The notes under the pieces are model-generated. The model was not told where the DNA came from. It worked only from the letters and a program-made list of their open reading frames with translations, and searched no databases. Of a DNA stretch of 64,000 nt, positions 1 through 64,000 are shown piece by piece; position 1 is the first letter of the stretch; the number at the start of each line of letters is the position of its first letter. Position numbers and translations under genes: made by a program. The stretch covers positions 1,561,501 to 1,625,500 of the forward strand of contig NZ_JOMJ01000003.1 of NCBI RefSeq assembly GCF_000711295.1. Reading direction: 5' to 3'. Source of the stretch: Desulfohalovibrio reitneri. Its GTDB lineage: Bacteria > Desulfobacterota > Desulfovibrionia > Desulfovibrionales > Desulfovibrionaceae.

Positions 1-50
1 TCCCGTACGACTCGCTCCGCTCGCCTAACTGCTGGAGGTCCGGCGACGGC
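1..50. repeat. Degraded partial copy of the 54964-55139 repeat
   Basis: The first ~50 bases resemble bases 55047-55095, inside the inverted-repeat element downstream of the trehalose synthase gene. Shared blocks are CGTACG, then CTCG, then CGCCTAAC, then AGGT, in the same order and with similar spacing. The copy is cut by the window edge, so its outer arm cannot be seen. The match is by eye and imperfect, roughly three quarters identical over 40 bases. Confidence 0.4.
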
Positions 51-769
51 TCACAGTTTGCGGGGCGGCACCATTGGACTGCCCTTCATGTTAGCTCGAG
101 GGGAGGTGCTGGGGAAATTGGAACCTTCGTTGCTTTGGCCGAATGAGTTCGATTGCGGGGTTAAAAAGAGCGGGGTTGGCCTGGGGCCAATGTTTCTTGG
201 TACGTGGGCGGTAATTCCCGACAGCCTCTCCCTGGAAGCAACACTCCTTTTTCAAGAAAGACTGCTGACCTTCCGACCCGTTTCCCCACTTTGCCGATAA
301 GCGGCTCTCGGCTTCGCAAACTCCACCGCGCGTGCTATCCTTATTCCGAGTCTTTTGTTCTATCCGCACGTGCCGCGGCAAGGAGGGACAAGTGGGTCAC
401 GCCCTCACCGCTACTTTCCGCAGGGATGCGCCTGGGGCCCGGCACTTTGCCGCGCCCTGTTTCAGGCAAGAGGGGCTGTTGCCGATGGCCGCTCCGGCAA
501 GGCAAGGATTCCCACGGGGCCACCCGTCCGGCCCGCCCCACAAAAGCCCCGCGCCCCAGGGTCAACCATCCCGGAACCCTGGGCGGACCGACCATCCCGT
601 CTCCCCTCTCCCGGACAATTCCTCGTCCTCGTTCACTCGCCTAGCGCATCCCCACCGTTCAGGGCACGACACATGGAGCCAGTGGTTTCCATGCGCGGGA
701 CACGACATGGCCAAGAGGACTGAACCAGACGCGCATTCGTAGCATCCGATACGCCGTGGAGTGTTGCCC
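51..769. other. Gene-free stretch
   Basis: I see no convincing gene here. Short open frames on both strands overlap one another, lack ribosome binding sites and give low-complexity Pro/Arg-rich translations typical of GC-rich noncoding DNA. A GGAG at 758-761 is the ribosome binding site of the next gene. Confidence 0.5.
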
Positions 770-1240
770 ATGTTTCACCAGGGTCCACAAGCCGCCCGCT
801 CGCCGCTGCTCATCGCGCTTGCGGTCGCCGCTATCATCTGCTCCGCAAGCCCGGCCGCAGCCCTGCAGGTGCATCCCGCTCCCGAGGGGCTCTACGTCCA
901 TCAATTTGGGCACTTCCTCTTTTTCCTCACTTCCATTCTGCTGCTGTTTGGCCTGGGGCTAAGCGCGCTTCCCAAGGGCCGGGGCAGGCTCTACCTTCGC
1001 GTTTCCTGCCTGCTGTTCGCGCTGTGGAATGCCGCCACCTTTTCAGCGCATCTGGTGCATCTTTATTTGGATGTTGCCCCTTTTGTTGGAGACAATCCAT
1101 GGACCATGACCATATCCAGCGAGCTCGGCAACATCGCCCTGCTGTATTACTTCCTGTCTTTTGACCATCTTTTGGCTGTTCCCGCCATGCTCTTTTTCGT
1201 TCTCGGCCTCCGCAGTTTCTTGAAGGAAGTTTCGGCATGA
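770..1240 (+). CDS. Hypothetical membrane protein, partner of the next sensor kinase
   Basis: The product is about 156 residues. It has an N-terminal hydrophobic segment that could be a signal anchor, followed by three further hydrophobic stretches. I recognise no named domain. I chose the ATG at 770 because GGAG lies 8 bases upstream; an in-frame GTG at 761 is the alternative. The stop overlaps the start of the following histidine kinase by 4 bases (ATGA), so the two are almost certainly co-translated. That suggests a membrane accessory or input subunit for the kinase. This role is inferred from position only. Confidence 0.7.
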   Translation: MFHQGPQAARSPLLIALAVAAIICSASPAAALQVHPAPEGLYVHQFGHFLFFLTSILLLFGLGLSALPKGRGRLYLRVSCLLFALWNAATFSAHLVHLYLDVAPFVGDNPWTMTISSELGNIALLYYFLSFDHLLAVPAMLFFVLGLRSFLKEVSA

Positions 1241-2331
1241 CGGAACCACCCGTATACATGATCTGGATCGTCGATACGCTTGGCTCGACCTGCATGATCC
1301 TGCTCGCCGTGGTCGCTCTCAATTTCGCACTTCGCTTGTCCCGCAAGGAACCGGACAATCTCATGTGGTCCTATCTGGTGGCCCTGACCATGGCACTGGC
1401 CGCCTTTTCCTTGAGTCGCGGGTTCGGCCACCTGGCGCGGATTATACTTCTCAGCACAGGAAGCATGGACACATGGCTTCGCATCGCGCCCATCTCAGGC
1501 ACGGCCAACACGACAACCTTCATCATCATCGCCTCCGTATCCCTCTTCTATAAAAAGGTTGAAGAGGGCGTGGACATCATTCGGCATTACACAAAAGAAC
1601 TTGAACGGTCCTACAACATACTCGGTGACGCGCACCAGCGGCTGAAAATGAACCAGGAACGCATTGTCTCGCTGGAACGAAAAAATTTGGCGTGCAAAAC
1701 AGTCACCAGCATCGCCCACCAAACACGCAACCCGCTGCAAACCATCGGCGGCTTTGCGCGGCTCATTGGGACGGACGACGCGACCCCGGACGAGATACGG
1801 GAAAAAGCGGACATCATTTATTCAGAGGCGGCCTCTCTGGAAGGGCTGATAGGCAGCATCCTGAAAACCCAAGGGCAGATCGAAACCGAATTGCAGTCCA
1901 TGCACGCAGGGGACGTGTTGAGGGAGGCCGTGCGATTAAACTCCGACTACGCCAGAAAGTCCGGCGTGAAGCTGGAGTGTGCCGAAGAGGATGGGCCACT
2001 TGTCCTTGTTGATAAGGAATTGCTCGCCATGGCCCTCGGCGAGATTGTCATCAACGCGGTGGAAGCATCCGAGCCAGGTGATGTGGTCCGCCTGAGCCTG
2101 ACGCGGGAGGGCGGGGTGGCGTCCTTTGCCGTGTCCGACGAAGGGTCTGGAATACCGCCGGAATCTTCTGATCGCATCTTCGATCCCACATTCAGCACCA
2201 AGCAGTTCTCCGCCGGGATGGGCATGTCCTTCGCCAAGGAGATCGCCGAGCTTCACGGCGGAGACATCGCTTTCGACAGCCAACCCGGAAAAGGCGCGAC
2301 TTTCTCTCTGCACTTGCCCTGCGCGGACTGA
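1237..2331 (+). CDS. Membrane sensor histidine kinase
   Basis: A 364-residue protein with about three hydrophobic segments in the first ~110 residues, a helical linker (about 110-150), a HisKA-like H-box and a C-terminal HATPase domain. The likely phosphoacceptor is His161 in the motif IAHQTRNPLQ. The N-box includes INAVEA (about 270), the G1 box is SDEGSGIP (about 302) and the G2 region is GMGMSFAKE. No response regulator is adjacent, so the partner must be encoded elsewhere. Translation is coupled to the upstream membrane protein. The H-box reads HQTRN rather than the usual HExRN, a modest deviation seen in some kinases. Confidence 0.88.
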   Translation: MTEPPVYMIWIVDTLGSTCMILLAVVALNFALRLSRKEPDNLMWSYLVALTMALAAFSLSRGFGHLARIILLSTGSMDTWLRIAPISGTANTTTFIIIASVSLFYKKVEEGVDIIRHYTKELERSYNILGDAHQRLKMNQERIVSLERKNLACKTVTSIAHQTRNPLQTIGGFARLIGTDDATPDEIREKADIIYSEAASLEGLIGSILKTQGQIETELQSMHAGDVLREAVRLNSDYARKSGVKLECAEEDGPLVLVDKELLAMALGEIVINAVEASEPGDVVRLSLTREGGVASFAVSDEGSGIPPESSDRIFDPTFSTKQFSAGMGMSFAKEIAELHGGDIAFDSQPGKGATFSLHLPCAD

Positions 2332-2450
2332 CCCGCCCGCATCGCCTTCCATCGCACTCCGCCCGGGCATGGCGCGAGGCATCCGCGACAGCCGCGCATG
2401 ACCCGGCCTGTTGGGCGGCGTCGGATTGCCCCGGTTCCAGGGGCCGACCG

Positions 2451-3350
2451 TCACATTGCGTATTCACCGAGCTTCCGGAGCAGCCAGCGGCCCGCCTTGC
2501 CCACCTTCCTGTTCTTGTTTCGTATCAGGTACAGCGGAGAGGCGTGCTCGCGGATTTCCAGCTCCAGGGATATCTGCTGGATGTTCCGCTGGACCAGCGG
2601 GTCGTTCAGGATGGTCGCGGGGAAGAAGGCCCACCCCATCCCCCGCTCCACCAGCGAAGCGCACGCGCCGTAGCTGTCCACAAGCCACCGTTTGGGGCTG
2701 AAGTGGGTCACTTCGGTGTCTTTTCCGTCGCCCCGGCTGGTGACGACCAGTTGCCGCTCATCCTCCAGGTCGCTGATGGTCACGGCTTCCTTTCCGGTCA
2801 ACGGGTGGTCCGCGGCGGCCACAGCGTGGAAGGAAACATAGGAAAGCAGTTTGTAGGCCTCCAGCCGCTTGGGGATTCCCGAGCTGATCAACAGGCCCAG
2901 GTCGGCCTTGCCCGACGCCACGCACTCTTCCACGTCGTTGAATATCCCGGTCTGCAGGTCGAGTTCCGTAAACGGAAACCCGCTCTCGAAGGGCGCGAGG
3001 AACTGTTCGACGAATTGGCTGTGCACCCCCTCGTCCAGCGCCAGGCGGATGTGCGTGTCCTCCTCCGCGCAAAACGACAGGGCCCGGTCCTTCAGCCTCT
3101 CCCCGCCCTGCACGATACCCACGGCGTCGCGCAGCAGGACTTCGCCCTCCTCCGTGAGTCGCAGGTATTTCCTGCTTCTGTCGAAAAGCCGCGTCCCCAG
3201 GTCGATTTCCAGATTGGCCACCGCGGTGCTGACGCCGGACTGCGCCTTCCCCAGCAAGCGCCCCGCAGCGGAAAAGGACCCGGTCTCCGCCGCCGCCACA
3301 AAGCATTGCAGATGCGAAAAATTGAGTGAAATCAAAGCCCGCTCCTCCAA
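2451..3350 (-). CDS. LysR family transcriptional regulator
   Basis: This 299-residue protein has the LysR architecture. A winged helix-turn-helix covers about residues 8-67 (FVAAAETGSFSAAGRLLGKA, then LEIDLGTRLFDRS) and a periplasmic-binding-like effector domain runs from about 95 to 290. It is divergent from the M24 peptidase-like gene at 3531, with 180 bp between the starts. This is the classic arrangement for a LysR protein controlling its neighbour. It is therefore the likely regulator of the M24/radical SAM/binding-protein genes. The effector is unknown; the substrate of the downstream pathway is the obvious candidate. Confidence 0.9.
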   Translation of the reverse strand: MEERALISLNFSHLQCFVAAAETGSFSAAGRLLGKAQSGVSTAVANLEIDLGTRLFDRSRKYLRLTEEGEVLLRDAVGIVQGGERLKDRALSFCAEEDTHIRLALDEGVHSQFVEQFLAPFESGFPFTELDLQTGIFNDVEECVASGKADLGLLISSGIPKRLEAYKLLSYVSFHAVAAADHPLTGKEAVTISDLEDERQLVVTSRGDGKDTEVTHFSPKRWLVDSYGACASLVERGMGWAFFPATILNDPLVQRNIQQISLELEIREHASPLYLIRNKNRKVGKAGRWLLRKLGEYAM

Positions 3351-3530
3351 CTGCTCAACAACGACCCACCGGCAGCCTACACGGCTTGGCGCCGACGGTC
3401 CACGACCTATCTAAAAAATGGATACTTCCTAGCTTTGTAGTCAGCCAAGTGGTGGATAGGATGCCGCCAATCAAAGCCTGGAAACACTACCCCGGCCCCG
3501 CACGGGCCGGAACCGAACCGGAGGAGAACC
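3351..3530. promoter_or_regulatory. Divergent promoter region with candidate LysR box
   Basis: The region lies between the divergent starts of the LysR regulator and the M24 gene. It is noticeably more AT-rich than its surroundings around 3408-3450. An inverted repeat TATC-N9-GATA at 3408-3424 contains a T-N11-A core (T3410, A3422), the form expected for a LysR operator. A strong ribosome binding site, GGAGGAG, sits just before the M24 start. No -35/-10 pair is clear enough to assign. Confidence 0.4.
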
Positions 3531-4787
3531 ATGCCCCTCATGGAGTGGCACACGGACGACGGGAACATGAACTGGCCGGATCTGATCGATCTGGCCCCGG
3601 AGAGCGCGGGCATCGACCTGAAGGCCGTCCGCGAGTACCGGCTCGGCCGTGTGCGGGAGCAGATGAAGCGGTACGGTGTGAACGCCCTGATCCTCTCCGA
3701 CGCGGTGAACATCCGCTACGCCACCGGCGCCCGCAACATGCAGGTTTTCTCGTCCCGCAACGCCCCCTCCCGCTACCTCCTCCTCACTGAAGACAGGAGC
3801 ATCCTCTTCGAGTTTACTGGCTGCCTTCACCTCGCCGACGGGCTGGAGACCATCGACGAGGTCCGCCCCTCGGAAACGGCCAGCTTCGTGGCGGCCGGGC
3901 CGCACATCAAGGAGCGGGAGGCGCAGTGGGCGCGCAAGATGATCGCGCTCATGAAGGAACTCGCCGGGCCGGACCTCCGGATCGGCCTGGAGCGGATGAA
4001 CGCCGGGGTGGCCATCGAGATGGCCAAGTGCGGCGTTCCCGTGGTGGACGCGCAGCAGCCGGTGGAGATGGCCCGCTGCATCAAGTCCGACGAGGAAATC
4101 AAGTGCATGATCGCCTCGCTCCAGGCCACGGAGCAGGCCACCGGAAAAATGCGTGGCGCCATCCAGCCCGGCATCACCGAAAACCAGCTGTGGTCCATAC
4201 TGCATCAGGAAGTGATCGCCCTGAACGGTGACTATGTCGAGACGCGGCTCCTCAACTCCGGCGCGCGCACCAACCCCTGGTTCCAGGAATCGGCCAACAA
4301 GGTCATCCGGGAGAACGAGCTGGTGGGCTTCGACACCGACGTGGTGGGTTGCCACGGCTACTACTCCGACTTCTCCCGCACCTTCCACGTGGGCCCGGAC
4401 GCCCCCAGCGAGGAGCAGCGCACCCTCTACAAGGTCGCCCATGAGCAGATCCAGCACAACATCGACATCATCAAGCCGGGCATGACCTTTCGCGAGTACG
4501 CGGAAAAGGCCTGGGACATCCCGGAGAAATACCACGCCAACCGGTACTACCTCTCCGCCCACGGCGTGGGCATGTCCGGCGAGTACCCATACCTCTACCA
4601 CCGGGCGGACTTCCCGGACGCGGGGTACGACGGTGTCATCGAGCCGAACATGACACTCTGCGTGGAATCCTACATCGGGGAAAAGGGCGGACGCGAGGGC
4701 GTCAAGCTGGAGGAGCAGCTGCTGGTGACCGAGGAGGGAACCAGGCTGCTCACCCACTACCCCTTTGAAGAAGAACTGTTGAAGTAG
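3531..4787 (+). CDS. M24 family metalloenzyme, DddP-like
   Basis: A 418-residue protein with an N-terminal creatinase-like domain (about 35-170) and a C-terminal pita-bread domain. All six metal ligands expected for DddP-type M24 proteins are visible: Asp268 and Asp270 in FDTD, Asp280 in SDFSRT, His344 in HGVG, Glu379 in CVES and Glu394 in KLEEQ. The block ETRLLNSGARTNPWFQE closely matches DMSP lyase DddP as I recall it. However, DddP is reported to use an Asp six residues after the metal His as its base, and here that position is Gly350. Plausible roles are a hydrolase or lyase for a betaine, DMSP or ectoine-like compound rather than a peptidase. It heads an operon with the radical SAM gene 13 bp downstream. 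Confidence 0.85.
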   Translation: MPLMEWHTDDGNMNWPDLIDLAPESAGIDLKAVREYRLGRVREQMKRYGVNALILSDAVNIRYATGARNMQVFSSRNAPSRYLLLTEDRSILFEFTGCLHLADGLETIDEVRPSETASFVAAGPHIKEREAQWARKMIALMKELAGPDLRIGLERMNAGVAIEMAKCGVPVVDAQQPVEMARCIKSDEEIKCMIASLQATEQATGKMRGAIQPGITENQLWSILHQEVIALNGDYVETRLLNSGARTNPWFQESANKVIRENELVGFDTDVVGCHGYYSDFSRTFHVGPDAPSEEQRTLYKVAHEQIQHNIDIIKPGMTFREYAEKAWDIPEKYHANRYYLSAHGVGMSGEYPYLYHRADFPDAGYDGVIEPNMTLCVESYIGEKGGREGVKLEEQLLVTEEGTRLLTHYPFEEELLK

Positions 4788-4800
4788 AGGACCCGGCTTC

Positions 4801-6159
4801 ATGCTCATGGACTCTGAACATCCGCAACCGGAGACCTTCGCGGGCGACGGCTTCCGCATCACGCTGAACAAGCGCGGGGAGGACGCCCACGTCAAGCAGC
4901 GGCGTCCGGTCAAATACGGCCTGTACTCCGAGATCGAGACCGACTCGGCGCTGCTGCAGTTCAACCTGAACAGCGAGGTCGTCCGGGCCGAGGGACGCGA
5001 CCCGGATTGGCCCAGCGATTTGGAATACCTCAAGCGCACCGCCGGAAACGACTGGGTCTACTACTCCACCGGAGGGTACGCCGGGTCGTGGGAGACGCTG
5101 ACGGACGCGTCCTTCCCGGCGCAGGTCTCCTTCAGGATTCCGGAGCCGTACAGCGAGGTGTTCAAGACCGTGGGGGAGTACTACCTGCCCAACCTCCCCT
5201 ACGACTCGAACAACATCCTCGGCGGGGACCCCTTCACCAACCCGGCTGTGTGGCGCTTGGCCACCGGCTGGTTCGACGAGCTGGACAAGGTCCGGCGCTC
5301 GGCGGACGGCCTGCCCGAGCGGTTCCAGCGGTTCCTGAATGAAGCCGTGGAGAACACGCCCGAGCGGCTGCGAGCCAAGGCGGAGCGACTGTTCGAGGCC
5401 TGCGGGGGGCGGCCCTCCGTGCTGCCGCCGGACGCCCGCCACGTGGACTACGACGTTATCCCGCTGAACATCTCCCACGGCTGCCTGCACAAGTGCGGCT
5501 TCTGCGCGGTGAAGAACGCCAGGCCGTTTTCCAGCCTCTCGCAAGCGGACATCGAAGAGCGGCTCGATCAGCTCGCCACGCTCTACGGCCGCGACCTGGC
5601 CAACTACAACGCCGTGTTCCTCGGCGACCACGACCCCATGAACGCCGCCGGCGACCTCGTCCTCTTCGCCATCCAGGAGGCCAAAAACCGCCTGGGAATC
5701 GACAGGGCGTACATGCGGGGCGCCAACGTCTTTCTTTTCGCCAGCGTCACGTCCTTCCTGAAGAAGGACGACCGCTTCTTCGAAAAACTGGGGGCATGCG
5801 GGGCCAACGTCTTCATCAACGTCGGCCTGGAATCCGCGGACCAGGAGACGCTGGACTCCATCGGCAAACCCCTGCGGAGCGAGGATGTCGTTCGGTGCTT
5901 CCAGAGAATGCGGGCGGTGAACCACAAGCACGGCGGAATCGAGTGCTCGGCCAATTTCGTTTTCGACGAACAGCTCCCGTCCGGCCACATCCCCGCGTTT
6001 CTGGACCTTGCCGGGGAAGGCGGCCCCGGGGGCACGGTCCCGGTCTACATGTCGCCGCTTTGCTTTACCGAGCCCTCCGCCAGAACCCTGTTCGAGTTCA
6101 AGCGGCTCAAGACGTTCAGCAGGCACCCGGTCCATCTCTACATAATACAACGAATTTAA
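4801..6159 (+). CDS. Radical SAM protein of unknown substrate
   Basis: A 452-residue protein. The radical SAM cluster motif CLHKCGFC (Cys228, Cys232, Cys235) falls unusually late, after about 225 residues of sequence I cannot assign. The TIM-barrel part follows, with a glycine-rich NVGLESA strand typical of radical SAM enzymes. The start lies 13 bp after the M24 stop with AGAGGA upstream, so the two are co-transcribed. The substrate is unknown. Its position between a DddP-like enzyme and a betaine-type binding protein suggests it acts on the same small molecule or on a cofactor for that pathway. I cannot place it in a characterised radical SAM subfamily. Confidence 0.85.
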   Translation: MLMDSEHPQPETFAGDGFRITLNKRGEDAHVKQRRPVKYGLYSEIETDSALLQFNLNSEVVRAEGRDPDWPSDLEYLKRTAGNDWVYYSTGGYAGSWETLTDASFPAQVSFRIPEPYSEVFKTVGEYYLPNLPYDSNNILGGDPFTNPAVWRLATGWFDELDKVRRSADGLPERFQRFLNEAVENTPERLRAKAERLFEACGGRPSVLPPDARHVDYDVIPLNISHGCLHKCGFCAVKNARPFSSLSQADIEERLDQLATLYGRDLANYNAVFLGDHDPMNAAGDLVLFAIQEAKNRLGIDRAYMRGANVFLFASVTSFLKKDDRFFEKLGACGANVFINVGLESADQETLDSIGKPLRSEDVVRCFQRMRAVNHKHGGIECSANFVFDEQLPSGHIPAFLDLAGEGGPGGTVPVYMSPLCFTEPSARTLFEFKRLKTFSRHPVHLYIIQRI

Positions 6160-6165
6160 CCGGAT

Positions 6166-6203
6166 CGCGCCTCGCCGCCGGTTGACATGCGGCGAAGGGC
6201 GCG
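6166..6203 (+). promoter_or_regulatory. Intergenic stem-loop before the binding-protein gene
   Basis: CGCGCCTCGCCGC (6166-6178) pairs with 6189-6203 through 13 base pairs, with a 2-nt bulge and a 10-nt loop. It lies between the radical SAM stop and the binding-protein start and has no T-run. It could therefore be an mRNA-processing or stabilising hairpin that raises binding-protein expression over the upstream enzymes. That role is inferred from how such operons usually behave. Confidence 0.45.
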
Positions 6204-6244
6204 TCCCCCACAGCGAGTGGGCAACCGCAAACAAGGAGGAACGT

Positions 6245-7096
6245 ATGTTGAGGTTGAAAGGAATAATCGCGCTGGCCGCCCTGGCCTTTGTCCTGTCCGG
6301 CATTTCGCAGCCCGCCATGGCCAAGGAGAAAACCCTGCGCTTCGGCGTGAACAACTGGGCCGAAAACGTCGCCGTCTCCAACATGTGGAAGATTCTGCTG
6401 GAAAAGCGCGGCTACAACGTCGAGTTGATGGAGGTCGGCAACGGCGTCATGTACGGCGGCGTGGCCTCCGGCTCCCTGGACGTCGGCCTGGAGGTGTGGC
6501 TGCCCAACTCCGACAAGCCGCTGGTGGAGAAGTTCGGCGACGACTTCGACATCCAGAGCGCCTGGTACAAGGGCGCCAGCCTGGGCCTGGTGGTGCCGTC
6601 CTACGTGGACGTCGATTCCCTGGACGAGCTTCCCGATAACGCGGGGAAATTCGACAACGAAATCGTGGGCATCGACTCCGGGTCGAGCCTCAACGAGCTG
6701 ACGCGCGAAGCGGTCAAGAAATACGAACTCGATGCGTACGAGTTCGTGGAAAGCTCCGAACCCGCCATGCTGGGCGTCCTGCAATCCGCCTACGAGGCAG
6801 GGAAGCCCGTCGTCGTGACCCTTTGGAACCCCCACTACGCCTTTGCCGAGTACGACCTCAAGTATCTGGAGGATCCGAAGAACGTCTACGGCGAGGGGGA
6901 CGACATCTTCTTCATCACCAGGAAGGGCTTTGAGAAGGATTTCGGGGAAGTGCTGGACTGGATGAACGAATGGTTCATGACCGACGCCACCCTTGGCGAC
7001 CTCATCGCCACCATCAAACGGGCCGAGGACCCGCAAAAGGGCGCGGCCAAATGGATCAAGGCCAACAAGGACCTGGTCGACTCCTGGTTCGAGTAA
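6245..7096 (+). CDS. Glycine betaine/proline-type ABC substrate-binding protein (OpuAC-like)
   Basis: The 283-residue precursor starts with a signal peptide (basic MLRLK, hydrophobic core, PAMA cleavage region near residue 26). The mature part has OpuAC/ProX hallmarks: LRFGVNNWAENVA near the start, a GGVASGSLDVGLEVWLP segment, VGIDSGSS and VVTLWNPHYAF. Tryptophan-rich pockets bind quaternary amines such as glycine betaine, choline or DMSP in this family. The ATG at 6245 is chosen because AAGGAGGA precedes it. No permease or ATPase gene is adjacent, so it is an orphan binding protein that must use a transporter encoded elsewhere. It closes the M24/radical SAM operon and is followed by a terminator. 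Confidence 0.9.
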   Translation: MLRLKGIIALAALAFVLSGISQPAMAKEKTLRFGVNNWAENVAVSNMWKILLEKRGYNVELMEVGNGVMYGGVASGSLDVGLEVWLPNSDKPLVEKFGDDFDIQSAWYKGASLGLVVPSYVDVDSLDELPDNAGKFDNEIVGIDSGSSLNELTREAVKKYELDAYEFVESSEPAMLGVLQSAYEAGKPVVVTLWNPHYAFAEYDLKYLEDPKNVYGEGDDIFFITRKGFEKDFGEVLDWMNEWFMTDATLGDLIATIKRAEDPQKGAAKWIKANKDLVDSWFE

Positions 7097-7153
7097 GGCT
7101 TCGCGCGATCGGACGGCCGGTTTCCGACCGATCCGAACACGCAACGCATCGAA

Positions 7154-7189
7154 GGGGCCGGCGGGAGCATCCGCCGGCCCCCTTCTTCT
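7154..7189 (+). terminator. Intrinsic terminator after the binding-protein gene
   Basis: A perfect 11-bp stem, GGGGCCGGCGG / CCGCCGGCCCC (7154-7164 and 7171-7181), with a 6-nt loop, is followed by CTTCTTCT. It ends the LysR-regulated operon and may also serve the converging APC permease gene. Confidence 0.75.
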
Positions 7190-7269
7190 GAAGCATCCGC
7201 CCTCGCGTACCCAGCCGGGCGCATGGGCGGGCGGGTCGCCCTGGCTGCTCGCGCTTCTTGCCCGAGACT

Positions 7270-9150
7270 CTACAACCACCCCCTGCGCCTGGTCCCCAGA
7301 AGAAGCAGGTCCTTCACGCGCCGCTCGTCCTTGGCCTCGAGAAACTCTTTCTCGAATTCCGCGGGCAGGAGGATTTGGGACAGGGCCGCCACCGTCTCCA
7401 CGAAACGCCTTTCCTCGCCCTTGCACGTCACGATCAGGAACAGGGCGTGGAACTTTCCCCGCTCGCTTTCCAGATATTGTCTATCCCGGATGATTACCAG
7501 GTCGTAGACCCCCTGACAGTCTATGTCGACTTCACCGACAGCGATACGCGGCACGACCTCGTCCAGGGTGTTTCTCGCCAAGTGTTCACTTACCCGGGCG
7601 GCGGCCTCCAAGGGGGCGATCCCCCACTTGCCGGCCAGGGCGTCGGCGACCTTGGTGGAGATTCCGGAAACCTCCATCTTTTCGTTCAGATCAAAAAACA
7701 AGGCGTTTTCAACGAGTTCATCGAAACGGTCGACAGCGATGCCTCCCCGCTCCCGGACGATGTTCTGCAGTTCGCGCTCCAGCTCCTCGCCGAATTGCTC
7801 CTCATGGGTGATGCGGGAGATCATGCGCTTGAGCGCGTATTCCTGGTTGGAGCGTATACGGCCGTAAAACCAATAAAAAAACAGCCCGGCAAAGACGAGG
7901 ATGAGGCTCAGGACCAAGGCCTTCATACCCATCTCCGACAGCATGAACACCGATCCCAATATGCCAAGCACCTGCAGCACCGGGTAAAGTGGGGCCCGGA
8001 AGACGGGCCTGTAATGCAGAAGGCCGCTTTCGCGCAGGATGATCACGGACAGGTTGGCCAGGATGTAGGACACGATGAGTACTGTGGACGCGGCGCCCGC
8101 CAAGGCCTTTGTCTCCAGGAACAGGGAGCCGATGATCACCAGCGCCGTGAAGAGGAGAGCGATGTGGGGCGTGCTGAACCGCGTGTTGACCCTGCCAAGG
8201 ATTTCCGGGGCGAGATGGTCGCGGCTCAAGGCGAGAAGGTAGCGCGAGGAGGCCATGAGCCCCGCGTTGGCCGTGGAAACGAATGCGAAGAACGCGGCCA
8301 CGCTCAAAACCAGGCGGCCCGTTTGGCCCATGATGGCATCCGCCCCGTCGGAAATGGGGGTGAGGGACATGTTGAGTTCGTCCCCCGGCAGAACCCCCGA
8401 GGTCACAAAGACGGCCACAGTGTACAGCAGGACCACCACAACCAGGGAGAGAATCATGCCCAGAGGCAGGTTGCGCCCGGGATCCCGGACCTCCTCGGCC
8501 ACCGCGGTGGTCTTCAGCAAACCTCCGTAGGACACGAAGATAAGCCCGGAGGTGGCGAATACCGCATGCCAGCCCAGGGGGGCGAAAGGCAGCAGGTGGT
8601 CCGAGTGAACATGCTGTACGCCCACACCGCAGTAGAGAACGATGAGCAGCACCGCGCCGATGACCACGCCGTACTGGAGAAACGCCGCTTGCCGGACGCC
8701 CACGATGTTGAGCAGCAAAAAGATCAGGCACAGGCCCACGCCGCCCAGTTCCTGGTGCCAGGGCATGACCTGGCCGGCAAACACCGAGAGTCCGAGCAGG
8801 GCGAAGGAGGTCTTGAGCGCCAGGGAAAACCAGACAAGCAGCCCTGTGACAGTGCCCACCGCCGGGCCAAGGGTGCGGGTGACGATGAAGTAGTCGCCGC
8901 CGGTCTTGGGCATGGCCGTAATCATCTCCGCCACGGAAAGCATGCCGCAGCAGGCCACCAGCCCGGCGAAGAAGTAGGAAAAGACGCTGGCCGGTCCGGC
9001 CTGCGCGTGGGCGATGCCGGGCAGGATGAACAAGCCCGACGAGATCATGGCCCCGGCCGATATGCACAAGACGGCTCCGAGCCCGAGGTCTTTCTTCAGG
9101 CCACCTTTGGGGTCCGGCCGCTCGGTACTGTCCCGGGGTTCTTTGCTCAT
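7270..9150 (-). CDS. APC amino acid permease with C-terminal EIIA-like domain
   Basis: A 626-residue protein. About 12 hydrophobic segments in residues 15-450 carry the APC signature, including GAMISSGLFILPG and KTGGDYFIVTRTLG. A cytoplasmic tail (about 480-626) resembles PTS EIIA type 2. In true EIIA-2/EIIANtr proteins a phospho-His sits in a PHxR-like motif; the matching place here reads VPRIAVG with no His. The tail therefore looks like a non-phosphorylatable sensing domain. The start at 9150 is supported by TAGGAGGG just upstream. The substrate is unknown; amino acids or K+-linked solutes are possible. The gene is flanked by independent units. Confidence 0.85.
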   Translation of the reverse strand: MSKEPRDSTERPDPKGGLKKDLGLGAVLCISAGAMISSGLFILPGIAHAQAGPASVFSYFFAGLVACCGMLSVAEMITAMPKTGGDYFIVTRTLGPAVGTVTGLLVWFSLALKTSFALLGLSVFAGQVMPWHQELGGVGLCLIFLLLNIVGVRQAAFLQYGVVIGAVLLIVLYCGVGVQHVHSDHLLPFAPLGWHAVFATSGLIFVSYGGLLKTTAVAEEVRDPGRNLPLGMILSLVVVVLLYTVAVFVTSGVLPGDELNMSLTPISDGADAIMGQTGRLVLSVAAFFAFVSTANAGLMASSRYLLALSRDHLAPEILGRVNTRFSTPHIALLFTALVIIGSLFLETKALAGAASTVLIVSYILANLSVIILRESGLLHYRPVFRAPLYPVLQVLGILGSVFMLSEMGMKALVLSLILVFAGLFFYWFYGRIRSNQEYALKRMISRITHEEQFGEELERELQNIVRERGGIAVDRFDELVENALFFDLNEKMEVSGISTKVADALAGKWGIAPLEAAARVSEHLARNTLDEVVPRIAVGEVDIDCQGVYDLVIIRDRQYLESERGKFHALFLIVTCKGEERRFVETVAALSQILLPAEFEKEFLEAKDERRVKDLLLLGTRRRGWL

Positions 9151-9498
9151 CCCTCCTATATAGCCGAAACAGCCCGATGAGCAATCGGAAAGACGCGGTT
9201 TTTGGGCCCGGCCATGACAAGCGGCGCCGCCGAGCCTGCCGAAGGGGAACGCGGACCTCCCGCTGACTTCGTTCAACCCGCCGCTTATCTGAAGAAAGCG
9301 CGCATTGTTCGATTGCCTCCCCATTTCGGATTGGATATTGCTGCGGAGCGGCGACGTTCGAGGAGTCGGCGCCGGGGGCGTGAAATCGCCTGGAATAACC
9401 GGAAAGCGGGACCGGGAGCAAAGCGGGACGACCGGGGTGGCGAAGCTTTCACACAATGCGAAGCCGGCCTGATTTCCTGGCCCGGACAAGGAAGCGGC
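9151..9498. other. Divergent intergenic region without a gene
   Basis: This stretch separates the APC permease and K+ channel starts. An open frame continues upstream of the channel start, but it has no ribosome binding site and no conserved-looking sequence. I see no clear promoter or operator. Confidence 0.4.
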
Positions 9499-11187
9499 AT
9501 GAAGTTCATTCCGTCCCAGTTGATGTACCTGCTGCAGGACCGCCGGGCCAGGCGCAACCTGCGCTCCCTGCTCAAGTTCGTCCTTGTGCTGGTCTTTTTC
9601 GTGGCCCTGTACAGCGTCCTGTTCCACGTCCTCATGGAGCGCGAAGGGCAGCAGTTCTCCTGGATGACCGGCTTGTATTGGACCCTGACGGTCATGTCCA
9701 CGCTCGGCTTCGGCGACATCACCTTCACCAGCGACGTCGGCAGGCTCTTCTCCACCATCGTCCTGCTGACTGGCATCGTGTTCCTGCTGGTCATGCTGCC
9801 TTTCGCCTTCATCCAGTTCTTCTACGCCCCGTTCCTGGAGGCCCAGACCAAATCCAGGGCCCCCAGGGAGCTGCCGGAGCGGACTTCCGGACATCTGCTC
9901 ATCATCGGAGCCGGGGCCGCGGCCCTGAGCCTGGCCATGCGGTTGCGCCGCTTCTCCTATGACTACTGCATCCTGGTGCCCGAGGTGGCCCAGGCCCTGG
10001 AACTGGTGGACCAGGGATTCCGGGTGGTGGTGGGGGAGTACGACGCCACCCAGACATACCAGCGGCTGCGCGCGCACCAGGCGGCCATGATCGTGGCCCT
10101 GAGCGACGACATCAAGAACACCCATGCCTCCTACACCATCCGGGAAGTCACCGGCACTGTGCCCATAGTGGCCAACGCCGACTCCGGGGACTCGGTGGAT
10201 ATTCTGCAGCTGGCCGGAGCGCAGCACACGTACCAGTTCATGCACATGCTCGGGCAGATGCTTGCCCGGCGCATCCTCGGCACGGGCACAAAGAGCAACG
10301 TCATCGGCAGTCTCGGGGATCTGCACATCGCGGAAGCCCCAGCCCGGGGAACCGCGCTGGCCGGTCGCTCCATCCAGGACAGCGGCCTGCGGGAATCCAC
10401 CGGCATGAACGTGGTGGGCTTGTGGCAGCGCGGCCGGATGGTGCCGCCCCAGCTGGACACCGTCATCGATCCCAACGCCGCCCTGATTCTGGCCGGGACC
10501 ACGGAACAGCTGGAGGCCTACGACGAACTTGTTGGCGAGTCCCCGCCGGTCTCGTCCCCGGTGCTGATCCTGGGCGGCGGCAGGGTGGGCCAGGCCGCGG
10601 CGGAAGTCCTGCGGCAACGGGACGTGGAGTACCGCATCGTGGAGAAGAACCCCAAACGGGTTCCGGACGCGGCCAACTGGGTGCCCGGCAACGCCTCGGA
10701 CTACGACACCCTGGTGCGGGCGGGCATCAAGGAGGCGCCCTCGGTGTTCGTCACCACCCACAACGACGACCTGAACATCTACCTGACCATCTACTGCCGC
10801 CGCCTGCGGCCGGACATCCAGATCATCAGCCGCGCCACCCAGGACCGCAGCATCTCCGTGATGCACAAGGCCGGGGCCGACCTGGTCATGTCCTATTCCA
10901 CCATTACCGCCAACACGGTCATCAATCTGCTCAGCCCGGGCAAGGTGCTGACCCTGACCGAGGGGCTGAACATCTTCAGGGTGAAGGCGCACAGCTCCCT
11001 GGCCGGAAAGGCCCTTATCAACAGCGGCATACGGGAGGATACCGGCTGCAGCGTCATCGGCATCGACCGCCAAGCCGGGTTGGAAATCAATCCCGATCCC
11101 GCCACGAAACTCAAGAGCGGGGACTCCCTGCTGGTCATCGGCGACGCGGAATCCGAGCGCCGGTTCATGGCCAGGTTTCCGGAATGA
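9499..11187 (+). CDS. Potassium channel protein with two RCK (TrkA-N/TrkA-C) units
   Basis: A 562-residue protein. Two transmembrane helices (about 24-45 and 82-105) flank a pore with filter TLGFGD (residues 68-73), a normal K+ filter variant. Two Rossmann RCK domains follow: LLIIGAGAAALSLA near 135 and VLILGGGRVGQAAAE near 355. Each is followed by a TrkA-C-like region. The ATG at 9499 has AAGGAAG upstream and gives the expected short N-terminus. The encoded pore would be a ligand-gated K+ channel of the MthK type with two RCK units per chain. The DUF1538 operon begins 211 bp downstream and may share ion-homeostasis roles. Confidence 0.9.
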   Translation: MKFIPSQLMYLLQDRRARRNLRSLLKFVLVLVFFVALYSVLFHVLMEREGQQFSWMTGLYWTLTVMSTLGFGDITFTSDVGRLFSTIVLLTGIVFLLVMLPFAFIQFFYAPFLEAQTKSRAPRELPERTSGHLLIIGAGAAALSLAMRLRRFSYDYCILVPEVAQALELVDQGFRVVVGEYDATQTYQRLRAHQAAMIVALSDDIKNTHASYTIREVTGTVPIVANADSGDSVDILQLAGAQHTYQFMHMLGQMLARRILGTGTKSNVIGSLGDLHIAEAPARGTALAGRSIQDSGLRESTGMNVVGLWQRGRMVPPQLDTVIDPNAALILAGTTEQLEAYDELVGESPPVSSPVLILGGGRVGQAAAEVLRQRDVEYRIVEKNPKRVPDAANWVPGNASDYDTLVRAGIKEAPSVFVTTHNDDLNIYLTIYCRRLRPDIQIISRATQDRSISVMHKAGADLVMSYSTITANTVINLLSPGKVLTLTEGLNIFRVKAHSSLAGKALINSGIREDTGCSVIGIDRQAGLEINPDPATKLKSGDSLLVIGDAESERRFMARFPE

Positions 11188-11398
11188 TCCGCACCGCGGC
11201 GCGCGGCCATCGGGGCGTCATGTCTTGTCATTCCGGCCAAATGCCACTAAAGCGGCTGGAGATGACCGAATTCTTGCCAAGCACGGCGTTGTCCGCGCAG
11301 CCCGCTCCTGATCTTCCCCGGACGCTCGCGGCATCCGGCTCAATCACCCACGGCGCGCGCAACGTCCCCCGCGCACGCCGGCGCGGCGCGCTCCGGAA

Positions 11399-12172
11399 AT
11401 GGACATGAAACAGACGCCCGGCATACGGAAAATAAGCCTCCTGGGGCGCGCCTTCGGCACCAAGCTGTGGAGCGCCTTCAAGGACCTGCTCCCCATCATC
11501 CTGGTCATCGCCTTCTTTCAGGGCGTGGTCATCCAGCAGCCGCTGCCGGACATGCTGGAAGCCCTGTTCGGCGGGTTTTTGGTGGTCCTCGGGCTCATGC
11601 TCTTCGTCCTGGGGCTGGAGATGGGCCTCTTTCCCATCGGCGAGAACATGGCCCACGCCCTGGCCCGCAAGGGCAGCCTCTTCTGGCTGCTCACCTTCGC
11701 CTTCGCCCTGGGCTTCTCCACCACGGTGGCGGAACCCGCCCTCATCGCCGTGGCCGCCGAGGCCGCCGAGATCGCCTCCACCGGAGGCCTCATCACTTCC
11801 GGCCAGCAGGCGATGGAGCAGTACGCCCTGGGGCTTCGCCTGTCCGTGGCCTTTTCCGTGGGGTTGGCCATCCTCATCGGCGTGCTCCGCATCCTCAAGG
11901 GCTGGCCCATCCACTACCTCATCATCGGCGGCTACGTGCTGGTCATGCTCATGACCCTGATCGCCCCCGAGCAAATCATCGGCATCGCCTACGACGCGGG
12001 CGGCGTGACCACCTCCACCGTGACCGTGCCCCTGGTGGCCGCGTTGGGCGTGGGCCTCGCCTCCATCATCAAAGGCCGCAGCCCCCTCTTGGACGGCTTC
12101 GGGCTCATCGCCTTCGCCTCGCTCCTGCCCATGATCTTCGTCATGGGCTACGGGGTGCTGGTGTTCAACTAG
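11399..12172 (+). CDS. DUF1538 family membrane protein (first of tandem pair)
   Basis: A 257-residue integral membrane protein with about seven hydrophobic segments. The hallmark motifs [15 protein letters not shown] and [17 protein letters not shown] recur in the next gene, so the pair arose by tandem duplication. Members of this family have no established biochemical function to my knowledge; a transporter or channel for cations is a reasonable guess. It is the first gene of an operon with a second DUF1538 protein, a PII-like protein and a CBS protein. An ATG at 11405 is an alternative start; neither has a clear ribosome binding site. Confidence 0.85.
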
Positions 12173-12187
12173 GACAGCGGGAACCAC

Positions 12188-12973
12188 ATGGAATTCCTTG
12201 CCAAGTTCGGATCCACCCTACTGTCCACGGTGCGGGACGTGCTGCCCATCATCGGGCTTATCGTCGGCTTTCAGTTGCTCATCCTGCGCCAGCCCATCCC
12301 CCATCTCAAAAGCCTCATCGTGGGCGGGATATACGTGGTGCTCGGCCTGGCCCTGTTCCTGGTGGGGCTGGAAAAGGCGCTCTTCCCGGTAGGCAAGATA
12401 ATGGCCCTGCAGCTCTCCAGCCCGGACTTCCTGCTGGGCGGCGACCCGACCGCCTGGACCGCCTACGGCTGGGTGTACCTGTTCGCCTTCCTCATCGGCT
12501 TCTCCACCACCATCGCGGAGCCCTCCCTGCTGGCCGTGGCCCTCAAGGCCAACGAAGTCTCCGGCGGCGTCATCAGCCAGTGGGGCCTGCGCATCACGGT
12601 GGCCGCCGGGGTGGCCATCGGCATCTCCCTGGGGGCCTTCCGCATCGTCACCGGCACCCCGCTCTACATGTACATCCTCGCAGGATACATCATGGTCGTC
12701 ATCCAGACCTTCCTCGCCCCGCGGAAGATCATCGCCCTGGCCTACGACTCGGGCGGCGTGACCACCTCCACGGTCACGGTCCCCCTTGTGGCCGCGCTGG
12801 GCCTGGGCCTGTCCGAGGCGGTGCCGGGCCGCGACCCGGCCCTGGACGGCTTCGGGCTCATCGCCTTCGCCAGCCTCTTTCCCATCATCACCGTCATGGG
12901 GTACGCCCAAATCGCCCACTGGATCGCCGCGCGGCCAACGCGGCGGAAACCCACCGGAGTGGAAAGCCGATGA
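12188..12973 (+). CDS. DUF1538 family membrane protein (second of tandem pair)
   Basis: A 261-residue membrane protein paralogous to the preceding gene. It shares GFSTTIAEPSLLAVA and [17 protein letters not shown] at equivalent places and has a similar hydrophobic profile. The gap from the first copy is only 15 bp, and its stop overlaps the PII-like start by 4 bases (ATGA). Two related half-proteins encoded together, plus a PII-like protein, suggest a hetero-oligomeric transporter gated by a PII-type regulator. That is inference. Confidence 0.85.
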   Translation: MEFLAKFGSTLLSTVRDVLPIIGLIVGFQLLILRQPIPHLKSLIVGGIYVVLGLALFLVGLEKALFPVGKIMALQLSSPDFLLGGDPTAWTAYGWVYLFAFLIGFSTTIAEPSLLAVALKANEVSGGVISQWGLRITVAAGVAIGISLGAFRIVTGTPLYMYILAGYIMVVIQTFLAPRKIIALAYDSGGVTTSTVTVPLVAALGLGLSEAVPGRDPALDGFGLIAFASLFPIITVMGYAQIAHWIAARPTRRKPTGVESR

Positions 12974-13317
12974 AGTTCAAGATGATTTACGCGCCGGTCA
13001 AGCCGCACAAGACCGACCCCATCGTGGACGCCGCCAAGAAGGCGGGTGCCACCGGGGCCACCATCATCCAGGCCAGGGGGACGGGCATGCGGGAGGCCAA
13101 GACCTTCTTCGGCCTGACCCTGGAGGACCAGACCGACATCGTCATGTTCCTCCTGGAGGAGCACTTGGTGGACCCCGTTCTGGAGGCCATCAAGACCGCC
13201 GGGGAGTTCCACAAGCCGGGCACCGGCATCGCCTTCGTCATGCCGGTGGACAGGGTGGTCGGCCTGGAGAGCCAGATCGAGAAGTTCAAGGAAGAGGTCA
13301 GGGACAAGTACCTCTAG
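12970..13317 (+). CDS. PII-like signalling protein
   Basis: A 115-residue protein with the ferredoxin-like pattern of the PII superfamily: MKFKMIYAPVKPHKTDPIVDAAKKAGATGA at the N-terminus (given here only as its general composition), a central T-loop-like segment around TGMREAKTF, and FVMPVDRVVGLESQI near the end. It lacks the canonical GlnB uridylylation region, so it is PII-like rather than GlnB/GlnK. Such proteins usually bind a nucleotide and control a membrane partner encoded next door. The 4-bp overlap with the second DUF1538 gene makes that protein the obvious partner. Confidence 0.8.
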   Translation: MKFKMIYAPVKPHKTDPIVDAAKKAGATGATIIQARGTGMREAKTFFGLTLEDQTDIVMFLLEEHLVDPVLEAIKTAGEFHKPGTGIAFVMPVDRVVGLESQIEKFKEEVRDKYL

Positions 13318-13343
13318 CAACGCAGTGAACAGGAGGAGCGGCA

Positions 13344-13736
13344 ATGCCGATAGTCCGGGTACGCGACGTCATGATCGAGGAAGTCCTCAGCATCGAGGGG
13401 ATGGCCACCGCCAAGGAAGCCGCGGCCATGATGCGCTCCAACCAGGTGTCCGAACTGCTGGTGGCCAAGCGCACCCCGGACGACGCCTGGGGAATCGTCA
13501 CCGTGCAGGATCTGGCCAGGGAGGTCATCTCCCAGGGACAGAGGCCGGACGAGGTGTTCGTCTACGAGATCATGACCAAGCCGGTCGTCACCGTCCCGGC
13601 GGACATGGACATACGTTACGCCATCCGCCTGCTGCAGCACGTGGGCGTGCACCGCGCCCCGGCGGACGAGAAAGGAGAGATCGTGGGCATGATCACCCTG
13701 TCCAACCTGGTCCTGGGCAGCGACAACCTCTGGTAG
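13344..13736 (+). CDS. CBS-domain protein
   Basis: A 130-residue protein made of a CBS pair: VRDVMIEEVLSIEGMATAKEA at the start of CBS1 (first residues only quoted for orientation: DVMIEEV) and IMTKPVVTVPADMDIRYAI in CBS2. CBS pairs bind adenosine nucleotides. It follows the PII-like gene by 26 bp with a good AGGAGG upstream and is the last gene before a terminator. The operon thus has two membrane proteins and two small nucleotide-sensing modules, which fits energy- or nucleotide-gated transport. This is inference. Confidence 0.88.
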   Translation: MPIVRVRDVMIEEVLSIEGMATAKEAAAMMRSNQVSELLVAKRTPDDAWGIVTVQDLAREVISQGQRPDEVFVYEIMTKPVVTVPADMDIRYAIRLLQHVGVHRAPADEKGEIVGMITLSNLVLGSDNLW

Positions 13737-13762
13737 GCGGAACCGCGCCGCCCCGGAACATC

Positions 13763-13794
13763 CCGCGAACGCCCGCCGGACGGGGCGTTCGCGG
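13763..13794. terminator. Bidirectional stem-loop between convergent genes
   Basis: CCGCGAACGCCC (13763-13774) and GGGCGTTCGCGG (13783-13794) form a perfect 12-bp stem with an 8-nt loop. It lies between the CBS gene and the converging hypothetical gene. There is no clear T-run, but the position supports terminator use for both. Confidence 0.6.
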
Positions 13795-13795
13795 C

Positions 13796-14368
13796 CTAGG
13801 CCGTCCGCTCCTCGCCGATGGTCAGGCTGAAGGGGTCGGCGGGCATGGAGTTGAAGAGGTGGCCGTACTCGGCCACCGCGGCGTAGGGGTCCTGGCGGTA
13901 GGCGCGGGCGAACTCCATGTGCTCCTGGCCCGCCTCGATCATGCTGGTCAGGCAGGCCACCTTGCGGAAATCGTTGGACAGGTCCGGGTTGTCCTCGAAG
14001 AGTTGCTCGATCTTTTCCTTCTGCGGGTGGTCGCCCTTGACCACCACGGAGCCGTCCCGGGCCGTGGTCAGTTCCACGGGGGGCTTGGCGCGGATGCCGT
14101 TCTCGATGAACAGCGCGCCCACGTCGCCCCGGAAGGCCTCCTCCGTGCGCTCCAGCCCGGCCCGCAGGTCCTTGAGGGTGACGGACTTGCCCGGGGTGTG
14201 CTCCACCCCCAGCCCCTGGAAAAAGCTCGTCATGGACAGGGATTCCCTGGACAGGCTGACCGTATCCCCGCCCTGCCCGTTCGTCTGCTGCACCTTGGGC
14301 TTTTGGCTGGCTGAATTCGTGGCGCTGACGGCCTGGGCCGCGTAGCCGGACTCGATTGGATTGACCAT
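13796..14368 (-). CDS. Hypothetical protein
   Basis: About 190 residues. The N-terminal ~40 residues are Ser/Thr/Gln/Asn-rich and probably disordered (MVNPIESGYAAQ...), followed by a mostly helical acidic body. There is no signal peptide, no membrane segment and no domain I recognise. The Ser-rich beginning resembles flagellar or type III-associated accessory proteins in composition only. I chose the ATG at 14368; an ATG at 14389 adds seven residues. It stands alone, convergent with the CBS gene and 82 bp downstream of the phosphatase gene. Confidence 0.6.
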   Translation of the reverse strand: MVNPIESGYAAQAVSATNSASQKPKVQQTNGQGGDTVSLSRESLSMTSFFQGLGVEHTPGKSVTLKDLRAGLERTEEAFRGDVGALFIENGIRAKPPVELTTARDGSVVVKGDHPQKEKIEQLFEDNPDLSNDFRKVACLTSMIEAGQEHMEFARAYRQDPYAAVAEYGHLFNSMPADPFSLTIGEERTA

Positions 14369-14450
14369 GGCGCGCTCCCCTGCTGGCACACTCTTCCGGA
14401 TGCGCCATCGGAAGCATGATACGTGCCAGGCGAAAGCGCGCCAGAGCCCG

Positions 14451-15689
14451 TCAGCCCTGGCTTTCGGTGTAGTCGAAGCCCAGCAGGGCGATGTCGTCCT
14501 GGGGCGGGGTGTCGCCGCCGAAGGCCAGCACGTCCCGCAGCATGGCGTTCATGGCCTCGGAGATGGGCCGGTCCGCGGTGCGCAAGGCGTCCGTGAACAT
14601 GCGACCCTCGCCGTACTGCTCGCCTTCGTCGTCCGCCCGTTCCAGGATGCCGTCGGTGTAGAGGATCACACGGTCGCCCTGGCGCAGCCGCAGCCGCCGG
14701 TCGCTGAACGGCACATCCGCGCCGATGCCGATGGCCGGGCCCTCGGAATCCAGCGTGCGCACGCTCGTCTCGCCGCCCACCCTCCTGGCCAACACGGGCC
14801 ACGGGTGTCCGGCGCTGCACCAGACCATCTCCCCCTGTTCCGTATCCACGATCATGTACAGCATGGTGAAATAGCTGCCGAACCGCTCGAAGGGATACTC
14901 CCGCTCCAGCATGGACATGACCCCGCTGGGCGGAAGCGGCTCGCCGCCGCCTCCCGGCTTGAACAGCATGCCCGTCTCGGGCCGCATCATCCTGGAGACG
15001 GAGACCGTGATCATGGCGGCGGAAACCCCGTGGCCGCAGACGTCGAGCATGTACATCCCCACCCGTTTCTCATCCAGGCGGGCCACGTGGAACAGGTCGC
15101 CGCCCACCCCGGCGCAGGGGCGGAAATTCCAGCCGAACCTGAGGCGGCGGGCGATGGGGCTGGCCGAAGGCAGCAGGCTCCGCTGAATCTCCGCCGCCGC
15201 CTCGATGTCCCGGTCAAGCTGCGCCTTGCTCTCCATCAGGTCCCGGCGGCTCTGCTCCAGCTCCGAGACATCGTACAGCACCACCAGTATCAGCCCGCTG
15301 CCGCGATGCTCCACACGCCTGGTGGAGTGCTCCAGAAACATGCGCCTGCGCGTGCCGCCGGACACGAACTCCCGCCGCAATCGCTTGCGGTCGGAAGGCA
15401 CCCCGCAGCGCATGACGTCCAGCACAGAACCGCGCAAGCCGCACTCCTCGCACTGCGAGGTCTCGCCGCACTTCCCGCCCTCCAGCACCGCGTGGATGCA
15501 GCCCAGGGCATTGCCGCACTTCACCCCCTGAATGCTCTCCCACGTCACGTCGAACAAACGCAGCAAGGTCTGGTTGACCATGACCACGTTGAAGCCGTCG
15601 TCCATGAGCAGAACACCGGCATCCACGTTGTCCAGCACCGTGTTCAACAACTCGTTGGATTCGCAGACATCTTCGTACTGTTCGGACAT
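14451..15689 (-). CDS. PAS domain and SpoIIE-type PP2C phosphatase
   Basis: About 412 residues: a PAS domain (about 15-130), a short coiled linker and a SpoIIE/RsbU phosphatase domain (about 150-410). Metal-binding motifs are visible: GGDLFHVARLDE near 205, MLDVCGHGVSAAM near 220 and YTDGILE near 355. The enzyme probably dephosphorylates a Ser/Thr-phosphorylated anti-sigma antagonist or similar protein. The PAS domain holds five or more cysteines (CGNALGC, KCGETSQCEEC), a pattern I associate with metal- or redox-responsive PAS domains in sulfate reducers. The start at 15689 (ATG) is chosen over a GTG at 15698. No partner anti-sigma gene is adjacent. Confidence 0.85.
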   Translation of the reverse strand: MSEQYEDVCESNELLNTVLDNVDAGVLLMDDGFNVVMVNQTLLRLFDVTWESIQGVKCGNALGCIHAVLEGGKCGETSQCEECGLRGSVLDVMRCGVPSDRKRLRREFVSGGTRRRMFLEHSTRRVEHRGSGLILVVLYDVSELEQSRRDLMESKAQLDRDIEAAAEIQRSLLPSASPIARRLRFGWNFRPCAGVGGDLFHVARLDEKRVGMYMLDVCGHGVSAAMITVSVSRMMRPETGMLFKPGGGGEPLPPSGVMSMLEREYPFERFGSYFTMLYMIVDTEQGEMVWCSAGHPWPVLARRVGGETSVRTLDSEGPAIGIGADVPFSDRRLRLRQGDRVILYTDGILERADDEGEQYGEGRMFTDALRTADRPISEAMNAMLRDVLAFGGDTPPQDDIALLGFDYTESQG

Positions 15690-15884
15690 GGCGGACACTC
15701 TTGGAGGTGGAGAATGAAGGAGGTTGGCCGGAGTAAAAGGATGGGGGGCGGAACGTGGCGACCTGGGGATTCCAGCCCAATCCGGCGTCCATGCATATCG
15801 CCAGCCAAACGGCCAGGGCGGGGGTGTACCGGCGTCTCGCCTCTCCCAAAGCGCCCATTCGCCGAGGCGCTCCCCTGCTTCACA

Positions 15885-15984
15885 CCTGACGCGCGTTCAC
15901 CCGCGAACACAAATGCAAAGTTACTTTGCCGCAGGGTCCTGGGGGCGCGCAGCCCCCTGGTCGCCCGCAGGGCGAAATCTTCCC
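15885..15984 (+). repeat. Dispersed structured repeat, copy A
   Basis: About 100 bp with three hairpins: GCAAAG-TTA-CTTTGC, then CCTGGGGGC / GCCCCCTGG (one mismatch), then TCGCCC-GCA-GGGCGA. It ends with AAATCTTCCC. Other copies are at 40826-40922, 46501-46600 and 63849-63945. Here it lies 3' of catalase, beyond a terminator-like hairpin, with the AAATCTTCCC end facing the catalase stop codon. Confidence 0.85.
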
Positions 15985-16020
15985 GCCCATCAGGGCTGGC
16001 CCGGCCAGACCTGATGGGCG
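15984..16020 (-). terminator. Terminator-like hairpin after catalase
   Basis: CGCCCATCAGG (15984-15994) pairs perfectly with CCTGATGGGCG (16010-16020). After one mismatch, CTGGC pairs with GCCAG, giving a long stem with a 3-nt loop. It lies 17 bp past the catalase stop. There is no strong U-run on the catalase strand, so termination is likely but not certain. Confidence 0.55.
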
Positions 16021-16036
16021 GTTTAACTTGCTTGTC

Positions 16037-17491
16037 CTACTTCTTCCCGACGCCTTCGGCGATGCGGTCGCCGATGGTCTTGTCGATGTTGCGCCAGTAC
16101 TCCAGGGCGCGTTCGAGCACGGGTTCGGAGACGCCTTTGGAGAGGTGCCCCACCACGTTGGAGACGAGACGGTCGCGGGCGGCGTCGTCCATGACCTTGT
16201 TGACCAGGGCGTTGGCCTGGACGAAGTCGTCGTCGTCCTTGCGCTTGGTGTAGGCCGCGCGGACGAAGTCGCCGCTGGCTCCCCAGACGGCGTCCTCGGG
16301 GTAGCGCTGGCCATCGGCCGCGGGGCCGCCCTTGGAGTTGGGGGCGTAGACCGGGTCGGTGACGTTCTCCACGCGCATGGCTCCGTCCTTGGAGTAGCTG
16401 TGCACGGGGCACTTGGCCTTGTTCACCGGGATCTGCTTGTAGTTGACCCCCAGGCGGGCGCGGTGGGCGTCGGCGTAGGAGAAGAGGCGGGCCAGGAGCA
16501 TCTTGTCCGGGCTGGGTCCGGTGCCGGGGACGAAGTTGTTGGGCTCGAAGGCCGCCTGCTCGATCTCGGTGTGGAAGTCGGTGGGGTTGCGGGTGAGGGT
16601 CAGCCGCCCGACCTCGTGCATGGGGTAGTCCTCATGCGGCCAGACCTTGGTCAGGTCGAAGGGGTTGAAGCGGTAGGATTCCGCCTCCTCGAAGGGCATG
16701 ATCTGCACCTTGAGGGTCCAGCTGGGGTGGTCGCCTTTCTCGATGGAGTTGAAGAGGTCGCGGCGGTGGTAGTCGGCGTCCTCGCCCGCGATGCGGTCGG
16801 CCTCTTCCTGGGTCAGGCACTCGATGCCCTGGTCGGTCTTGAAGTGGTACTTGACCCAGAAGCGTTCGCCCTGGGCGTTGACCCACATGTAGGTGTGGCT
16901 GGAGTAGCCGTTCATGTGCCGCCAGGTCTTGGGGATGCCGCGGTCGCCCATGAGCCAGGTGACCTGGTGGGCGGATTCCGGGGAGAGGGTCCAGAAGTCC
17001 CACTGCATGTCGTGGTCGCGCAGGCCGTTGTCGGCGCGGCGTTTCTGGGAGCGGATGAAATGCTGGAACTTCATGGGGTCGCGCACGAAGAAGACCGGCG
17101 TGTTGTTGCCCACCATGTCGAAGTTGCCCTCGGTGGTGTAGAACTTGAGGGCGAAGCCGCGCGGGTCGCGCCAGGTGTCGGGGCTGCCGCGCTCGCCCGC
17201 CACGGTGGAGAAGCGGATGAGGGTGTCCGTCTTGGTGCCGGGCTGGAAGACCGCGGCCTTGGTGTAGGCGCTGACGTCCTGGGTGACCTCGAAGTGGCCG
17301 AAGGCCCCGGAGCCTTTGGCGTGCGGCTGGCGCTCGGGGATGCGCTCCCGGTTGAAGTTGGCCATCTGCTCGATGAGGTAGGCGTCCTGCAGCAGGATGG
17401 GCCCGTCCTGCCCCACGGTGAGGGAGAATTCGTCGCTGTTCACCGGAATGCCGGCATCGGTGGTGGTTGGTTTGCGGTTGTCGTTGCTCAT
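16037..17491 (-). CDS. katA: Monofunctional haem catalase (KatA type)
   Basis: A 484-residue small-subunit clade catalase that breaks down H2O2. Visible features are the distal-His region [17 protein letters not shown] (about 52-68), [20 protein letters not shown], the Asn-containing [11 protein letters not shown] stretch and the proximal haem Tyr region [14 protein letters not shown] (about 335-348). The length matches the family. The start at 17491 is fixed by GGGAGG a few bases upstream; longer frames add a spurious N-terminus. It appears monocistronic. In a sulfate reducer it fits a role in surviving oxygen exposure, along with the peroxiredoxin at 41226. Confidence 0.96.
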
Positions 17492-17921
17492 GTGGTTCCT
17501 CCCGAAACGGGTGAAGTTGCGGGGCATGGCCCCTGATTGCGCGAGGCCTCCGCCCCGCCGCGTTCCGTGATCAGACTTCGGCTCGACCATCCCGGCGTAC
17601 CGGCTACTAATCCTCGCTCGTCGTGATCATTGGATTTTTCACTCTTAGTTCAGGAAACTACCACGTTTTCAAAAATATGGTCAAACGAATAGCGTGAAAT
17701 CCCGTGCCTGGTTTCGAGGTGATGAATCAATCGAGGAAAAGCAGATGCTTGCCGGTTGCAAGAGACCTTCCTTGCGCCATGGGGGAGGGCGTCAGGCATG
17801 GGCCGGTGAAAAGAATTACGGACGGGGCGAAACGGCCGGAACAGGCTGCCGGCCCGCTTTCCCTGGACCGCCGCAACCTGTGAGCGTAGAATGAACCAGG
17901 AATCCAGCACAAGGACGAGCC
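17492..17921. other. Divergent intergenic region (catalase / CheB-CheR fusion)
   Basis: 430 bp with both promoters presumably inside. The part around 17620-17700 is AT-rich. I see no convincing PerR/Fur box, -35/-10 pair or small gene. Confidence 0.4.
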
Positions 17922-20569
17922 ATGAGCAGCGAGAAGAACACCGGCCCGGAAACCTGGGACGGGGAGGCGGCTCCGGAAAACGGGGAGCAGCCTCCCGCAG
18001 AGGAACCCCGGGACGAGGCCGAAGGGTCTCCCGGGGAAGGCGCTGAAGGCGATCGGGACGAGGAAGTCCCTGCGGACAGCCACGCCAGCGAGGACGAACC
18101 GGACGAGCCGGCCCATCTGCTGGTGGGCGTGGGGGCCTCCGCCGGGGGCTGGAGGCGTTCTCGGCCCTGCTGGGCTCCCTGAAGAACAACGGCTGCTGCA
18201 GCCTGCTCCTCATCCAGCACCAGGCCAAGGAATCGGAGCGGGACATCCTCTCCTCCCTGGTGCAGAAGGAGACCGAGGTCCCGGTGGCCGTGGCCGAGGA
18301 CGGCATGGCCGTGGAGCCCGGACGCATCTACGTCACCCCGCCGGGCAACTCGCTGACCGTCTATGACGGCAAAATGCTGCTGGAGCCGCCTGACGACCAC
18401 ACCTCCAGGGCCATCATCGACACTCTCTTCCGCAGCCTGGCGGAGGAGGCGGGCGGCAGGTCTGTGGCGGTCCTGCTGTCGGGTTCCAACGCCGACGGCA
18501 CCCTGGGGGCGCGGGCCATCAAGGAGGCCAACGGCCTGGTCATCGCCCAGAACCCGGAAACCGCCCAGTTCCCCACCATGCCCCAGAGCGTCATCGACGA
18601 GGACCTGGCCGACCTGGTGCTGGAACCGGCGGCGATGGCCTCCCACATCATGGACTACGCCCGGCGGCTTCCGCTGGTCCCCTCTGGCGCGCAGCCCGGC
18701 AAAGAGACACTGCCGACCAGCGCGCGGGACAAGCTGCTCCTTTTGCTCAAGACCCAGACCGGCCACGACTTTTCCCTGTACAAGGAATCCACCATCAACC
18801 GCCGCATCCGCAGGCGGATGATCCTCCACCAGACCGGCCGGCCCAAGGACTACCTGGCCCATCTGCGGGACGACAAGGCCGAACTCCGCGCCCTGTTCAA
18901 GGACCTGCTCATCGGGGTGACCAACTTCTTCCGGGATCCTTCGGCCTTCGAGGCGCTCAAGGAGATACTGGTCAAGACGGCCCTGCCGGAGCTCGACCAA
19001 GCCCGTTACCGAGTCTGGATTCCAGGCTGCGCCACGGGCGAGGAGGCGTACTCCGTGGCCATCATCCTGCGCGAGGCCATGGATGAACTGGAACTGGACC
19101 TGCAAGTGGACATATACGCCACGGATCTCAACGAGGACGCCATAGCCCAGGCACGCCGGGGAATATTCCCGGCCACCATCGAGGCCGACGTTTCCGAAGA
19201 GAGGCTGCGGCGCTTTTTCTCGAAAAGCGAACGGAAATACCACATCAGGCAAAAAATCCGGGAGATGGTGGTCTTCGCCGAGCAGAACCTCATCGCCGAC
19301 CCGCCTTTCTCCAACCTGGACATGGTCTGCTGCCGCAACCTGCTCATGTACCTCAAGCCCAAGGCGCAGAAGAAGGCCCTTTCCCAGTTCCGCTACGGGC
19401 TGCGGCAGGGCGGCCTGCTCATGCTGGGCACCTCGGAAAGCGTGGGCGACTTCTCCGCCGTCTTCGCCCCCCTGGACAATAAGTCCCGCATCTACCGCAT
19501 CAAGCGGGGCAAGGCGTCGGTCCGGCTGGCCGAAACGCCTGAACTGCCCGAATACCGCCCCCGCACCCCTCAGACGCAAGCTCGGCGCGGAAACGCGGCC
19601 AGAGACGAGAATCGGGATTTCAAGCGGTCCGCGGAGCGTTTTCTTCTGGAGATCGCCGGTCCGGCGGTGCTGGTCAACCGCAACGGTGATGCCCTGTACT
19701 TCCACGGCCGCTCCGGGCGCTATCTGGAGCCAGCCCAGGGCGCGCCCCGGGCCAACGTGCTGGAGATGGCCCGCAAGGGGCTGTCCTACCCCCTTTCCTC
19801 CGCCCTGAGTTCTGCGGCCGCCCGAAGCGAGCCACAGACACGCACGGGGGTGCGGGTGCGGGACGCGGGCCTGGACGAACAGGGCCGCAGGCTGGCGGAG
19901 TTCATTGTGCGCGACACCGGCCGGGGCATCCCGAAGGACCGGCTGGAGCACGTCATGCAGCCCTTCGCCCAGGCCGAGGAGACCTACACCAAGAAGATCG
20001 CCGGAACCGGCCTGGGGCTGGCCATCGTCAAGCGGCTGGTGGAGCTCATGGACGGCGAGCTGCGCGTGGAAAGCGAGCAGGGCCAAGGCACCGAGGCCCG
20101 CTTTACCCTGCCCCTGGCCGAAGCGACCGGGGAACGGAGGCAGGACCCCGAAGAATCCCGGCTGGAGCCGAAGGAAAAGGTTCCCAGCCTGCGGCTGCTT
20201 CTGGTGGAGGACAACCGGGTCAACCAGCTGGCCGCCACCCGTTTTCTGGCCGAGGCCGGACACCACGTCACCGTGGCCGGAGACGGCCAACAGGCCCTGG
20301 ATATGCTGGACGAGGACGGCTTCGACGCCGTGCTCATGGACGTTCAGATGCCGGAAATGGACGGCCTGGAAGCCACCCGCCGCATCCGCGACGGGGAGAC
20401 CGGCGCGCCGCGCGACATCCCCATCATCGCCCTGACCGCCTACGTACGCGACGAGGAAGTGCAGCGCTTCCGCGACAACGGCATGGACGGCCACATCGCC
20501 AAGCCCTTCGTCTTCAGCGAACTCGACGCCGACATCCGCCGCGCGATCAGCGAAAAGAAGTCCGGCTAG
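17922..20569 (+). pseudogene. Broken CheB-CheR-histidine kinase-receiver fusion
   Basis: An acidic leader (~65 residues) leads into a CheB methylesterase domain ([22 protein letters not shown]), a CheR methyltransferase ([29 protein letters not shown]), a truncated HATPase and a C-terminal receiver ([12 protein letters not shown]). Two defects are visible. First, a -1 frameshift in the G-run at 18144-18148, exactly in the CheB active-site loop; one extra G restores GASAGGLEAF. Second, after the CheR tail ([12 protein letters not shown]) the sequence jumps in frame to the HATPase G1 box (VRDTGRGIP), so PAS, HisKA with the phospho-His, and the N-box are absent. Even with the frameshift repaired, the kinase part could not work as usual. 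The stop overlaps the converging gene by 4 bp. Confidence 0.85.
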
Positions 20570-22086
20570 CGGGAGGCCGTCACGCTGACCGCGTTGGGGT
20601 CCTCTCCCTCCCCGCGCAGCAGCTTGTCGCGCATGCGGACGTAGTGTTCGCCGCAGATGGCCAGCTCCACCGCCACGGGCAGGGAGCGGATGTTGGTTGT
20701 GAGGGTCTTGAGCAGCAGCTTCCAGTAGTGGGGGCTGGATTTGGAGAGCAGGCCGATGCGCAAAAGGCTCTTGAGGAAGGCCTGCACGTCCTCCCGGCGC
20801 ATGTGGGTGCGGGCCGTGGGGGTGTAGGTCTTGAGGAAGGTGTGGATGCGGCGGTAGTACATGGGCCGGGAATAGATGCGCTCGATGATGCGCTTGTACC
20901 CGGAGATGAGCTTTTCCGGCTCCATCCTGGGAACGAAGTTCAGGAAGCCGTCCGTGTTCTGCCCCGTGGAATCCTCCAGGAGCCGGTCCTCCGCGCTGAG
21001 GCGCTTCCACAGCCTGGTGCGCGGCAGCACGTTGAGCAGCCCGACCATGGCCGTGACGATGCCCGCCTGCTGGATGAAGCGGATCTGGGCGTCGAAGGTC
21101 CGCTCCGTGTCGCTGTCGAAGCCCACGATGAATCCGCCCATGACCTGCATGCCGTTGGACTGGATGGTGCGCACGGCCTCGGCCAGGTCGCGCCCGGCGT
21201 TCTGGTGCTTGCCGCACTCCGCCAGGCTCTCCGCCTCCGGCGTCTCGATGCCCAGGAACACCTTGTGGAAGTTGGCCCGGCTCATGAGGGACATCAGCTC
21301 GTGGTCGTCGGCCAGGTTGGTGCTGGCCTCGGTCATGAACTGGAAGGGGAAGTCGCGCTCCCGCTGCCACTGGATGAGCCGGGGCAGCATGTTCTTCACC
21401 TCGGCGGTGTTGCCGATGAAGTTGTCGTCCACCACGAAGACCCCGCCGCGCCAGCCCGCCTCATAGAGGGACTCGAACTCGGCCATTATCTGTTCCGGCC
21501 GCTTGGTGCGCGGCCTGCGGCCGTTCATGGCCACGATGTCGCAGAACTCGCAGTTGAAGGGGCAGCCACGGGAGTACTGCACGGACATGGAGACGTAGTC
21601 GTCCATGTCGATGAGGCTCCAGTCCGGCACCGGAGTGGTGGAGATGTCCGGCCGTTCATCCGAGGAGTAGACGTGCTCGAGCCGCCCCTCCTCCAGGTCC
21701 TTGAGAAAGCGCGGCAGCGTCACCTCGGCCTCGTCCAGCACGAAGTGGTCCACCCCCGGCACCCGCGCCTTCTGGGTGGAGAACAGCGGTCCGCCCGCCA
21801 CCACGGTCTTGCCCATGGCCTTGCAGCGCCCGACGATCTCCGCGGCCGAGTCGCGCTGCACGATCATGCCGCTGACGAACACCATGTCCGCCCAGCTGAT
21901 CTGCTCGTCCGTGAGCTGGCGGGCGTTGACGTCCACCAGCCGGCGATTCCACTCCGGAGGCAGCATGGCGCTGACGGTAAGAAGCCCCAACGGCGGGAAA
22001 GCCGCCTTCTTGGAGACGTAGGGGAGAATGGTTCGGTAGCTCCAGAAGGTGTCCGGGTACCTGGGATAGACAAGCAGTACGTTCAT
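20566..22086 (-). CDS. B12-binding radical SAM protein (DUF4070 type)
   Basis: A 506-residue protein. A B12-binding-like Rossmann domain (about 1-140; no clear DxHxxG) precedes a radical SAM domain with cluster motif CPFNCEFC (about 178-185) and the block [11 protein letters not shown]-terminal DUF4070-like region (about 390-506) follows. Related enzymes modify lipids or hopanoids (for example HpnR-like methylases), but the substrate here cannot be read from sequence. It is a single gene, convergent with the CheB-CheR fusion and sharing 4 bp at the stop codons. No hopanoid genes are nearby. Confidence 0.88.
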
Positions 22087-22574
22087 ACACTCCCCGCTGA
22101 TTGGCCGCGGCGTGAAATCGTTTCCCGGCGGTGATTTCCGGCCGGATATTCACTCCCATCATACCAGGGAGCGGCTGAATGGCAATGCCTTGGCCGCGAG
22201 CGGCAAAACCCCTGCCAGAAAAGGGTTTCGGCGGTCCACAGCCGCCCCGCGCAATCGCTTCGCCGCTTGTCCGGACAACCCGCTAGGTCAACCGTCGCCG
22301 CAGCCACGTCGAATTGTAGGCACGATCTTTATCATCGACAACCGGAATGCGACTGGATACTATTTCAAATTCAAAATACCGCCATTCCGCAGCCGCTCCG
22401 CCTCTCCACGCGCTCCGGCAACGTCCTGGAGCGGGACGCCCGCCGGTATCCGGCAAGTATACGACGTCCAGGGACCGCCGGTTCGACACGCGGCCGGGAA
22501 CACAGCGACCAACGGGGCATCCCGGCTTGGAGGGCCGCGACGCTCCGGACAACCACAGCAAGGGGGGAAGTACC
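22087..22574. other. Divergent intergenic region upstream of the chemoreceptor
   Basis: 488 bp between the radical SAM and chemoreceptor starts. An AT-rich patch at 22340-22385 probably holds the chemoreceptor promoter. I could not identify a sigma-28 or sigma-54 consensus, and the frames here look noncoding. Confidence 0.4.
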
Positions 22575-24677
22575 ATGCTGCGCTCCATCAAGACCAAGCT
22601 CATCGCCGGGCTGGTGGTCCTCATCTCGTTGATGATGGTGGCCATTCTCGTCCTGGCCGCATCCAATTTCAGGGAACAGTCCTACGAGTCCTTCAAGCGC
22701 TCCATAACCGGCGAGCTTTCCCAGGTGGAGAAGGCCATCTCCATCTTTCTGGAAGAAAGCCGCATGAACGCCGACATGCTGGCCAGCCTCCCCATGTCCC
22801 AGCGGCTGGACAGAGTGGCCACCAGCTTTGTGGACGCCGACGAGCCCCGCTCCGCAGAACCCGACTCCGGCGATTTCGTCGGGCGGCAGATCGTCAAGTC
22901 CTTCCGGGCCATGCAGGAATCCCACCCCTCGTATGTGGAAGTCTACCTCGGCAACGAGAACGGCGGCTTCATCAGCGCGCGCACGGACACCACCATGCCC
23001 CCGGGGTACGACCCCAGGGCGCGGCCCTGGTACAAGGAGGCCCTGCCCGTCACCGGCCGCGCCTCCATCTCCAAGGCCTACCGCTCCACCACCGGGCAGA
23101 TCGTGGCCAGCGTCACCCGCACGGTGCTGCGCGACGGCGAGCCCATCGGCGTGGTCGGCATGGACATCTCCCTGGACAGGCTGACCGAGCTGGTCGGCTC
23201 CATCCAACTCGGCCAGTCCGGCTACGTGGTGCTGCTCCAGGACGACGGCGTCATCCTGGCCGACCCCAGGAACGAGGACGCCATCTTCAAGAACGTGGAC
23301 GAACTGGAGGCCGGCTATCTGTCCGACCTCTTCGCCATGGGCTCCGGTTCCGCGCGGGTCACGGCCGACGGCACGGAGAAGCTCGGCGTGGTCGTCACCG
23401 CGCCGGACACGGGCTGGAAGCTCATCGGCCTGCTGGACATGGCCGAGATCAACCAGCCGGTGGAGCGGACCATCACCTACCTCTCCCTGGTCGGGCTCAT
23501 CTCCCTGGCCGTCATCGCGGTGGTCATCTGGCTTTTCTCCAACCGGGTCATCATCCGGCCGCTCGGACGCATCACCAAGGCGCTGAACACCATTTCCGGC
23601 GGGGACTACGCCTACCGCGAAGAGCATACCCGCTCCGACGAGATCGGCGACATTCTGGACACCCTCAACGCCACCGCCTCCACCCTGGAGGAGAACGACA
23701 AGGAAATCCGCCGCAAGAGCCGCGAAGCCGAGGAGAAGGCGGCCGCCGCCGAGGAAGCCAAGGGCGAGGCGGAAGAGGCCCTGCGCCAGGCGCGCAAGGC
23801 CCGCAGCGAAGGCATGCTGCAGGCCGCGGACAAGCTGGAGAGCGTGGTCCACATCGTTGGCTCCGCTTCCGAGGAGCTGGCCGCCCAGATCGAGCAGTCC
23901 AGCCGGGGGGCCGAGAGCCAGGCCCAGCGCGTCACCGAGACGGCGACGGCCATGGAGGAGATGAACGCCTCCGTCCTGGAGGTGGCCCAGAACGCCTCCA
24001 AGGCGGCGGAAAGCGCGGACAACGCCCGCCAGAAGGCCCAGGAGGGCGAACGGATCGTGGAGCGGGTCATCGAGTCCATCGGGCAGATCAACCACCAGGC
24101 CCAGGGCATGAAGGACTCCCTGGGCGAACTGGGCGGCCAGGCCCAGGGCATCGGCCAGATCATGGAGGTCATCACCGACATCGCCGACCAGACCAACCTG
24201 CTGGCGCTCAACGCGGCCATCGAGGCCGCCCGCGCTGGCGAGGCGGGTCGCGGCTTCGCCGTGGTGGCCGACGAGGTGCGCAAGCTGGCCGAGAAGACCA
24301 TGTCCGCCACCAAGGAGGTGGGGCAGGCGGTGGAGGCCATCCAGAGCGGCACCCGGACCAACATCGAGAGCATGGACCAGGCCGCCCGGGTGGTGGTCGA
24401 AACCAACGAGATGGCCTCCCAGGCGGGCGGCGCGCTGCGGGAGATCCTCGGCATCGTGGAGTCCACCGCCGACCAGGTCCGCTCCATCGCCACCGCCTCG
24501 GAGGAGCAGTCCGCCTCCAGCGAGGAGATCAACCGCTCCATGACCGAGGTGAACACCATCTCCGCGGAGACCTCCCAGGCCATGAACCAGGCGGCGGAGG
24601 CGGTCAGCTCGCTCTCCCAGCAGGCGCAGGAGCTGCGCACCCTCATCCAGGAACTGCAGGAGGAGGGGCAGGGCTAG
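22575..24677 (+). CDS. Methyl-accepting chemotaxis protein with dCache sensor
   Basis: A 700-residue chemoreceptor. It has TM1 at about 8-30, a periplasmic dCache-type ligand domain (about 35-300, with [11 protein letters not shown] and [12 protein letters not shown]), TM2 at about 303-325, HAMP (about 327-380), a short coiled coil and a signalling domain (about 420-690). The tip motif [20 protein letters not shown] is clear (quoted to 20 residues). Small-molecule ligands such as amino or organic acids are typical of this sensor fold. The start at 22575 has GGGGGG/AAG upstream and gives a normal N-terminal anchor. It is not clustered with other che genes apart from the broken fusion upstream. 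Confidence 0.95.
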
Positions 24678-24830
24678 CCTCACGCGCGCCCCCGGCCTCG
24701 GGGCCTGGACATCCCTCCGGGCTTGTGCTTTGTTCCCCGGCGCGGGGCCGATACGCGGCTCCGCGCCGGAACCACGTGGCCCGGGAGGTACGCGCGACAT
24801 GCCCCCAGCAGCACCCAACCCCGCCGCCTC

Positions 24831-25880
24831 ATGAGACGCGCAGGCCTCTCACGCAGGCTGCGCTTCGCCGCCTTTCTGCTGCTCTCGTTGCTGTGCCTGC
24901 TCCTGCTGGGCATGGGCGGGTTCATGCTGGTGGAGGACGTCTCGCCCGTGGAGGCCCTCTACCTGACCATCGGCACCCTGACCACGGTGGCCCCCTTCCA
25001 CCTCACCGAAGGCGGGCGGGTCTTCGCGATCCTCCTCATCCTGTCCGGGTTCGGCCTGGTGGCGGCCACCGCCGCCTTCGTGGGCAACCTGTTCCTGGAC
25101 GGGCAGGCCCTGGAACTGTACCGGAGGCGAAAGATGCGCAAGGAACTCGGGAAACACTCCGACCACTACGTCATCTGCGGGTTCGGGCAGATGGGGCAGA
25201 TCGTCACCGCCGAACTGATGCGCAACGGCGTGTCCGTTGTGGTCATCGACACCGACGAGCAGGCGGTACTGCGCTGCCGCGAGTTGGGCGCGCCCGCCAT
25301 CAGGCGCGACGCCATGGAGGAGGAGAGCCTGGCCGAGGCCGGGGTGGAGCGCGCCAGGGGCGTCATCTCGGTGGTCAACCGCGACGCGGACAACGTCTTT
25401 ATCGTGGTCACGGCCCGCGCCCTGAACCCGGAGGTGTTCATCAGCGCCCGGGCCAGCAGCCGGGGCGTGGAGAAAAAACTCTACCTGGCCGGGGCAAACC
25501 ACGTGGTCTCGCCCTACGCCAGCGCGGCCATGCGCATCACCCAGAACATCCTCCGCCCCACCATCACCGACTTCATGGAGCAGGCCGTTTCCGGCAGAGA
25601 GGTGGAACTCGAACTCGAGGAGCTGTGCATTCCGGAGAGCGCCCCCTTCGCGGGCAAGTCGCTCATGGAATCCAACATCCGCAACGACTTCGACCTGATC
25701 GTCGTGGCCATCAAGCGCGGCGATGGCAAACGGATCTACAACCCCGCCTCGCTGGAACCAATCCACGCCGGGGACACCCTCATCGCCATCGGCCCCCGGG
25801 CCAACATGGACCGCTTCCACAAGTCCCTGTACGGCAAGCCCAGGCCCGCCAGCAACGGCGGCCAGCCCATCCCCGGCTAA
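24831..25880 (+). CDS. Two-TM channel-like protein with RCK domains and a non-canonical filter
   Basis: About 349 residues. One transmembrane helix (about 10-32), a pore-helix region, a second helix (about 65-88), then TrkA-N (VICGFGQMGQIV near 110) and TrkA-C (about 255-340). The architecture is that of a prokaryotic K+ channel. The filter, however, which should read TTVGYGD, reads TTVAPFH (residues 51-57), losing both glycines and the Asp. It may conduct a different ion, or be a regulated non-conducting protein. No clear ribosome binding site precedes ATG 24831, so the start could be further upstream (for example 24723). Confidence 0.82.
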   Translation: MRRAGLSRRLRFAAFLLLSLLCLLLLGMGGFMLVEDVSPVEALYLTIGTLTTVAPFHLTEGGRVFAILLILSGFGLVAATAAFVGNLFLDGQALELYRRRKMRKELGKHSDHYVICGFGQMGQIVTAELMRNGVSVVVIDTDEQAVLRCRELGAPAIRRDAMEEESLAEAGVERARGVISVVNRDADNVFIVVTARALNPEVFISARASSRGVEKKLYLAGANHVVSPYASAAMRITQNILRPTITDFMEQAVSGREVELELEELCIPESAPFAGKSLMESNIRNDFDLIVVAIKRGDGKRIYNPASLEPIHAGDTLIAIGPRANMDRFHKSLYGKPRPASNGGQPIPG

Positions 25881-26208
25881 CCTCCCCGGGCCTGCCGCCC
25901 TGATGCCGGGACCACTCGCCGGCGCGGCCCGGCCACGTCCAATCCGGTCCCCGCTTTCCATTCAACCAAAATACTTCACAAAAAAGATAATAATTGCATC
26001 CTCGCGGCAAAACCCTATTGTGCGCGTGCCGCCAGCCGGTATCCTCCCCTTTTTGCCTGAAATTACTTGGTCGCCCAAATCCCCAAACAGGTCATCCGAA
26101 CGGGGAAACAGGTTTCCTCCCCGCCTATCGTTCACTCTACAGGCGCGGAAGCCGCCAAGCAGCGCATACCGCGCGGGGACGCACTCTCGGGTCCTTTTCA
26201 GTCAACCA
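25881..26208. other. Intergenic region with an AT-rich patch
   Basis: 328 bp upstream of the XRE-kinase gene. Bases 25968-26000 are strikingly AT-rich for this window (ACTTCACAAAAAAGATAATA) and are probably promoter DNA. No operator or small gene can be assigned. Confidence 0.4.
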
Positions 26209-27471
26209 ATGGGATGTATGTTCAACTTTATGCCACGCTCGCCGATACAGACCCAGTTCGGGCAACGGCTCCGTTCGCTTCGGCTCGCCAGACACCTCAC
26301 CCAGGGACAGCTCGCCGAGTCCGCCGGCATTTCCTGTGAATACGTGGGACGCATGGAGCGCGGTCTTGCCTCGCCCTCGCTGACCACCCTGGAAAAACTG
26401 GCGGGGGCTCTGGACGTCGGAGTCGACGCCCTGTTCCGTTTCTCCGGCGTGTACGGGCAGGCGGAGGAGTCCGCCGCGCCCGGCATGCATCTGCGGGAAT
26501 GCCTGCAAGCCGTTTTCCACGATCTCAGGACGGGCATCTTCTGCAGCGACGAGTCCGGCAGGCTGCTGGCGGCCAACGCCCACCTGGCCCGGCTGCTGGG
26601 TGCGGAGAACAGCGGAGACCTGCTGCGCCGCGTGCGCAGCATCCCGGACCAGCTCTACCTGCGGCCGGAGCGGCGGCGTCGCATTCTGGAGGAACTGCCG
26701 GACACCGGGGAAATGATGCCCTGGGACGTGGACCTGCGGCGGCTGGACAACGAACTGCTCCCCGCCCGGCTCAGCATTGGCCGGTTCACCTTCAACAGCC
26801 AGCCCATCCTCTTCGGCTCCGTCCTGCCGCGCGAGCAGGCGGAGCGCTCCGCAGAACCGTCCGGGAATTCCGGGGACCTCACCCTGCTCAAGGAGGTCCA
26901 CCACCGCATCAAGAACAACCTCAACATGCTGTCGTCCTACTTCCGCCTGCGCGCCATGGACAACGACAGCCTGTCCGCGCGGGAGGTCACCAGCCGGATC
27001 CAGGCCGTGGCCGACGCCCACGAAGCCATCTACCGGCACAGCCAATCCCGCCTGGCCGCGCCCGGCCCCTACCTGCGCAAGCTGCTCTCCTCTTTGGAGG
27101 AGTGCGTCGATTTCGGCTTCCCGGTCATTCTCGACCAGGAGTGCTATAAGGAAGAGCTTACCTCCAAGCACCTCTGCCTCATCGGCATGTTCGTCACCGA
27201 GGTCCTGCTCAACGCGGCCAAGCACGCCTTCCCCGACGGCGTGCAGGACCACAACTGGGTGGCGGTGGCCTGCGCCAAGGAGAACGGCGGCTACCGCCTC
27301 TCCGTGGAGGACAACGGCGTGGGCCTGCCCGAAGAGGCCCTCTGGGAACACGACGACAGCCTGGGCGGCAGCATCCTCCACGGCCTGGCCCGCCAGCTTC
27401 GCGGCACCATCCACGCCACCCACGGCTCCGGCACCCGCGTGGAACTGCGGTTTCCAGCGCCGGGAAACTGA
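26209..27471 (+). CDS. XRE helix-turn-helix fused to PAS and HisKA_2 histidine kinase
   Basis: About 420 residues with three parts. An N-terminal XRE/Cro helix-turn-helix (about 12-75) carries RLARHLTQGQLAESAGIS and VGRMERG. A PAS-like domain (about 95-215) follows. A HisKA_2 plus HATPase kinase (about 220-420) contains LKEVHHRIKNNLNMLSSYFRL with its phospho-His (first 20 residues relevant), the N-box LLNAAKHAF and EDNGVGLPEE. There is no membrane segment, so it is cytosolic. A kinase carrying its own DNA-binding domain is unusual. The exact start is uncertain: ATGs at 26209, 26218 and 26230 are all in frame. Confidence 0.85.
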   Translation: MGCMFNFMPRSPIQTQFGQRLRSLRLARHLTQGQLAESAGISCEYVGRMERGLASPSLTTLEKLAGALDVGVDALFRFSGVYGQAEESAAPGMHLRECLQAVFHDLRTGIFCSDESGRLLAANAHLARLLGAENSGDLLRRVRSIPDQLYLRPERRRRILEELPDTGEMMPWDVDLRRLDNELLPARLSIGRFTFNSQPILFGSVLPREQAERSAEPSGNSGDLTLLKEVHHRIKNNLNMLSSYFRLRAMDNDSLSAREVTSRIQAVADAHEAIYRHSQSRLAAPGPYLRKLLSSLEECVDFGFPVILDQECYKEELTSKHLCLIGMFVTEVLLNAAKHAFPDGVQDHNWVAVACAKENGGYRLSVEDNGVGLPEEALWEHDDSLGGSILHGLARQLRGTIHATHGSGTRVELRFPAPGN

Positions 27472-27586
27472 TCTCCACTCTCTTCATTTACACCTCATCC
27501 CTGGCAGGCGAGCTGGCGACCGGGTCTCCCGTTACGGAGAGTCATGCCCGTGAGCTCCGCCTTCCGCCCCATCCGCGCAAACACGA

Positions 27587-27621
27587 AAAGGCCCGGCCGC
27601 TCACGCCGCGGCCGGGCCTTT
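27587..27621 (+). terminator. Strong intrinsic terminator after the XRE-kinase gene
   Basis: A perfect 14-bp stem, AAAGGCCCGGCCGC / GCGGCCGGGCCTTT (27587-27600 and 27608-27621), with a 7-nt loop. The flanking A and T tracts would let it work in either direction. The rest of the 423-bp gap to 27895 shows no gene. Confidence 0.8.
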
Positions 27622-27894
27622 CGCGCCCCTTCGTCCCCCTTTCCGGCTAGGGGGCCGCGCCGCAGGCTGTCGCGGCGGTGTCCCCCGAGGACTCGCCACC
27701 CCCCGCTGGCAGCCCACTGTCCGCATTGTCCGCGCTCTTGGGGGACACGCGGCCCATCCCGGACCGCAAGCCGTCCATGACCCCGGCCATCAAATTCTCA
27801 AGCTGCACGGCGCGACCCCATACCTTTCCTTCGGACCCGGGGCGGCGGCTTTACCCTTTGACCCTCCCGGCGCGCCGGAGTACACCCCCTCGCC

Positions 27895-28397
27895 ATGCCC
27901 GAACCCGTCATCCATCCGGTCGGCCCGGCCGACCATAACGACCTGCTGGAGCTGAACCAGGCCAACGTGCCCGCCCTGGGCAAGCTGGACCCCGCCTTCC
28001 TTGCCGCCCTGCTTGAGCATTGCGCCCTGGCCCTGGCCGCCCGCTCGCCGGACGGGGCCCTGGCGGGGATGCTGCTGGCCCTGGAGCAGGGCAGCGACTA
28101 CCAAAGCCCCAATTACCGCTACTTCGCGGCCAACCACTCCGCCTTCCTCTACATCGACCGCGTGGCCGTGGCCTCGGCGGCGCGGGCCTGGGCCTGGGGC
28201 GCGGCCTGTACCGGGCCGCCGAGGAGCACGCCAGTGCGCGCCGCCTTCGCCTGCTCTGCTGCGAGGTCAACGTGCGCCCGCCAAACCCCGGCTCCATGGC
28301 CTTCCACCAGCGGCTGGGCTTCGCCGAGGTCGGCCGCCAGCCAACGGAAAACGGGAACAAGGAAGTGGCCCTCCTGGAAAAACGCTTCCGCCCGTGA
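27895..28397 (+). pseudogene. GNAT N-acetyltransferase with a -1 frameshift
   Basis: Codons from 27895 encode a GNAT N-terminal half (LLELNQANVPALGKLD ... FLYIDRVAVASAAR). The acetyl-CoA-binding half continues in another frame to a stop at 28397 (GLGLGRGLYRAAEEHA, NPGSMAFHQRLGFAEVG). Adding one G to the G-run at 28184-28186 joins them into a normal ~167-residue enzyme with the RGLGLGRG pyrophosphate loop. As written, the first half reads through into the downstream GGDEF gene. Because three genes in this window share this kind of defect, a base-calling error is as likely as a true pseudogene. Substrate unknown. Confidence 0.8.
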
Positions 28398-28509
28398 ACA
28401 TCCCGCCCCTCCCAGCCAGCCGCCCTCCGGCCCCCCTTCTTGTCAAAACCCCCTCGCGGCGGTACTTTCCGGATACCGTGAGGAAAGCGCACCGACCCAC
28501 TTCGGACTT

Positions 28510-29829
28510 GTGAGGAACGGCCTGGACACCTATGAACTCCTCCTGGTGGAGGACAACCCGGACGACGTCGAACTGATCCGCGACACCCTGGAGCAGGGCC
28601 TCGACGCGCCCTTCACCCTGCGCGAGGCCACCAGCGCCAGGCAGGCGATGGAGGAACTGGAGCGGACCCCGGCCGACCTGTGCCTGGTGGACAACCGCCT
28701 GGGCGAAAGCTCCGGCGTGGACTTGTTGCGGCACTTGCGCCAGTTGGAGCACCCCCCGGCGGCCATTCTGCTGACCGGATTCGGCTCCGAGGACGTGGCC
28801 GTTTCCGCCCTGCGCCACGGCGCTGACGACTACCTCATCAAGCAGGACCTGTCTCCGGAGCCCCTGGGGCGGGCCGTGCGCCTGGCGGTGCAACGACGCC
28901 GGGCCGAGGTACGCCGCGACGAGATGGAGCGGGAGCTGCGGGAGAGCCGCGAGTTCTACGACGACCTTCTGAGCAACGCCATCGACGGCATCGTGGTGGT
29001 GGACGAGGAAGGCACGCTGCATTTCATCAGCCAGGGCTTCCGCAGGATGGTCGGCCTGGATGACGCTTCCCCGCCCGCCACCACGCGGGAATTGGCCGAG
29101 TTGCTGCTGCCTTCGCGCAAGGAGCGCGAGACCTTTCTCAAGGACCTGCGCCAGCGCGTCCTGCCCAACCTCCCGGCCAAGCGCGTCTACGCCTTCGATC
29201 CGCCCGGACGCGGCAAGCAGTGGATCACCGCCCGCTTCTCCGCCATGCGCAACGGCCAGGTGGTGGTCAACCTGCACGACGTCACGGAGATCACCCTGGC
29301 CAAGCAGCAGCTGGAACAGCAGGCACTGCACGACAACCTCACCGGACTGCCCAACCGCCGCCTGCTGCAGGACCGGTTGCAGCAGGCCCTGGCCGCGGCC
29401 GGACGGAGCAACGGCCTGGTGGCCGTGCTGTATGTGGACCTGGACGGGTTCAAGGAAATCAACGACCGCCACGGCCACGACGCCGGGGACGAGGTGCTGC
29501 GGGAAACCGCCCGCCGCATGCGCTCCTGCCTGCGCGACGCGGATACCATCTCCCGCCTGGGCGGGGACGAGTTCGTGGCGGTGCTGGGCGAGCTCGGCTC
29601 CCGCCAGGACGCCGCCACCCTGGCCGAACGCCTCCACGTGGCCCTGACCGGAGACGACCCCATCTCCACCGACGGGCACCTTCTTCAGGTTGACTGCTCC
29701 ATCGGCGTCAGCCTCTACCCCCGGGACAGCGAAACACCCTCCACCCTCATCCGCCTGGCGGACAAGGCCATGTACCGCGCCAAGCGGGAGCCGGACCGCT
29801 ACTTCGCCTTCGCGGACGAGGGCGACTGA
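28510..29829 (+). CDS. Receiver-PAS-GGDEF diguanylate cyclase
   Basis: About 439 residues. A receiver domain (about 5-125) has VEDNPDD and LVDNRLGESSGVD with the phospho-Asp. A PAS domain (about 145-260) and a GGDEF domain (about 275-435) follow, with motif GGDEF inside RLGGDEFVAVLGE and substrate residues DNLTGLPNRR and DLDGFKEIND. It probably makes cyclic di-GMP when phosphorylated. There is no EAL domain, and no RxxD inhibitory site is obvious. The start is unclear: GTG 28510 lacks a ribosome site, while CTG 28522 has GAGG 6 bases upstream. It follows the frameshifted GNAT gene by about 110 bp. Confidence 0.87.
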   Translation: MRNGLDTYELLLVEDNPDDVELIRDTLEQGLDAPFTLREATSARQAMEELERTPADLCLVDNRLGESSGVDLLRHLRQLEHPPAAILLTGFGSEDVAVSALRHGADDYLIKQDLSPEPLGRAVRLAVQRRRAEVRRDEMERELRESREFYDDLLSNAIDGIVVVDEEGTLHFISQGFRRMVGLDDASPPATTRELAELLLPSRKERETFLKDLRQRVLPNLPAKRVYAFDPPGRGKQWITARFSAMRNGQVVVNLHDVTEITLAKQQLEQQALHDNLTGLPNRRLLQDRLQQALAAAGRSNGLVAVLYVDLDGFKEINDRHGHDAGDEVLRETARRMRSCLRDADTISRLGGDEFVAVLGELGSRQDAATLAERLHVALTGDDPISTDGHLLQVDCSIGVSLYPRDSETPSTLIRLADKAMYRAKREPDRYFAFADEGD

Positions 29830-29941
29830 AAAACGGCATCCCCGGCGGCCGCCGTCCCTCCCGGTCCGTCTGTCCCGCTTTGCGGGATGGCCCCAAGTCG
29901 GGTATGGTCGCCGTCCCCAATGGAATCGAAACGAGGTCGAT

Positions 29942-31495
29942 ATGTCTGACGAGAAGAGCGATATGAAGATCGAGGCGCCGGAAGACTCCCTTCCGGAGGT
30001 ATCTTTCGAGGAGCTGCCCGAAGGGCTGCGCCAAGCCTGCGAGCGCGCGGGCTGGACCAAGCTGATGCCGGTGCAGGCCCACTCCCTGCCCTACCTGCTC
30101 CAGGGCCGCGACCTGATGGTGCAGTCGCGCACCGGCTCCGGCAAGACGGGGGCCTTTGTGCTGCCCATGCTGGAGAAGGTGGACCCGGCCAAGGACGCCT
30201 GCCAGGCCCTGGTCATGCTGCCCACCCGCGAGCTGGCCCGCCAGGTGGCCCGCGAGGCGGAAATGCTGTCCGGACCGGACGGTCCGCGCGTGGCCGCGGT
30301 CTACGGCGGCGTGGGCTACGGCGAGCAGACCGAGGCCCTGCGTGGCGGCGCGCAGATCGTGGTGGGCACCCCCGGCCGGGTGCTGGACCACCTGCTGCAC
30401 CGCAACTTCACCCTGGACGAAATCCGCATGCTGGTCTTCGACGAGGCCGACCGCATGCTCTCCATCGGCTTCTACCCGGACATGAAGGCGGTGCAGCGCT
30501 ACCTGCCCAAAATGCGCATCAACGCCCTCATGTTCTCGGCCACCTACCCGCCGCAGGTCATCCGCCTGGCCAACGAGTTCATGACCGACCAGGAGATGCT
30601 CTCCCTCTCCTCGTCCAGCGTACACGTGGCCGAGGTGAACCACGTCTACTACAACGCGCCGCGCATGGAGAAGGACCGCATCCTGGTGCGCATCATCGAG
30701 ACGGAGAACCCCGCCTCGGCCTTCATCTTCTGCAACACCAAGGCGCAGGTGCACTATCTCACCGCCGTGCTGCAGAACTTCGGCTACAACGCGGACGAGC
30801 TCTCCGCCGACCTGACCCAGGCCAAGCGGGAAAAGATTCTGGAGCGCGTACGCAAACGGCAGGTGCGCTTCCTGGTGGCCACCGACGTGGCCGCCCGGGG
30901 CATCGACGTGCCGGAACTGTCCCACGTGGTGCTCTACGAACCGCCCGAGGACCAGGAGTCCTACATCCACCGCGCCGGGCGCACCGGCCGGGCCGGGGCC
31001 GCGGGCGAGGTCATCTCCCTGACCGACACCATGGAGGAGGTCAACCTCCAGCGCATCGCCCGCAACTACAAGATCAACCTGGAAAAGCGCGAGGCCCCCA
31101 CGGAAGAAGACGTGCAGAAGGTGGTGGCCGAGCGCACCACCGCCCTGCTGGAGGCCGAACTGCGCAAGACCAAAGCCCTGCAGCAGGAGCGCATCCAGCG
31201 CTTCCTGCCCCTGGCCAGGGAACTGGCCGGGGAGGACGACTCCCTGGCCCTGCTGGCCTTTTTGCTGGACGACTTCCACCACAAGAACCTGCACACCCCG
31301 CCCCCCGCGCCGGAAGCGGACAAGCCCGAGGGCAAGCCCAAGGAAGGCGGCAAGCCCTCCGGCGGCGGCCCCAAGGATGGCCGGAACCAGGGTGGCAAAA
31401 GCGAGGGCGGCGGCCAGGACGGCGGGCCCAAAAAGAAGCGCAAGCGCCGCCCGCGCAAAAAGAACACCCAGGGCGGCCAGGGCGGGGGCGAATAA
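29942..31495 (+). CDS. DEAD-box RNA helicase
   Basis: A 517-residue helicase. The motifs appear in order: Q motif region GWTKLMPVQ, Walker A SRTGSGKT, PTRELA, DEAD (VFDEADRML), SAT (MFSATYPP), then ARGIDVPELSHV and HRAGRTGRAG. The C-terminal ~90 residues are low-complexity, rich in Gly, Lys and Arg, and probably bind RNA. It is likely involved in ribosome assembly or RNA turnover. The ATG at 29942 has GAGG upstream; the longer frame reading back into the GGDEF gene is a shadow. It is convergent with the Lon-like gene. Confidence 0.95.
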   Translation: MSDEKSDMKIEAPEDSLPEVSFEELPEGLRQACERAGWTKLMPVQAHSLPYLLQGRDLMVQSRTGSGKTGAFVLPMLEKVDPAKDACQALVMLPTRELARQVAREAEMLSGPDGPRVAAVYGGVGYGEQTEALRGGAQIVVGTPGRVLDHLLHRNFTLDEIRMLVFDEADRMLSIGFYPDMKAVQRYLPKMRINALMFSATYPPQVIRLANEFMTDQEMLSLSSSSVHVAEVNHVYYNAPRMEKDRILVRIIETENPASAFIFCNTKAQVHYLTAVLQNFGYNADELSADLTQAKREKILERVRKRQVRFLVATDVAARGIDVPELSHVVLYEPPEDQESYIHRAGRTGRAGAAGEVISLTDTMEEVNLQRIARNYKINLEKREAPTEEDVQKVVAERTTALLEAELRKTKALQQERIQRFLPLARELAGEDDSLALLAFLLDDFHHKNLHTPPPAPEADKPEGKPKEGGKPSGGGPKDGRNQGGKSEGGGQDGGPKKKRKRRPRKKNTQGGQGGGE

Positions 31496-31524
31496 GCCCC
31501 GCCGCCCGGCGGCAACCTCTGGCA

Positions 31525-33836
31525 TCAGTTTCTATACGCGCGGGCCGTCTCGGCCAGGGCGGCCAGGCGGGTATCCACGCGGTGCATGAGCGAACGGGTG
31601 CTCCGGCCTGTGAGGCGGGTCATGGCCTCCTCGATGGTGCGCACAGGATGGATGTGGAAGGTCTTGTCGCGCACGGCCTGGACCACCTCGGGTTTGAGCA
31701 TGAGGTCGTCCACGTTGTCGCTCGGAATGAGCACCCCCTGGGAGCCGGTGAGCCCCCGCCGACGGCACACGCTGAAGAAGCCCTCGATCTTGTTCGTGAC
31801 CGAGCCCACGGCCATGATGGCCCCGGACTGGTTGACCGCGCCGGTGAAGGCCAGGGAGAGGTCCACGGGCACCTGGCTGAGGGCGGACAGCAGGGCGGCC
31901 AGTTCCGCGCCGGAGGCGGAGTCGCCCTCCACGTTGGCGTAGGACTGCTCGAAGTACAGCGACCCCGCCAGGACGATGGGCTTGTCCGTGGCGAAGCGGC
32001 CCAGCAAGTAGCTCTTGAGGATGAGCATGGCCTTGGTGTGGATTGGCCCGCCCAGCTCGGCCTCGCGCTCCAGGTCAATGATGCCGCCCTCGCCCACGCC
32101 CACGGTGCAGGCTATCTGGTGGGGCAGGCCGAAAACGTAGTCGCCGAAGCCGGTGACGGTAAGCCCGTTAACCCGGCCCACAGCCGACCCCGTGGTGGGG
32201 ACCTTGATGATCTCCTTGTCGTAGTCCTCCAGAAACTCCTCTTCGATGAGGTTGTCGCGGAAGTCGCGCAATTCCTGGGCGCGGGCGATGATCCGCGCGG
32301 GCACCGTGTCCAGCCCCTCGGCCCGGGCCAGGGCGTCGGCCTCCACCAGCAGGTCGCGCACGGCCGGATACTCCAGGGAAAGCCGCTTCTGGTGCCCGGC
32401 CAGCCGGGAGGAGAAGTCGGCCAGGGCGGCCAGGGCCTCGCGCGGGAAGGACAAAAGCTCCAGGTCGCGGGCTATCTGGCAGGTCTCCCGCAGGAAGTCC
32501 TTGATGGAGCGGGCCGAGCGCGCCACGTCCGACTGCATGTGCGCCCGCGCCTTGAACAGGCGGCGGAAGCGCTGCTCGCCGTGCAGCAGCAGCTCCAGGG
32601 CTTCCTCGCCGCAGATGAGGACCACCTTGAGGTCCAGGTCGACAGGCCTGGGGCGCACGGTGCGGGTGCGCGGGCGTCGTGGTCGGTGGGGTCCTCCACC
32701 CCGGCCTTCTGCCAGCGCAGGGCGCGCAGCAGTCCGTCCCAGGCGGCGGGCGAGGCCAGCACGTCCTCGGCGTCGAGGATGAGGAAGCCGTGGTTGGCCC
32801 GGTGCAGGCTGCCCGCCTTGACCAGGGAGAAGTCCGTTGACAACGCGCCCATCTCCGCCTCGCGCTCTATGCAGCCCAGCAGATTGAAGAAGGTGGGGTG
32901 CTCCTCCTCGATGATGGGCGCGCCCGAGGTCTCGGCGTTGTCCACGAAGAGGTTGGCCTCCAAGCGGGAGGTCACGGACTCGGCCGATTCCCGGTCGGAC
33001 TCCTCGCCGCTTGGCAGGAGGTCGTCCAGGCTGTCCAGCACGTGGGCGCGGGCGGCCTCCAGGTGGGACAGGACGTCGGAGAAATCGGCGTAGGCCTCGC
33101 GCAAGGGGGCCAGCAGCCGATCCAAGGCCTCTGCCGCCTCCTCCCGCTCCATGTCCCGCAAGGCCTCGCGCAGGTCCCGCTCCTCCGCCTGCAGCAGGCG
33201 GAGCCGGCGGGCCAGATCGGAAAGCAGTCTCGTGCGCCGGGTGTGCTGCTCCTCTCCGGTCGGGCGGTCCCCCTCGTCGCCACGGGGGGTGATGGAGAGC
33301 CCCTGCTCGGAGTCAAGAGAGAGGGTGAAGCCGGCCTCCCGGGCTCGGCGTTCCATGTCCGCGTAAACCCCGCCCCGCTTCTCCTCGAACCCGGCGCGCA
33401 GGGATTCGCGGCGGGCGTGCACCGCCTCCTGATCCAGATGGGAGGGGAGGTCCCGGCCCACGGCCTGCGCCAGGGAAGCCATGTCGTTGCGGAAGGCCCG
33501 GCCCATCCCCGCTGGCAGATAGAGAAGCCGAGGCCGGTCCGGGTCGTCGAAATCGCAGACATAGAGGGCGTCGGGCGGAGTTGGCATCTCTGCGGCGCGG
33601 GACGCCAGAAGGCGGTGGGCGAAGTGGCTCCTGCCCAGGCCGGGCTGGCCAGCGAGGCAGATGTGGTAGCCCTGCCCGGCGATGGACAGGCCCAGCTCGA
33701 AGGCGTGCACGGCCCGGGGCTGCTGCCGGACGGGGTCGGTGGGCGGCGGCGCGTCCCGCGAGGACTCGAAAGGACAGCGGGCCGGGTCGAGGCGGGAGGA
33801 CAGGCGGGCCGGGGAAAGTTCTTTACTGCGTGCCAT
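31525..33836 (-). pseudogene. Lon-like ATP-dependent protease with a -1 frameshift
   Basis: The N-terminal part (33836 to about 32655) has the AAA_32-type region with a modified Walker A (GQPGLGRS, Arg instead of Lys, common in this Lon-related family), a long helical insert and the Walker B-like GFLILDAEDVL. The C-terminal part is read from about 32658 to 31525 in another frame. It holds the Lon protease fold with the catalytic Ser in GDSASGAEL and the Lys in VTNKIEGFF. One extra G in the run at 32650-32653 would fuse them into a protein of about 770 residues, a normal length. Either a sequencing error or a split gene; the catalytic residues are intact. Confidence 0.85.
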
Positions 33837-33951
33837 GGGCCGGGAAGATAGCGCGGCGGCGTGGGGTTGTCATTCGTTTGTGGAGGCGGTACGTCACCGG
33901 CTCGTGTTCATCCCGGATGTGGCCCCGTGGCCATTTTTTACTCGGAACGCG

Positions 33952-34009
33952 TTGACTTGGGCAAAGGCCCCATGCTAGCACTCAACCGTCCTTGTGAGAA
34001 ATTGAACGA
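33952..34009 (+). promoter_or_regulatory. Candidate atp promoter with Rex-like site
   Basis: TTGACT (33952-33957) is followed 18 bases later by TAGCAC, a plausible though weak -35/-10 pair, with a T-rich run upstream. Just beyond the expected start of transcription lies TTGTGAGAAATTGAACGA (33992-34009), which resembles a Rex operator, strong in the left half. Rex is encoded at the end of this cluster. In Desulfovibrio-type bacteria Rex is known to control atp genes. A start of transcription here also supports the TTG start at 34050. Confidence 0.35.
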
Positions 34010-34049
34010 AAGAACGGGGCTCGACGTCCCGTTCGTCCCGAGGAGCGGA

Positions 34050-34355
34050 TTGAAGAGCGAGGGGCCAGGGCCCTGGGACCTTATCAGCAGCGCCGCCTTG
34101 ATCGGCATCCACATGGTCACCTGCACGTTCGTGGGGCTGGCCATCGGATACTTTCTCGAGGATTGGCTGTGTGATTTGGGCTGGTGCTTCAGACCATGGA
34201 TTCTTCTCTTCTGGCTCCTGGCGGGGATCGGCGCGGGCTTCAAGAACATCATCGAGGAAGCCCGCAGGATGAACCGCCAAACTGAAAGCGAACGGCACGG
34301 AAAGGAAGCGAAGGACGATGAAGAGGATTCCGGCACTCCGCCCCAGGGCTCTTGA
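34050..34355 (+). CDS. atpZ: AtpZ/AtpI-like ATP synthase assembly protein
   Basis: About 101 residues with two transmembrane helices. The first contains GIHMVTCTFVGLAIGYFLEDWL and the second PWILLFWLLAGIGAGFKNIIEEA (each cited for orientation: CTFVGLAIGYF and LLAGIGAGFKN), typical of AtpZ-like proteins that help assemble the c-ring. I prefer TTG 34050 with AGGAG upstream; ATG 33972 would add 26 residues but overlaps the presumed promoter. The last 38 bases overlap atpI in another frame, so the genes are translationally linked. Confidence 0.8.
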   Translation: MKSEGPGPWDLISSAALIGIHMVTCTFVGLAIGYFLEDWLCDLGWCFRPWILLFWLLAGIGAGFKNIIEEARRMNRQTESERHGKEAKDDEEDSGTPPQGS

Positions 34356-34761
34356 AGCCGCCCTCTACCGCAGGGGATTCGAGCGTCGCGACGTGCGCGG
34401 CCTGGTGATCCTGCAGTTGGGCATCGCCCTGGCCGGGACCCTGGCCGCCACAATGGCCTGCCTCCCCCTGGGAGCCATGGCCTGGGCCGGAGCATTCGCC
34501 GCCGGAGCCGCCATCGCCTCGCTCAATTTCTATCATCTGGCCGGATTCGCCCAGAAGGCGTTGCGCATGGAGAGGGGCGCGGTGACGGAGCAGTTGCTCC
34601 GTTTCTATCTCCGCCTGGCCCTGACCGGCGTTGCCCTGTACCTGCTGGTGGTGCCCATGGCGGCGCCCGTGACGGGTCTTCTGGCCGGGCTGTCCAGCGT
34701 TGTCGCGACCGGTGTTGTGTTTGGCTTGAGCCGGCTGGCCTCGGAGGGGGCCGCCGCGTAA
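34318..34761 (+). CDS. atpI: ATP synthase subunit I (AtpI)
   Basis: A 147-residue membrane protein with four hydrophobic helices (about 28-48, 52-72, 92-115, 117-140) and the loop ASLNFYHLAGF between helices 2 and 3, as in AtpI proteins that accompany F0 genes. It overlaps atpZ and precedes atpB by 27 bp. AtpI is thought to assist c-ring assembly or Mg2+ handling. Confidence 0.82.
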   Translation: MKRIPALRPRALEAALYRRGFERRDVRGLVILQLGIALAGTLAATMACLPLGAMAWAGAFAAGAAIASLNFYHLAGFAQKALRMERGAVTEQLLRFYLRLALTGVALYLLVVPMAAPVTGLLAGLSSVVATGVVFGLSRLASEGAAA

Positions 34762-34788
34762 CTACGATTCGGCAAGGAGGCGCATCCA

Positions 34789-35481
34789 ATGGCTGCCGCA
34801 GGAGGACTTCCACATCCGCTGCTCATTCTGCCCGAACTGGCCCAGGCCGTCGGGCTGCACGTGCCCAATCACGTGCTTTTCACTTGGTTCACCATGGCAG
34901 TGCTCATCGTCCTGAGCCTGATGGTCTCCCGCAAGATCCAGATGGTTCCCGGCCACCTGCAGAATTTCTTCGAGATGATCATCGGTGGTCTCGAGGACTT
35001 CACCGTGGGCAACATCGGCGAGGCGGGCCGCAAGGTCTTCCCCCTGCTGGCCACCCTGTTCCTCTTCATCTGGTTCATGAACATGCAGGGCCTCGTTCCC
35101 GGATTCGACGCTCCCACGGCCAACGTCAACACCAACGCGGCCATGGCCATCTTCGTCTTCCTCTACTACAACTACTGGGGTATCCGCACCCACGGCTTCG
35201 GGTACATCAAGCACTTCATGGGCCCGGTGGCCGCGCTGGCTCCGCTGATGTTCATCCTGGAGATCGTCTCCCACCTGGCCCGGCCCCTCTCCCTCACCCT
35301 GCGGCTGTTCGGCAACATCCGCGGCGAGGAAATCGTGCTGGTCCTGCTCTTCACCCTGGCCCCGGTCGTCTCCACCATCCCGATGTACTTCCTGTTCGGG
35401 CTGGCCAAGACCATCCAGGCCTTCATCTTCTTCATCCTGGCGATGATCTACCTCAAGGGCTCTCTGGAGCACGCCCACTAG
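34789..35481 (+). CDS. atpB: F0 ATP synthase subunit a
   Basis: A 230-residue membrane subunit with five to six helices. The signature region [18 protein letters not shown] (about 163-180) contains the essential Arg (LTLRLFGN) that faces the c-ring carboxylate during rotation. [17 protein letters not shown] near the C-terminus is also conserved. AAGGAGG precedes the ATG. It is followed 51 bp later by the c subunit. The b, delta and F1 subunits are not in this window, matching the split atp arrangement known in Desulfovibrio. Confidence 0.95.
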
Positions 35482-35874
<393 letters not shown>

Positions 35875-35884
35875 GAACGCTTGG

Positions 35885-35915
35885 GGGGGACCGCGCCCGC
35901 GGTCCCCCTTTTTTT
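35885..35915 (+). terminator. Intrinsic terminator after atpE
   Basis: GGGGGACCGC (35885-35894) pairs with GCGGTCCCCC (35899-35908) through a 4-nt loop and is followed by seven Ts. This is a textbook terminator, so rex needs its own promoter or read-through. Confidence 0.92.
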
Positions 35916-35925
35916 CCCATAAATA

Positions 35926-35944
35926 TGTTACTCATTTCACATGA
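35926..35944. promoter_or_regulatory. Candidate Rex autoregulatory site
   Basis: On the minus strand this reads ATGTGAAATGAGTAACA, similar to the Rex operator form TTGTGAA-N-TTCACAA in its left half. It overlaps the rex start codon. The gap between the atpE terminator and rex is only about 25 bases, so promoter and operator would have to overlap. The right half is poor. Confidence 0.25.
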
Positions 35945-36600
35945 GTAAGACGATGCCCGGCGTAAAAAGCGAACACATCCCCCGAGCCACAATCCAGCGG
36001 CTGGCCGTCTACGTACAGGTCCTCGAGAATCTCAAGCAGGAGAACACCGAGGTCATCTCCTCGGAGCACCTGGCCCGCATCTGCGAAGTGAACCCCTCTC
36101 AGATTCGCAAGGACCTCGCCTACTTCGGCGAGTTCGGCGTACGCGGGGTGGGCTACTACGTGCAGGACCTGATGCAATCCATCAAAAAGGCCCTGGGCGT
36201 GGACCGCACCTGGAACTGCGCGCTGGTGGGCGTGGGCAACCTGGGACGGGCGCTTCTGCGCCACAAGGTTTTCAAGCAGCGCGGCTTCCATATCTCCGGC
36301 GCCTTCGACTGCGACCCCTTCAAGATCGGCGAGGTGGTCTCCGGCCTGGAGGTCATCTGCTCCCGCCGCCTGGGCGAGAAAGTCAAGGAAATGGGCATCG
36401 AAATCGGTATCATTTCCACCCCGCCCGAACGCGCCCAGCGCGCGGCCAACTACCTCATCGACGCCGAGATCAAGGGCATCATCAGCTTCGCCCCTACCCG
36501 CATCACCGTGCCTTCCCACATCACAGTGGAGTACGTGGACTTCTTCCACCACTTTTACAACGTGGCCTTCAACATCACGCTCAGTTCGCGCGAGACCTGA
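35941..36600 (+). CDS. rex: Redox-sensing transcriptional repressor Rex
   Basis: A 219-residue Rex. The N-terminal winged helix (about 10-85) includes ICEVNPSQIRKDLAYFGEFG, the conserved recognition region. The NAD(H) Rossmann domain starts with VGVGNLGRAL (about 98-107), and a C-terminal helix (VEYVDFFHHFYNVAF) mediates domain-swapped dimerisation. Rex senses the NADH/NAD+ ratio and leaves DNA when NADH is high. Its place directly after atpZIBE matches the arrangement in Desulfovibrio, where it controls energy genes. No Shine-Dalgarno is visible before ATG 35941, and the transcript may be leaderless or nearly so. Confidence 0.96.
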   Translation: MSKTMPGVKSEHIPRATIQRLAVYVQVLENLKQENTEVISSEHLARICEVNPSQIRKDLAYFGEFGVRGVGYYVQDLMQSIKKALGVDRTWNCALVGVGNLGRALLRHKVFKQRGFHISGAFDCDPFKIGEVVSGLEVICSRRLGEKVKEMGIEIGIISTPPERAQRAANYLIDAEIKGIISFAPTRITVPSHITVEYVDFFHHFYNVAFNITLSSRET

Positions 36601-36687
36601 GCCGACTCCCGCCCCGGGCCTCACGGCCGCAAAAAAATCCTTGCCATCCACCCTGCCTAGAGTGCAGGGCTGGGACGGAGTACGGCC

Positions 36688-37551
36688 ATGTCCGAGCGGC
36701 TGCAGCGATTCACTTTCTCCGTCTGGTGGAACCTCATCCTCCTGACGCTTGGGGCCTTCCTCTACGGGTGGGCTTTCAAGGCCATCATCGTTCCCGAGGG
36801 CTTCCTCATGGGCGGCCTCTCCGGCATCGCCCTGCTCGTCTTCTACGGCACCGACTCCCTCACCCCGGGCGCGTGGTTCTTCCTCATCAACCTGCCCGTT
36901 TTCGCCCTGGCCTGGCTCAAGGTCTCCCGGCGCTTCTTCCTCTACAGCCTCTACGGCATGAGCGCGGTCACAATCTCCATCGAACTCGTGCCCTGGACCC
37001 TGGGCGTCACCGAGCCCATGCTGGCCGCCCTGGCCGGCGGCGTTGTCACCGGCGCGGGCGCGGGCATCGCCCTGCGCTCCATGGGGTCCATGGGCGGCAC
37101 CGACGTATTCGCCGTGCTCCTCAACCAGCGCTACAACCTGCGCATGGGCCAGACCAACTTCGCCTTCAACGGCCTGGTCTTCGCCCTGGGCTGGGGACTC
37201 TTCACCGTGGACATGGTGCTCTACTCCGTGGCCATGGTATTCATCACCGGCGCGGTCACGGAGTACTTTCTGGGCATGTTCAACGCCCGCCGTTTCGTGC
37301 TCATCATCTCCGACCAGGTGGACGAGATCGCCCGGCGCATCAACACCGAGATGGCTCGCGGCTCCACCTTCCTGCACGCCCAGGGCACCTACACCGGGCA
37401 GGAACGCGAGGTGCTCATGACCGTCATCGACAACACACAGGTCAAACGGCTGGAGGAGCTGGTCTACACCACCGACCCCGGCGCCTTCACCATCATGGGC
37501 TCAACCCTCAACGTCATCGGCCGGGGTTTCTCCGCCAGAAGGGCGTATTAG
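36688..37551 (+). CDS. YitT family membrane protein (DUF161/DUF2179)
   Basis: A 287-residue protein with about five to six hydrophobic helices in residues 12-200 and a soluble C-terminal DUF2179 domain (about 215-285). Features include GALLYGW-like start, FLMGGLSGIALL, MGGTDVFAVLLNQRYN and the ending GAFTIMGSTLNVIGRGF. The function of the family is not established; membrane transport or ligand sensing has been proposed. It is transcribed with the following genes only if read-through occurs across 55 bp. Confidence 0.9.
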   Translation: MSERLQRFTFSVWWNLILLTLGAFLYGWAFKAIIVPEGFLMGGLSGIALLVFYGTDSLTPGAWFFLINLPVFALAWLKVSRRFFLYSLYGMSAVTISIELVPWTLGVTEPMLAALAGGVVTGAGAGIALRSMGSMGGTDVFAVLLNQRYNLRMGQTNFAFNGLVFALGWGLFTVDMVLYSVAMVFITGAVTEYFLGMFNARRFVLIISDQVDEIARRINTEMARGSTFLHAQGTYTGQEREVLMTVIDNTQVKRLEELVYTTDPGAFTIMGSTLNVIGRGFSARRAY

Positions 37552-37606
37552 GCAGCCTCAGCGCCGCTGGCTTGCCAATATTCCGCGACCGGTTCACACT
37601 GAAGAA

Positions 37607-38398
37607 ATGGCCATCATCGCCCTGCTCTCCGACTTCGGCCTGAACGACGCCTACGTGGGCCAGATGAAGGCGGCCTGCCTGTCCCACGCGCCCAACGCGC
37701 GGCTGGTGGACATCAGCCACCAGGTGAACCCCTTCAATATCATCCAGGGGGCTTTCTTCCTGGCCGCCACACACCACCACCTGCCCGCCGGGGCCGTGGT
37801 CCTGGCCGTGGTCGACCCGGGCGTCGGCACAGCCAGACGGGCGGTCATCGCGCGCATCGACGACCGCTTCTACGTGGCCCCGGACAACGGCCTGCTTTCC
37901 CTCGCCCTGCAATCCTCGGAACGGATCGAGGCCTGGGAACTGCCCGCGCCGGAACACAACGGGGCGTCCACCTTCCACGGCCGCGACGTCTTTGCTCCGG
38001 CGGCAGCCAAGCTGGCCAGCGGCGCCGACCCCTCGGCACTGGGCAAGCCCATACGCCAGCAGGGGCTCCACCGCTTCGAGCGCTCCCTGCCCCGCATCAC
38101 CCGGGACGGGCTGGTGGCCCATGTCATGCATATAGATCGCTTTGGCAACTGCATCCTGAATATGCCAACCAGGGACTGGCTGCCCACCCTGCGTGACTGG
38201 ACAGGCATAAGTCTTGTGGCTCCGGCGCGCCTGCCCCTCACCCTGGCCCGCACATACGGGGAACTGCCCGGAAGCGGCCTGGGGCTGCTGCCCGGGTCCC
38301 AGGACTTTCTGGAACTTGCCCTCAACCGCAGCTCGGCCAAAAAATTCCTGGACCTGCGCATCGGGTCCCTGGTCCGGCTGGCGGGAGGCCCCGCGTGA
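37607..38398 (+). CDS. SAM hydroxide adenosyltransferase (DUF62 family)
   Basis: A 263-residue member of the fluorinase/chlorinase superfamily that hydrolyses SAM to adenosine and methionine. Conserved blocks are LLSDFGLNDAYVGQMK at the start with the key Asp, VVDPGVGTARR (about 66-76), STFHGRDVFAPAAA (about 123-136) and HIDRFGNC (about 177-184). The Asp, Arg and His expected for hydroxide activation appear to be present, so a halogenase is unlikely. Its stop overlaps the cobS GTG start by 4 bp. Confidence 0.93.
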   Translation: MAIIALLSDFGLNDAYVGQMKAACLSHAPNARLVDISHQVNPFNIIQGAFFLAATHHHLPAGAVVLAVVDPGVGTARRAVIARIDDRFYVAPDNGLLSLALQSSERIEAWELPAPEHNGASTFHGRDVFAPAAAKLASGADPSALGKPIRQQGLHRFERSLPRITRDGLVAHVMHIDRFGNCILNMPTRDWLPTLRDWTGISLVAPARLPLTLARTYGELPGSGLGLLPGSQDFLELALNRSSAKKFLDLRIGSLVRLAGGPA

Positions 38399-39132
38399 GG
38401 CCCCCCAACCCGGTGGCCGACCTGCTGCTGGCCCTCTCCTTCCTGACCCGCCTGGCTCCAGCCAGACAAACTGAAGCGGCCGATCTGGCCCGGACCATCC
38501 GGCTCTTCCCTGTGGCCGGACTTGTTCTGGGCGCGGCCGCCACGATGCCCTTCGCCCTCGGCCTGCTGGCCGACCACACCTTGCTGGCTGGATGGGCACT
38601 GCTGGCCCTCTCTCTGGTGCTCACCCGCGGCCTGCACGCCGACGGACTGGCCGACATCGCCGACGCCTGGGGCAGCGGCGCGCGAGGCGAGGCTTTCTGG
38701 CGCGTGCTCAAGGACTCACGCTGCGGCGCCTTCGCCGTCATCGGCCTCATCCTGGTCCTCGGCGCGCAGGGCCTCGCCCTCGGCCGCCTGCTCGACGCGG
38801 GCGACCCCGGCGCGATCCTCATGGGCTTCATCGCCGGCCGCTTCGCCATGGTCGCCCTGGCTCACACAGCCCGCCCCCTGGCCCGGCCCGGTCTGGGCGG
38901 AACCTTCCTCGCCGGGGCCGACCGTCCAGCCCTCATCTGGGCCGCAATCCAATACATCGCCCTTGGCCTCATCCTGCTGCCCCCCGCCAGTCTCGCCCTG
39001 GCCACTGCCCTATCCGCCGTCCCCGTGCTGGCCCTCTCCCTTCTGGGCAAACGCGAGCACGGCCTCAACGGCGACTTCCTTGGCGCCTGCTGCCTAGCCT
39101 GCGAACTGGCCACTTGGTTGGCCGCGCTGTAG
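38395..39132 (+). CDS. cobS: Adenosylcobinamide-GDP ribazoletransferase (cobalamin synthase)
   Basis: A 245-residue integral membrane enzyme that joins adenosylcobinamide-GDP to alpha-ribazole in the last stage of cobalamin assembly. Family motifs are LTRGLHADGLADIADAWGSGA (about 80-100; the DGLAD block is the metal-binding part), LKDSRCGAFAVIGL and, at the C-terminus, NGDFLGACCLACEL. It has about six membrane helices. The start is GTG, inside GTGA shared with the upstream stop. Cobalamin fits the B12-binding radical SAM protein encoded at 20566. Confidence 0.94.
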   Translation: MRPPNPVADLLLALSFLTRLAPARQTEAADLARTIRLFPVAGLVLGAAATMPFALGLLADHTLLAGWALLALSLVLTRGLHADGLADIADAWGSGARGEAFWRVLKDSRCGAFAVIGLILVLGAQGLALGRLLDAGDPGAILMGFIAGRFAMVALAHTARPLARPGLGGTFLAGADRPALIWAAIQYIALGLILLPPASLALATALSAVPVLALSLLGKREHGLNGDFLGACCLACELATWLAAL

Positions 39133-39239
39133 CCAATCCCTTTTTCCTTCCATCTTGTCCACCTTGCCCTGCGGGCTGAATGTGGTACTCTGAAAGATAC
39201 GGCGAAGTCCGTTGAACTTAGATGATAAGGAGACGACAC

Positions 39240-39623
39240 ATGACCGAGATCGCGTCCTACTCCAAGCTTGAAAACGCCTTGCGCCCCAAAATGCGGGAAC
39301 GAATGGACCAGGCCGAGTCCACCGAGGACGTGAAGAAGTTCTTCACCTACACCATGCGGGAACTTTTCAATCAAATCCTCGAGGGCGGGGAAGTGGAGTA
39401 CGACGACATAAGCTTGGCCCCGGACAGCGAGCCCGGCTTCGAGTTGTCCGACGGGCTGAAACAGCGGGATGACTTCAAGGAGGCCTGGAAGGACTCGGAC
39501 CTCCCGGACATCGTGGGGCGTTTCGCGGAAACAGCGGTCAAGCGCTTCGTCCATTTGGACAAGAACCCGAGCAAAACCGAGAAACGCAAGTTTCATCCGG
39601 GTAAGGAGCGCGGCCGCGCCTGA
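39240..39623 (+). CDS. Small hypothetical protein
   Basis: A 127-residue acidic, mostly helical protein with a basic C-terminal tail (KNPSKTEKRKFHPGKERGRA region). The ATG at 39240 follows AAGGAG with 7-base spacing, strong evidence that it is translated. No membrane segment or named domain is apparent. I do not recognise it; it looks like a lineage-specific conserved protein. Weakly linked to the next gene (52-bp gap). Confidence 0.75.
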   Translation: MTEIASYSKLENALRPKMRERMDQAESTEDVKKFFTYTMRELFNQILEGGEVEYDDISLAPDSEPGFELSDGLKQRDDFKEAWKDSDLPDIVGRFAETAVKRFVHLDKNPSKTEKRKFHPGKERGRA

Positions 39624-39675
39624 CCCGGTCTACGGCGCGGTCCGGCCTCTCCCGGGCCGCGCCCTTTCACCTCTC

Positions 39676-40137
39676 ATGATCCGCCGACTCGACACCACCC
39701 AGGACTTGGGTTGCGGCCTGGGCGAGGCCTGGAACTTCTTCGCCGACCCGCGCAATCTGTGCCGCATCACCCCGGACTGGCTCTGCTTCACCCTGCTGGG
39801 GGACCCCGCTGTCATGCACGCCGGGCAGATGATCGAGTACCGGGTGGCGCCGTTCCCCGGACTCAAGCTGCCCTGGCTTACGGAAATCACCCACGTCGCC
39901 CCGCCGCGCTACTTCGTGGACGAGCAGCGGCTGGGGCCCTACCGGCTGTGGCACCACGAGCATTTTCTCGAGGAGATTCCGGGCGGCGTGCGCATGCGCG
40001 ACCTTGTCACCTACGCCCTTCCTCTGCCGCCCCTTGGCGAATTGGCCGCGCCGCTGGTCAGGCGCCAGCTTGCCCGCATCTTCGGCCACCGCCGCGAAAC
40101 CCTGCACGACCTGTTTGGAGGCCCCCATGCGGTTTGA
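39676..40137 (+). CDS. SRPBCC-fold protein
   Basis: A 153-residue protein with the START/cyclase-like pattern: an N-terminal strand with QDLGCGLGEAWNFFADPRNL, where the FADPxNL turn is typical, ITPDWLCF, IEYRVAPFP and a long C-terminal helix (RRQLARIFGHRRETLHDLF). Members bind hydrophobic small molecules; no substrate can be inferred. It overlaps the following VOC gene by 11 bp, so the two are co-translated. Confidence 0.82.
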   Translation: MIRRLDTTQDLGCGLGEAWNFFADPRNLCRITPDWLCFTLLGDPAVMHAGQMIEYRVAPFPGLKLPWLTEITHVAPPRYFVDEQRLGPYRLWHHEHFLEEIPGGVRMRDLVTYALPLPPLGELAAPLVRRQLARIFGHRRETLHDLFGGPHAV

Positions 40138-40564
40138 CCACATCGCACTCAACGCGGCCGACCCCGAAGCCCTGCTCCGTTTCTACCGCGACGTCATCGG
40201 CCTGGAAGAGGAAAGCGCCGAGGAGTGGCGGCGCGGCGAAGTTCCCTTCCCCTCCCTGCGCGTCAGCCCGGACACCCTCATCAACATCTTCCCGCCTCGA
40301 CTGTGGCGCAAGAACCGCGAAAACGAGCCGGATCATGCCCCGGAACCCGAGCACGGCCCGGGTTTCAACCACTTCTGCCTGGCCCTGGACCGCCAAGCCT
40401 GGACTGATCTGCTCGCACGGCTGGACAAGGTGAGCGTGGGGCTTGAAGAAGGGCCTGTCCAGCGCTGGGGAGCGCGCGGCATGGCCGAGGCCGTCTACTT
40501 CCGCGACCCCGAGAACAACAAGATTGAGGCCCGTACCTACGAACCCGCCCAGCCCGCGACTTGA
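40127..40564 (+). CDS. VOC family (glyoxalase-like) protein
   Basis: A 145-residue protein with a vicinal oxygen chelate fold: FDHIALNAADPEALLRFYRDVIGLE at the beginning (metal His in DHIAL), GFNHFCLALD in the middle and VYFRDPENNKIEART at the end, where NKIE supplies the last metal Glu. It could be a lyase, dioxygenase or binding protein. Coupled to the SRPBCC gene. Confidence 0.88.
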   Translation: MRFDHIALNAADPEALLRFYRDVIGLEEESAEEWRRGEVPFPSLRVSPDTLINIFPPRLWRKNRENEPDHAPEPEHGPGFNHFCLALDRQAWTDLLARLDKVSVGLEEGPVQRWGARGMAEAVYFRDPENNKIEARTYEPAQPAT

Positions 40565-40607
40565 CCACCCCGGAACCCTGGGGCACTTTCTAGGGAAGGA
40601 GGATGCC

Positions 40608-40808
40608 ATGTCCCTACTCACAGCAGGCGCCGGCGTGACCTTCGCCGGACCGCCGGGTTCCACCACACCGGGACCAGCCGGAAGCACCACCCCCGCACCG
40701 GCCGGACACGTGGTCCCCACACCCGGAGGCTCCTTCACCCCAGCCCCCGCCACCCAAGGCTACATCCCGGAAAACGCCACCGGCTACATCATCACCAAAC
40801 CCGTGTAG
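40608..40808 (+). CDS. Small Pro/Gly/Thr-rich protein
   Basis: 66 residues preceded by AAGGAGGA. The middle is a low-complexity repeat of about 10 residues (PGSTTPGPAG, STTPAPAGHV, VPTPGGSFTP). No signal peptide, Cys or membrane segment. It is followed 17 bp later by structured repeat copy B. I do not recognise it. The strong ribosome binding site and clean stop argue that it is a real gene. Confidence 0.6.
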   Translation: MSLLTAGAGVTFAGPPGSTTPGPAGSTTPAPAGHVVPTPGGSFTPAPATQGYIPENATGYIITKPV

Positions 40809-40825
40809 ACGGAGGCGGGAGAGAA

Positions 40826-40922
40826 GGAAGATTTCGCCCTGGCGGGCGACCAGGGCCTACTCGGCCCTGGACCCGAGGCAAACTAACTTTGCATGTGTGT
40901 TCGCGGATTGGGACGCGTCGGG
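40826..40922 (-). repeat. Dispersed structured repeat, copy B
   Basis: Minus-strand copy of the element at 15885. Its hairpins, read on the minus strand, are GCAAAG-TTA-GTTTGC (one mismatch), CCAGGGCC-GAGTA-GGCCCTGG and TCGCCC-GCCA-GGGCGA. It starts 17 bp after the small Pro-rich gene, with the AAATCTTCC end nearest that stop codon. The remainder of the 417-bp gap to the peroxiredoxin holds two hairpins but no gene. Confidence 0.85.
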
Positions 40923-41106
40923 ATGTTGTGCGGGAGCACTCCGGCGGACATGCGATTGTGGGGACTCGCATACCCGGTGCCATAGCCCTGGCCGATTGGC
41001 TTCACATGGGTTGAACGCGAAACCGAACTGTTGTTCCTCCCCAATGCCCTGATCTTCCTCCCCCGCCAGCCGCCATCCATTCCCCTCCACCAAACGCCAT
41101 GAAAAT

Positions 41107-41137
41107 GGCGCGGTGAGAACTGGGTTCTCACCGCGCC
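41107..41137 (-). terminator. Likely terminator of the peroxiredoxin gene
   Basis: GGCGCGGTGAGAAC and GTTCTCACCGCGCC form a perfect 14-bp stem with a 3-nt loop. On the minus strand the stem is followed by ATTTTC. It lies 88 bp past the peroxiredoxin stop. Confidence 0.65.
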
Positions 41138-41173
41138 TGCCTGCACTCTCGCGCCGTTTCCCCTCGAAAGGTG

Positions 41174-41209
41174 GCGGCCCGGCCGGTGACGCGCTCCCGG
41201 CCGGGCCGC
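41174..41209. other. GC-rich stem-loop just downstream of the peroxiredoxin stop
   Basis: GCGGCCCGGCCGG (41174-41186) pairs perfectly with CCGGCCGGGCCGC (41197-41209) with a 10-nt loop. No T-run follows. It may stabilise the transcript 3' end or act with the next hairpin as a double terminator. Confidence 0.5.
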
Positions 41210-41225
41210 TTGGAGGTGGATGAGG

Positions 41226-41870
41226 CTACAGTTTCTTGTGGCAGAGCCACCAGTCGTAGCACTCGTATTCCTGGGAACGTTTCTTGGCGGTTTCCACGTC
41301 CTGGGCAGGCGGGACGATGACGCGGTCCTGGATGAGTTCGTTGTTGGGCCAGCCCGCGGGGATGGCCACGCCGTTGTTGTCGGAGGTCTGCATGCCTTCC
41401 ACGGCGCGCAGGATCTCGTCGATGTTCCGGCCGAGCTCCTGGGGGTAGTAGAAGATGATGCGCACGGCGCCCTTGTCGTCCACGATGAAGACGGCGCGCA
41501 CGGTGTTGGTGCCCTTGCCGGGATGGACCATGCCCAGCCGCTCGGCCACGCGGCCCATGTCGTCGGCGATGATGGGGAAGGTGATCTCCACGCCGAGTTT
41601 TTCCTCGATCCACTCGGTCCATTTGATGTGGGAGAACACCTGGTCGATGGACAGGCCGATGATCTCGCAATTGAGCTTCTTGAACTCGTCGATGCGCTTC
41701 TGGAAGGCCACGAACTCGGTGGTGCATACGGGGGTGAAGTCGGCGGGGTGGCTGAAGAGCACGAACCACTTGCCCTTGAAGTCCTGAGGCAGCTTCATGC
41801 GGCCGTGGGTGGTGACGACTTCCATCTCAGGGAAACCTTCGCCGATGGGGCAGAGATTCAAATTGGTCAT
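41226..41870 (-). CDS. Peroxiredoxin (AhpC/Prx6 type)
   Basis: A 214-residue peroxidase. The peroxidatic Cys lies in [13 protein letters not shown] (about residue 49), followed by [11 protein letters not shown] and [11 protein letters not shown] in the C-terminal arm, typical of Prx6/archaeal-type enzymes. One further Cys near the end (CYDWWLC) could resolve. It reduces H2O2 and organic peroxides. GGAGGAAC before the ATG fixes the start. The Fur/PerR-like regulator lies just upstream in the same orientation, so the pair is probably a peroxide-response unit. Confidence 0.94.
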
Positions 41871-41966
41871 GCTGTTCCTCCTTGCTTTGTGCCCGATTTC
41901 ATTGGGCGGTTGCATGATTTTCGGATTCACTCTTGGCGCAGGCGCCAAAAAAAAGCGCTCCCAAGC

Positions 41967-42416
41967 CTACCCTGTTTGTGCCTTGCCTTGAAGGCAGGCG
42001 CGGCAAATTCCCTGGACCACCATCTGACAGGAATAGACTCGCCCCCAGTCCCCCACGGCTTGAGCCAGGATGGAAGTGTCCAGGCCGTACCCGTGCAGGT
42101 CCTCCACCTCGCCGCACACGGTGCAGACCAGATGGTGATGGTGTCCGGCGGGTTCCTTGTCGTACCGCACCGCGGTGTCGCCCGGGCCGCTGGACGGCGC
42201 GCGGTGGATCAGCCCCGACTCCTCCAGCAGTCCCAGGGTGCGGTAGACCGTGTCGCGGGAAATGGTCGGCGCGCGCTCCCTGGCCTCCCGGTACACCTCT
42301 TCGGCGGTGGGGTGGCCGCTGAAGCTCCGCAAGGCCTGGTACACCTCCAGCCGCTGCTGGGTCACCTTCAGGCCGCGCTCCCGACACACATCTTGAAAAC
42401 GTCCGATGGCTTCCAT
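41967..42416 (-). CDS. Fur family regulator, probably PerR-like
   Basis: A 149-residue protein with a winged helix (about 15-80: GLKVTQQRLEVYQALRSF, ISRDTVYRTLGLLEESGLI) and a metal/dimer domain with the HHHHLVCTVCGEVEDL block plus a second CxxC (CRACL). The CxxC pairs give a structural Zn site; the His cluster gives the regulatory site. Its target is probably the adjacent peroxiredoxin gene, so PerR-like is more likely than Fur. I chose ATG 42416 because AGGA lies 9 bases upstream. That site is inside the palindrome at 42424, so binding would block its own translation start region and promoter. Confidence 0.9.
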   Translation of the reverse strand: MEAIGRFQDVCRERGLKVTQQRLEVYQALRSFSGHPTAEEVYREARERAPTISRDTVYRTLGLLEESGLIHRAPSSGPGDTAVRYDKEPAGHHHHLVCTVCGEVEDLHGYGLDTSILAQAVGDWGRVYSCQMVVQGICRACLQGKAQTG

Positions 42417-42423
42417 GAGGATC

Positions 42424-42439
42424 ATTCCTACTTAGGAAT
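42424..42439. promoter_or_regulatory. Palindromic operator upstream of the Fur/PerR-like gene
   Basis: ATTCCTA-CT-TAGGAAT is a perfect 7-bp inverted repeat in an AT-rich patch that continues as AATTCTTATTG. It overlaps the ribosome binding site of the regulator gene. The placement and symmetry fit an autoregulatory Fur-family box, although the sequence differs from the classic Fur (GATAAT) and PerR (TTATAATTATTATAA) consensus. Confidence 0.6.
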
Positions 42440-42672
42440 AATTCTTATTGCAAGGGGGGGAAGGATAATTTTTTTTTGGCAAAATTTCGAAGGGCGGGGG
42501 AGGTGGAGCGAGGGGACAACGCCGCACTGGAAGCCGGAAAGCCCGGATTACCAAGCGGACACAGGAATGGACGGGCGGCAGGCCTCCCCCAGGTGCGCCG
42601 GAAAAGGCGGGGCGCACGCGGCCCGCCTGGGGAGCGAAAGCCCGGACAGCGGGCGCGCGAAAAGTGGCGGGT

Positions 42673-42981
42673 TCAGTTGTAGAGCTTTTCGTGAAGCTGC
42701 TCGACGATGGTCGAGGCGCGTTCGTCGTCGCTGGTGGTGATGAGTTCCTCGAGCAGACCGGGGGGGACGGTCGCGGGGTCGTATTCGATGAGCAGGGTCC
42801 GGGAAAACGGGTTCAGCTTGGTATCCGTGACAGCCGAGGGAAGGTCCATGGCCGAACGGACCAGGTCCAGGGCGTCGGGGTCCTGGAGGATATCCTTGGA
42901 AAACTTGATCCGGATGCGGCCGGGCAGGCTGTGCTTGATGGATATGTAACGGCGCAGGGAGGCTATTGCGTCGAATTTCAT
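42673..42981 (-). CDS. Small HMA-like domain protein
   Basis: A 102-residue protein with a ferredoxin-like heavy-metal-associated pattern: SLPGRIRIKFSKDIL near residue 17 and TLLIEYDPATVPPGLLEEL near 70. The SxPGRIRI motif is the same as in the first ~20 residues of the P1B ATPase at 43666 (SIPGRIRFD), so they are related modules. The CxxC metal site of true HMA domains is missing. AAAGGAAAC precedes the ATG at 42981. Divergent from the next gene. Confidence 0.75.
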   Translation of the reverse strand: MKFDAIASLRRYISIKHSLPGRIRIKFSKDILQDPDALDLVRSAMDLPSAVTDTKLNPFSRTLLIEYDPATVPPGLLEELITTSDDERASTIVEQLHEKLYN

Positions 42982-43148
42982 GGCGTTTCCTTTGGCGGGT
43001 TGCCCGGAGTGCTGGCTGCGCCAGCCCGGACGGCGCGCCGGAAGAGAGCGGTATGGCGAAGGGAGTTCATATTCCGCAATCGCGTTGACAGCAATGGCGA
43101 CTTTTCTGCAATACTGACGGGAAGCACCATTCACATGCGAGGAATTCG

Positions 43149-43580
43149 ATGAACACGGCAGCAACCACGGGCAGGGTCCGCTTTCGCAACGAGGCACTGA
43201 AGGTGGCCGAGGTCGCTTACTCCATCCGCGACTCCCTTCTTGAAGCCAAGGGTGTCCTGCAGGTCGAGGTCAACAAGCGCATCGGCAGCCTGCTCGTGCT
43301 CTACGACCGGGGCAAGACCTCGGCCGAACAGGTTATGGGGAAGATAGCAACCACGCTGGGCATTGACGTGGAGAAGGTGAAGAACCGCGCCCGAAACGCC
43401 GGCAAGGCGCTGAAAAGCGCCAAGGGCCGCCGCTACGTGAAGCGCGGCATGATGGCCTCCCTGGGCGGGGCGCTGGCCGCCCTGACGGTGTCCGAAAACT
43501 GGCACGTCGTGGGAGGCTCGGTTTTCCTGGGATTTTTGACGCTGCATCTGTATCAAAACCAGAGAACCCTCGCCAAGTAG
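43149..43580 (+). CDS. HMA-like domain protein with C-terminal membrane anchor
   Basis: 143 residues. The first ~85 have an HMA-like pattern (GRVRFRNEALK, LEAKGVLQVEVNKRIGSLLVLYD), a basic linker (KNRARNAGKALKSAKGRR) and one or two hydrophobic helices near 100-135. No CxxC metal site. It is divergent from the small HMA-like protein and convergent with the P1B ATPase. The three probably form one system. A metallochaperone-like role for the membrane ATPase is inferred, not shown. Confidence 0.75.
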   Translation: MNTAATTGRVRFRNEALKVAEVAYSIRDSLLEAKGVLQVEVNKRIGSLLVLYDRGKTSAEQVMGKIATTLGIDVEKVKNRARNAGKALKSAKGRRYVKRGMMASLGGALAALTVSENWHVVGGSVFLGFLTLHLYQNQRTLAK

Positions 43581-43617
43581 CCGCGACCGGAACCATACGT
43601 CATTCGAGCCGCATAGC

Positions 43618-43660
43618 CCGCGACTTCCCCGGCTTCTCTGGGAAACCGGAGAAGTCGCGG
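43618..43660. terminator. Bidirectional terminator between HMA gene and P1B ATPase
   Basis: CCGCGACTTCCCCGG (43618-43632) pairs with CCGGAGAAGTCGCGG (43646-43660), 14 of 15 positions, with a 13-nt loop, between two convergent stop codons. Confidence 0.7.
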
Positions 43661-43665
43661 ATTCC

Positions 43666-45804
43666 CTACTTTCGCGACAAGTACGGCCGCATGCTCCAGG
43701 CGCAGGTCAGCACCGTGCCGGAGTTGTGCAGAAAGGCTAGAAGAGCCGGGGTGATGAGACCCGACACGCCCAGTCCGATGAAGGCCGTGTTGCTGGCCAC
43801 GATGAATCCGTAGTTGTTCCGGATTCGTTTCATGGCCAAGCGCGAAAGGGTGATGGAGTCCACCAGGCTGTCCAGCCGGTCGACGGTGAGCATGACGTCG
43901 CACGCCTCCTGGGCGATGTCCGCGCCGTGCTTCATGGAGATGCCCACGTCCGCCCGGCTCAGGGCGGCGGAGTCGTTGATGCCGTCGCCAACCATGGCCA
44001 CGATGTGGCCTTCCTCCCGCAACTCGTCCACTATGCGCGTCTTGTCGTCCGGCAGAACCTGGGAGTGGTATTCCTTGATCTCCACTTCCCCGGCCACGGC
44101 CTTGGCCGAGGCCTCGCCGTCGCCGGTGAGCATGACGATGCGCCGCATGCCCATGTTCTCCAGCCGCCGGACGAAGCGGTAGGCCGACTCGCGCAAGGGG
44201 TCTTCCAGGGCGATGACCCCGGCCAACTCGCCGCCCACGCCAAGGTAGAGGGTGGAAAGGCCCTGCCTAGTGCATTCGGCCACCGCCTCCTGTGAATCGT
44301 CGATGTGGATGCCCTCGTCGTCGCTGATGAAGTGCCTGCTGCCCAGCACCAGCCGGTCGTCGCCCAGCGTGGTGGAGACGCCGTGGGCCAGGGTGTACTC
44401 CACCTCGGCGTGGCGCTCGTCATGCACCAGGCCCTCTTCGTCGGCCTTGCGGACGATGGCGTCGGCTATGGGGTGGGGGAAATGTTCCTCCATGCAGGCG
44501 GCGTTGCGCAGCACGTAGCTGCGGGAATAGCCGTTCACGGGGCAGACGCGCACGACTTCGGGCGAGGCCTTGGTCAGCGTCCCGGTCTTGTCCAGGACGA
44601 TGGCGTCCGCCTTGGAAAGCTGCTCGATGTATTTGCCCCCCTTGATGACCGCTCCGAAGTGGGCGGACTCCAGCATGGCGGAACGCACCGCCAGCGGCGT
44701 GGCGATCTTGATGGCGCAGGAGTAGTCCGCCATGAGCACGGACGAGGCCTTCATCCAGTTTCTCGTGAACGCGAAGACCACCCCGAAGAGGACGAAGGAC
44801 AGGGGCACGATCCTGTCCGCCAGCTGGACGGCGTGGCTGTGGACGTCGGCCTTCATGGATTCGGAATCGGAGATGACCTGGGCGATCTTGGCGAAGCGCG
44901 TCTCGTCGCCCACGCTCTCGGAATAAATGATGAGCTTGCCTTCCTCCACCACGGTCCCGGCGAACACCTCCTTGCCCGGGCCGCGCTTCACCGAGAGCGG
45001 TTCCCCGGTCATGGACGACTGGTTGACCATGGCCGTTCCGTCCGCCACCACGCCGTCAACCGGAATCCGGGCCCCGGAGCGGACCACCACCAGGTCGCCC
45101 TGCCGTAGCTCGTCCTGGGAAATCTGCACCTCACCCTCGCCGCGCTGCACCCAGGCCGGCCTTCCGTCCCCCCTGTACAGCGAAGCCAGGTCTCCCCTGG
45201 ACTTTTCCCGCGTCCAGTCCTCCAGGTCCTCGCTGACCTCAAGCAGCAGATGGATGGAGCCCGCCGTGTCGAAATCGCGCATGAGCATGGCCGAGCCCAC
45301 GGCCGAGGCGTCCAGCACGCTGACGTTGATCCGGCCCCGCACCAGTGAGCGCAGCCCCTCAAGAATGAGCGGAGCCACAGTGAAGGCCACGAAATAGGGC
45401 CTGATGCGCATGGGCATGAAACGCCGGCGAAGGAAGAAGAGGAAAACCTTGCGCGCGACGCTCACGAAGGGATGTTCCAGCGGGGTCTCGGCATGCCCTC
45501 CGGGGTGCAGCCCCGGCGGAGCGCAGGCCCGCTCGTCTCCCAAATCGGCGCCGCGGCAGGGCGGCAGCGTCATGGGGAGGGAGGTGTGCAGGATGTCCGC
45601 CAGGATTTCCAGCGCCCTGCTGGTCGCCCCTTCGTCCGGAGAAAAAAGCGCCAACCCTCTGCCTGAGCGGGGGTTGTAGCGTAGTTCCAGCTCGCCGAGC
45701 TCTCCGCCAAGGTCGTCGAGGAGCTGGTCGCGAACCTTCGCGAAGGCCTCCTCCGAGCCCACATCGAAACGGATGCGGCCTGGAATGCTGCGGACTATGC
45801 TCAT
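43666..45804 (-). CDS. P1B-type heavy-metal ATPase with non-CPx motif
   Basis: A 712-residue P-type ATPase. An N-terminal HMA-like domain (SIPGRIRFDVG) lacks CxxC. The actuator has MTGEP, phosphorylation occurs at DKTGTLT, the nucleotide domain has a HP locus (HFPHPIADAIV) and the hinge is GDGINDSAAL. Six or more membrane helices are present. The membrane metal site, usually CPC or similar, reads DYSCAIKIATP, with one Cys and no adjacent Pro, which I associate with a CtpC/Mn-Zn-like group. The transported metal is uncertain. It is preceded 71 bp upstream by a YtxH-like gene; no clear ribosome site was found, so the start may vary (TTG 45828 is alternative). Confidence 0.9.
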   Translation of the reverse strand: MSIVRSIPGRIRFDVGSEEAFAKVRDQLLDDLGGELGELELRYNPRSGRGLALFSPDEGATSRALEILADILHTSLPMTLPPCRGADLGDERACAPPGLHPGGHAETPLEHPFVSVARKVFLFFLRRRFMPMRIRPYFVAFTVAPLILEGLRSLVRGRINVSVLDASAVGSAMLMRDFDTAGSIHLLLEVSEDLEDWTREKSRGDLASLYRGDGRPAWVQRGEGEVQISQDELRQGDLVVVRSGARIPVDGVVADGTAMVNQSSMTGEPLSVKRGPGKEVFAGTVVEEGKLIIYSESVGDETRFAKIAQVISDSESMKADVHSHAVQLADRIVPLSFVLFGVVFAFTRNWMKASSVLMADYSCAIKIATPLAVRSAMLESAHFGAVIKGGKYIEQLSKADAIVLDKTGTLTKASPEVVRVCPVNGYSRSYVLRNAACMEEHFPHPIADAIVRKADEEGLVHDERHAEVEYTLAHGVSTTLGDDRLVLGSRHFISDDEGIHIDDSQEAVAECTRQGLSTLYLGVGGELAGVIALEDPLRESAYRFVRRLENMGMRRIVMLTGDGEASAKAVAGEVEIKEYHSQVLPDDKTRIVDELREEGHIVAMVGDGINDSAALSRADVGISMKHGADIAQEACDVMLTVDRLDSLVDSITLSRLAMKRIRNNYGFIVASNTAFIGLGVSGLITPALLAFLHNSGTVLTCAWSMRPYLSRK

Positions 45805-45875
45805 CGTGGAGCGCGGGCTTGGGTGCAACTGCGGAAGCGGCGAGCGGAAAACCGGCGCACAAGCGGAGCCACTGT

Positions 45876-46229
45876 CTAGGACTCCTTGCCGCTTCCTTCG
45901 TCGGAAGCCCGGGGCTCCGCCGCCTCATCCGCCGGGCCCGCGCTTGCGGTCTGGGCCACGCCGGACTCGGCCGTTGTGGGACCGCCCTGCTCGGGTTGCG
46001 AGGCCCGCTGCTTCACTCTCTCTTCATGCCGGTATTTGGCCTCGGCCAAGTAATCCTCGACATCTTCCTTGATGGTTTCCACCGTCCCCAGAACCCTCTC
46101 GGAGAGGTCGTGGCCGGTGTGAACCAGTTCCTGCAGCAGGCTCTCGTCCTTGCCCTTCTTGGCGTAGGCCATGCCCACGGCGCCCGCCGCTGCTCCCGCG
46201 ATGAAAAAGGCGATTCGTCTCATAGCCAT
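45876..46229 (-). CDS. Membrane-anchored helical protein (YtxH-like)
   Basis: 117 residues. An N-terminal glycine/alanine-rich transmembrane helix (FFIAGAAAGAVGMAYA) is followed by a long amphipathic helix (about 25-75) and an acidic, Ala/Ser/Pro-rich tail. This layout resembles YtxH-like stress proteins. Found immediately upstream of the P1B ATPase, where similar small proteins often occur. The start at ATG 46229 has only a weak GGATG upstream. Function unknown. Confidence 0.7.
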   Translation of the reverse strand: MAMRRIAFFIAGAAAGAVGMAYAKKGKDESLLQELVHTGHDLSERVLGTVETIKEDVEDYLAEAKYRHEERVKQRASQPEQGGPTTAESGVAQTASAGPADEAAEPRASDEGSGKES

Positions 46230-46500
46230 AGGAACATCCCATGCGTTTGTGGCGAGTGACGCGATATCGAAGCACACCGATCAGCTAAGGAGCACAAACG
46301 TTCCGCGGATCCTCGCCGTTGAAAGGTGACCATCAAAGTAGAAATAAAACATATCGACCGGGGAGTGTCCACGGCCGGTGGAAACTTATCAGGCTTGAGC
46401 AGGGATGCCCCGCACCACGGAAGGCTCGTTCCGTGTGATGGCTTCAGGAAGGACGCGCTCAATGACCGTCGTTTCGCCGGGGTGCTTTCTGGTATTCACC

Positions 46501-46600
46501 CCAGACGCGCGCCATCCCGCGAACACACATGCAAAGTTACTTTGCCGCAGGGTCCAGGGGGCGCGTAGCCCCCTGGTCGCCCGAAGGGCGAAATCTTCCC
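46501..46600 (+). repeat. Dispersed structured repeat, copy C
   Basis: The most regular copy: GCAAAG-TTA-CTTTGC, CCAGGGGGC-GCGTA-GCCCCCTGG (perfect) and TCGCCC-GAA-GGGCGA. It ends 22 bp from the stop of the activase gene, again with AAATCTTCCC facing the stop codon. The rest of the ~390-bp gap (46230-46622) shows no gene. Confidence 0.88.
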
Positions 46601-46622
46601 TCTTCCCTTCTTCCTCTTCTTC

Positions 46623-49600
46623 CTACTCCACCCGCTGCCTGCACTGTTCCATGAAGGTTTCCAGGGTGAGGTGGAGGGTGGGGGAGGCGGTGCCGTCGAA
46701 GGGCATGGAGATGGCGGGGAGGGAGTGCTCGTCGCAGACCCGCCGGAGGACGGCGGTGGCCACGGTGCCGGGCATGCAGCCGAAGGGCATGGCGTTGACG
46801 ATGCCCACGGCGCCGCGCTTGGCCATATCCACGGTTTTGCCCACGGAGAGGATGGCTTCGCCCTGGAAGGTGTCGCGCATGTAGGGCTTGGCGTTGTCGA
46901 TGACTTCCCGGGTGGATGGTTCGGGCAGGGTGTGGAGGAAGCCGTTGGCTGCGGCTTCCAGGTGGTGGGTGATCTTGTCCTGGACGCGCTGTTCCAGCCA
47001 GAGCTTGAGCAGCCGCTTGTAGTCCCAGTCCTGGCGGGCTTTGCGGCGGGAGACGTAGCCCACGTAGAGGATCCACTCGTCCACAGGGGCCAGCCAGGCG
47101 CGGCCGCCCAGGGCCTCGATGTTGCGGACGAGGTCTTCGTTGGAGAAGCGGTTGGAGCGCACGAAGATTTCCCCCACCACGCCGATGAGGGGGCGAGTTT
47201 CGCCGGTCTGCGGAACGGCCTGGAAGTCGCGGCCGATGTCCTGAAGGAGTCCGGCGATGTCCTCCTCGTCCGAGGCCAGGGTTTCCTCCAGGCGGCGCAG
47301 GGCGTCCTGGTAGAGGGCGTCGGTCTGGCCGGGGGTGGCTTCCGTGGGCCGGGTCTCGTGGAGCATTTTGGTGAGCAGGTCGAAGGCCACGGTGGCCTCC
47401 CATGCGCGGCGGGAGAAGCGGGAGCCGACCAGGCCGAGTTCCTCGTAGAGGGAGGCGTCCTGCACCGGTGCGAAGATGGGCACCTGTGGCAGCCCGGCGC
47501 GGTCCAGGGCCATGCGGTGGAAGAGATTGTACTGGCCGAAGCGGCAGGGCCCGGTGCCGCCGGGCATGAAGAAGGCGGATGAGTCCGGCTTGAATATGGG
47601 CGAGGCGGCGGCGCCCAGCATTTCGCCCACGGTCACGGCGCAGGGGTAGCACTCCTTGCCGGAGACATAGTGACGAGCGCGCTCCATGGCCTCGTCGCCG
47701 GCCTCGTCCATGACGCGGGCCTCCAGGCCGCAGTGGCGGAAGGCGGCGGCCAAGCCATGGGCGTGGTCGCACATGGGAGGGACGTAGATGGTGCGCCCGC
47801 CGCCCTGGCCGGGCCGGAAGGGGACATGGCGCTTGGGCCGGGCCTCGCGGTCCACGTGGGGTTGCGGCAGGGCGTCCAGTGAGTCCAGGAAGGCCTCCAC
47901 CCGGGTGATGGCCCCGGCGTCGGCGGAGTGCTCGTCGATCTCCAGGTGCAGGGCGGGCTTGCCGCGCATTTCCTCATTGAAGAACTTGAGGATGAAGGAG
48001 TCCGGCCCGCAGCAGAAGTTGCCCAGGTAGAGGGGGAAGAGGCGCGGGTCGTCGCGCACCACCCGGGCGGCGGAGAGGATGCGCTGTCCTGAGCGCCAGT
48101 ACATGTACGGCCAGGAATCGGTGATGCGCGCCGGGGGCAGGAAGTCCATGGGGATGACGTTCTCGCCCAGGGCGGCGGCCTTGGCCGGGAGGTCCAGGTT
48201 CATGCCGGGGTCGAAGGCGTTGTAGGCGCGGCCCATGATCACCAGGGCACGGCCTTCCAGGTTGTCCAGGTACTCGCGCCCGCGCTCGCGGATGGCCTCG
48301 GCGTAGCGGGCCTGGGCTTGGGAGGCCAGCCGCATGGCCCGCTTGAGTTCCCCCTTGCCCACGCCGAAGCGGTGCAGGGCCGCGTGCAGCTCGCGCAGCA
48401 CGGGCTTGGTGCCCAGCCGCAGGGAAATGGTGGGCGCGATGACGTCGGCCCGGGGCAGGGCCGCGGTGATCTGGTAGGGGAAGGACTGGGTCAGGGGACA
48501 GGCCTGTGCGGAGTCGAAGTCGTCCTCCGGGGTGGCCAGGTCGGTGAAGCTGGGCAGGAAGAGGCGGTCCACGCCTTCTTCCAAAAGGGCGCGCACGTGC
48601 CCCTGGGCCGCCTTGATGGGGAAGCAGGTGTCCGCCAGCACGGCCTCCACCCCCAGGCCCACCACCTTGCGGCTGGTGCGCGGAGAAAGGCGCGGTTCGA
48701 AGCCCAGCTCCCACAAGAGGGTGGAGAAATAGGGCAGGTAGTCGTGCATGAAGAAGACCATGGGCAGGCCCATGACCCCGCGCGGCGCGGTGAACCCGGC
48801 CTGGGTGAAGGCGTCGCGCCGCTGTTCGTGCTCGGCGCGCAGGGTCTCCTCGCGGAAGCGGAACAGGTCTCCGGACGGGTCGGGTTTCTTCTTGGCCTGG
48901 TCGTACTTCTCGCAGCGGCCGCCGTAGAAGAGTTTGGCGTCGGAACCCTCGATTTTTACCCGGTTGATCTCGCAGCGGTTGTCGCACCCCTGGCACTCGA
49001 AGGAGGACTGCTCAAAGGGCACGTGGGCCAGGTCGAAGCCTCGGAAGGTGGACTCGCCGCCCGTGGCCCGCATGTGGTCGCGGGCGATGAGGGCCATGCC
49101 GATGGCCCCGGTGACGTCGTGGTTGGGCGGAACGGTGACTTCCAACCCCAGGTGCTTTTCGAAGGCCGCGGTCACGGAGCGGTTGAAGGCGGTGCCGCCC
49201 TGGAAAAAGATGCGCTCCCCGATGGTCCGGCCGGAAACCACGCGGCCGATGTAGTTCTCCACGATGGAGTAGGCCAGCCCGGCCAGGAGGTCGTCGGTCT
49301 CCACGCCTTGCGAGGCCCCGGCCTGCAGGGAGTTCTCCATGAACACGGTGCAGCGCTCGCCCAGCCGCGCCGGGGCGCGGGCCTTGAGGGCACGCTCGGC
49401 GAACTCGCCCTTGATGTCAACGCCCAGCTTTTCGGCCTGTTCCTCCAGAAAGGAGCCGGTTCCCGCGGCGCAGGCCTTGTTCATCTCGAAGTCCACAATG
49501 ACCCCGTCGCGCAGGGAGATGAACTTGGAGTCCTGGCCGCCGATCTCGAAGATGGTGTCCACCTCCGGGTCGATGAAGGCCGCGGCCGTGGCCTGGGCGG

Positions 49601-50777
49601 TGATCTCGTTCTTGACGATGTCCGCTCCGGTGAAGTCGGCGATCATGTAGCGACCGGAGCCGGTGGTGCCCACCCCGGCGATGTCCACCCCCCCGCCGTC
49701 CGGGTCCAGCTCGGCCTTGATCTCGGCCAGCCCTGTGCGCACGGCCTCGATGGGCTTGGAGGCGGTGCGCAGGTAGCGTTTGGACAGCAGGCGGCCGTGC
49801 TCGTCCGTGACCGCCAGGTTGGTGGAGATGGAACCAATGTCGATGCCCATGTAAAGCGGCCCGGTGAGCCGCTCGGGCCGGTGCTCCGGGTGGGGGGCGT
49901 GGCGTTCCTGGAAGCGGTCGCCGGAGCGGATGAGGGGTTTGCGGCGGGAGGTGGCGCCGGAGTCGTCGCGAGCCAGGGCGCGGTCAAGCCCGTCCAGGTC
50001 CAGGGGGACGGCGGTTCCGGCCTCCGCCCCGCGCAGGGCCGCGCCCAGCGCGCCGAACTGGGTGGAGTGTTCCGGCACCTCGATGTCCTCCATGCCGAAA
50101 ACCTCGCGGAAGGCGCGCAGCACGCCCTTGTTCAGGGACACGCCGCCCAGGAACAGGGCCGGGCCGGGAGTGGGCCGTCCGCGCACGATGGCGCCGCGGA
50201 AGTTGCGGGCCACGGAGAAGCACAGCCCCCCGGCGATGTCGCGCAGGGGGGTGGCGATCTGCTGCAGGTGGATCATGTCCGACTTGGCGAACACGGAGCA
50301 ACGCCCGGCCACACGCGGGGGATTGCGGCTCTCGAGCGCCAGCTCGGCGAACTCCTCGGGGGAGAGGCCCATGCGCTCGGCCTGCTGGTCCAGAAAGGAG
50401 CCGGTGCCCGCGGCGCAGACCGAGTTGAGACCGAAGTCGGCCAATTGGCCGTCCTCCAGCAGGAGGAACTTGGAGTCCTCGCCGCCCATCTCGAAGAGGC
50501 TGGCGGCGTCCGGCCGTAGGGCCGCCGCGCCCCGGGCGAAGGCGGACAACTCGTTGAAGTGCGGAGCCCCAAGGGCGGCGGCCAGCCGACGGCCGCTGGA
50601 GCCGGTGCAGGCCACCGGCAGGGGGCCGTATTCCGAGGCCGCCTCGGCCAGCATCTCGCGGGCCACCCGCAGCGGCGCTCCATGGTGGCGGCGGTAGGCG
50701 CTGAACACCACCTTTCCGCCGGAATCCGTGACGACAGTCTTGACACTGACAGAACCGGCGTCGATGCCGATGTGCAC
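46623..50777 (-). CDS. Giant acyl-CoA dehydratase activase-like protein (HgdC/BadF, two ASKHA domains)
   Basis: A 1384-residue protein. Two HgdC/BadF-type ASKHA ATPase modules lie at about 1-270 and 310-590, each with the GIDAGSVSVKT / GIDIGSISTNLAV start and a CAAGTGSFL(D/E)(Q/E)QAE loop that brings in the Cys ligand of a [4Fe-4S] cluster. The remainder (about 640-1384) resembles DUF2229 and the dehydratase-like C-terminal regions, with more Cys (CQGCDNRCEI, GKECYPCAVTVGE). Related activases use ATP to inject one low-potential electron into a dehydratase or reductase. No classic HgdAB partner is adjacent; the C-terminal half may itself be the acceptor. GTG 50777 is chosen because AGGGAGG lies 6 bases upstream. 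Co-transcribed with the TPR gene (19-bp gap). Confidence 0.9.
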   Translation of the reverse strand: MHIGIDAGSVSVKTVVTDSGGKVVFSAYRRHHGAPLRVAREMLAEAASEYGPLPVACTGSSGRRLAAALGAPHFNELSAFARGAAALRPDAASLFEMGGEDSKFLLLEDGQLADFGLNSVCAAGTGSFLDQQAERMGLSPEEFAELALESRNPPRVAGRCSVFAKSDMIHLQQIATPLRDIAGGLCFSVARNFRGAIVRGRPTPGPALFLGGVSLNKGVLRAFREVFGMEDIEVPEHSTQFGALGAALRGAEAGTAVPLDLDGLDRALARDDSGATSRRKPLIRSGDRFQERHAPHPEHRPERLTGPLYMGIDIGSISTNLAVTDEHGRLLSKRYLRTASKPIEAVRTGLAEIKAELDPDGGGVDIAGVGTTGSGRYMIADFTGADIVKNEITAQATAAAFIDPEVDTIFEIGGQDSKFISLRDGVIVDFEMNKACAAGTGSFLEEQAEKLGVDIKGEFAERALKARAPARLGERCTVFMENSLQAGASQGVETDDLLAGLAYSIVENYIGRVVSGRTIGERIFFQGGTAFNRSVTAAFEKHLGLEVTVPPNHDVTGAIGMALIARDHMRATGGESTFRGFDLAHVPFEQSSFECQGCDNRCEINRVKIEGSDAKLFYGGRCEKYDQAKKKPDPSGDLFRFREETLRAEHEQRRDAFTQAGFTAPRGVMGLPMVFFMHDYLPYFSTLLWELGFEPRLSPRTSRKVVGLGVEAVLADTCFPIKAAQGHVRALLEEGVDRLFLPSFTDLATPEDDFDSAQACPLTQSFPYQITAALPRADVIAPTISLRLGTKPVLRELHAALHRFGVGKGELKRAMRLASQAQARYAEAIRERGREYLDNLEGRALVIMGRAYNAFDPGMNLDLPAKAAALGENVIPMDFLPPARITDSWPYMYWRSGQRILSAARVVRDDPRLFPLYLGNFCCGPDSFILKFFNEEMRGKPALHLEIDEHSADAGAITRVEAFLDSLDALPQPHVDREARPKRHVPFRPGQGGGRTIYVPPMCDHAHGLAAAFRHCGLEARVMDEAGDEAMERARHYVSGKECYPCAVTVGEMLGAAASPIFKPDSSAFFMPGGTGPCRFGQYNLFHRMALDRAGLPQVPIFAPVQDASLYEELGLVGSRFSRRAWEATVAFDLLTKMLHETRPTEATPGQTDALYQDALRRLEETLASDEEDIAGLLQDIGRDFQAVPQTGETRPLIGVVGEIFVRSNRFSNEDLVRNIEALGGRAWLAPVDEWILYVGYVSRRKARQDWDYKRLLKLWLEQRVQDKITHHLEAAANGFLHTLPEPSTREVIDNAKPYMRDTFQGEAILSVGKTVDMAKRGAVGIVNAMPFGCMPGTVATAVLRRVCDEHSLPAISMPFDGTASPTLHLTLETFMEQCRQRVE

Positions 50778-50796
50778 GAACACCCTCCCTGTTGGG

Positions 50797-51504
50797 CTAC
50801 TCCTCGAACGGTGTTTGGCGGTAAACGCGCGGCTTGGGGCGTCCCTGTCCGCTGAGATAGCGCAGGAACCGCTTCGATTCCTTGAGGCCTGGGTTAAGCC
50901 GCAGGGACTTCTCCAGTTCTTCCCTGGCCTTTTTTGTGTCGCCTTTTTCGAAGTGGGACCGGGCCATGTTGTGGTGCAGGTTCTCGTCGTCTCGGGCCAG
51001 CAGGTGGGCCTTGTCGTAGAAGGACAGGGCCATGTCGGGCTGCCCGTATTTGCGCAGGGCGATGCCGAAACCGTTGAAGAGGTGCTTGTCCTCGCGGCGG
51101 AAGGGCCCCTCCAGCCGCAGAATGCGCTCGAATACCCGCCGTGCCTTGGCCTTGCGGCCGTTTTCCAGGAGCCACAGCCCGAGATTGAAATTGGCCTTTA
51201 TGTTGTCCTCGTTGACCTGTTCCGCGCCGGGCAGGTCCATGTCCGCCAGGGGGCGGCCGTCCACGACCTCCTTGCCTTGCCGGCGGTCGGAAACGGTGTC
51301 CAGAAAGAACTCCGGCTCCGGCTCGAACCGCTCCAGGAAATCCTCGCGGGAGACGTTCCTGGGCTGGCCGGATGGCGCGAAATTGCGGCTCAGGGGTTGT
51401 ACGGTGATGGAGCCGTCGTCCCGCTCCCGCGCGGTCCAGTAGACCTTGCGCGCAGCCTCGCCCGTGCCGGTGGTGGTGGAGAAGATTCCTTGTATGCCCT
51501 GCAC
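50797..51504 (-). CDS. TPR-repeat protein
   Basis: About 235 residues. The N-terminal ~85 residues are not recognised. From about 105 on there are tetratricopeptide-like helical pairs (NFNLGLWLLENGRKAKARRVFERIL, NGFGIALRKYGQPDMALSFYDKA, NLHHNMARSHFEKGDTKKAREEL; each matched only in the A/G/Y/A positions). Probably a protein-protein scaffold. I chose GTG 51504, with GGGAG five bases upstream. A much longer open frame extends upstream on this strand, but it is antisense to the trehalose gene and not real. Confidence 0.8.
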   Translation of the reverse strand: MQGIQGIFSTTTGTGEAARKVYWTARERDDGSITVQPLSRNFAPSGQPRNVSREDFLERFEPEPEFFLDTVSDRRQGKEVVDGRPLADMDLPGAEQVNEDNIKANFNLGLWLLENGRKAKARRVFERILRLEGPFRREDKHLFNGFGIALRKYGQPDMALSFYDKAHLLARDDENLHHNMARSHFEKGDTKKAREELEKSLRLNPGLKESKRFLRYLSGQGRPKPRVYRQTPFEE

Positions 51505-51669
51505 CTTGTCTCCCGTGGCGTGGCGGCGAAAGATTCCACCATACCAATTCCTTCTTATACCTTCTCCAAAGGTCCCTTTCAACAAGAAGCCGTTCTTCCT
51601 TGCGAGGAAGCCGCCTCGCGGATAAGGTGTTACCCTGCCGCAAACACCATAAAGGAATCCAGAGCACTC

Positions 51670-54600
51670 ATGAACGATCCCCTTTGGTACAAGGACGCCA
51701 TCATTTACGAGCTGCACGTCAAGTGCTTCGCGGACTCCAACGGCGACGGCATCGGCGACTTCAAGGGCCTGACGAAAAAGCTGGACTACCTTGAGGACCT
51801 GGGCGTCACCGCGGTCTGGCTGCTGCCCTTCTATCCCTCGCCCCTGCGGGACGACGGCTACGACATCGCCGATCCCAAAAAAGTCAACCCGGACTACGGC
51901 AACCTGCGCGACTTCAAGGCCTTCCTGCGCGAGGCGCACAAGCGGGGCATACGGGTCATCACCGAGATGGTGCTCAACCACACCTCGGACCAGCACGCCT
52001 GGTTCCAGCGCGCCCGCCAGGCCGCCCCCGGCACCCGCCACCGCAACTACTACGTCTGGAGCGAAACCCCGGAGAAGTATCCGGAAGCGCGCATCATCTT
52101 CAAGGATTTCGAGACCTCCAACTGGTCCTGGGACCCGGTGGCCAAGGCCTATTTCTGGCACCGCTTCTACTCCCACCAGCCCGACCTCAATTTCGACTCC
52201 AAGGACGTGCGCCGGGAGGTCATGAAGCTGCTGGACTTCTGGCTGGCCATGGGCGTGGACGGCCTGCGGCTGGACGCCATCCCCTACCTCTACGAACGGG
52301 AGGGCACCAACTGCGAGAACCTCCCCGAGACCTACGAGTTCATCAAGCAGGTGCGCGCCCACGTGGACGAGAACCACCGGGACAAGATGCTCCTGGCCGA
52401 GGCCAACCAGTGGCCCGAGGACGCCGTGGCCTACTTCGGCGACGACAACGCCTGCCACATGGCCTTCCACTTTCCCCTCATGCCGCGCATGTTCATGTCC
52501 CTGCAGATGGAGGACCGCTTCCCCATCGTGGACATTCTGGACCAGACCCCGGAAATCCCCGAGGGCTCCCAGTGGGCCATGTTCCTGCGCAACCACGACG
52601 AGCTGACCCTGGAGATGGTCACGGACGAGGAGCGGGACTACATGTACCGCATGTACGCCCGCGACCCCCGGGCGCGCATCAATTTGGGCATCCGCCGTCG
52701 CCTGGCCCCGCTGCTGGACAACGACCGCCGCAAGATCGAGCTGTTGAACGTCCTGCTCTTCACCATGCCCGGCTCGCCTGTCATCTACTACGGCGACGAA
52801 ATCGGCATGGGCGACAACTACTACCTGGGCGACCGCGACGGCGTGCGCACCCCCATGCAGTGGTCCGCGGACCGCAACGCGGGGTTTTCCGCAGCCAACC
52901 CCCAGCGCCTCTTCCTGCCGGTCATCATCGACCCGGAATACCACTACGAGGCGGTCAACGTGGAAAACCAGGAGCACAACCGCTCCTCGCTCCTGTGGTG
53001 GATGAAAGGCATCATCGCCACACGCAAGCGGCTGACCGCCCTCTCGCGGGGCAAGCTGGAGTTCGTGCTGCCGCGCAACCCCAGCGTGCTGGCCTATCTG
53101 CGCACCCTGGAGAGGGACGGCGGGGATCCGGAAGCCGTGCTGGTGGTGGCCAACCTCTCCCGCCACCCCCAGATGGCCGAACTCCATTTGGAGGACTGGT
53201 CCGGCTTCGTGCCCGAGGAGGTATTCTCCCGCCAGGCCTTCCCCACCCTGCGCGAAGGCGGCACGCCCTTCACCCTGGGGCCCTGCGGCTACTACATCTT
53301 CTCCCTGCGCAGGGAGGCCGGGGCGCACGAGGTCAGCGCCCTGCCCAAGCTGGCGGCCGACCCCCGCAGCGGCGAGCTGCTGACCGCCAAGGCCAGGGCA
53401 GAGCTGGCCCGGCTGCTGCCCGGCTACGTGGCCCGGCGCGGCTGGCTGGCTGACGAGCGCAAGGTCAAGGACTTCAGCATGCTGGAGGCGGTGCAGGTAG
53501 GCTCCGAGCGCCACCCCTGCTGGCTGGTCATCACCCGCGCCTCCTTCGTGGACCACCCGCCGCGCACCTTCAACCTGCTGCTGTCCACGGCTGTGAATCA
53601 GGAGGCCGAGAGCATGCGGGCCGAGTCGCGGCCCGAGGTCATCTGCTCCTTTCCCGCCCCCGAAGGCGACGGGGTCATCTACGAGGGCGTGCCGCCGGGC
53701 GAGCCCTGCACCCCGCTTTTGGAGCTTGTGGCCCGCAAGAAGTCCGTCAGGGGCCGCTCCGGAGAACTGGCCCCCCTGCCTGGGCGGCTGGGACGCAAGG
53801 CCCTGCGCGAAGGCAGGGAACTGAAAACCTCCCACTCCATCTCCCAGCGGGTGAACACCATCGTCCTCTTCGGCCAGCGGTACTTCCTCAAGCTCTTCCG
53901 GCAAGCCGAGGAAGGGGTCAACCCGGACGTGGAGATGGTGCGCCACCTCACCGAGGTGGTGGGCTTCGACCACACCCCGCGCTTCGTGGGCAGCATGGAA
54001 TACCGACGCAAAGGGCAGGAGCCGGTGGTGGTGGCCTCCCTCAAGGAATACGTCCCGGCCGAAACCGACGGCCACTCCCTGGGGCTGAAGGCGGTGGACC
54101 GCTACCTGGAGCGGGTGCTGGCCCACGGGCCGGAGAACATGGCTCCGCCCAAGCTGCCCGCCTCGCCCGGGGCCTCGGCCTACGTCGATCCCCCGGACGA
54201 GTTGTGGAGCCTGATGACCGGCTCCGACCTGGAACTGTTCGGGCTGATGGGCGCGCGCACCGCGGAAATGCACCTGGCCCTGGCCCGGCCCACCCGCGAT
54301 CCGGCTTTCGCGGCCGAGCCCTTCTCGCGACTGTACCAGCGCTCGGTCTACCAGACCATGCAAAGTTCCATGAAGAAGGTCATGACGCAGCTGGAGCGGG
54401 GTCGCTCCGGCCTGGACGAGGGCGCGCGGGCCGAGGCGGACGCCATTCGCGAGGCGCGGAGCCGGTGCCTGGAGATCTTCCACCGCTTCCACGCCTCCAC
54501 CATTCGCTGCCTGAAGCTGCGCATCCACGGCGAGTTCCACCTGGCCCACCTGCTCTCCACGGGCAAGGACTTCGTCGTCATCGACTTCGAGGGCAACCCG

Positions 54601-54966
54601 GAGCGGCCGCTGCCCGAGCGCCGAATCAAGCGCTCCCCCTTCCGCGACCTGGCGGACATGCAGCGGTCCATCTTCGACACCGCCTGGGAAGCCCTGGACA
54701 ACTCCAGCTGGCTACGGCCGGAGGACCGGCCCGGGCTGGAGCCGTGGGTGGAGGCCTGGGCGCAGGCAGCCTTCGGCGCCTTCCTGCGCGCCTGGCTCAC
54801 CCGGGCGGCCGAGGCCCACTTCATGCCGGAGAACGAACGCGACGTGACGGTGATGACCGATGCCTACGTACTGGAGAAGTGCTTCGCCGACCTGGGCCGC
54901 GCCCTGGAGCGCGCCCCCTCCCAGGCTCGCGTTCCGCTTCGCGCCATCCGGAGGATGCTGGGTTAG
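51670..54966 (+). CDS. treS: Trehalose synthase-maltokinase fusion (TreS-Mak)
   Basis: A 1098-residue fusion. The N-terminal ~540 residues are a GH13 enzyme that interconverts maltose and trehalose: DYLEDLGVTAVWLLPFYPSP, VLNHTSDQHAWF, GLRLDAIPYLYE with the nucleophile Asp, AEANQWPEDA with the general acid and FLRNHDE. The C-terminal part (about 700-1098) is a maltokinase with HGEFHLAHLL and VIDFEGNPERPL, which phosphorylates maltose to maltose-1-phosphate. Together they feed trehalose into the GlgE route of glucan synthesis or drain glucan to trehalose for osmoprotection. Next comes malQ. Its TAG stop lies inside the left arm of the 54964 repeat. Confidence 0.95.
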   Translation: MNDPLWYKDAIIYELHVKCFADSNGDGIGDFKGLTKKLDYLEDLGVTAVWLLPFYPSPLRDDGYDIADPKKVNPDYGNLRDFKAFLREAHKRGIRVITEMVLNHTSDQHAWFQRARQAAPGTRHRNYYVWSETPEKYPEARIIFKDFETSNWSWDPVAKAYFWHRFYSHQPDLNFDSKDVRREVMKLLDFWLAMGVDGLRLDAIPYLYEREGTNCENLPETYEFIKQVRAHVDENHRDKMLLAEANQWPEDAVAYFGDDNACHMAFHFPLMPRMFMSLQMEDRFPIVDILDQTPEIPEGSQWAMFLRNHDELTLEMVTDEERDYMYRMYARDPRARINLGIRRRLAPLLDNDRRKIELLNVLLFTMPGSPVIYYGDEIGMGDNYYLGDRDGVRTPMQWSADRNAGFSAANPQRLFLPVIIDPEYHYEAVNVENQEHNRSSLLWWMKGIIATRKRLTALSRGKLEFVLPRNPSVLAYLRTLERDGGDPEAVLVVANLSRHPQMAELHLEDWSGFVPEEVFSRQAFPTLREGGTPFTLGPCGYYIFSLRREAGAHEVSALPKLAADPRSGELLTAKARAELARLLPGYVARRGWLADERKVKDFSMLEAVQVGSERHPCWLVITRASFVDHPPRTFNLLLSTAVNQEAESMRAESRPEVICSFPAPEGDGVIYEGVPPGEPCTPLLELVARKKSVRGRSGELAPLPGRLGRKALREGRELKTSHSISQRVNTIVLFGQRYFLKLFRQAEEGVNPDVEMVRHLTEVVGFDHTPRFVGSMEYRRKGQEPVVVASLKEYVPAETDGHSLGLKAVDRYLERVLAHGPENMAPPKLPASPGASAYVDPPDELWSLMTGSDLELFGLMGARTAEMHLALARPTRDPAFAAEPFSRLYQRSVYQTMQSSMKKVMTQLERGRSGLDEGARAEADAIREARSRCLEIFHRFHASTIRCLKLRIHGEFHLAHLLSTGKDFVVIDFEGNPERPLPERRIKRSPFRDLADMQRSIFDTAWEALDNSSWLRPEDRPGLEPWVEAWAQAAFGAFLRAWLTRAAEAHFMPENERDVTVMTDAYVLEKCFADLGRALERAPSQARVPLRAIRRMLG

Positions 54967-55139
54967 GCCGGCAAGAACGCGCCGTTCGCTACGTTGCTTC
55001 GAAAACCGCAGACCCTCGCGTATTTCCCAATACAGCGCGGCTCTCTGTATCCGTACGGCTCGTTCCTCGCCTAACGGCTACAGGTGCTCGGGCCTGTGGT
55101 TTTCTCGCGCCTCGCGCCCGGCGCGTTCTTGCCAGCCTA
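54964..55139. repeat. 176-bp element with 20-bp terminal inverted repeats
   Basis: The outer arms (54964-54983 and 55120-55139) match in 19 of 20 positions, with a perfect 14-bp core GGCAAGAACGCGCC. A second pair inside, AAAACCGCAGACCC (55002-55015) and GGGCCTGTGGTTTT (55090-55103), pairs at 12 of 14 positions, so the whole element could fold as one long hairpin. It contains no open frame. The left arm includes the stop codon of the trehalose gene. The rest of the 360-bp gap to malQ has no gene. It could be a MITE-like insertion or a large terminator. Confidence 0.75.
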
Positions 55140-55326
55140 TGGTCTTGGACAGGGAGTTGGGAAAAAGAGAAGAGAACGGCGGCATGGTTCCGTAACCCTT
55201 TGGCGTTACACGAACGGGCGGAAGGTGCCCCCCCGGCTTCACGCGCCCATGCGCGTGGTGTAGACTGCCGGTTTGACGCGGCGCTCCCAGGACCGGGGCG
55301 CCAATGGATGACAAGGAGACGACAAC

Positions 55327-56823
55327 ATGCGCAGACGCAGCGGCGTCCTGCTTCATCTCACCAGCCTCCCCTCGGCCTACGGCATCGGCGACCTCGGGCC
55401 CGGGGCGTACTGGTTCGCGGACTTTCTGGCCGAAACCCGGCAGGGCGTGTGGCAGATGCTGCCCATCAACCCCACCACACCGGGCATCGGCAACTCGCCG
55501 TATTCGGCCATTTCCGCCTTCGCTGCCAACTACATGCTCATCAGTCCCGACAAGCTTGTGGCCGACGGCTGGCTGGACGAGGGCGACGTGGACTCCGACG
55601 GTTCATGGCCCGAGGACAAGGTGGACTACAGCGCGGTGGAGGAGTTCAAAGAGGACCTGCTGTGCCGGGCCTACGACCGCAACTTCATACGGCTGGCCGA
55701 GGACACCCTCTTCCACCGCTTCAAAGACGAGAACGCCTACTGGCTGGATGACTTCGCCCTGTTCAAGGCCATCAAGGAGTCGCGCGGCGGACAAATGTGG
55801 ACCCTGTGGCCCCGGGAGCTTCGCCTGCGCGAACAAGGCGCCCTGCGCGAGTTCGCCGGGGAACACCGCGGGCGCATAAGCCAGATCAAGTTCAACCAGT
55901 ACATCTTCGCCCGCCAGTGGGCCGACCTGCGGCGGCACTGCATGGCCCGCCGGGTGCACCTCATGGGCGACGCGCCCATCTACGTCACCCTGGACTCGGC
56001 CGACGTCTGGGCCAACCCCAACCTCTTCAAGCTGGACGAGGACTGCCAGCCCACCCACGTGGCCGGGGTGCCGCCGGATTACTTTTCGGAAACGGGCCAA
56101 CTGTGGGGCAATCCGGTCTTCGACTGGGACCGCCTGCAGGAGCGAGGCTTCGACTGGTGGATCGACCGCCTGCGCCACAACCTGTCCCTGTTCGACTTCC
56201 TGCGCATCGACCACTTCCGGGGTTTCGCCGGCTACTGGGAGATCGAGGCCGGAGAGGAAACCGCCATCAACGGCGAGTGGGTGGACGCCCCCGGCTTCGA
56301 GTTCTTCGACGCCCTGACCACGGCCCTGCCCTCGCTGCCCATCATCGCCGAGGACTTGGGCGTCATCACCCCGGACGTCCGCGAACTGCGCGACGCCTTC
56401 CGCCTGCCCGGCATGAAGATCCTCCAGTTCGGTTTCGGCGACAACGTGGGCGACTCCCACGACGCGCCCCACAACTACACCCGAAACTGCGTGGCCTACA
56501 CCGGCACCCACGACAACAACACCACCCGGGGCTGGTTCGAGGAGGAGGCCACGGAAAAGGACAAGAAGCACCTCTTCGACTACTGCGGCCACGCGTTCAC
56601 GGCCGAGCGCGCCCCCTGGGAGATGATCCGCTTGGCCCAGGCCTCGGTGGCCGAGTTGTGCCTTTTCCCCATGCAGGACCTGCTCTGCCTGGGCTCGGAG
56701 GCGCGCATGAACATCCCGGCCGTTTCCAACGGCAACTGGGAATGGCGGCTTGACGCCGGACTGTTGAACGACGGCGTCAAGGAACAACTGCTTTCCCTGA
56801 CCAAGCTCTTCGGCCGGGGGTAG
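55327..56823 (+). CDS. malQ: 4-alpha-glucanotransferase (amylomaltase)
   Basis: A 498-residue GH77 enzyme that transfers maltooligosyl units and releases glucose. Family features: RRSGVLLHLTSLPSAYGIGDLG at the start (SLPSxYGIGDLG core), MLPINPTTPGIGNSPYS, FLRIDHFRGFAGYWEI with the nucleophile Asp, IIAEDLGVITPDV with the general acid and TGTHDNNTTRGW. Length is normal. Strong AAGGAG lies upstream. With TreS-Mak next door it indicates storage-glucan/trehalose metabolism. Confidence 0.96.
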   Translation: MRRRSGVLLHLTSLPSAYGIGDLGPGAYWFADFLAETRQGVWQMLPINPTTPGIGNSPYSAISAFAANYMLISPDKLVADGWLDEGDVDSDGSWPEDKVDYSAVEEFKEDLLCRAYDRNFIRLAEDTLFHRFKDENAYWLDDFALFKAIKESRGGQMWTLWPRELRLREQGALREFAGEHRGRISQIKFNQYIFARQWADLRRHCMARRVHLMGDAPIYVTLDSADVWANPNLFKLDEDCQPTHVAGVPPDYFSETGQLWGNPVFDWDRLQERGFDWWIDRLRHNLSLFDFLRIDHFRGFAGYWEIEAGEETAINGEWVDAPGFEFFDALTTALPSLPIIAEDLGVITPDVRELRDAFRLPGMKILQFGFGDNVGDSHDAPHNYTRNCVAYTGTHDNNTTRGWFEEEATEKDKKHLFDYCGHAFTAERAPWEMIRLAQASVAELCLFPMQDLLCLGSEARMNIPAVSNGNWEWRLDAGLLNDGVKEQLLSLTKLFGRG

Positions 56824-56874
56824 CCCCGGCCACCTGGAACCCGGCAACCTCCGGAACACGGGAGGAATACGAGA

Positions 56875-57327
56875 ATGGCAAAACCCAAGAAAATACTCCG
56901 CGCGCCCCGCATGGAGCGCTGCATCGGCTGCCACTCCTGCTCGCTATCCTGCGCGCGGCAGGTGCACAAGAAGCTTTCCTGGAACGAATGCGGCATCCGC
57001 ATCAAATCCTCGGGCGGCATCACCACCGGCTTCGAGGCGCGGCTGTGCCTGGGCTGCGACCCGGCACCCTGCGCCGAGGCCTGCCCCACCGAGGCCTACC
57101 GGCAGCGGGAAGGCGGCGGCGTGCTGGTCAACAAGAAGCAGTGCATCCGCTGCGGGGCCTGTGCCGAGGCCTGCCCGGTGGACGCCATCTACCTGTCCCC
57201 GGACAACGAGCCCTTCGTCTGCATCCACTGCGGCCGTTGCGTGCCCTTCTGCCCGCACGACTGCCTTGAGATGATGGAAAAGCCGGAACACGTCTGCGTG
57301 GGAGGGACCTGCGATGTCGACGAATAG
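56875..57327 (+). CDS. Polyferredoxin subunit of the aldehyde oxidoreductase
   Basis: A 150-residue Fe-S protein with four cysteine clusters: CIGCHSCSLSC, CLGCDPAPCAEAC, CIRCGACAEAC and CIHCGRCVPFC, enough for four [4Fe-4S] centres, as in HycB/AOR-type electron-transfer subunits. There is no signal peptide, so it is cytoplasmic. Its end overlaps the AOR gene by 14 bp, so the two are made together and this protein most likely passes electrons between the tungstopterin enzyme and ferredoxin or a downstream partner. Confidence 0.93.
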   Translation: MAKPKKILRAPRMERCIGCHSCSLSCARQVHKKLSWNECGIRIKSSGGITTGFEARLCLGCDPAPCAEACPTEAYRQREGGGVLVNKKQCIRCGACAEACPVDAIYLSPDNEPFVCIHCGRCVPFCPHDCLEMMEKPEHVCVGGTCDVDE

Positions 57328-59104
57328 AGCCTTCCGCGTCCTCGTGCTCCACCTGGACGAGAACAAGTCCCAGGTGCGCCATTTCTCGGACAAGACCCGC
57401 TGGCTTGGGGGCAGCGGCCTGGCCGCCGCCCTGTACCAGGAATACGGCCTGCCGGAGGTGTCCTGGTCCCACCCGGACCAGCCCCTCATCTTCGCCATCG
57501 GCTGCCTGACCGGGTATTTCCCCCTCATGTCCAAGGTGGTCTGCGGCTTCAAGTCGCCCTACCACGACCAGTACGCCGAATCCCACGCCGGGGGGCGGCT
57601 GGCCCTGGCCATGCGCTTCGCTGACTACGACGCCATCGTCATCCGGGGCCGGGCCGAGCACCCCGTGGCCGTGCAGGTGGCCAACAGGGCCATCGAGTTC
57701 GAGAACGTCAACTTCCTATGGGGAACCAACGTGTTCACCGCCGGGCGGGTGCTTCGCCGCACCTTCCCCGGCGGGTCCGGGCACCGCTCCAACATCCGCA
57801 TCGGCCCCGCCGGGGAGACCCTCTCCTCCTACGCCTGCATCAACGTGGACACCTTCCGCCATTTCGGCAGGCTCGGTTCCGGCTCGGTGATGGGGATCAA
57901 GAACCTCAAGGCGCTCAACGTGGTGGGCGACGGCAACCTGGACCTGCCCTCGGACGCGCGCGGCTACACCAAGCTCTTCAAGCGGGTCTACGAGAAAATG
58001 ACCTCCACCGACATGATGAGCAAATACCACGACCTGGGCACGCCGCAGAACCTCATCCCCCTCAACGAGTTGAAATCCCTGCCCTGGGAGAACCTGCAAA
58101 AGACCCACGACGAGCGCGTTTCCGGCATCTCCGGCGAAAAGTTCGCCGAGGAGCTGCTCATGCGCAACACCGCCTGCGCGGGCTGCCCGGTGGGCTGCAT
58201 CCACGTGGGTATGCTGCGGGAGATGTTCCAGGAAGGATACCGCTTCCAGCTTCGCCAGGTGGGCTACGACTACGAGCCCATCTTCGCCGTGGGCTCCATG
58301 CTCGGCGTGACCGACGCCTCCGACGTGCTGGCCATCATGGACGAGGTGGAGAAGCAGGGCGTGGACGTCATGAGCGCGGGCGTGGCCCTGGCCTGGGCCA
58401 CAGAGGCCTTCCAGAAGGGACTCGTTTCCGAGGAGCAGACCGAGGTGCCCCTGGCCTTCGGCGACGCGGAGAACTACAAAGAGGCCATCTGGCTGCTGGG
58501 ACACGCCAAGGGCGAGTTCTACGAGAGGCTGGCCAAGGGCGCCATGGTGGCGGCCCAGCACTACGGCGGCGAGGATTTCGCCTGCGTGCTGGGGCAGGAG
58601 ATGGCCGGCTACGCCACCGGCGAGGTCTTCTTCGCGGCCCAGTCCATGTCGTTCAGACACTCCCACCTGGACGTGGGCGCCTACGGCTTCGACCAGAAGA
58701 ACCAGGAACAGGACGTTGACAAGGCAGTCAATTTCCTGGTGGACGACGAGGCCGACCGCTGCATCCTGACTTCCCTGGTTTCCTGCCTCTTCGCGCGGGG
58801 CGTCTATAAGCCGGACCTGCTGGCCGAATGCTTCACCGCCATGGACCTGCCTGAGCTGGCCGAGTCCATGGGCGAAGCCGGACGAAACATCCAGAGGCTG
58901 CGCTGGAAAACCCGCGCCGACACCGGCTACGACCCCTCCCAGACCAAGGTGCCCAAACGCTTTCTGGAAGTGGAGACCTGGAAGGGAAAACAGGACCCCG
59001 AGTACCTGGAAGCCCTCCGCCAGTCCTACGGCCGGGAGATCAACCGCTTGGCCAAAGAGGGGGCCGACGTCTGGCAACGCCTTGAAAAATCAGAAAAAGA
59101 ATAG
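57314..59104 (+). CDS. aor: Tungsten-dependent aldehyde ferredoxin oxidoreductase
   Basis: A 596-residue AOR family enzyme. The N-terminal region with the bis-pterin-binding GGSGLAAALY and AESHAGGRLALAMRF blocks, the cluster ligands CAGCPVGC (about 291-298) with a later Cys (ILTSLVSCLF, about 489), and GSGSVMGIKNLKA are all visible. It would oxidise aldehydes to acids with ferredoxin, or reduce acids when driven. Members of this family also include benzoyl-CoA reductase-type and formaldehyde enzymes, so the substrate is not fixed. Translation overlaps the polyferredoxin gene. A tandem repeat and terminator follow. Confidence 0.94.
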   Translation: MSTNRAFRVLVLHLDENKSQVRHFSDKTRWLGGSGLAAALYQEYGLPEVSWSHPDQPLIFAIGCLTGYFPLMSKVVCGFKSPYHDQYAESHAGGRLALAMRFADYDAIVIRGRAEHPVAVQVANRAIEFENVNFLWGTNVFTAGRVLRRTFPGGSGHRSNIRIGPAGETLSSYACINVDTFRHFGRLGSGSVMGIKNLKALNVVGDGNLDLPSDARGYTKLFKRVYEKMTSTDMMSKYHDLGTPQNLIPLNELKSLPWENLQKTHDERVSGISGEKFAEELLMRNTACAGCPVGCIHVGMLREMFQEGYRFQLRQVGYDYEPIFAVGSMLGVTDASDVLAIMDEVEKQGVDVMSAGVALAWATEAFQKGLVSEEQTEVPLAFGDAENYKEAIWLLGHAKGEFYERLAKGAMVAAQHYGGEDFACVLGQEMAGYATGEVFFAAQSMSFRHSHLDVGAYGFDQKNQEQDVDKAVNFLVDDEADRCILTSLVSCLFARGVYKPDLLAECFTAMDLPELAESMGEAGRNIQRLRWKTRADTGYDPSQTKVPKRFLEVETWKGKQDPEYLEALRQSYGREINRLAKEGADVWQRLEKSEKE

Positions 59105-59108
59105 CATC

Positions 59109-59160
59109 GTGAATTCGTTTTCACAGCCGTGGTGAATGCGATTTCACAGCGTGGTGAACG
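59109..59160. repeat. Short tandem repeat of GTGAA...TTTCAC units
   Basis: Two units of 23 and 22 bp plus a partial third: GTGAATTCGTTTTCACAGC and GTGAATGCGATTTCACAGC, each ending CGTG or GTG, then GTGAACG. Every unit is itself an inverted repeat (GTGAA / TTTCAC). It lies directly after the AOR stop codon and before the terminator, so it would be in the 3' end of the mRNA. Confidence 0.75.
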
Positions 59161-59194
59161 AGGCGCGGGAGGCAAACCTTCCCGCGCCTTTTTT
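59161..59194 (+). terminator. Intrinsic terminator after AOR
   Basis: AGGCGCGGGAGG (59161-59172) pairs with CCTTCCCGCGCCT (59177-59189) with one bulged base and a 4-nt loop, followed by a T-run (T89-T94). Confidence 0.88.
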
Positions 59195-59371
59195 CAGGGA
59201 ATCAGACGAGTCGCCACAGTCGGGAACAAAAGATGACGGGAATGCCGGGCGGTCCGGAGATTGCGGGAAGCGTCTGCCAGGCATGGCCCTCCTCGCCCAT
59301 CGGCCTTTCATGCGTGGGTCGCGAAATCGGGCTGCAATCTCCCGACTCCTCCCCTTCCCTCATATATCTCC

Positions 59372-60157
59372 TCACTCCATGACCTGCCTTCCCAGGCTGC
59401 CGCGCTCGCGCACCTTGACCAGGGTGCGGCGGAAGTAGAGGCCCGCCGCCAGCATCCAGGGGATGCAGAGGCCGAAGGCCCAGGCCAGGTATTCGGGCGA
59501 GGCCTCGCCCCGCAGGGTGGCGCGCATGCCCTCGAACACCCATGTGGAAGGCAGGGAGAGGGCGGCGTATTGCAGCCACTCCGGCAAAACGGTGACGGGG
59601 TAGAAGACGGCGGAGAAGGGTTGCAGCAGGAAGGGCACGCCCCAGATGAGGCCTTCCGCGGCGCGGCCGTAGCGGAAGATGAGGCCCATGGTGACCAGCC
59701 CCACGGCCCAGCCGAAGATGAGCAGCGCGCCGTAGAGGGGGGCGATCATCCAGCCCACGGCCAGGATGTCGAAGCCGTAGAAGGGCATGGCCAGCACCCC
59801 CAGCAGGCAGGAGGTGAGCAGGCTCTTGACCACGCCGATGGCGCAGACCGCGGCCACCATCTCCGCGGGCGTGGCCGGGGAGATGAAGAGGTTGATGATG
59901 TTGCGTGCCCAGAACTCCTCGGTGATGGACAGGGAGATGGACTGCTGGGCGCGGTAGAGGATTTCCCAGAAGATCATGGCTCCCAGCAGGAAGGAGACCG
60001 CCCCGCCCTGGGCCAGCTCCCGCACGTACAGGGTCAGGAAGCCCCAGACGAAAAGGTCCATGAGGGGCCAGAAGACGATCTCCATGCAGCGGGGCAGGCT
60101 GCGCTTGTGCAGGTAGGCGTGCCGCAGCATGATGGCGGCCACGGGGCGGGGACGCAT
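59372..60157 (-). CDS. ABC-2 type exporter permease
   Basis: A 261-residue membrane protein with about six helices and the ABC-2/NodJ-type pattern (AIMLRHAYLHKRSLPRCMEIVF at the start, then helices ending with a WVFEGMRATLRG loop near the periplasmic side). Its ATG overlaps the ATPase stop (ATGA) and GGGAGGCAAAGG lies upstream, so it forms a two-gene exporter. Substrate unknown; lipids, polysaccharides or drugs are typical. Confidence 0.88.
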   Translation of the reverse strand: MRPRPVAAIMLRHAYLHKRSLPRCMEIVFWPLMDLFVWGFLTLYVRELAQGGAVSFLLGAMIFWEILYRAQQSISLSITEEFWARNIINLFISPATPAEMVAAVCAIGVVKSLLTSCLLGVLAMPFYGFDILAVGWMIAPLYGALLIFGWAVGLVTMGLIFRYGRAAEGLIWGVPFLLQPFSAVFYPVTVLPEWLQYAALSLPSTWVFEGMRATLRGEASPEYLAWAFGLCIPWMLAAGLYFRRTLVKVRERGSLGRQVME

Positions 60158-60909
60158 CAGCCTTTGCCTCCCGGCGTGAGCGCGCCGTCGCGGGCCACGC
60201 GGATGAACATGTGCTCCAGGTCCTCGCTCTGGGCGCGGGCCACCACCTCGGCGACGGGGCCCTGGTCCAGCACCCGCCCCCGGGCCAGAAAGACCACCTC
60301 GTCGCAGACCTCCTCCACCTCGCGCATGTTGTGGGAGGTGAAGAGCATGGTGGTGCCGGATTCCTCGCGGATGTCGCGCACCAGGGAACGCATGCGGTCG
60401 GCCATGTCCGGGTCCAGGGAGGCGGTGGGCTCGTCCAGAAAGAGGATTTCCGGCTTGTTGAGCAGGGCCTTGGCCAGGTTCAGCCGGGTGGTCTGGCCGC
60501 TGGAGAGGGAGCCGGTGAGGCGGTTGGCCAGCTCGGCTATGCCCAGCCACTCCAGCACTTCCGCCGCGCGCTCTTTGGGTCGGTCCACGCCGTAGAGCAT
60601 GGCGAATACCCGCATGTTCTCCCAGACCTTCAGGTTTTCCGGCATGTTCACGTAAGCCGAGGAAAAGTTGACCCGGGAGAGGACCTCGCGTCGGTTGGCG
60701 GCCAGCTCCATGCCCAGCACCCGCACCTGGCCCCCCGTGGGGGTCAAAAGGCCCAGGAGCATGTGGATGGTGGTGGTCTTGCCCGCGCCGTTGGGGCCCA
60801 AAAGCCCCACGATGCGGCCCCGGCCGACGCCGAAAGTCACGTCGTCCACGGCCCTGACATCGCCAAAGCGCTTGGACAGACCGGTTACCTCGATGACGTT
60901 CTCGGACAT
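60157..60909 (-). CDS. ABC transporter ATP-binding protein
   Basis: A 250-residue ATPase. Walker A GPNGAGKTTT (about 39-48), signature LSSGQTTRLNLAKALL (about 138), Walker B ILFLDEPTASLDP (about 158) and the H-loop SHNMREVEEV are intact. It resembles the YadG/drug-exporter class (CcmA-type). The signature motif is LSSGQT rather than LSGGQ. Forms the exporter with the downstream permease; the UbiB-like gene lies 41 bp upstream. Confidence 0.93.
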   Translation of the reverse strand: MSENVIEVTGLSKRFGDVRAVDDVTFGVGRGRIVGLLGPNGAGKTTTIHMLLGLLTPTGGQVRVLGMELAANRREVLSRVNFSSAYVNMPENLKVWENMRVFAMLYGVDRPKERAAEVLEWLGIAELANRLTGSLSSGQTTRLNLAKALLNKPEILFLDEPTASLDPDMADRMRSLVRDIREESGTTMLFTSHNMREVEEVCDEVVFLARGRVLDQGPVAEVVARAQSEDLEHMFIRVARDGALTPGGKG

Positions 60910-60950
60910 GGACGGGGACTGTAAACCTGTTCGCGGTTCAGGGCCAGGGA

Positions 60951-62486
60951 TCAGCGCAGGGCGGTCCACAACCGCACGGCCCCCAGGGCCAGCAGGGTCC
61001 AGGCGGCCCAGGCCGTGTCCAGCAGGGCGGCGGCCAGCCCGACGGCCACCAGAACCAGGCCCAGGGCGGCCGGACGCAGCCTGTCCAGAAAGGCATGCAC
61101 CAGTTCGGAGATGGTGTCCCCGTGGAGCCGGACTGCCAACTCCTCCTCCGCCAGCCCCTGCAAGACGGACTTGGCTCGCCGCACGGTGAGGGGCAGGTCC
61201 CTGGCCTCCCCGGCCAGGGTGGGCAGCAGGCCGGAGCGGCCCAGCGCCCGGCGAAGGTTCCCCTTGAGCACCGGCAGCACGTCCTTGATGCCGTTGAAGT
61301 TCTCTATGTAGGTGGTGCCCAGCCCCTCCACCAGCGAGGAGGCGCGCATGACGTAGACCACCTCCTGCGGCAGCTTGAAGGGCAGGTCCTGCATCTCCTC
61401 CAGCACGCCCCAGGCCAGCTCCTGCATGGATGAGGCGGACAGGGCCTCGTTCTCGAAGATGGAGAACATGCGCTCGGCGAACTCCCGCACCAGCTCGTCC
61501 GGGGCCTGCCGTGTGACCACCCCAAGCCGCTTGCAGGCGGCCACGTACTGGTCGAAATCCCGTTCGTTGGCCGCCTTGACCAGCTCGATCATGGCTACGC
61601 GAGTGCTTTCCGGCAACCGCTTGACCATGCCGAAGTCCAGCAGGACGATGGTGGAGTCGTCTCGCACCAGGATGTTGCCGGGGTGGGGGTCGCAGTGGAA
61701 GTCCCCCTTGACCAGCATCTGCTCGGTGTAGAACTCGATGACCGTGTTCAGCACCACCCGGAAGTCCGCCCCGGACGAGGCCATGGCCCTGCGGTCGTCG
61801 ATGCGGAAGCCTTCCTCGTAGCTCATGGCCAGGGCGGCCTTGGAGGAAAGCTCCGGGTACGAACGCGGCAGGACCACCCCGGTGAACCCGCCGTACAACC
61901 GCCGGAACCGCTCCAGGTTGTCTCGCTCCCGGGCCATGTCGCACTCGCGGCGCAGCATGGCGTCGAACTCCAGCAGCACCGCCTCCAGGGAGTTGCGGGT
62001 GGCGCGGGAGAAAAAGGGACGGAACAACGCCAGGGCCAGGCGCAGGATGCGCAAATCCTCCCGCACCCGCCGCTCGATGCCCCGGCGGCGGATTTTCACC
62101 GCCAGCCGCGTGCCGTCCGGCAGTTTGGCGTGGTGCACTTGGCCGATGGTGGCCGAGGCAAGGGGGCGTTCATCAAACACGGCGAACGGCGAGCCATCCG
62201 GGTAGGCGCGCGCGAACTGGCGCCGAAGGTCCTCCGCGGGCATGGGCTCCATCTCGTCATGGATGGTGCGCAACTCCGCCAGATACTCCTCTGTGAAAAA
62301 GTCCGCCCGCGTGGCCAGCACCTGGGCCAGCTTCATGAAGCTGACGCCAAGCTCCAGTATGGCCCGCCGCAGTTCGGCCGGCCCCTGCGGGCGCAGCAGC
62401 AGGAAACGACCCCGCCGCCGCACCACGCAAAAGACGGTCAAAAGAACCCGGAACGCCTTGCAGAAACGCCCGGGCGAGGGAATCAC
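60951..62486 (-). CDS. UbiB/AarF (ABC1) family atypical kinase
   Basis: A 511-residue ABC1 kinase-like protein. Typical features: KLAQVLATRADFF (KxGQ-like region), the Ala-rich loop RPLASATIGQVHHAKL that replaces a glycine-rich loop, AVKIRRRG, FHCDPHPGNILV and LLDFGMVKRL. Two C-terminal transmembrane helices follow (about 463-505). UbiB proteins help handle isoprenoid lipids such as ubiquinone or menaquinone. The start is GTG 62486 with AGGGGAT upstream. It follows the phasin-like gene by only 3 bp, a pairing frequently seen in other bacteria. Confidence 0.93.
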   Translation of the reverse strand: MIPSPGRFCKAFRVLLTVFCVVRRRGRFLLLRPQGPAELRRAILELGVSFMKLAQVLATRADFFTEEYLAELRTIHDEMEPMPAEDLRRQFARAYPDGSPFAVFDERPLASATIGQVHHAKLPDGTRLAVKIRRRGIERRVREDLRILRLALALFRPFFSRATRNSLEAVLLEFDAMLRRECDMARERDNLERFRRLYGGFTGVVLPRSYPELSSKAALAMSYEEGFRIDDRRAMASSGADFRVVLNTVIEFYTEQMLVKGDFHCDPHPGNILVRDDSTIVLLDFGMVKRLPESTRVAMIELVKAANERDFDQYVAACKRLGVVTRQAPDELVREFAERMFSIFENEALSASSMQELAWGVLEEMQDLPFKLPQEVVYVMRASSLVEGLGTTYIENFNGIKDVLPVLKGNLRRALGRSGLLPTLAGEARDLPLTVRRAKSVLQGLAEEELAVRLHGDTISELVHAFLDRLRPAALGLVLVAVGLAAALLDTAWAAWTLLALGAVRLWTALR

Positions 62487-62489
62487 GCC

Positions 62490-62765
62490 CTATCCCCTGG
62501 AGGCCAGCATGTCCTTGAGTTCCTGGATGTCCTTCTTGGTTGCCAGGCCCAGTTCCTCGGCGGCCTCCTTCATCATCTCCTTGGTGCGCTCCTCGAACTC
62601 CTTCCTCTCCTTCTCGCCCCGGGCGCGCATCTCCTCCAGGAAGCTTTCAGCCTCCTCACGGCTCATCTTGCCCTGCTCGGCCATCTCGTCGGCCAGCTTG
62701 TCCAGACGGTCCTTGGCCATATAGGCCGCGCCCATTCCCAGGTACATCAGATCGGTCAGCTTCAT
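62490..62765 (-). CDS. Phasin-like coiled-coil protein
   Basis: A 91-residue protein, nearly all charged amphipathic helix with a hydrophobic first ~15 residues (LTDLMYLGMGAAY). The ending GLATKKDIQELKDML is typical of phasin/PhaF-like regulatory helices. It probably coats or regulates its partner membrane protein, here UbiB. The ATG at 62765 is chosen for GGAG six bases upstream. Confidence 0.82.
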   Translation of the reverse strand: MKLTDLMYLGMGAAYMAKDRLDKLADEMAEQGKMSREEAESFLEEMRARGEKERKEFEERTKEMMKEAAEELGLATKKDIQELKDMLASRG

Positions 62766-62954
62766 TTCGGGCTCCATAGGTCTCGGCCCGGACCATTCCG
62801 GGTCTTGCCGAGCATAGCACGACAGCCCGGAAAAAATGAAGATGCTCCCCCAACCTGGCGCGCTGACGGCAAAATCAGCCACGCTTCCTTGCCCTCGGCC
62901 GCTCCCCCTGCCATAACAATGGAGAAAATCAGACAAGCACACCCGGAGCCTCCC

Positions 62955-63833
62955 ATGGAAAAACACCTTCTGCTGACCGTTTCCGGCGACCGCACCGCCT
63001 CCTACCCGCTGCGTTTCGTCAAAGGCTTCTTCAACCAGTTCTGCGACCTCCGCATCACCCTGCTCTACGTCGCCCCCCGGCCAGCCGGAGGCACGTTCGA
63101 CCCCTCCCTGCAGCCGGAGCAGCACGCCCTGGCGGAAATGGAGGAGGCCAAACGCACTTCCTCCCACGAGGCCCTGGACTATGCCTACGACTGGATCACC
63201 TACCGCGCCTGCGACCCCTCCAAAGTCACCAAGAAAGTAGTCCACTCGCAAATGGGCACCGTGGGCGAAATCATCCATGAAGCGCAAAAGGGCATGTACG
63301 ACGCCGTGGCCCTGGGGCGACGCGGGGTCTCCTGGCTGGAGGAAATGGTCAGCGACTCCGTCTCCCACAAAATCCTGTGGCAAAAGCTCGACTTCCCCAT
63401 CTGGATCTGCCGACGCCCCGACGAACTCAACCAGCGCAAGAACGTCCTGCTCTGCGTGGACGAAACCACCGCCTCCGACCGCATCGCCGACCACGTGGGA
63501 TTCATGCTCGGCAACGAGGAGGAGCACAACATCACCATATTCCATGTCAAACGCGACAATCCGCGCATCACCACGGAAACACAGAAAATAATCGATCACA
63601 CTGAATCCGTGCTCATCGAAAACGGATTCCCCCAGGAACAACTCTCCGTGCGCGTCTCCCAGGCCAAAGACCCGGCCAGCGCCATCCTGGAAGAAGCCGA
63701 ACAAGGCCGCTACGCCGTGGTTGCCTGCGGACGCAACGCCGACGAACCCTCCAGCAAAGACCGCTTCCTCCCCTCCTCCACAACCACCAAGCTCCTCCGC
63801 CGCATCAACACCACCCTGTGGGTGAGCAAATAG
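62955..63833 (+). CDS. Universal stress protein, two UspA domains
   Basis: A 292-residue tandem UspA protein. Domain 1 (about 1-150) begins KHLLLTVSGD and ends SHKILWQKLDFPIWICRRP; domain 2 (about 158-290) begins KNVLLCVDE and ends TTKLLRRINTTLWV. The ATP-binding GxxG-x9-GS motif is not clear, which points to a non-nucleotide or modified class. Probably a stress-response protein. It stands alone and is followed 15 bp later by repeat copy D. Confidence 0.9.
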   Translation: MEKHLLLTVSGDRTASYPLRFVKGFFNQFCDLRITLLYVAPRPAGGTFDPSLQPEQHALAEMEEAKRTSSHEALDYAYDWITYRACDPSKVTKKVVHSQMGTVGEIIHEAQKGMYDAVALGRRGVSWLEEMVSDSVSHKILWQKLDFPIWICRRPDELNQRKNVLLCVDETTASDRIADHVGFMLGNEEEHNITIFHVKRDNPRITTETQKIIDHTESVLIENGFPQEQLSVRVSQAKDPASAILEEAEQGRYAVVACGRNADEPSSKDRFLPSSTTTKLLRRINTTLWVSK

Positions 63834-63848
63834 GAAGAGGAGAGATAC

Positions 63849-63945
63849 GGGGAAGATTTCGCCCTGCGGGCGACCAGGGCCTGCGCGGCCCTGGACCCGC
63901 GGCAGGATAATCCTGCACGTGTATCGCGGGATGAAGCGCGTCGGG
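63849..63945 (-). repeat. Dispersed structured repeat, copy D
   Basis: Minus-strand copy with altered first stem, GCAGGA-TTA-TCCTGC in place of GCAAAG-TTA-CTTTGC, so both sides changed together. Stem 2 is CCAGGGCC-GCGCA-GGCCCTGG and stem 3 TCGCCC-GCA-GGGCGA. It lies 15 bp after the universal stress protein stop in the same relative orientation as the other three copies. Bases 63946-64000 show nothing else. Confidence 0.88.
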
Positions 63946-64000
63946 TTAAAGGAGAGGGAACACCACGGCGAACTGACTGTTGTGGAACGCGTCCACCGGT

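Follow-up and report, generated by a model that had tools for sequence, protein, structure and literature searches.

A 2TM-RCK protein of Desulfohalovibrio reitneri with a shortened pore loop in place of the K+ channel filter

Described channels with RCK domains or altered filters

The closest PDB relatives by sequence of the protein described here are the RCK channels GsuK, which is the best match, and MthK (query residues 6–330, E 3.5e-24). GsuK is an RCK protein that is activated by ADP and NAD+ (PMC3510474). Tetrameric pores that have an altered filter and conduct are already known, i.e., CASTOR, NaKTs and TbIRK, and one of these, CASTOR, is RCK-gated. CASTOR is described as Ca2+-selective, without TVGYG and with the filter ADS(A)GNHA (PMC6697748). 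NaKTs from Tsukamurella paurometabola has two TM segments (2TM) and a proline-bearing filter, LPMGNGPLSP, and conducts non-selectively; its authors state that no similar filter was present in the databases (PMC5052707). TbIRK from Trypanosoma brucei is Kir-related, has the filter GGYVG and is moderately K+-selective (PMC5429665). These three proteins show that conduction is possible without the standard signature.

The window analyzed here is a stretch of 64,000 nt from Desulfohalovibrio reitneri (positions 1,561,501–1,625,500 of contig NZ_JOMJ01000003.1, forward strand). It carries a gene for a 2TM-RCK protein that has no GYG filter, and filter-less relatives with 59–71% identity to this protein are carried by eight further genomes. 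The window protein has the same order of parts as MthK, which is also the top fold match, although to a weak model, and the nine proteins, termed the clade below, keep the hinge-region glycine and the S4 Thr. However, the clade is without the GYG filter, its loop is three residues shorter, and the Ca2+ ligands of MthK are not conserved in the window protein. GsuK differs from the window protein in having two RCK domains and, by pairwise alignment, an intact GFGD filter. The Desulfobacterota 2TM-RCK channels L044–L057 (T[VI]G[FY]xE), which group with the clade in the tree and have 48–54% identity, retain a loop of full length and the first Gly of the filter.

NaK-type 2TM channels are not known to have an RCK domain, and the clade differs from them in that an RCK part is present, the loop is shorter and there is no Gly in the [AS]PF motif. 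The Castor/Pollux domain, which we take to be a Pfam family, is not among the three Pfam families of the window protein; two TM helices are present, and there is no fixed filter acid. The plant channels CASTOR, POLLUX and DMI1 resemble the clade, if its members conduct, as RCK-gated pores without TVGYG, but they are described with an Asp that is needed for current, four predicted TM segments and an extra soluble half (PMC6697748). NaKTs resembles the clade as a 2TM protein with an odd proline-bearing filter, but its filter keeps glycines and it is described as a simple 2TM channel (PMC5052707). TbIRK, like the clade, is without the K+ channel signature sequence (PMC5429665), and the filter of NaK is TVGDG (PMC8689586). 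The A/S-P-F motif is absent from the filters of CASTOR, NaKTs and TbIRK, and searches of the openly licensed literature on channels and on the carrier organisms listed no paper on the clade and no text on filter deletion in Shaker.

The protein and its shortened pore loop

The features of the gene are listed in Table 1. The ATG start is backed by homologues with the same start point, although the open frame extends further upstream, as far as a TTG at 24723. A possible leader ORF of 11 residues is present at window positions 24799–24834 (+), with GGGAGGT before it; its TGA and the ATG of the channel-like gene overlap as ATGA, so that translation of the two could be coupled.

Table 1. Positions in the window of the gene and of the parts of its protein
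Feature	Position	Strand	Basis
Filter-less 2TM-RCK protein gene, 349 aa	24831–25880	+	ORF translation; homologues begin at same Met
TM1, about residues 12–36	24864–24938	+	Pfam Ion_trans_2 20–88; AlphaFold helix 4–35
Pore helix, residues 39–50; Gly48 at MthK V55 / KcsA E71 position	24945–24980	+	AlphaFold helix 39–50; MthK alignment
Filter region, TTVAPFHL where relatives have TTVG[FY]xE...L; net loss of three residues	24981–25004	+	Translation; alignments; loop count
TM2, residues 60–89, with GFGLVAATAAFVGN	25008–25097	+	MthK alignment; clade alignment; AlphaFold model
RCK N-lobe (TrkA_N, residues 113–228), GxGxxG motif GFGQMG	25164–25520	+	Pfam; clade alignment
RCK C-lobe (TrkA_C, residues 264–332)	25620–25826	+	Pfam

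Ion_trans_2, TrkA_N and TrkA_C occur in this order, each above its Pfam gathering score, and this agrees with the sequence-only reading of the gene, which had proposed an intact 2TM plus RCK architecture; no other Pfam family was found in the 349 aa protein at E ≤ 0.001. The window protein was modeled by AlphaFold as a monomer from five sequences, with the filter-bearing L039 as a control. Both models are weak and display helix order only (mean pLDDT 65 for the window protein and 52 for L039), and the window model, with a pTM of 0.42, has little information on the pore. The P-loop in these weak models is 9 residues in the window protein and 11 in L039. A fold search with the weak window model gives MthK chains as top matches with an E of 5.8e-19, but the TM-score is only 0.31.

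Residues 51–57 are TTVAPFH (T51-T52-V53-A54-P55-F56-H57), as originally read, where relatives have T[VI]G[FY]xE. It had been asked whether filters of the APFH type are conserved or whether the homologues all have GYGD-type filters. All nine clade members are without a G[FY]G filter, and among homologues GF or GY is found only at about ≤54% identity, i.e., not among the close ones. The motif is APF in six of the genes, including that of the window, SPF in two (genomes G289 and G325) and AGT in one (G322), and the K+ signature T-x-G-[YF]-G is present in none. The loop from the TT[VI] of the pore helix to the G[RKQ] that opens TM2 is 8 residues in all nine members and 11 residues in all 56 outside relatives that were read (52 by pattern and four by eye). 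As read from the sequences, the change in the clade is a substitution together with a net loss of three residues. The site of the gap is ambiguous: phmmer and MAFFT both place APFH opposite GYGD (or GFxE) with the gap after it, and an alternative alignment by eye, in which G[FY]G is deleted and APFH lies opposite the outer-mouth loop, fits about equally.

The 56 outside rows were taken from L002, L009–L035, L039 and L044–L071, i.e., the wider Desulfobacterota 2TM-RCK family, and exclude L048, which is identical to L039. All are T[VI]G[FY]xE, and none is without the first glycine or the full loop length. This wider family is already loose at the third filter glycine, which is kept in 28 of the 56 rows and is M, Q, T, R, S or K in the other 28. 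The single-glycine filter of the latter is presumably somewhat like that of Trk/Ktr/HKT proteins.

Residue 48 of the window protein aligns with MthK V55, which is equivalent to KcsA E71 and lies behind the filter (PMC10274084). It is Gly in all eight [AS]PF members and Val in the AGT member; the outside rows have Ile (55) or Val (1), with 52 counted and four read by eye. Gly at this position is what packing of the new Pro-Phe turn against the former backing of the filter would lead one to expect. A single split in the tree lies behind both Gly48 and P-F, so this represents one coincident change and not repeated covariation. Other pore positions are retained. The GFG stretch in TM2 is kept in 9/9 members and, as we take it, aligns with the hinge glycine of MthK. 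T52, which aligns with MthK T59, and V/I53 are also kept in 9/9; the hydroxyl of the filter threonine helps to form the innermost K+ site (PMC8689586). The residue after P-F is polar in 8/8 members yet variable (H, D, D, E, Q, T, T, E; S in the AGT form), and there is thus no conserved selectivity ring.

The GxGxxG Rossmann motif is present in 9/9 of the clade RCK N-lobes as GHGQ[MIV]G or GFGQMG, and nucleotide regulation of the RCK part is therefore a fair inference. The Ca2+ ligands of MthK are presumably D184, E210 and E212 (D184N and E212Q occur in PDB titles). These positions face V181, R207 and S209, by hand count in a pairwise alignment, and the protein does not have the ligands of an MthK-like Ca2+-gated channel. 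With these ligands not conserved, Ca2+ is the less likely regulator, and regulation by NAD(H), ADP or ATP is predicted by analogy with GsuK and TrkA relatives.

Distribution, phylogeny and selection

The nine carriers are G000 (D. reitneri), G221, G229, G289, G322, G325, G478, G940 and G960. Four relatives were obtained in a scan of genome contigs. TTVAPF is present in three of them, from two Desulfobacterales MAGs (70 and 69% identity) and from Salidesulfovibrio brasiliensis (63%); the fourth, L039 (50%), has STVGFGE. The two MAGs are G478 and G960, and S. brasiliensis is G221, so that all three are within the nine carriers. The filter-less form is present in at least three of 288 genomes of the family of D. 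reitneri (G000, G221, G229), where 282 genomes matched, 30 loci were fetched and most filters are unread. It is present in 3/11 genomes of a second family of the same order (G289, G322, G325; cut-off 1e-70) and in 3/36 genomes of a third family from another order (G478, G940, G960; cut-off 1e-90). Among 389 sampled genomes of the class of G478, only the latter three match at E ≤ 1e-105. A sample of the phylum comprised 395 genomes, of which 31 gave a match at E ≤ 1e-75: two are filter-less (G000 and G478), 28 are filter-bearing, and one (G488) is without a locus and its filter is unread. With these cut-offs, and with samples that were partly evenly drawn, more distant filter-less forms may be missed.

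Spread of the gene on viruses or plasmids was considered and rejected. No relative of the filter-less gene was found in the viral contig collection searched, and the 196 matching records in a plasmid collection all have less than 60% identity, the best 10 of the 196 being at 25–31%.

In a maximum likelihood tree of 66 rows (midpoint root) the nine filter-less proteins form one clade with support of 100/100. Together with 15 filter-bearing rows from other Desulfobacterota families, which include L048, they form a fork of 24 rows with support of 100/99. The nearest of the filter-bearing relatives are 48–54% identical to the window protein. Since a single, fully supported clade groups with filter-bearing channels, one loss of the filter is the simplest reading of the tree. 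The AGT form branches first, with its split from the other eight at 95/86, and may represent a stepping stone of the filter loss. Both the order of domains and common descent within this fork place the clade with the 2TM-RCK channels of MthK/GsuK type. The sequence-only reading had suggested a new class of nucleotide-regulated pore. The altered filter stands, but a new class is too strong a term, as descent from filter-bearing 2TM-RCK channels is clear and filter-altered pores of known function exist.

Ratios of dN/dS were computed from dN and dS. In the clade pairs with the lowest dS, L037/L072, L036/L037 and L036/L072, they are 0.09, 0.20 and 0.14 for the membrane part and 0.08, 0.07 and 0.09 for the RCK part; the pairs L007/L008, L001/L036 and L041/L040 have a dS > 1.2, which is near saturation. 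In the canonical pairs L045/L047 and L044/L049, the membrane part has ratios of 0.19 and 0.20 and the RCK part ratios of 0.06 and 0.07. The membrane part of the clade is under purifying selection and is about as constrained as canonical pores. The pore part outpaces the RCK part relative to dS in two of the three clade pairs, as it does in the canonical pairs.

Conservation was averaged over eight clade rows, with L042 excluded because it is cut by a contig end, and over 13 sister rows, which retain L048 and omit L055 (contig end) and L039. Overall identity is similar (0.65 in clade rows and 0.63 in sister rows). Mean identity is 0.52 vs 0.36 in TM1 and 0.68 vs 0.56 in TM2, but for the pore helix the sister rows have the higher value (0.674 vs 0.764). 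The ratio of membrane to RCK conservation is 0.92 (95% interval 0.81–1.05) in the clade and 0.79 (0.67–0.91) in the sister rows, and since the intervals overlap the difference is a tendency. The ratio of TM2 to RCK conservation is 1.01 in the clade vs 0.82. Taken together, selection and conservation argue against free drift of the membrane part.

Possible functions, partners and habitat

A stand-alone, nucleotide-gated 2TM-RCK pore with a rebuilt and shortened filter, probably poorly selective, is the reading favored here, tentatively and with confidence that is close to even. It is based on the observed sequence and its conservation, the single clade, the purifying selection on the pore and the change at residue 48. 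A channel lineage similar to MthK and GsuK would have lost its K+ filter once, and the pore mouth would have been rebuilt afterwards. T52-V53, at the innermost site (S4), would have been retained, with a short A/S-P-F turn in place of G-[FY]-x. A reduction to Gly of the residue that backs the filter would have let the new turn pack against the pore helix. The protein is predicted to be a homotetramer. Its cytosolic RCK ring would bind NAD(H), ADP or ATP at the intact GxGxxG site and, with nucleotide bound, would pull a TM2 gate that has the retained hinge glycines of MthK type. With one of four K+ sites left, the open pore should be weakly selective and would pass monovalent cations. Tetramer, ligand, gating, conduction and selectivity are all predicted properties. 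Equally, a loop that is three residues shorter and has a P-F turn could seal the pore.

A sealed protein, i.e., a non-conducting pseudochannel, is the main alternative, less probable than the pore but serious. The membrane part would then anchor and tetramerize a nucleotide-sensing RCK ring that signals to, or competes with, a protein such as TrkH. The filter is gone, the residue behind it is Gly, and tight packing would be possible for TM2, which is rich in Ala (AATAA). TrkH, which is a partner of an RCK ring, TrkA (PMC6987127), was found in 8/9 carrier genomes and is missing in G322, which is 53% complete. However, the membrane part is selected about as strongly as that of the canonical relatives, TM2 relatively more so, and the GFG stretch and the S4 Thr are kept in 9/9, whereas more drift would be expected in a part that serves only as an anchor.

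The neighbors of the gene in the window are a dCache chemotaxis receptor gene, which ends at 24677, on one side and a helix-turn-helix/PAS/histidine kinase gene on the other. Further upstream is a CheB-CheR-histidine kinase-response regulator fusion (18260–20566, +). A 616 aa frame at 11467–13317 (+) has an end stretch that, as we take it, resembles a P-II-type protein. Nine regions were compared, i.e., 28 kb of the window and eight loci, using ORFs ≥ 70 aa and blastp at E ≤ 1e-8; three of the nine are short contigs of 6.4, 3.6 and 7.9 kb with flanks that are little seen. No orthologous neighbor gene common to the nine regions, the three short contigs included, was found, and a conserved operon partner is rejected. 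The filter-less gene is the sole group common to 8/9 regions; the G325 copy runs off its contig and was not counted. Groups in 7, 4, 3 or 2 regions are frames that overlap the gene, with the exception of one loose group of 14 ORFs in 4/9 regions. The six of these that were scanned encode histidine kinases, response regulators or fusions of the two; GGDEF occurs in one and CheB/CheR in one. By their matches, the ORFs of the loose group share domains and are not one orthologous gene. Signaling kinases and regulators in four of the regions are consistent with a pseudochannel, though the genes differ, and the lack of a conserved partner gene in the nine regions argues against it.

It is improbable that the protein is a modifying subunit, i.e., that it joins an ordinary K+ channel of its own cell in mixed tetramers and so alters the selectivity of this channel or silences it. 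There are further Ion_trans_2 matches in G221, G229, G289 and G940 and three others in D. reitneri, where the co-resident channel genes include L002 (STVGYMEV) and a gene with the filter STLGFGDI. L002, however, is only about 34% identical to the window protein and sits far from the clade in the tree. The second gene, at window positions 9580–11184 (+), is GsuK-like; it encodes a single 2TM pore together with two RCK domains, and its filter, STLGFGDITF, is intact. The fourth Ion_trans_2 match of this genome, G000:C3:1900760–1900915 (-) (L092), is within an open frame of 821 codons. Against mixed tetramers, no second Ion_trans_2 gene was found in G478, which is 99% complete, and none beyond the filter-less gene in G322, G325 and G960, which are 53, 85 and 62% complete (E ≤ 0.001 in all four). 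As there is no fixed operon or channel partner, the filter-less protein probably works alone.

There is a very low probability that a new geometry maintains K+ selectivity in the pore, as in TbIRK with GGYVG. T52-V53 is kept, and TbIRK has a pK/pNa of about 7 without the signature, but the TbIRK motif keeps three glycines that are important by mutation (PMC5429665), whereas the clade loop is three residues shorter than that of its relatives and [AS]PF is glycine-free. Sequencing error, local decay or a pseudogene is ruled out for practical purposes by the shortened loop and open frames in nine genomes (L042 runs off its contig) and by the purifying selection on the pore part, with dN/dS of 0.09–0.20; a stop listed within the G289 match is taken as the stop codon of that gene, which is a closed ORF of 345 aa.

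Three carriers, S. brasiliensis and two MAGs, have a named source, which is saline in each case. S. brasiliensis is a moderate halophile according to a title in the reference list of PMC9174804. The Great Salt Lake sediment sites GB14 and GSL3510 are given as 11.66% and 12.14% salt (PMC8506154), and the MAGs are assigned to these two sites by inference from their names. Ectoine synthase was considered as a marker of salt life and is of no use here: there was no match in any of the nine carriers, and in one search G221 and G229 were outside the 15 matching genomes. The link to high salt, which concerns three of the nine carriers, is a lead and not a result. A bolder proposal, which is unlikely as it stands, is that a single deletion of three residues, followed by refitting with an A/S-P-F turn, produced a class of RCK-gated pore that has not been described before. 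In sulfate reducers at high salt this pore would serve for nucleotide-gated release, not of K+ but of Na+, organic cations or small osmolytes.

The GYG filter is a textbook part of K+ channels, and here it has been removed, most simply once, with the remaining pore kept under selection. The clade is thus a naturally occurring parallel to experiments in which the filter is deleted; Shaker without Tyr-Gly reportedly behaves like a CNG channel. As the window protein is small and bacterial, the use that is made of a K+ channel fold without its filter is directly testable. In these sulfate reducers the clade proteins probably serve for unselective passage of ions, for passage of something else, or as a sensor.
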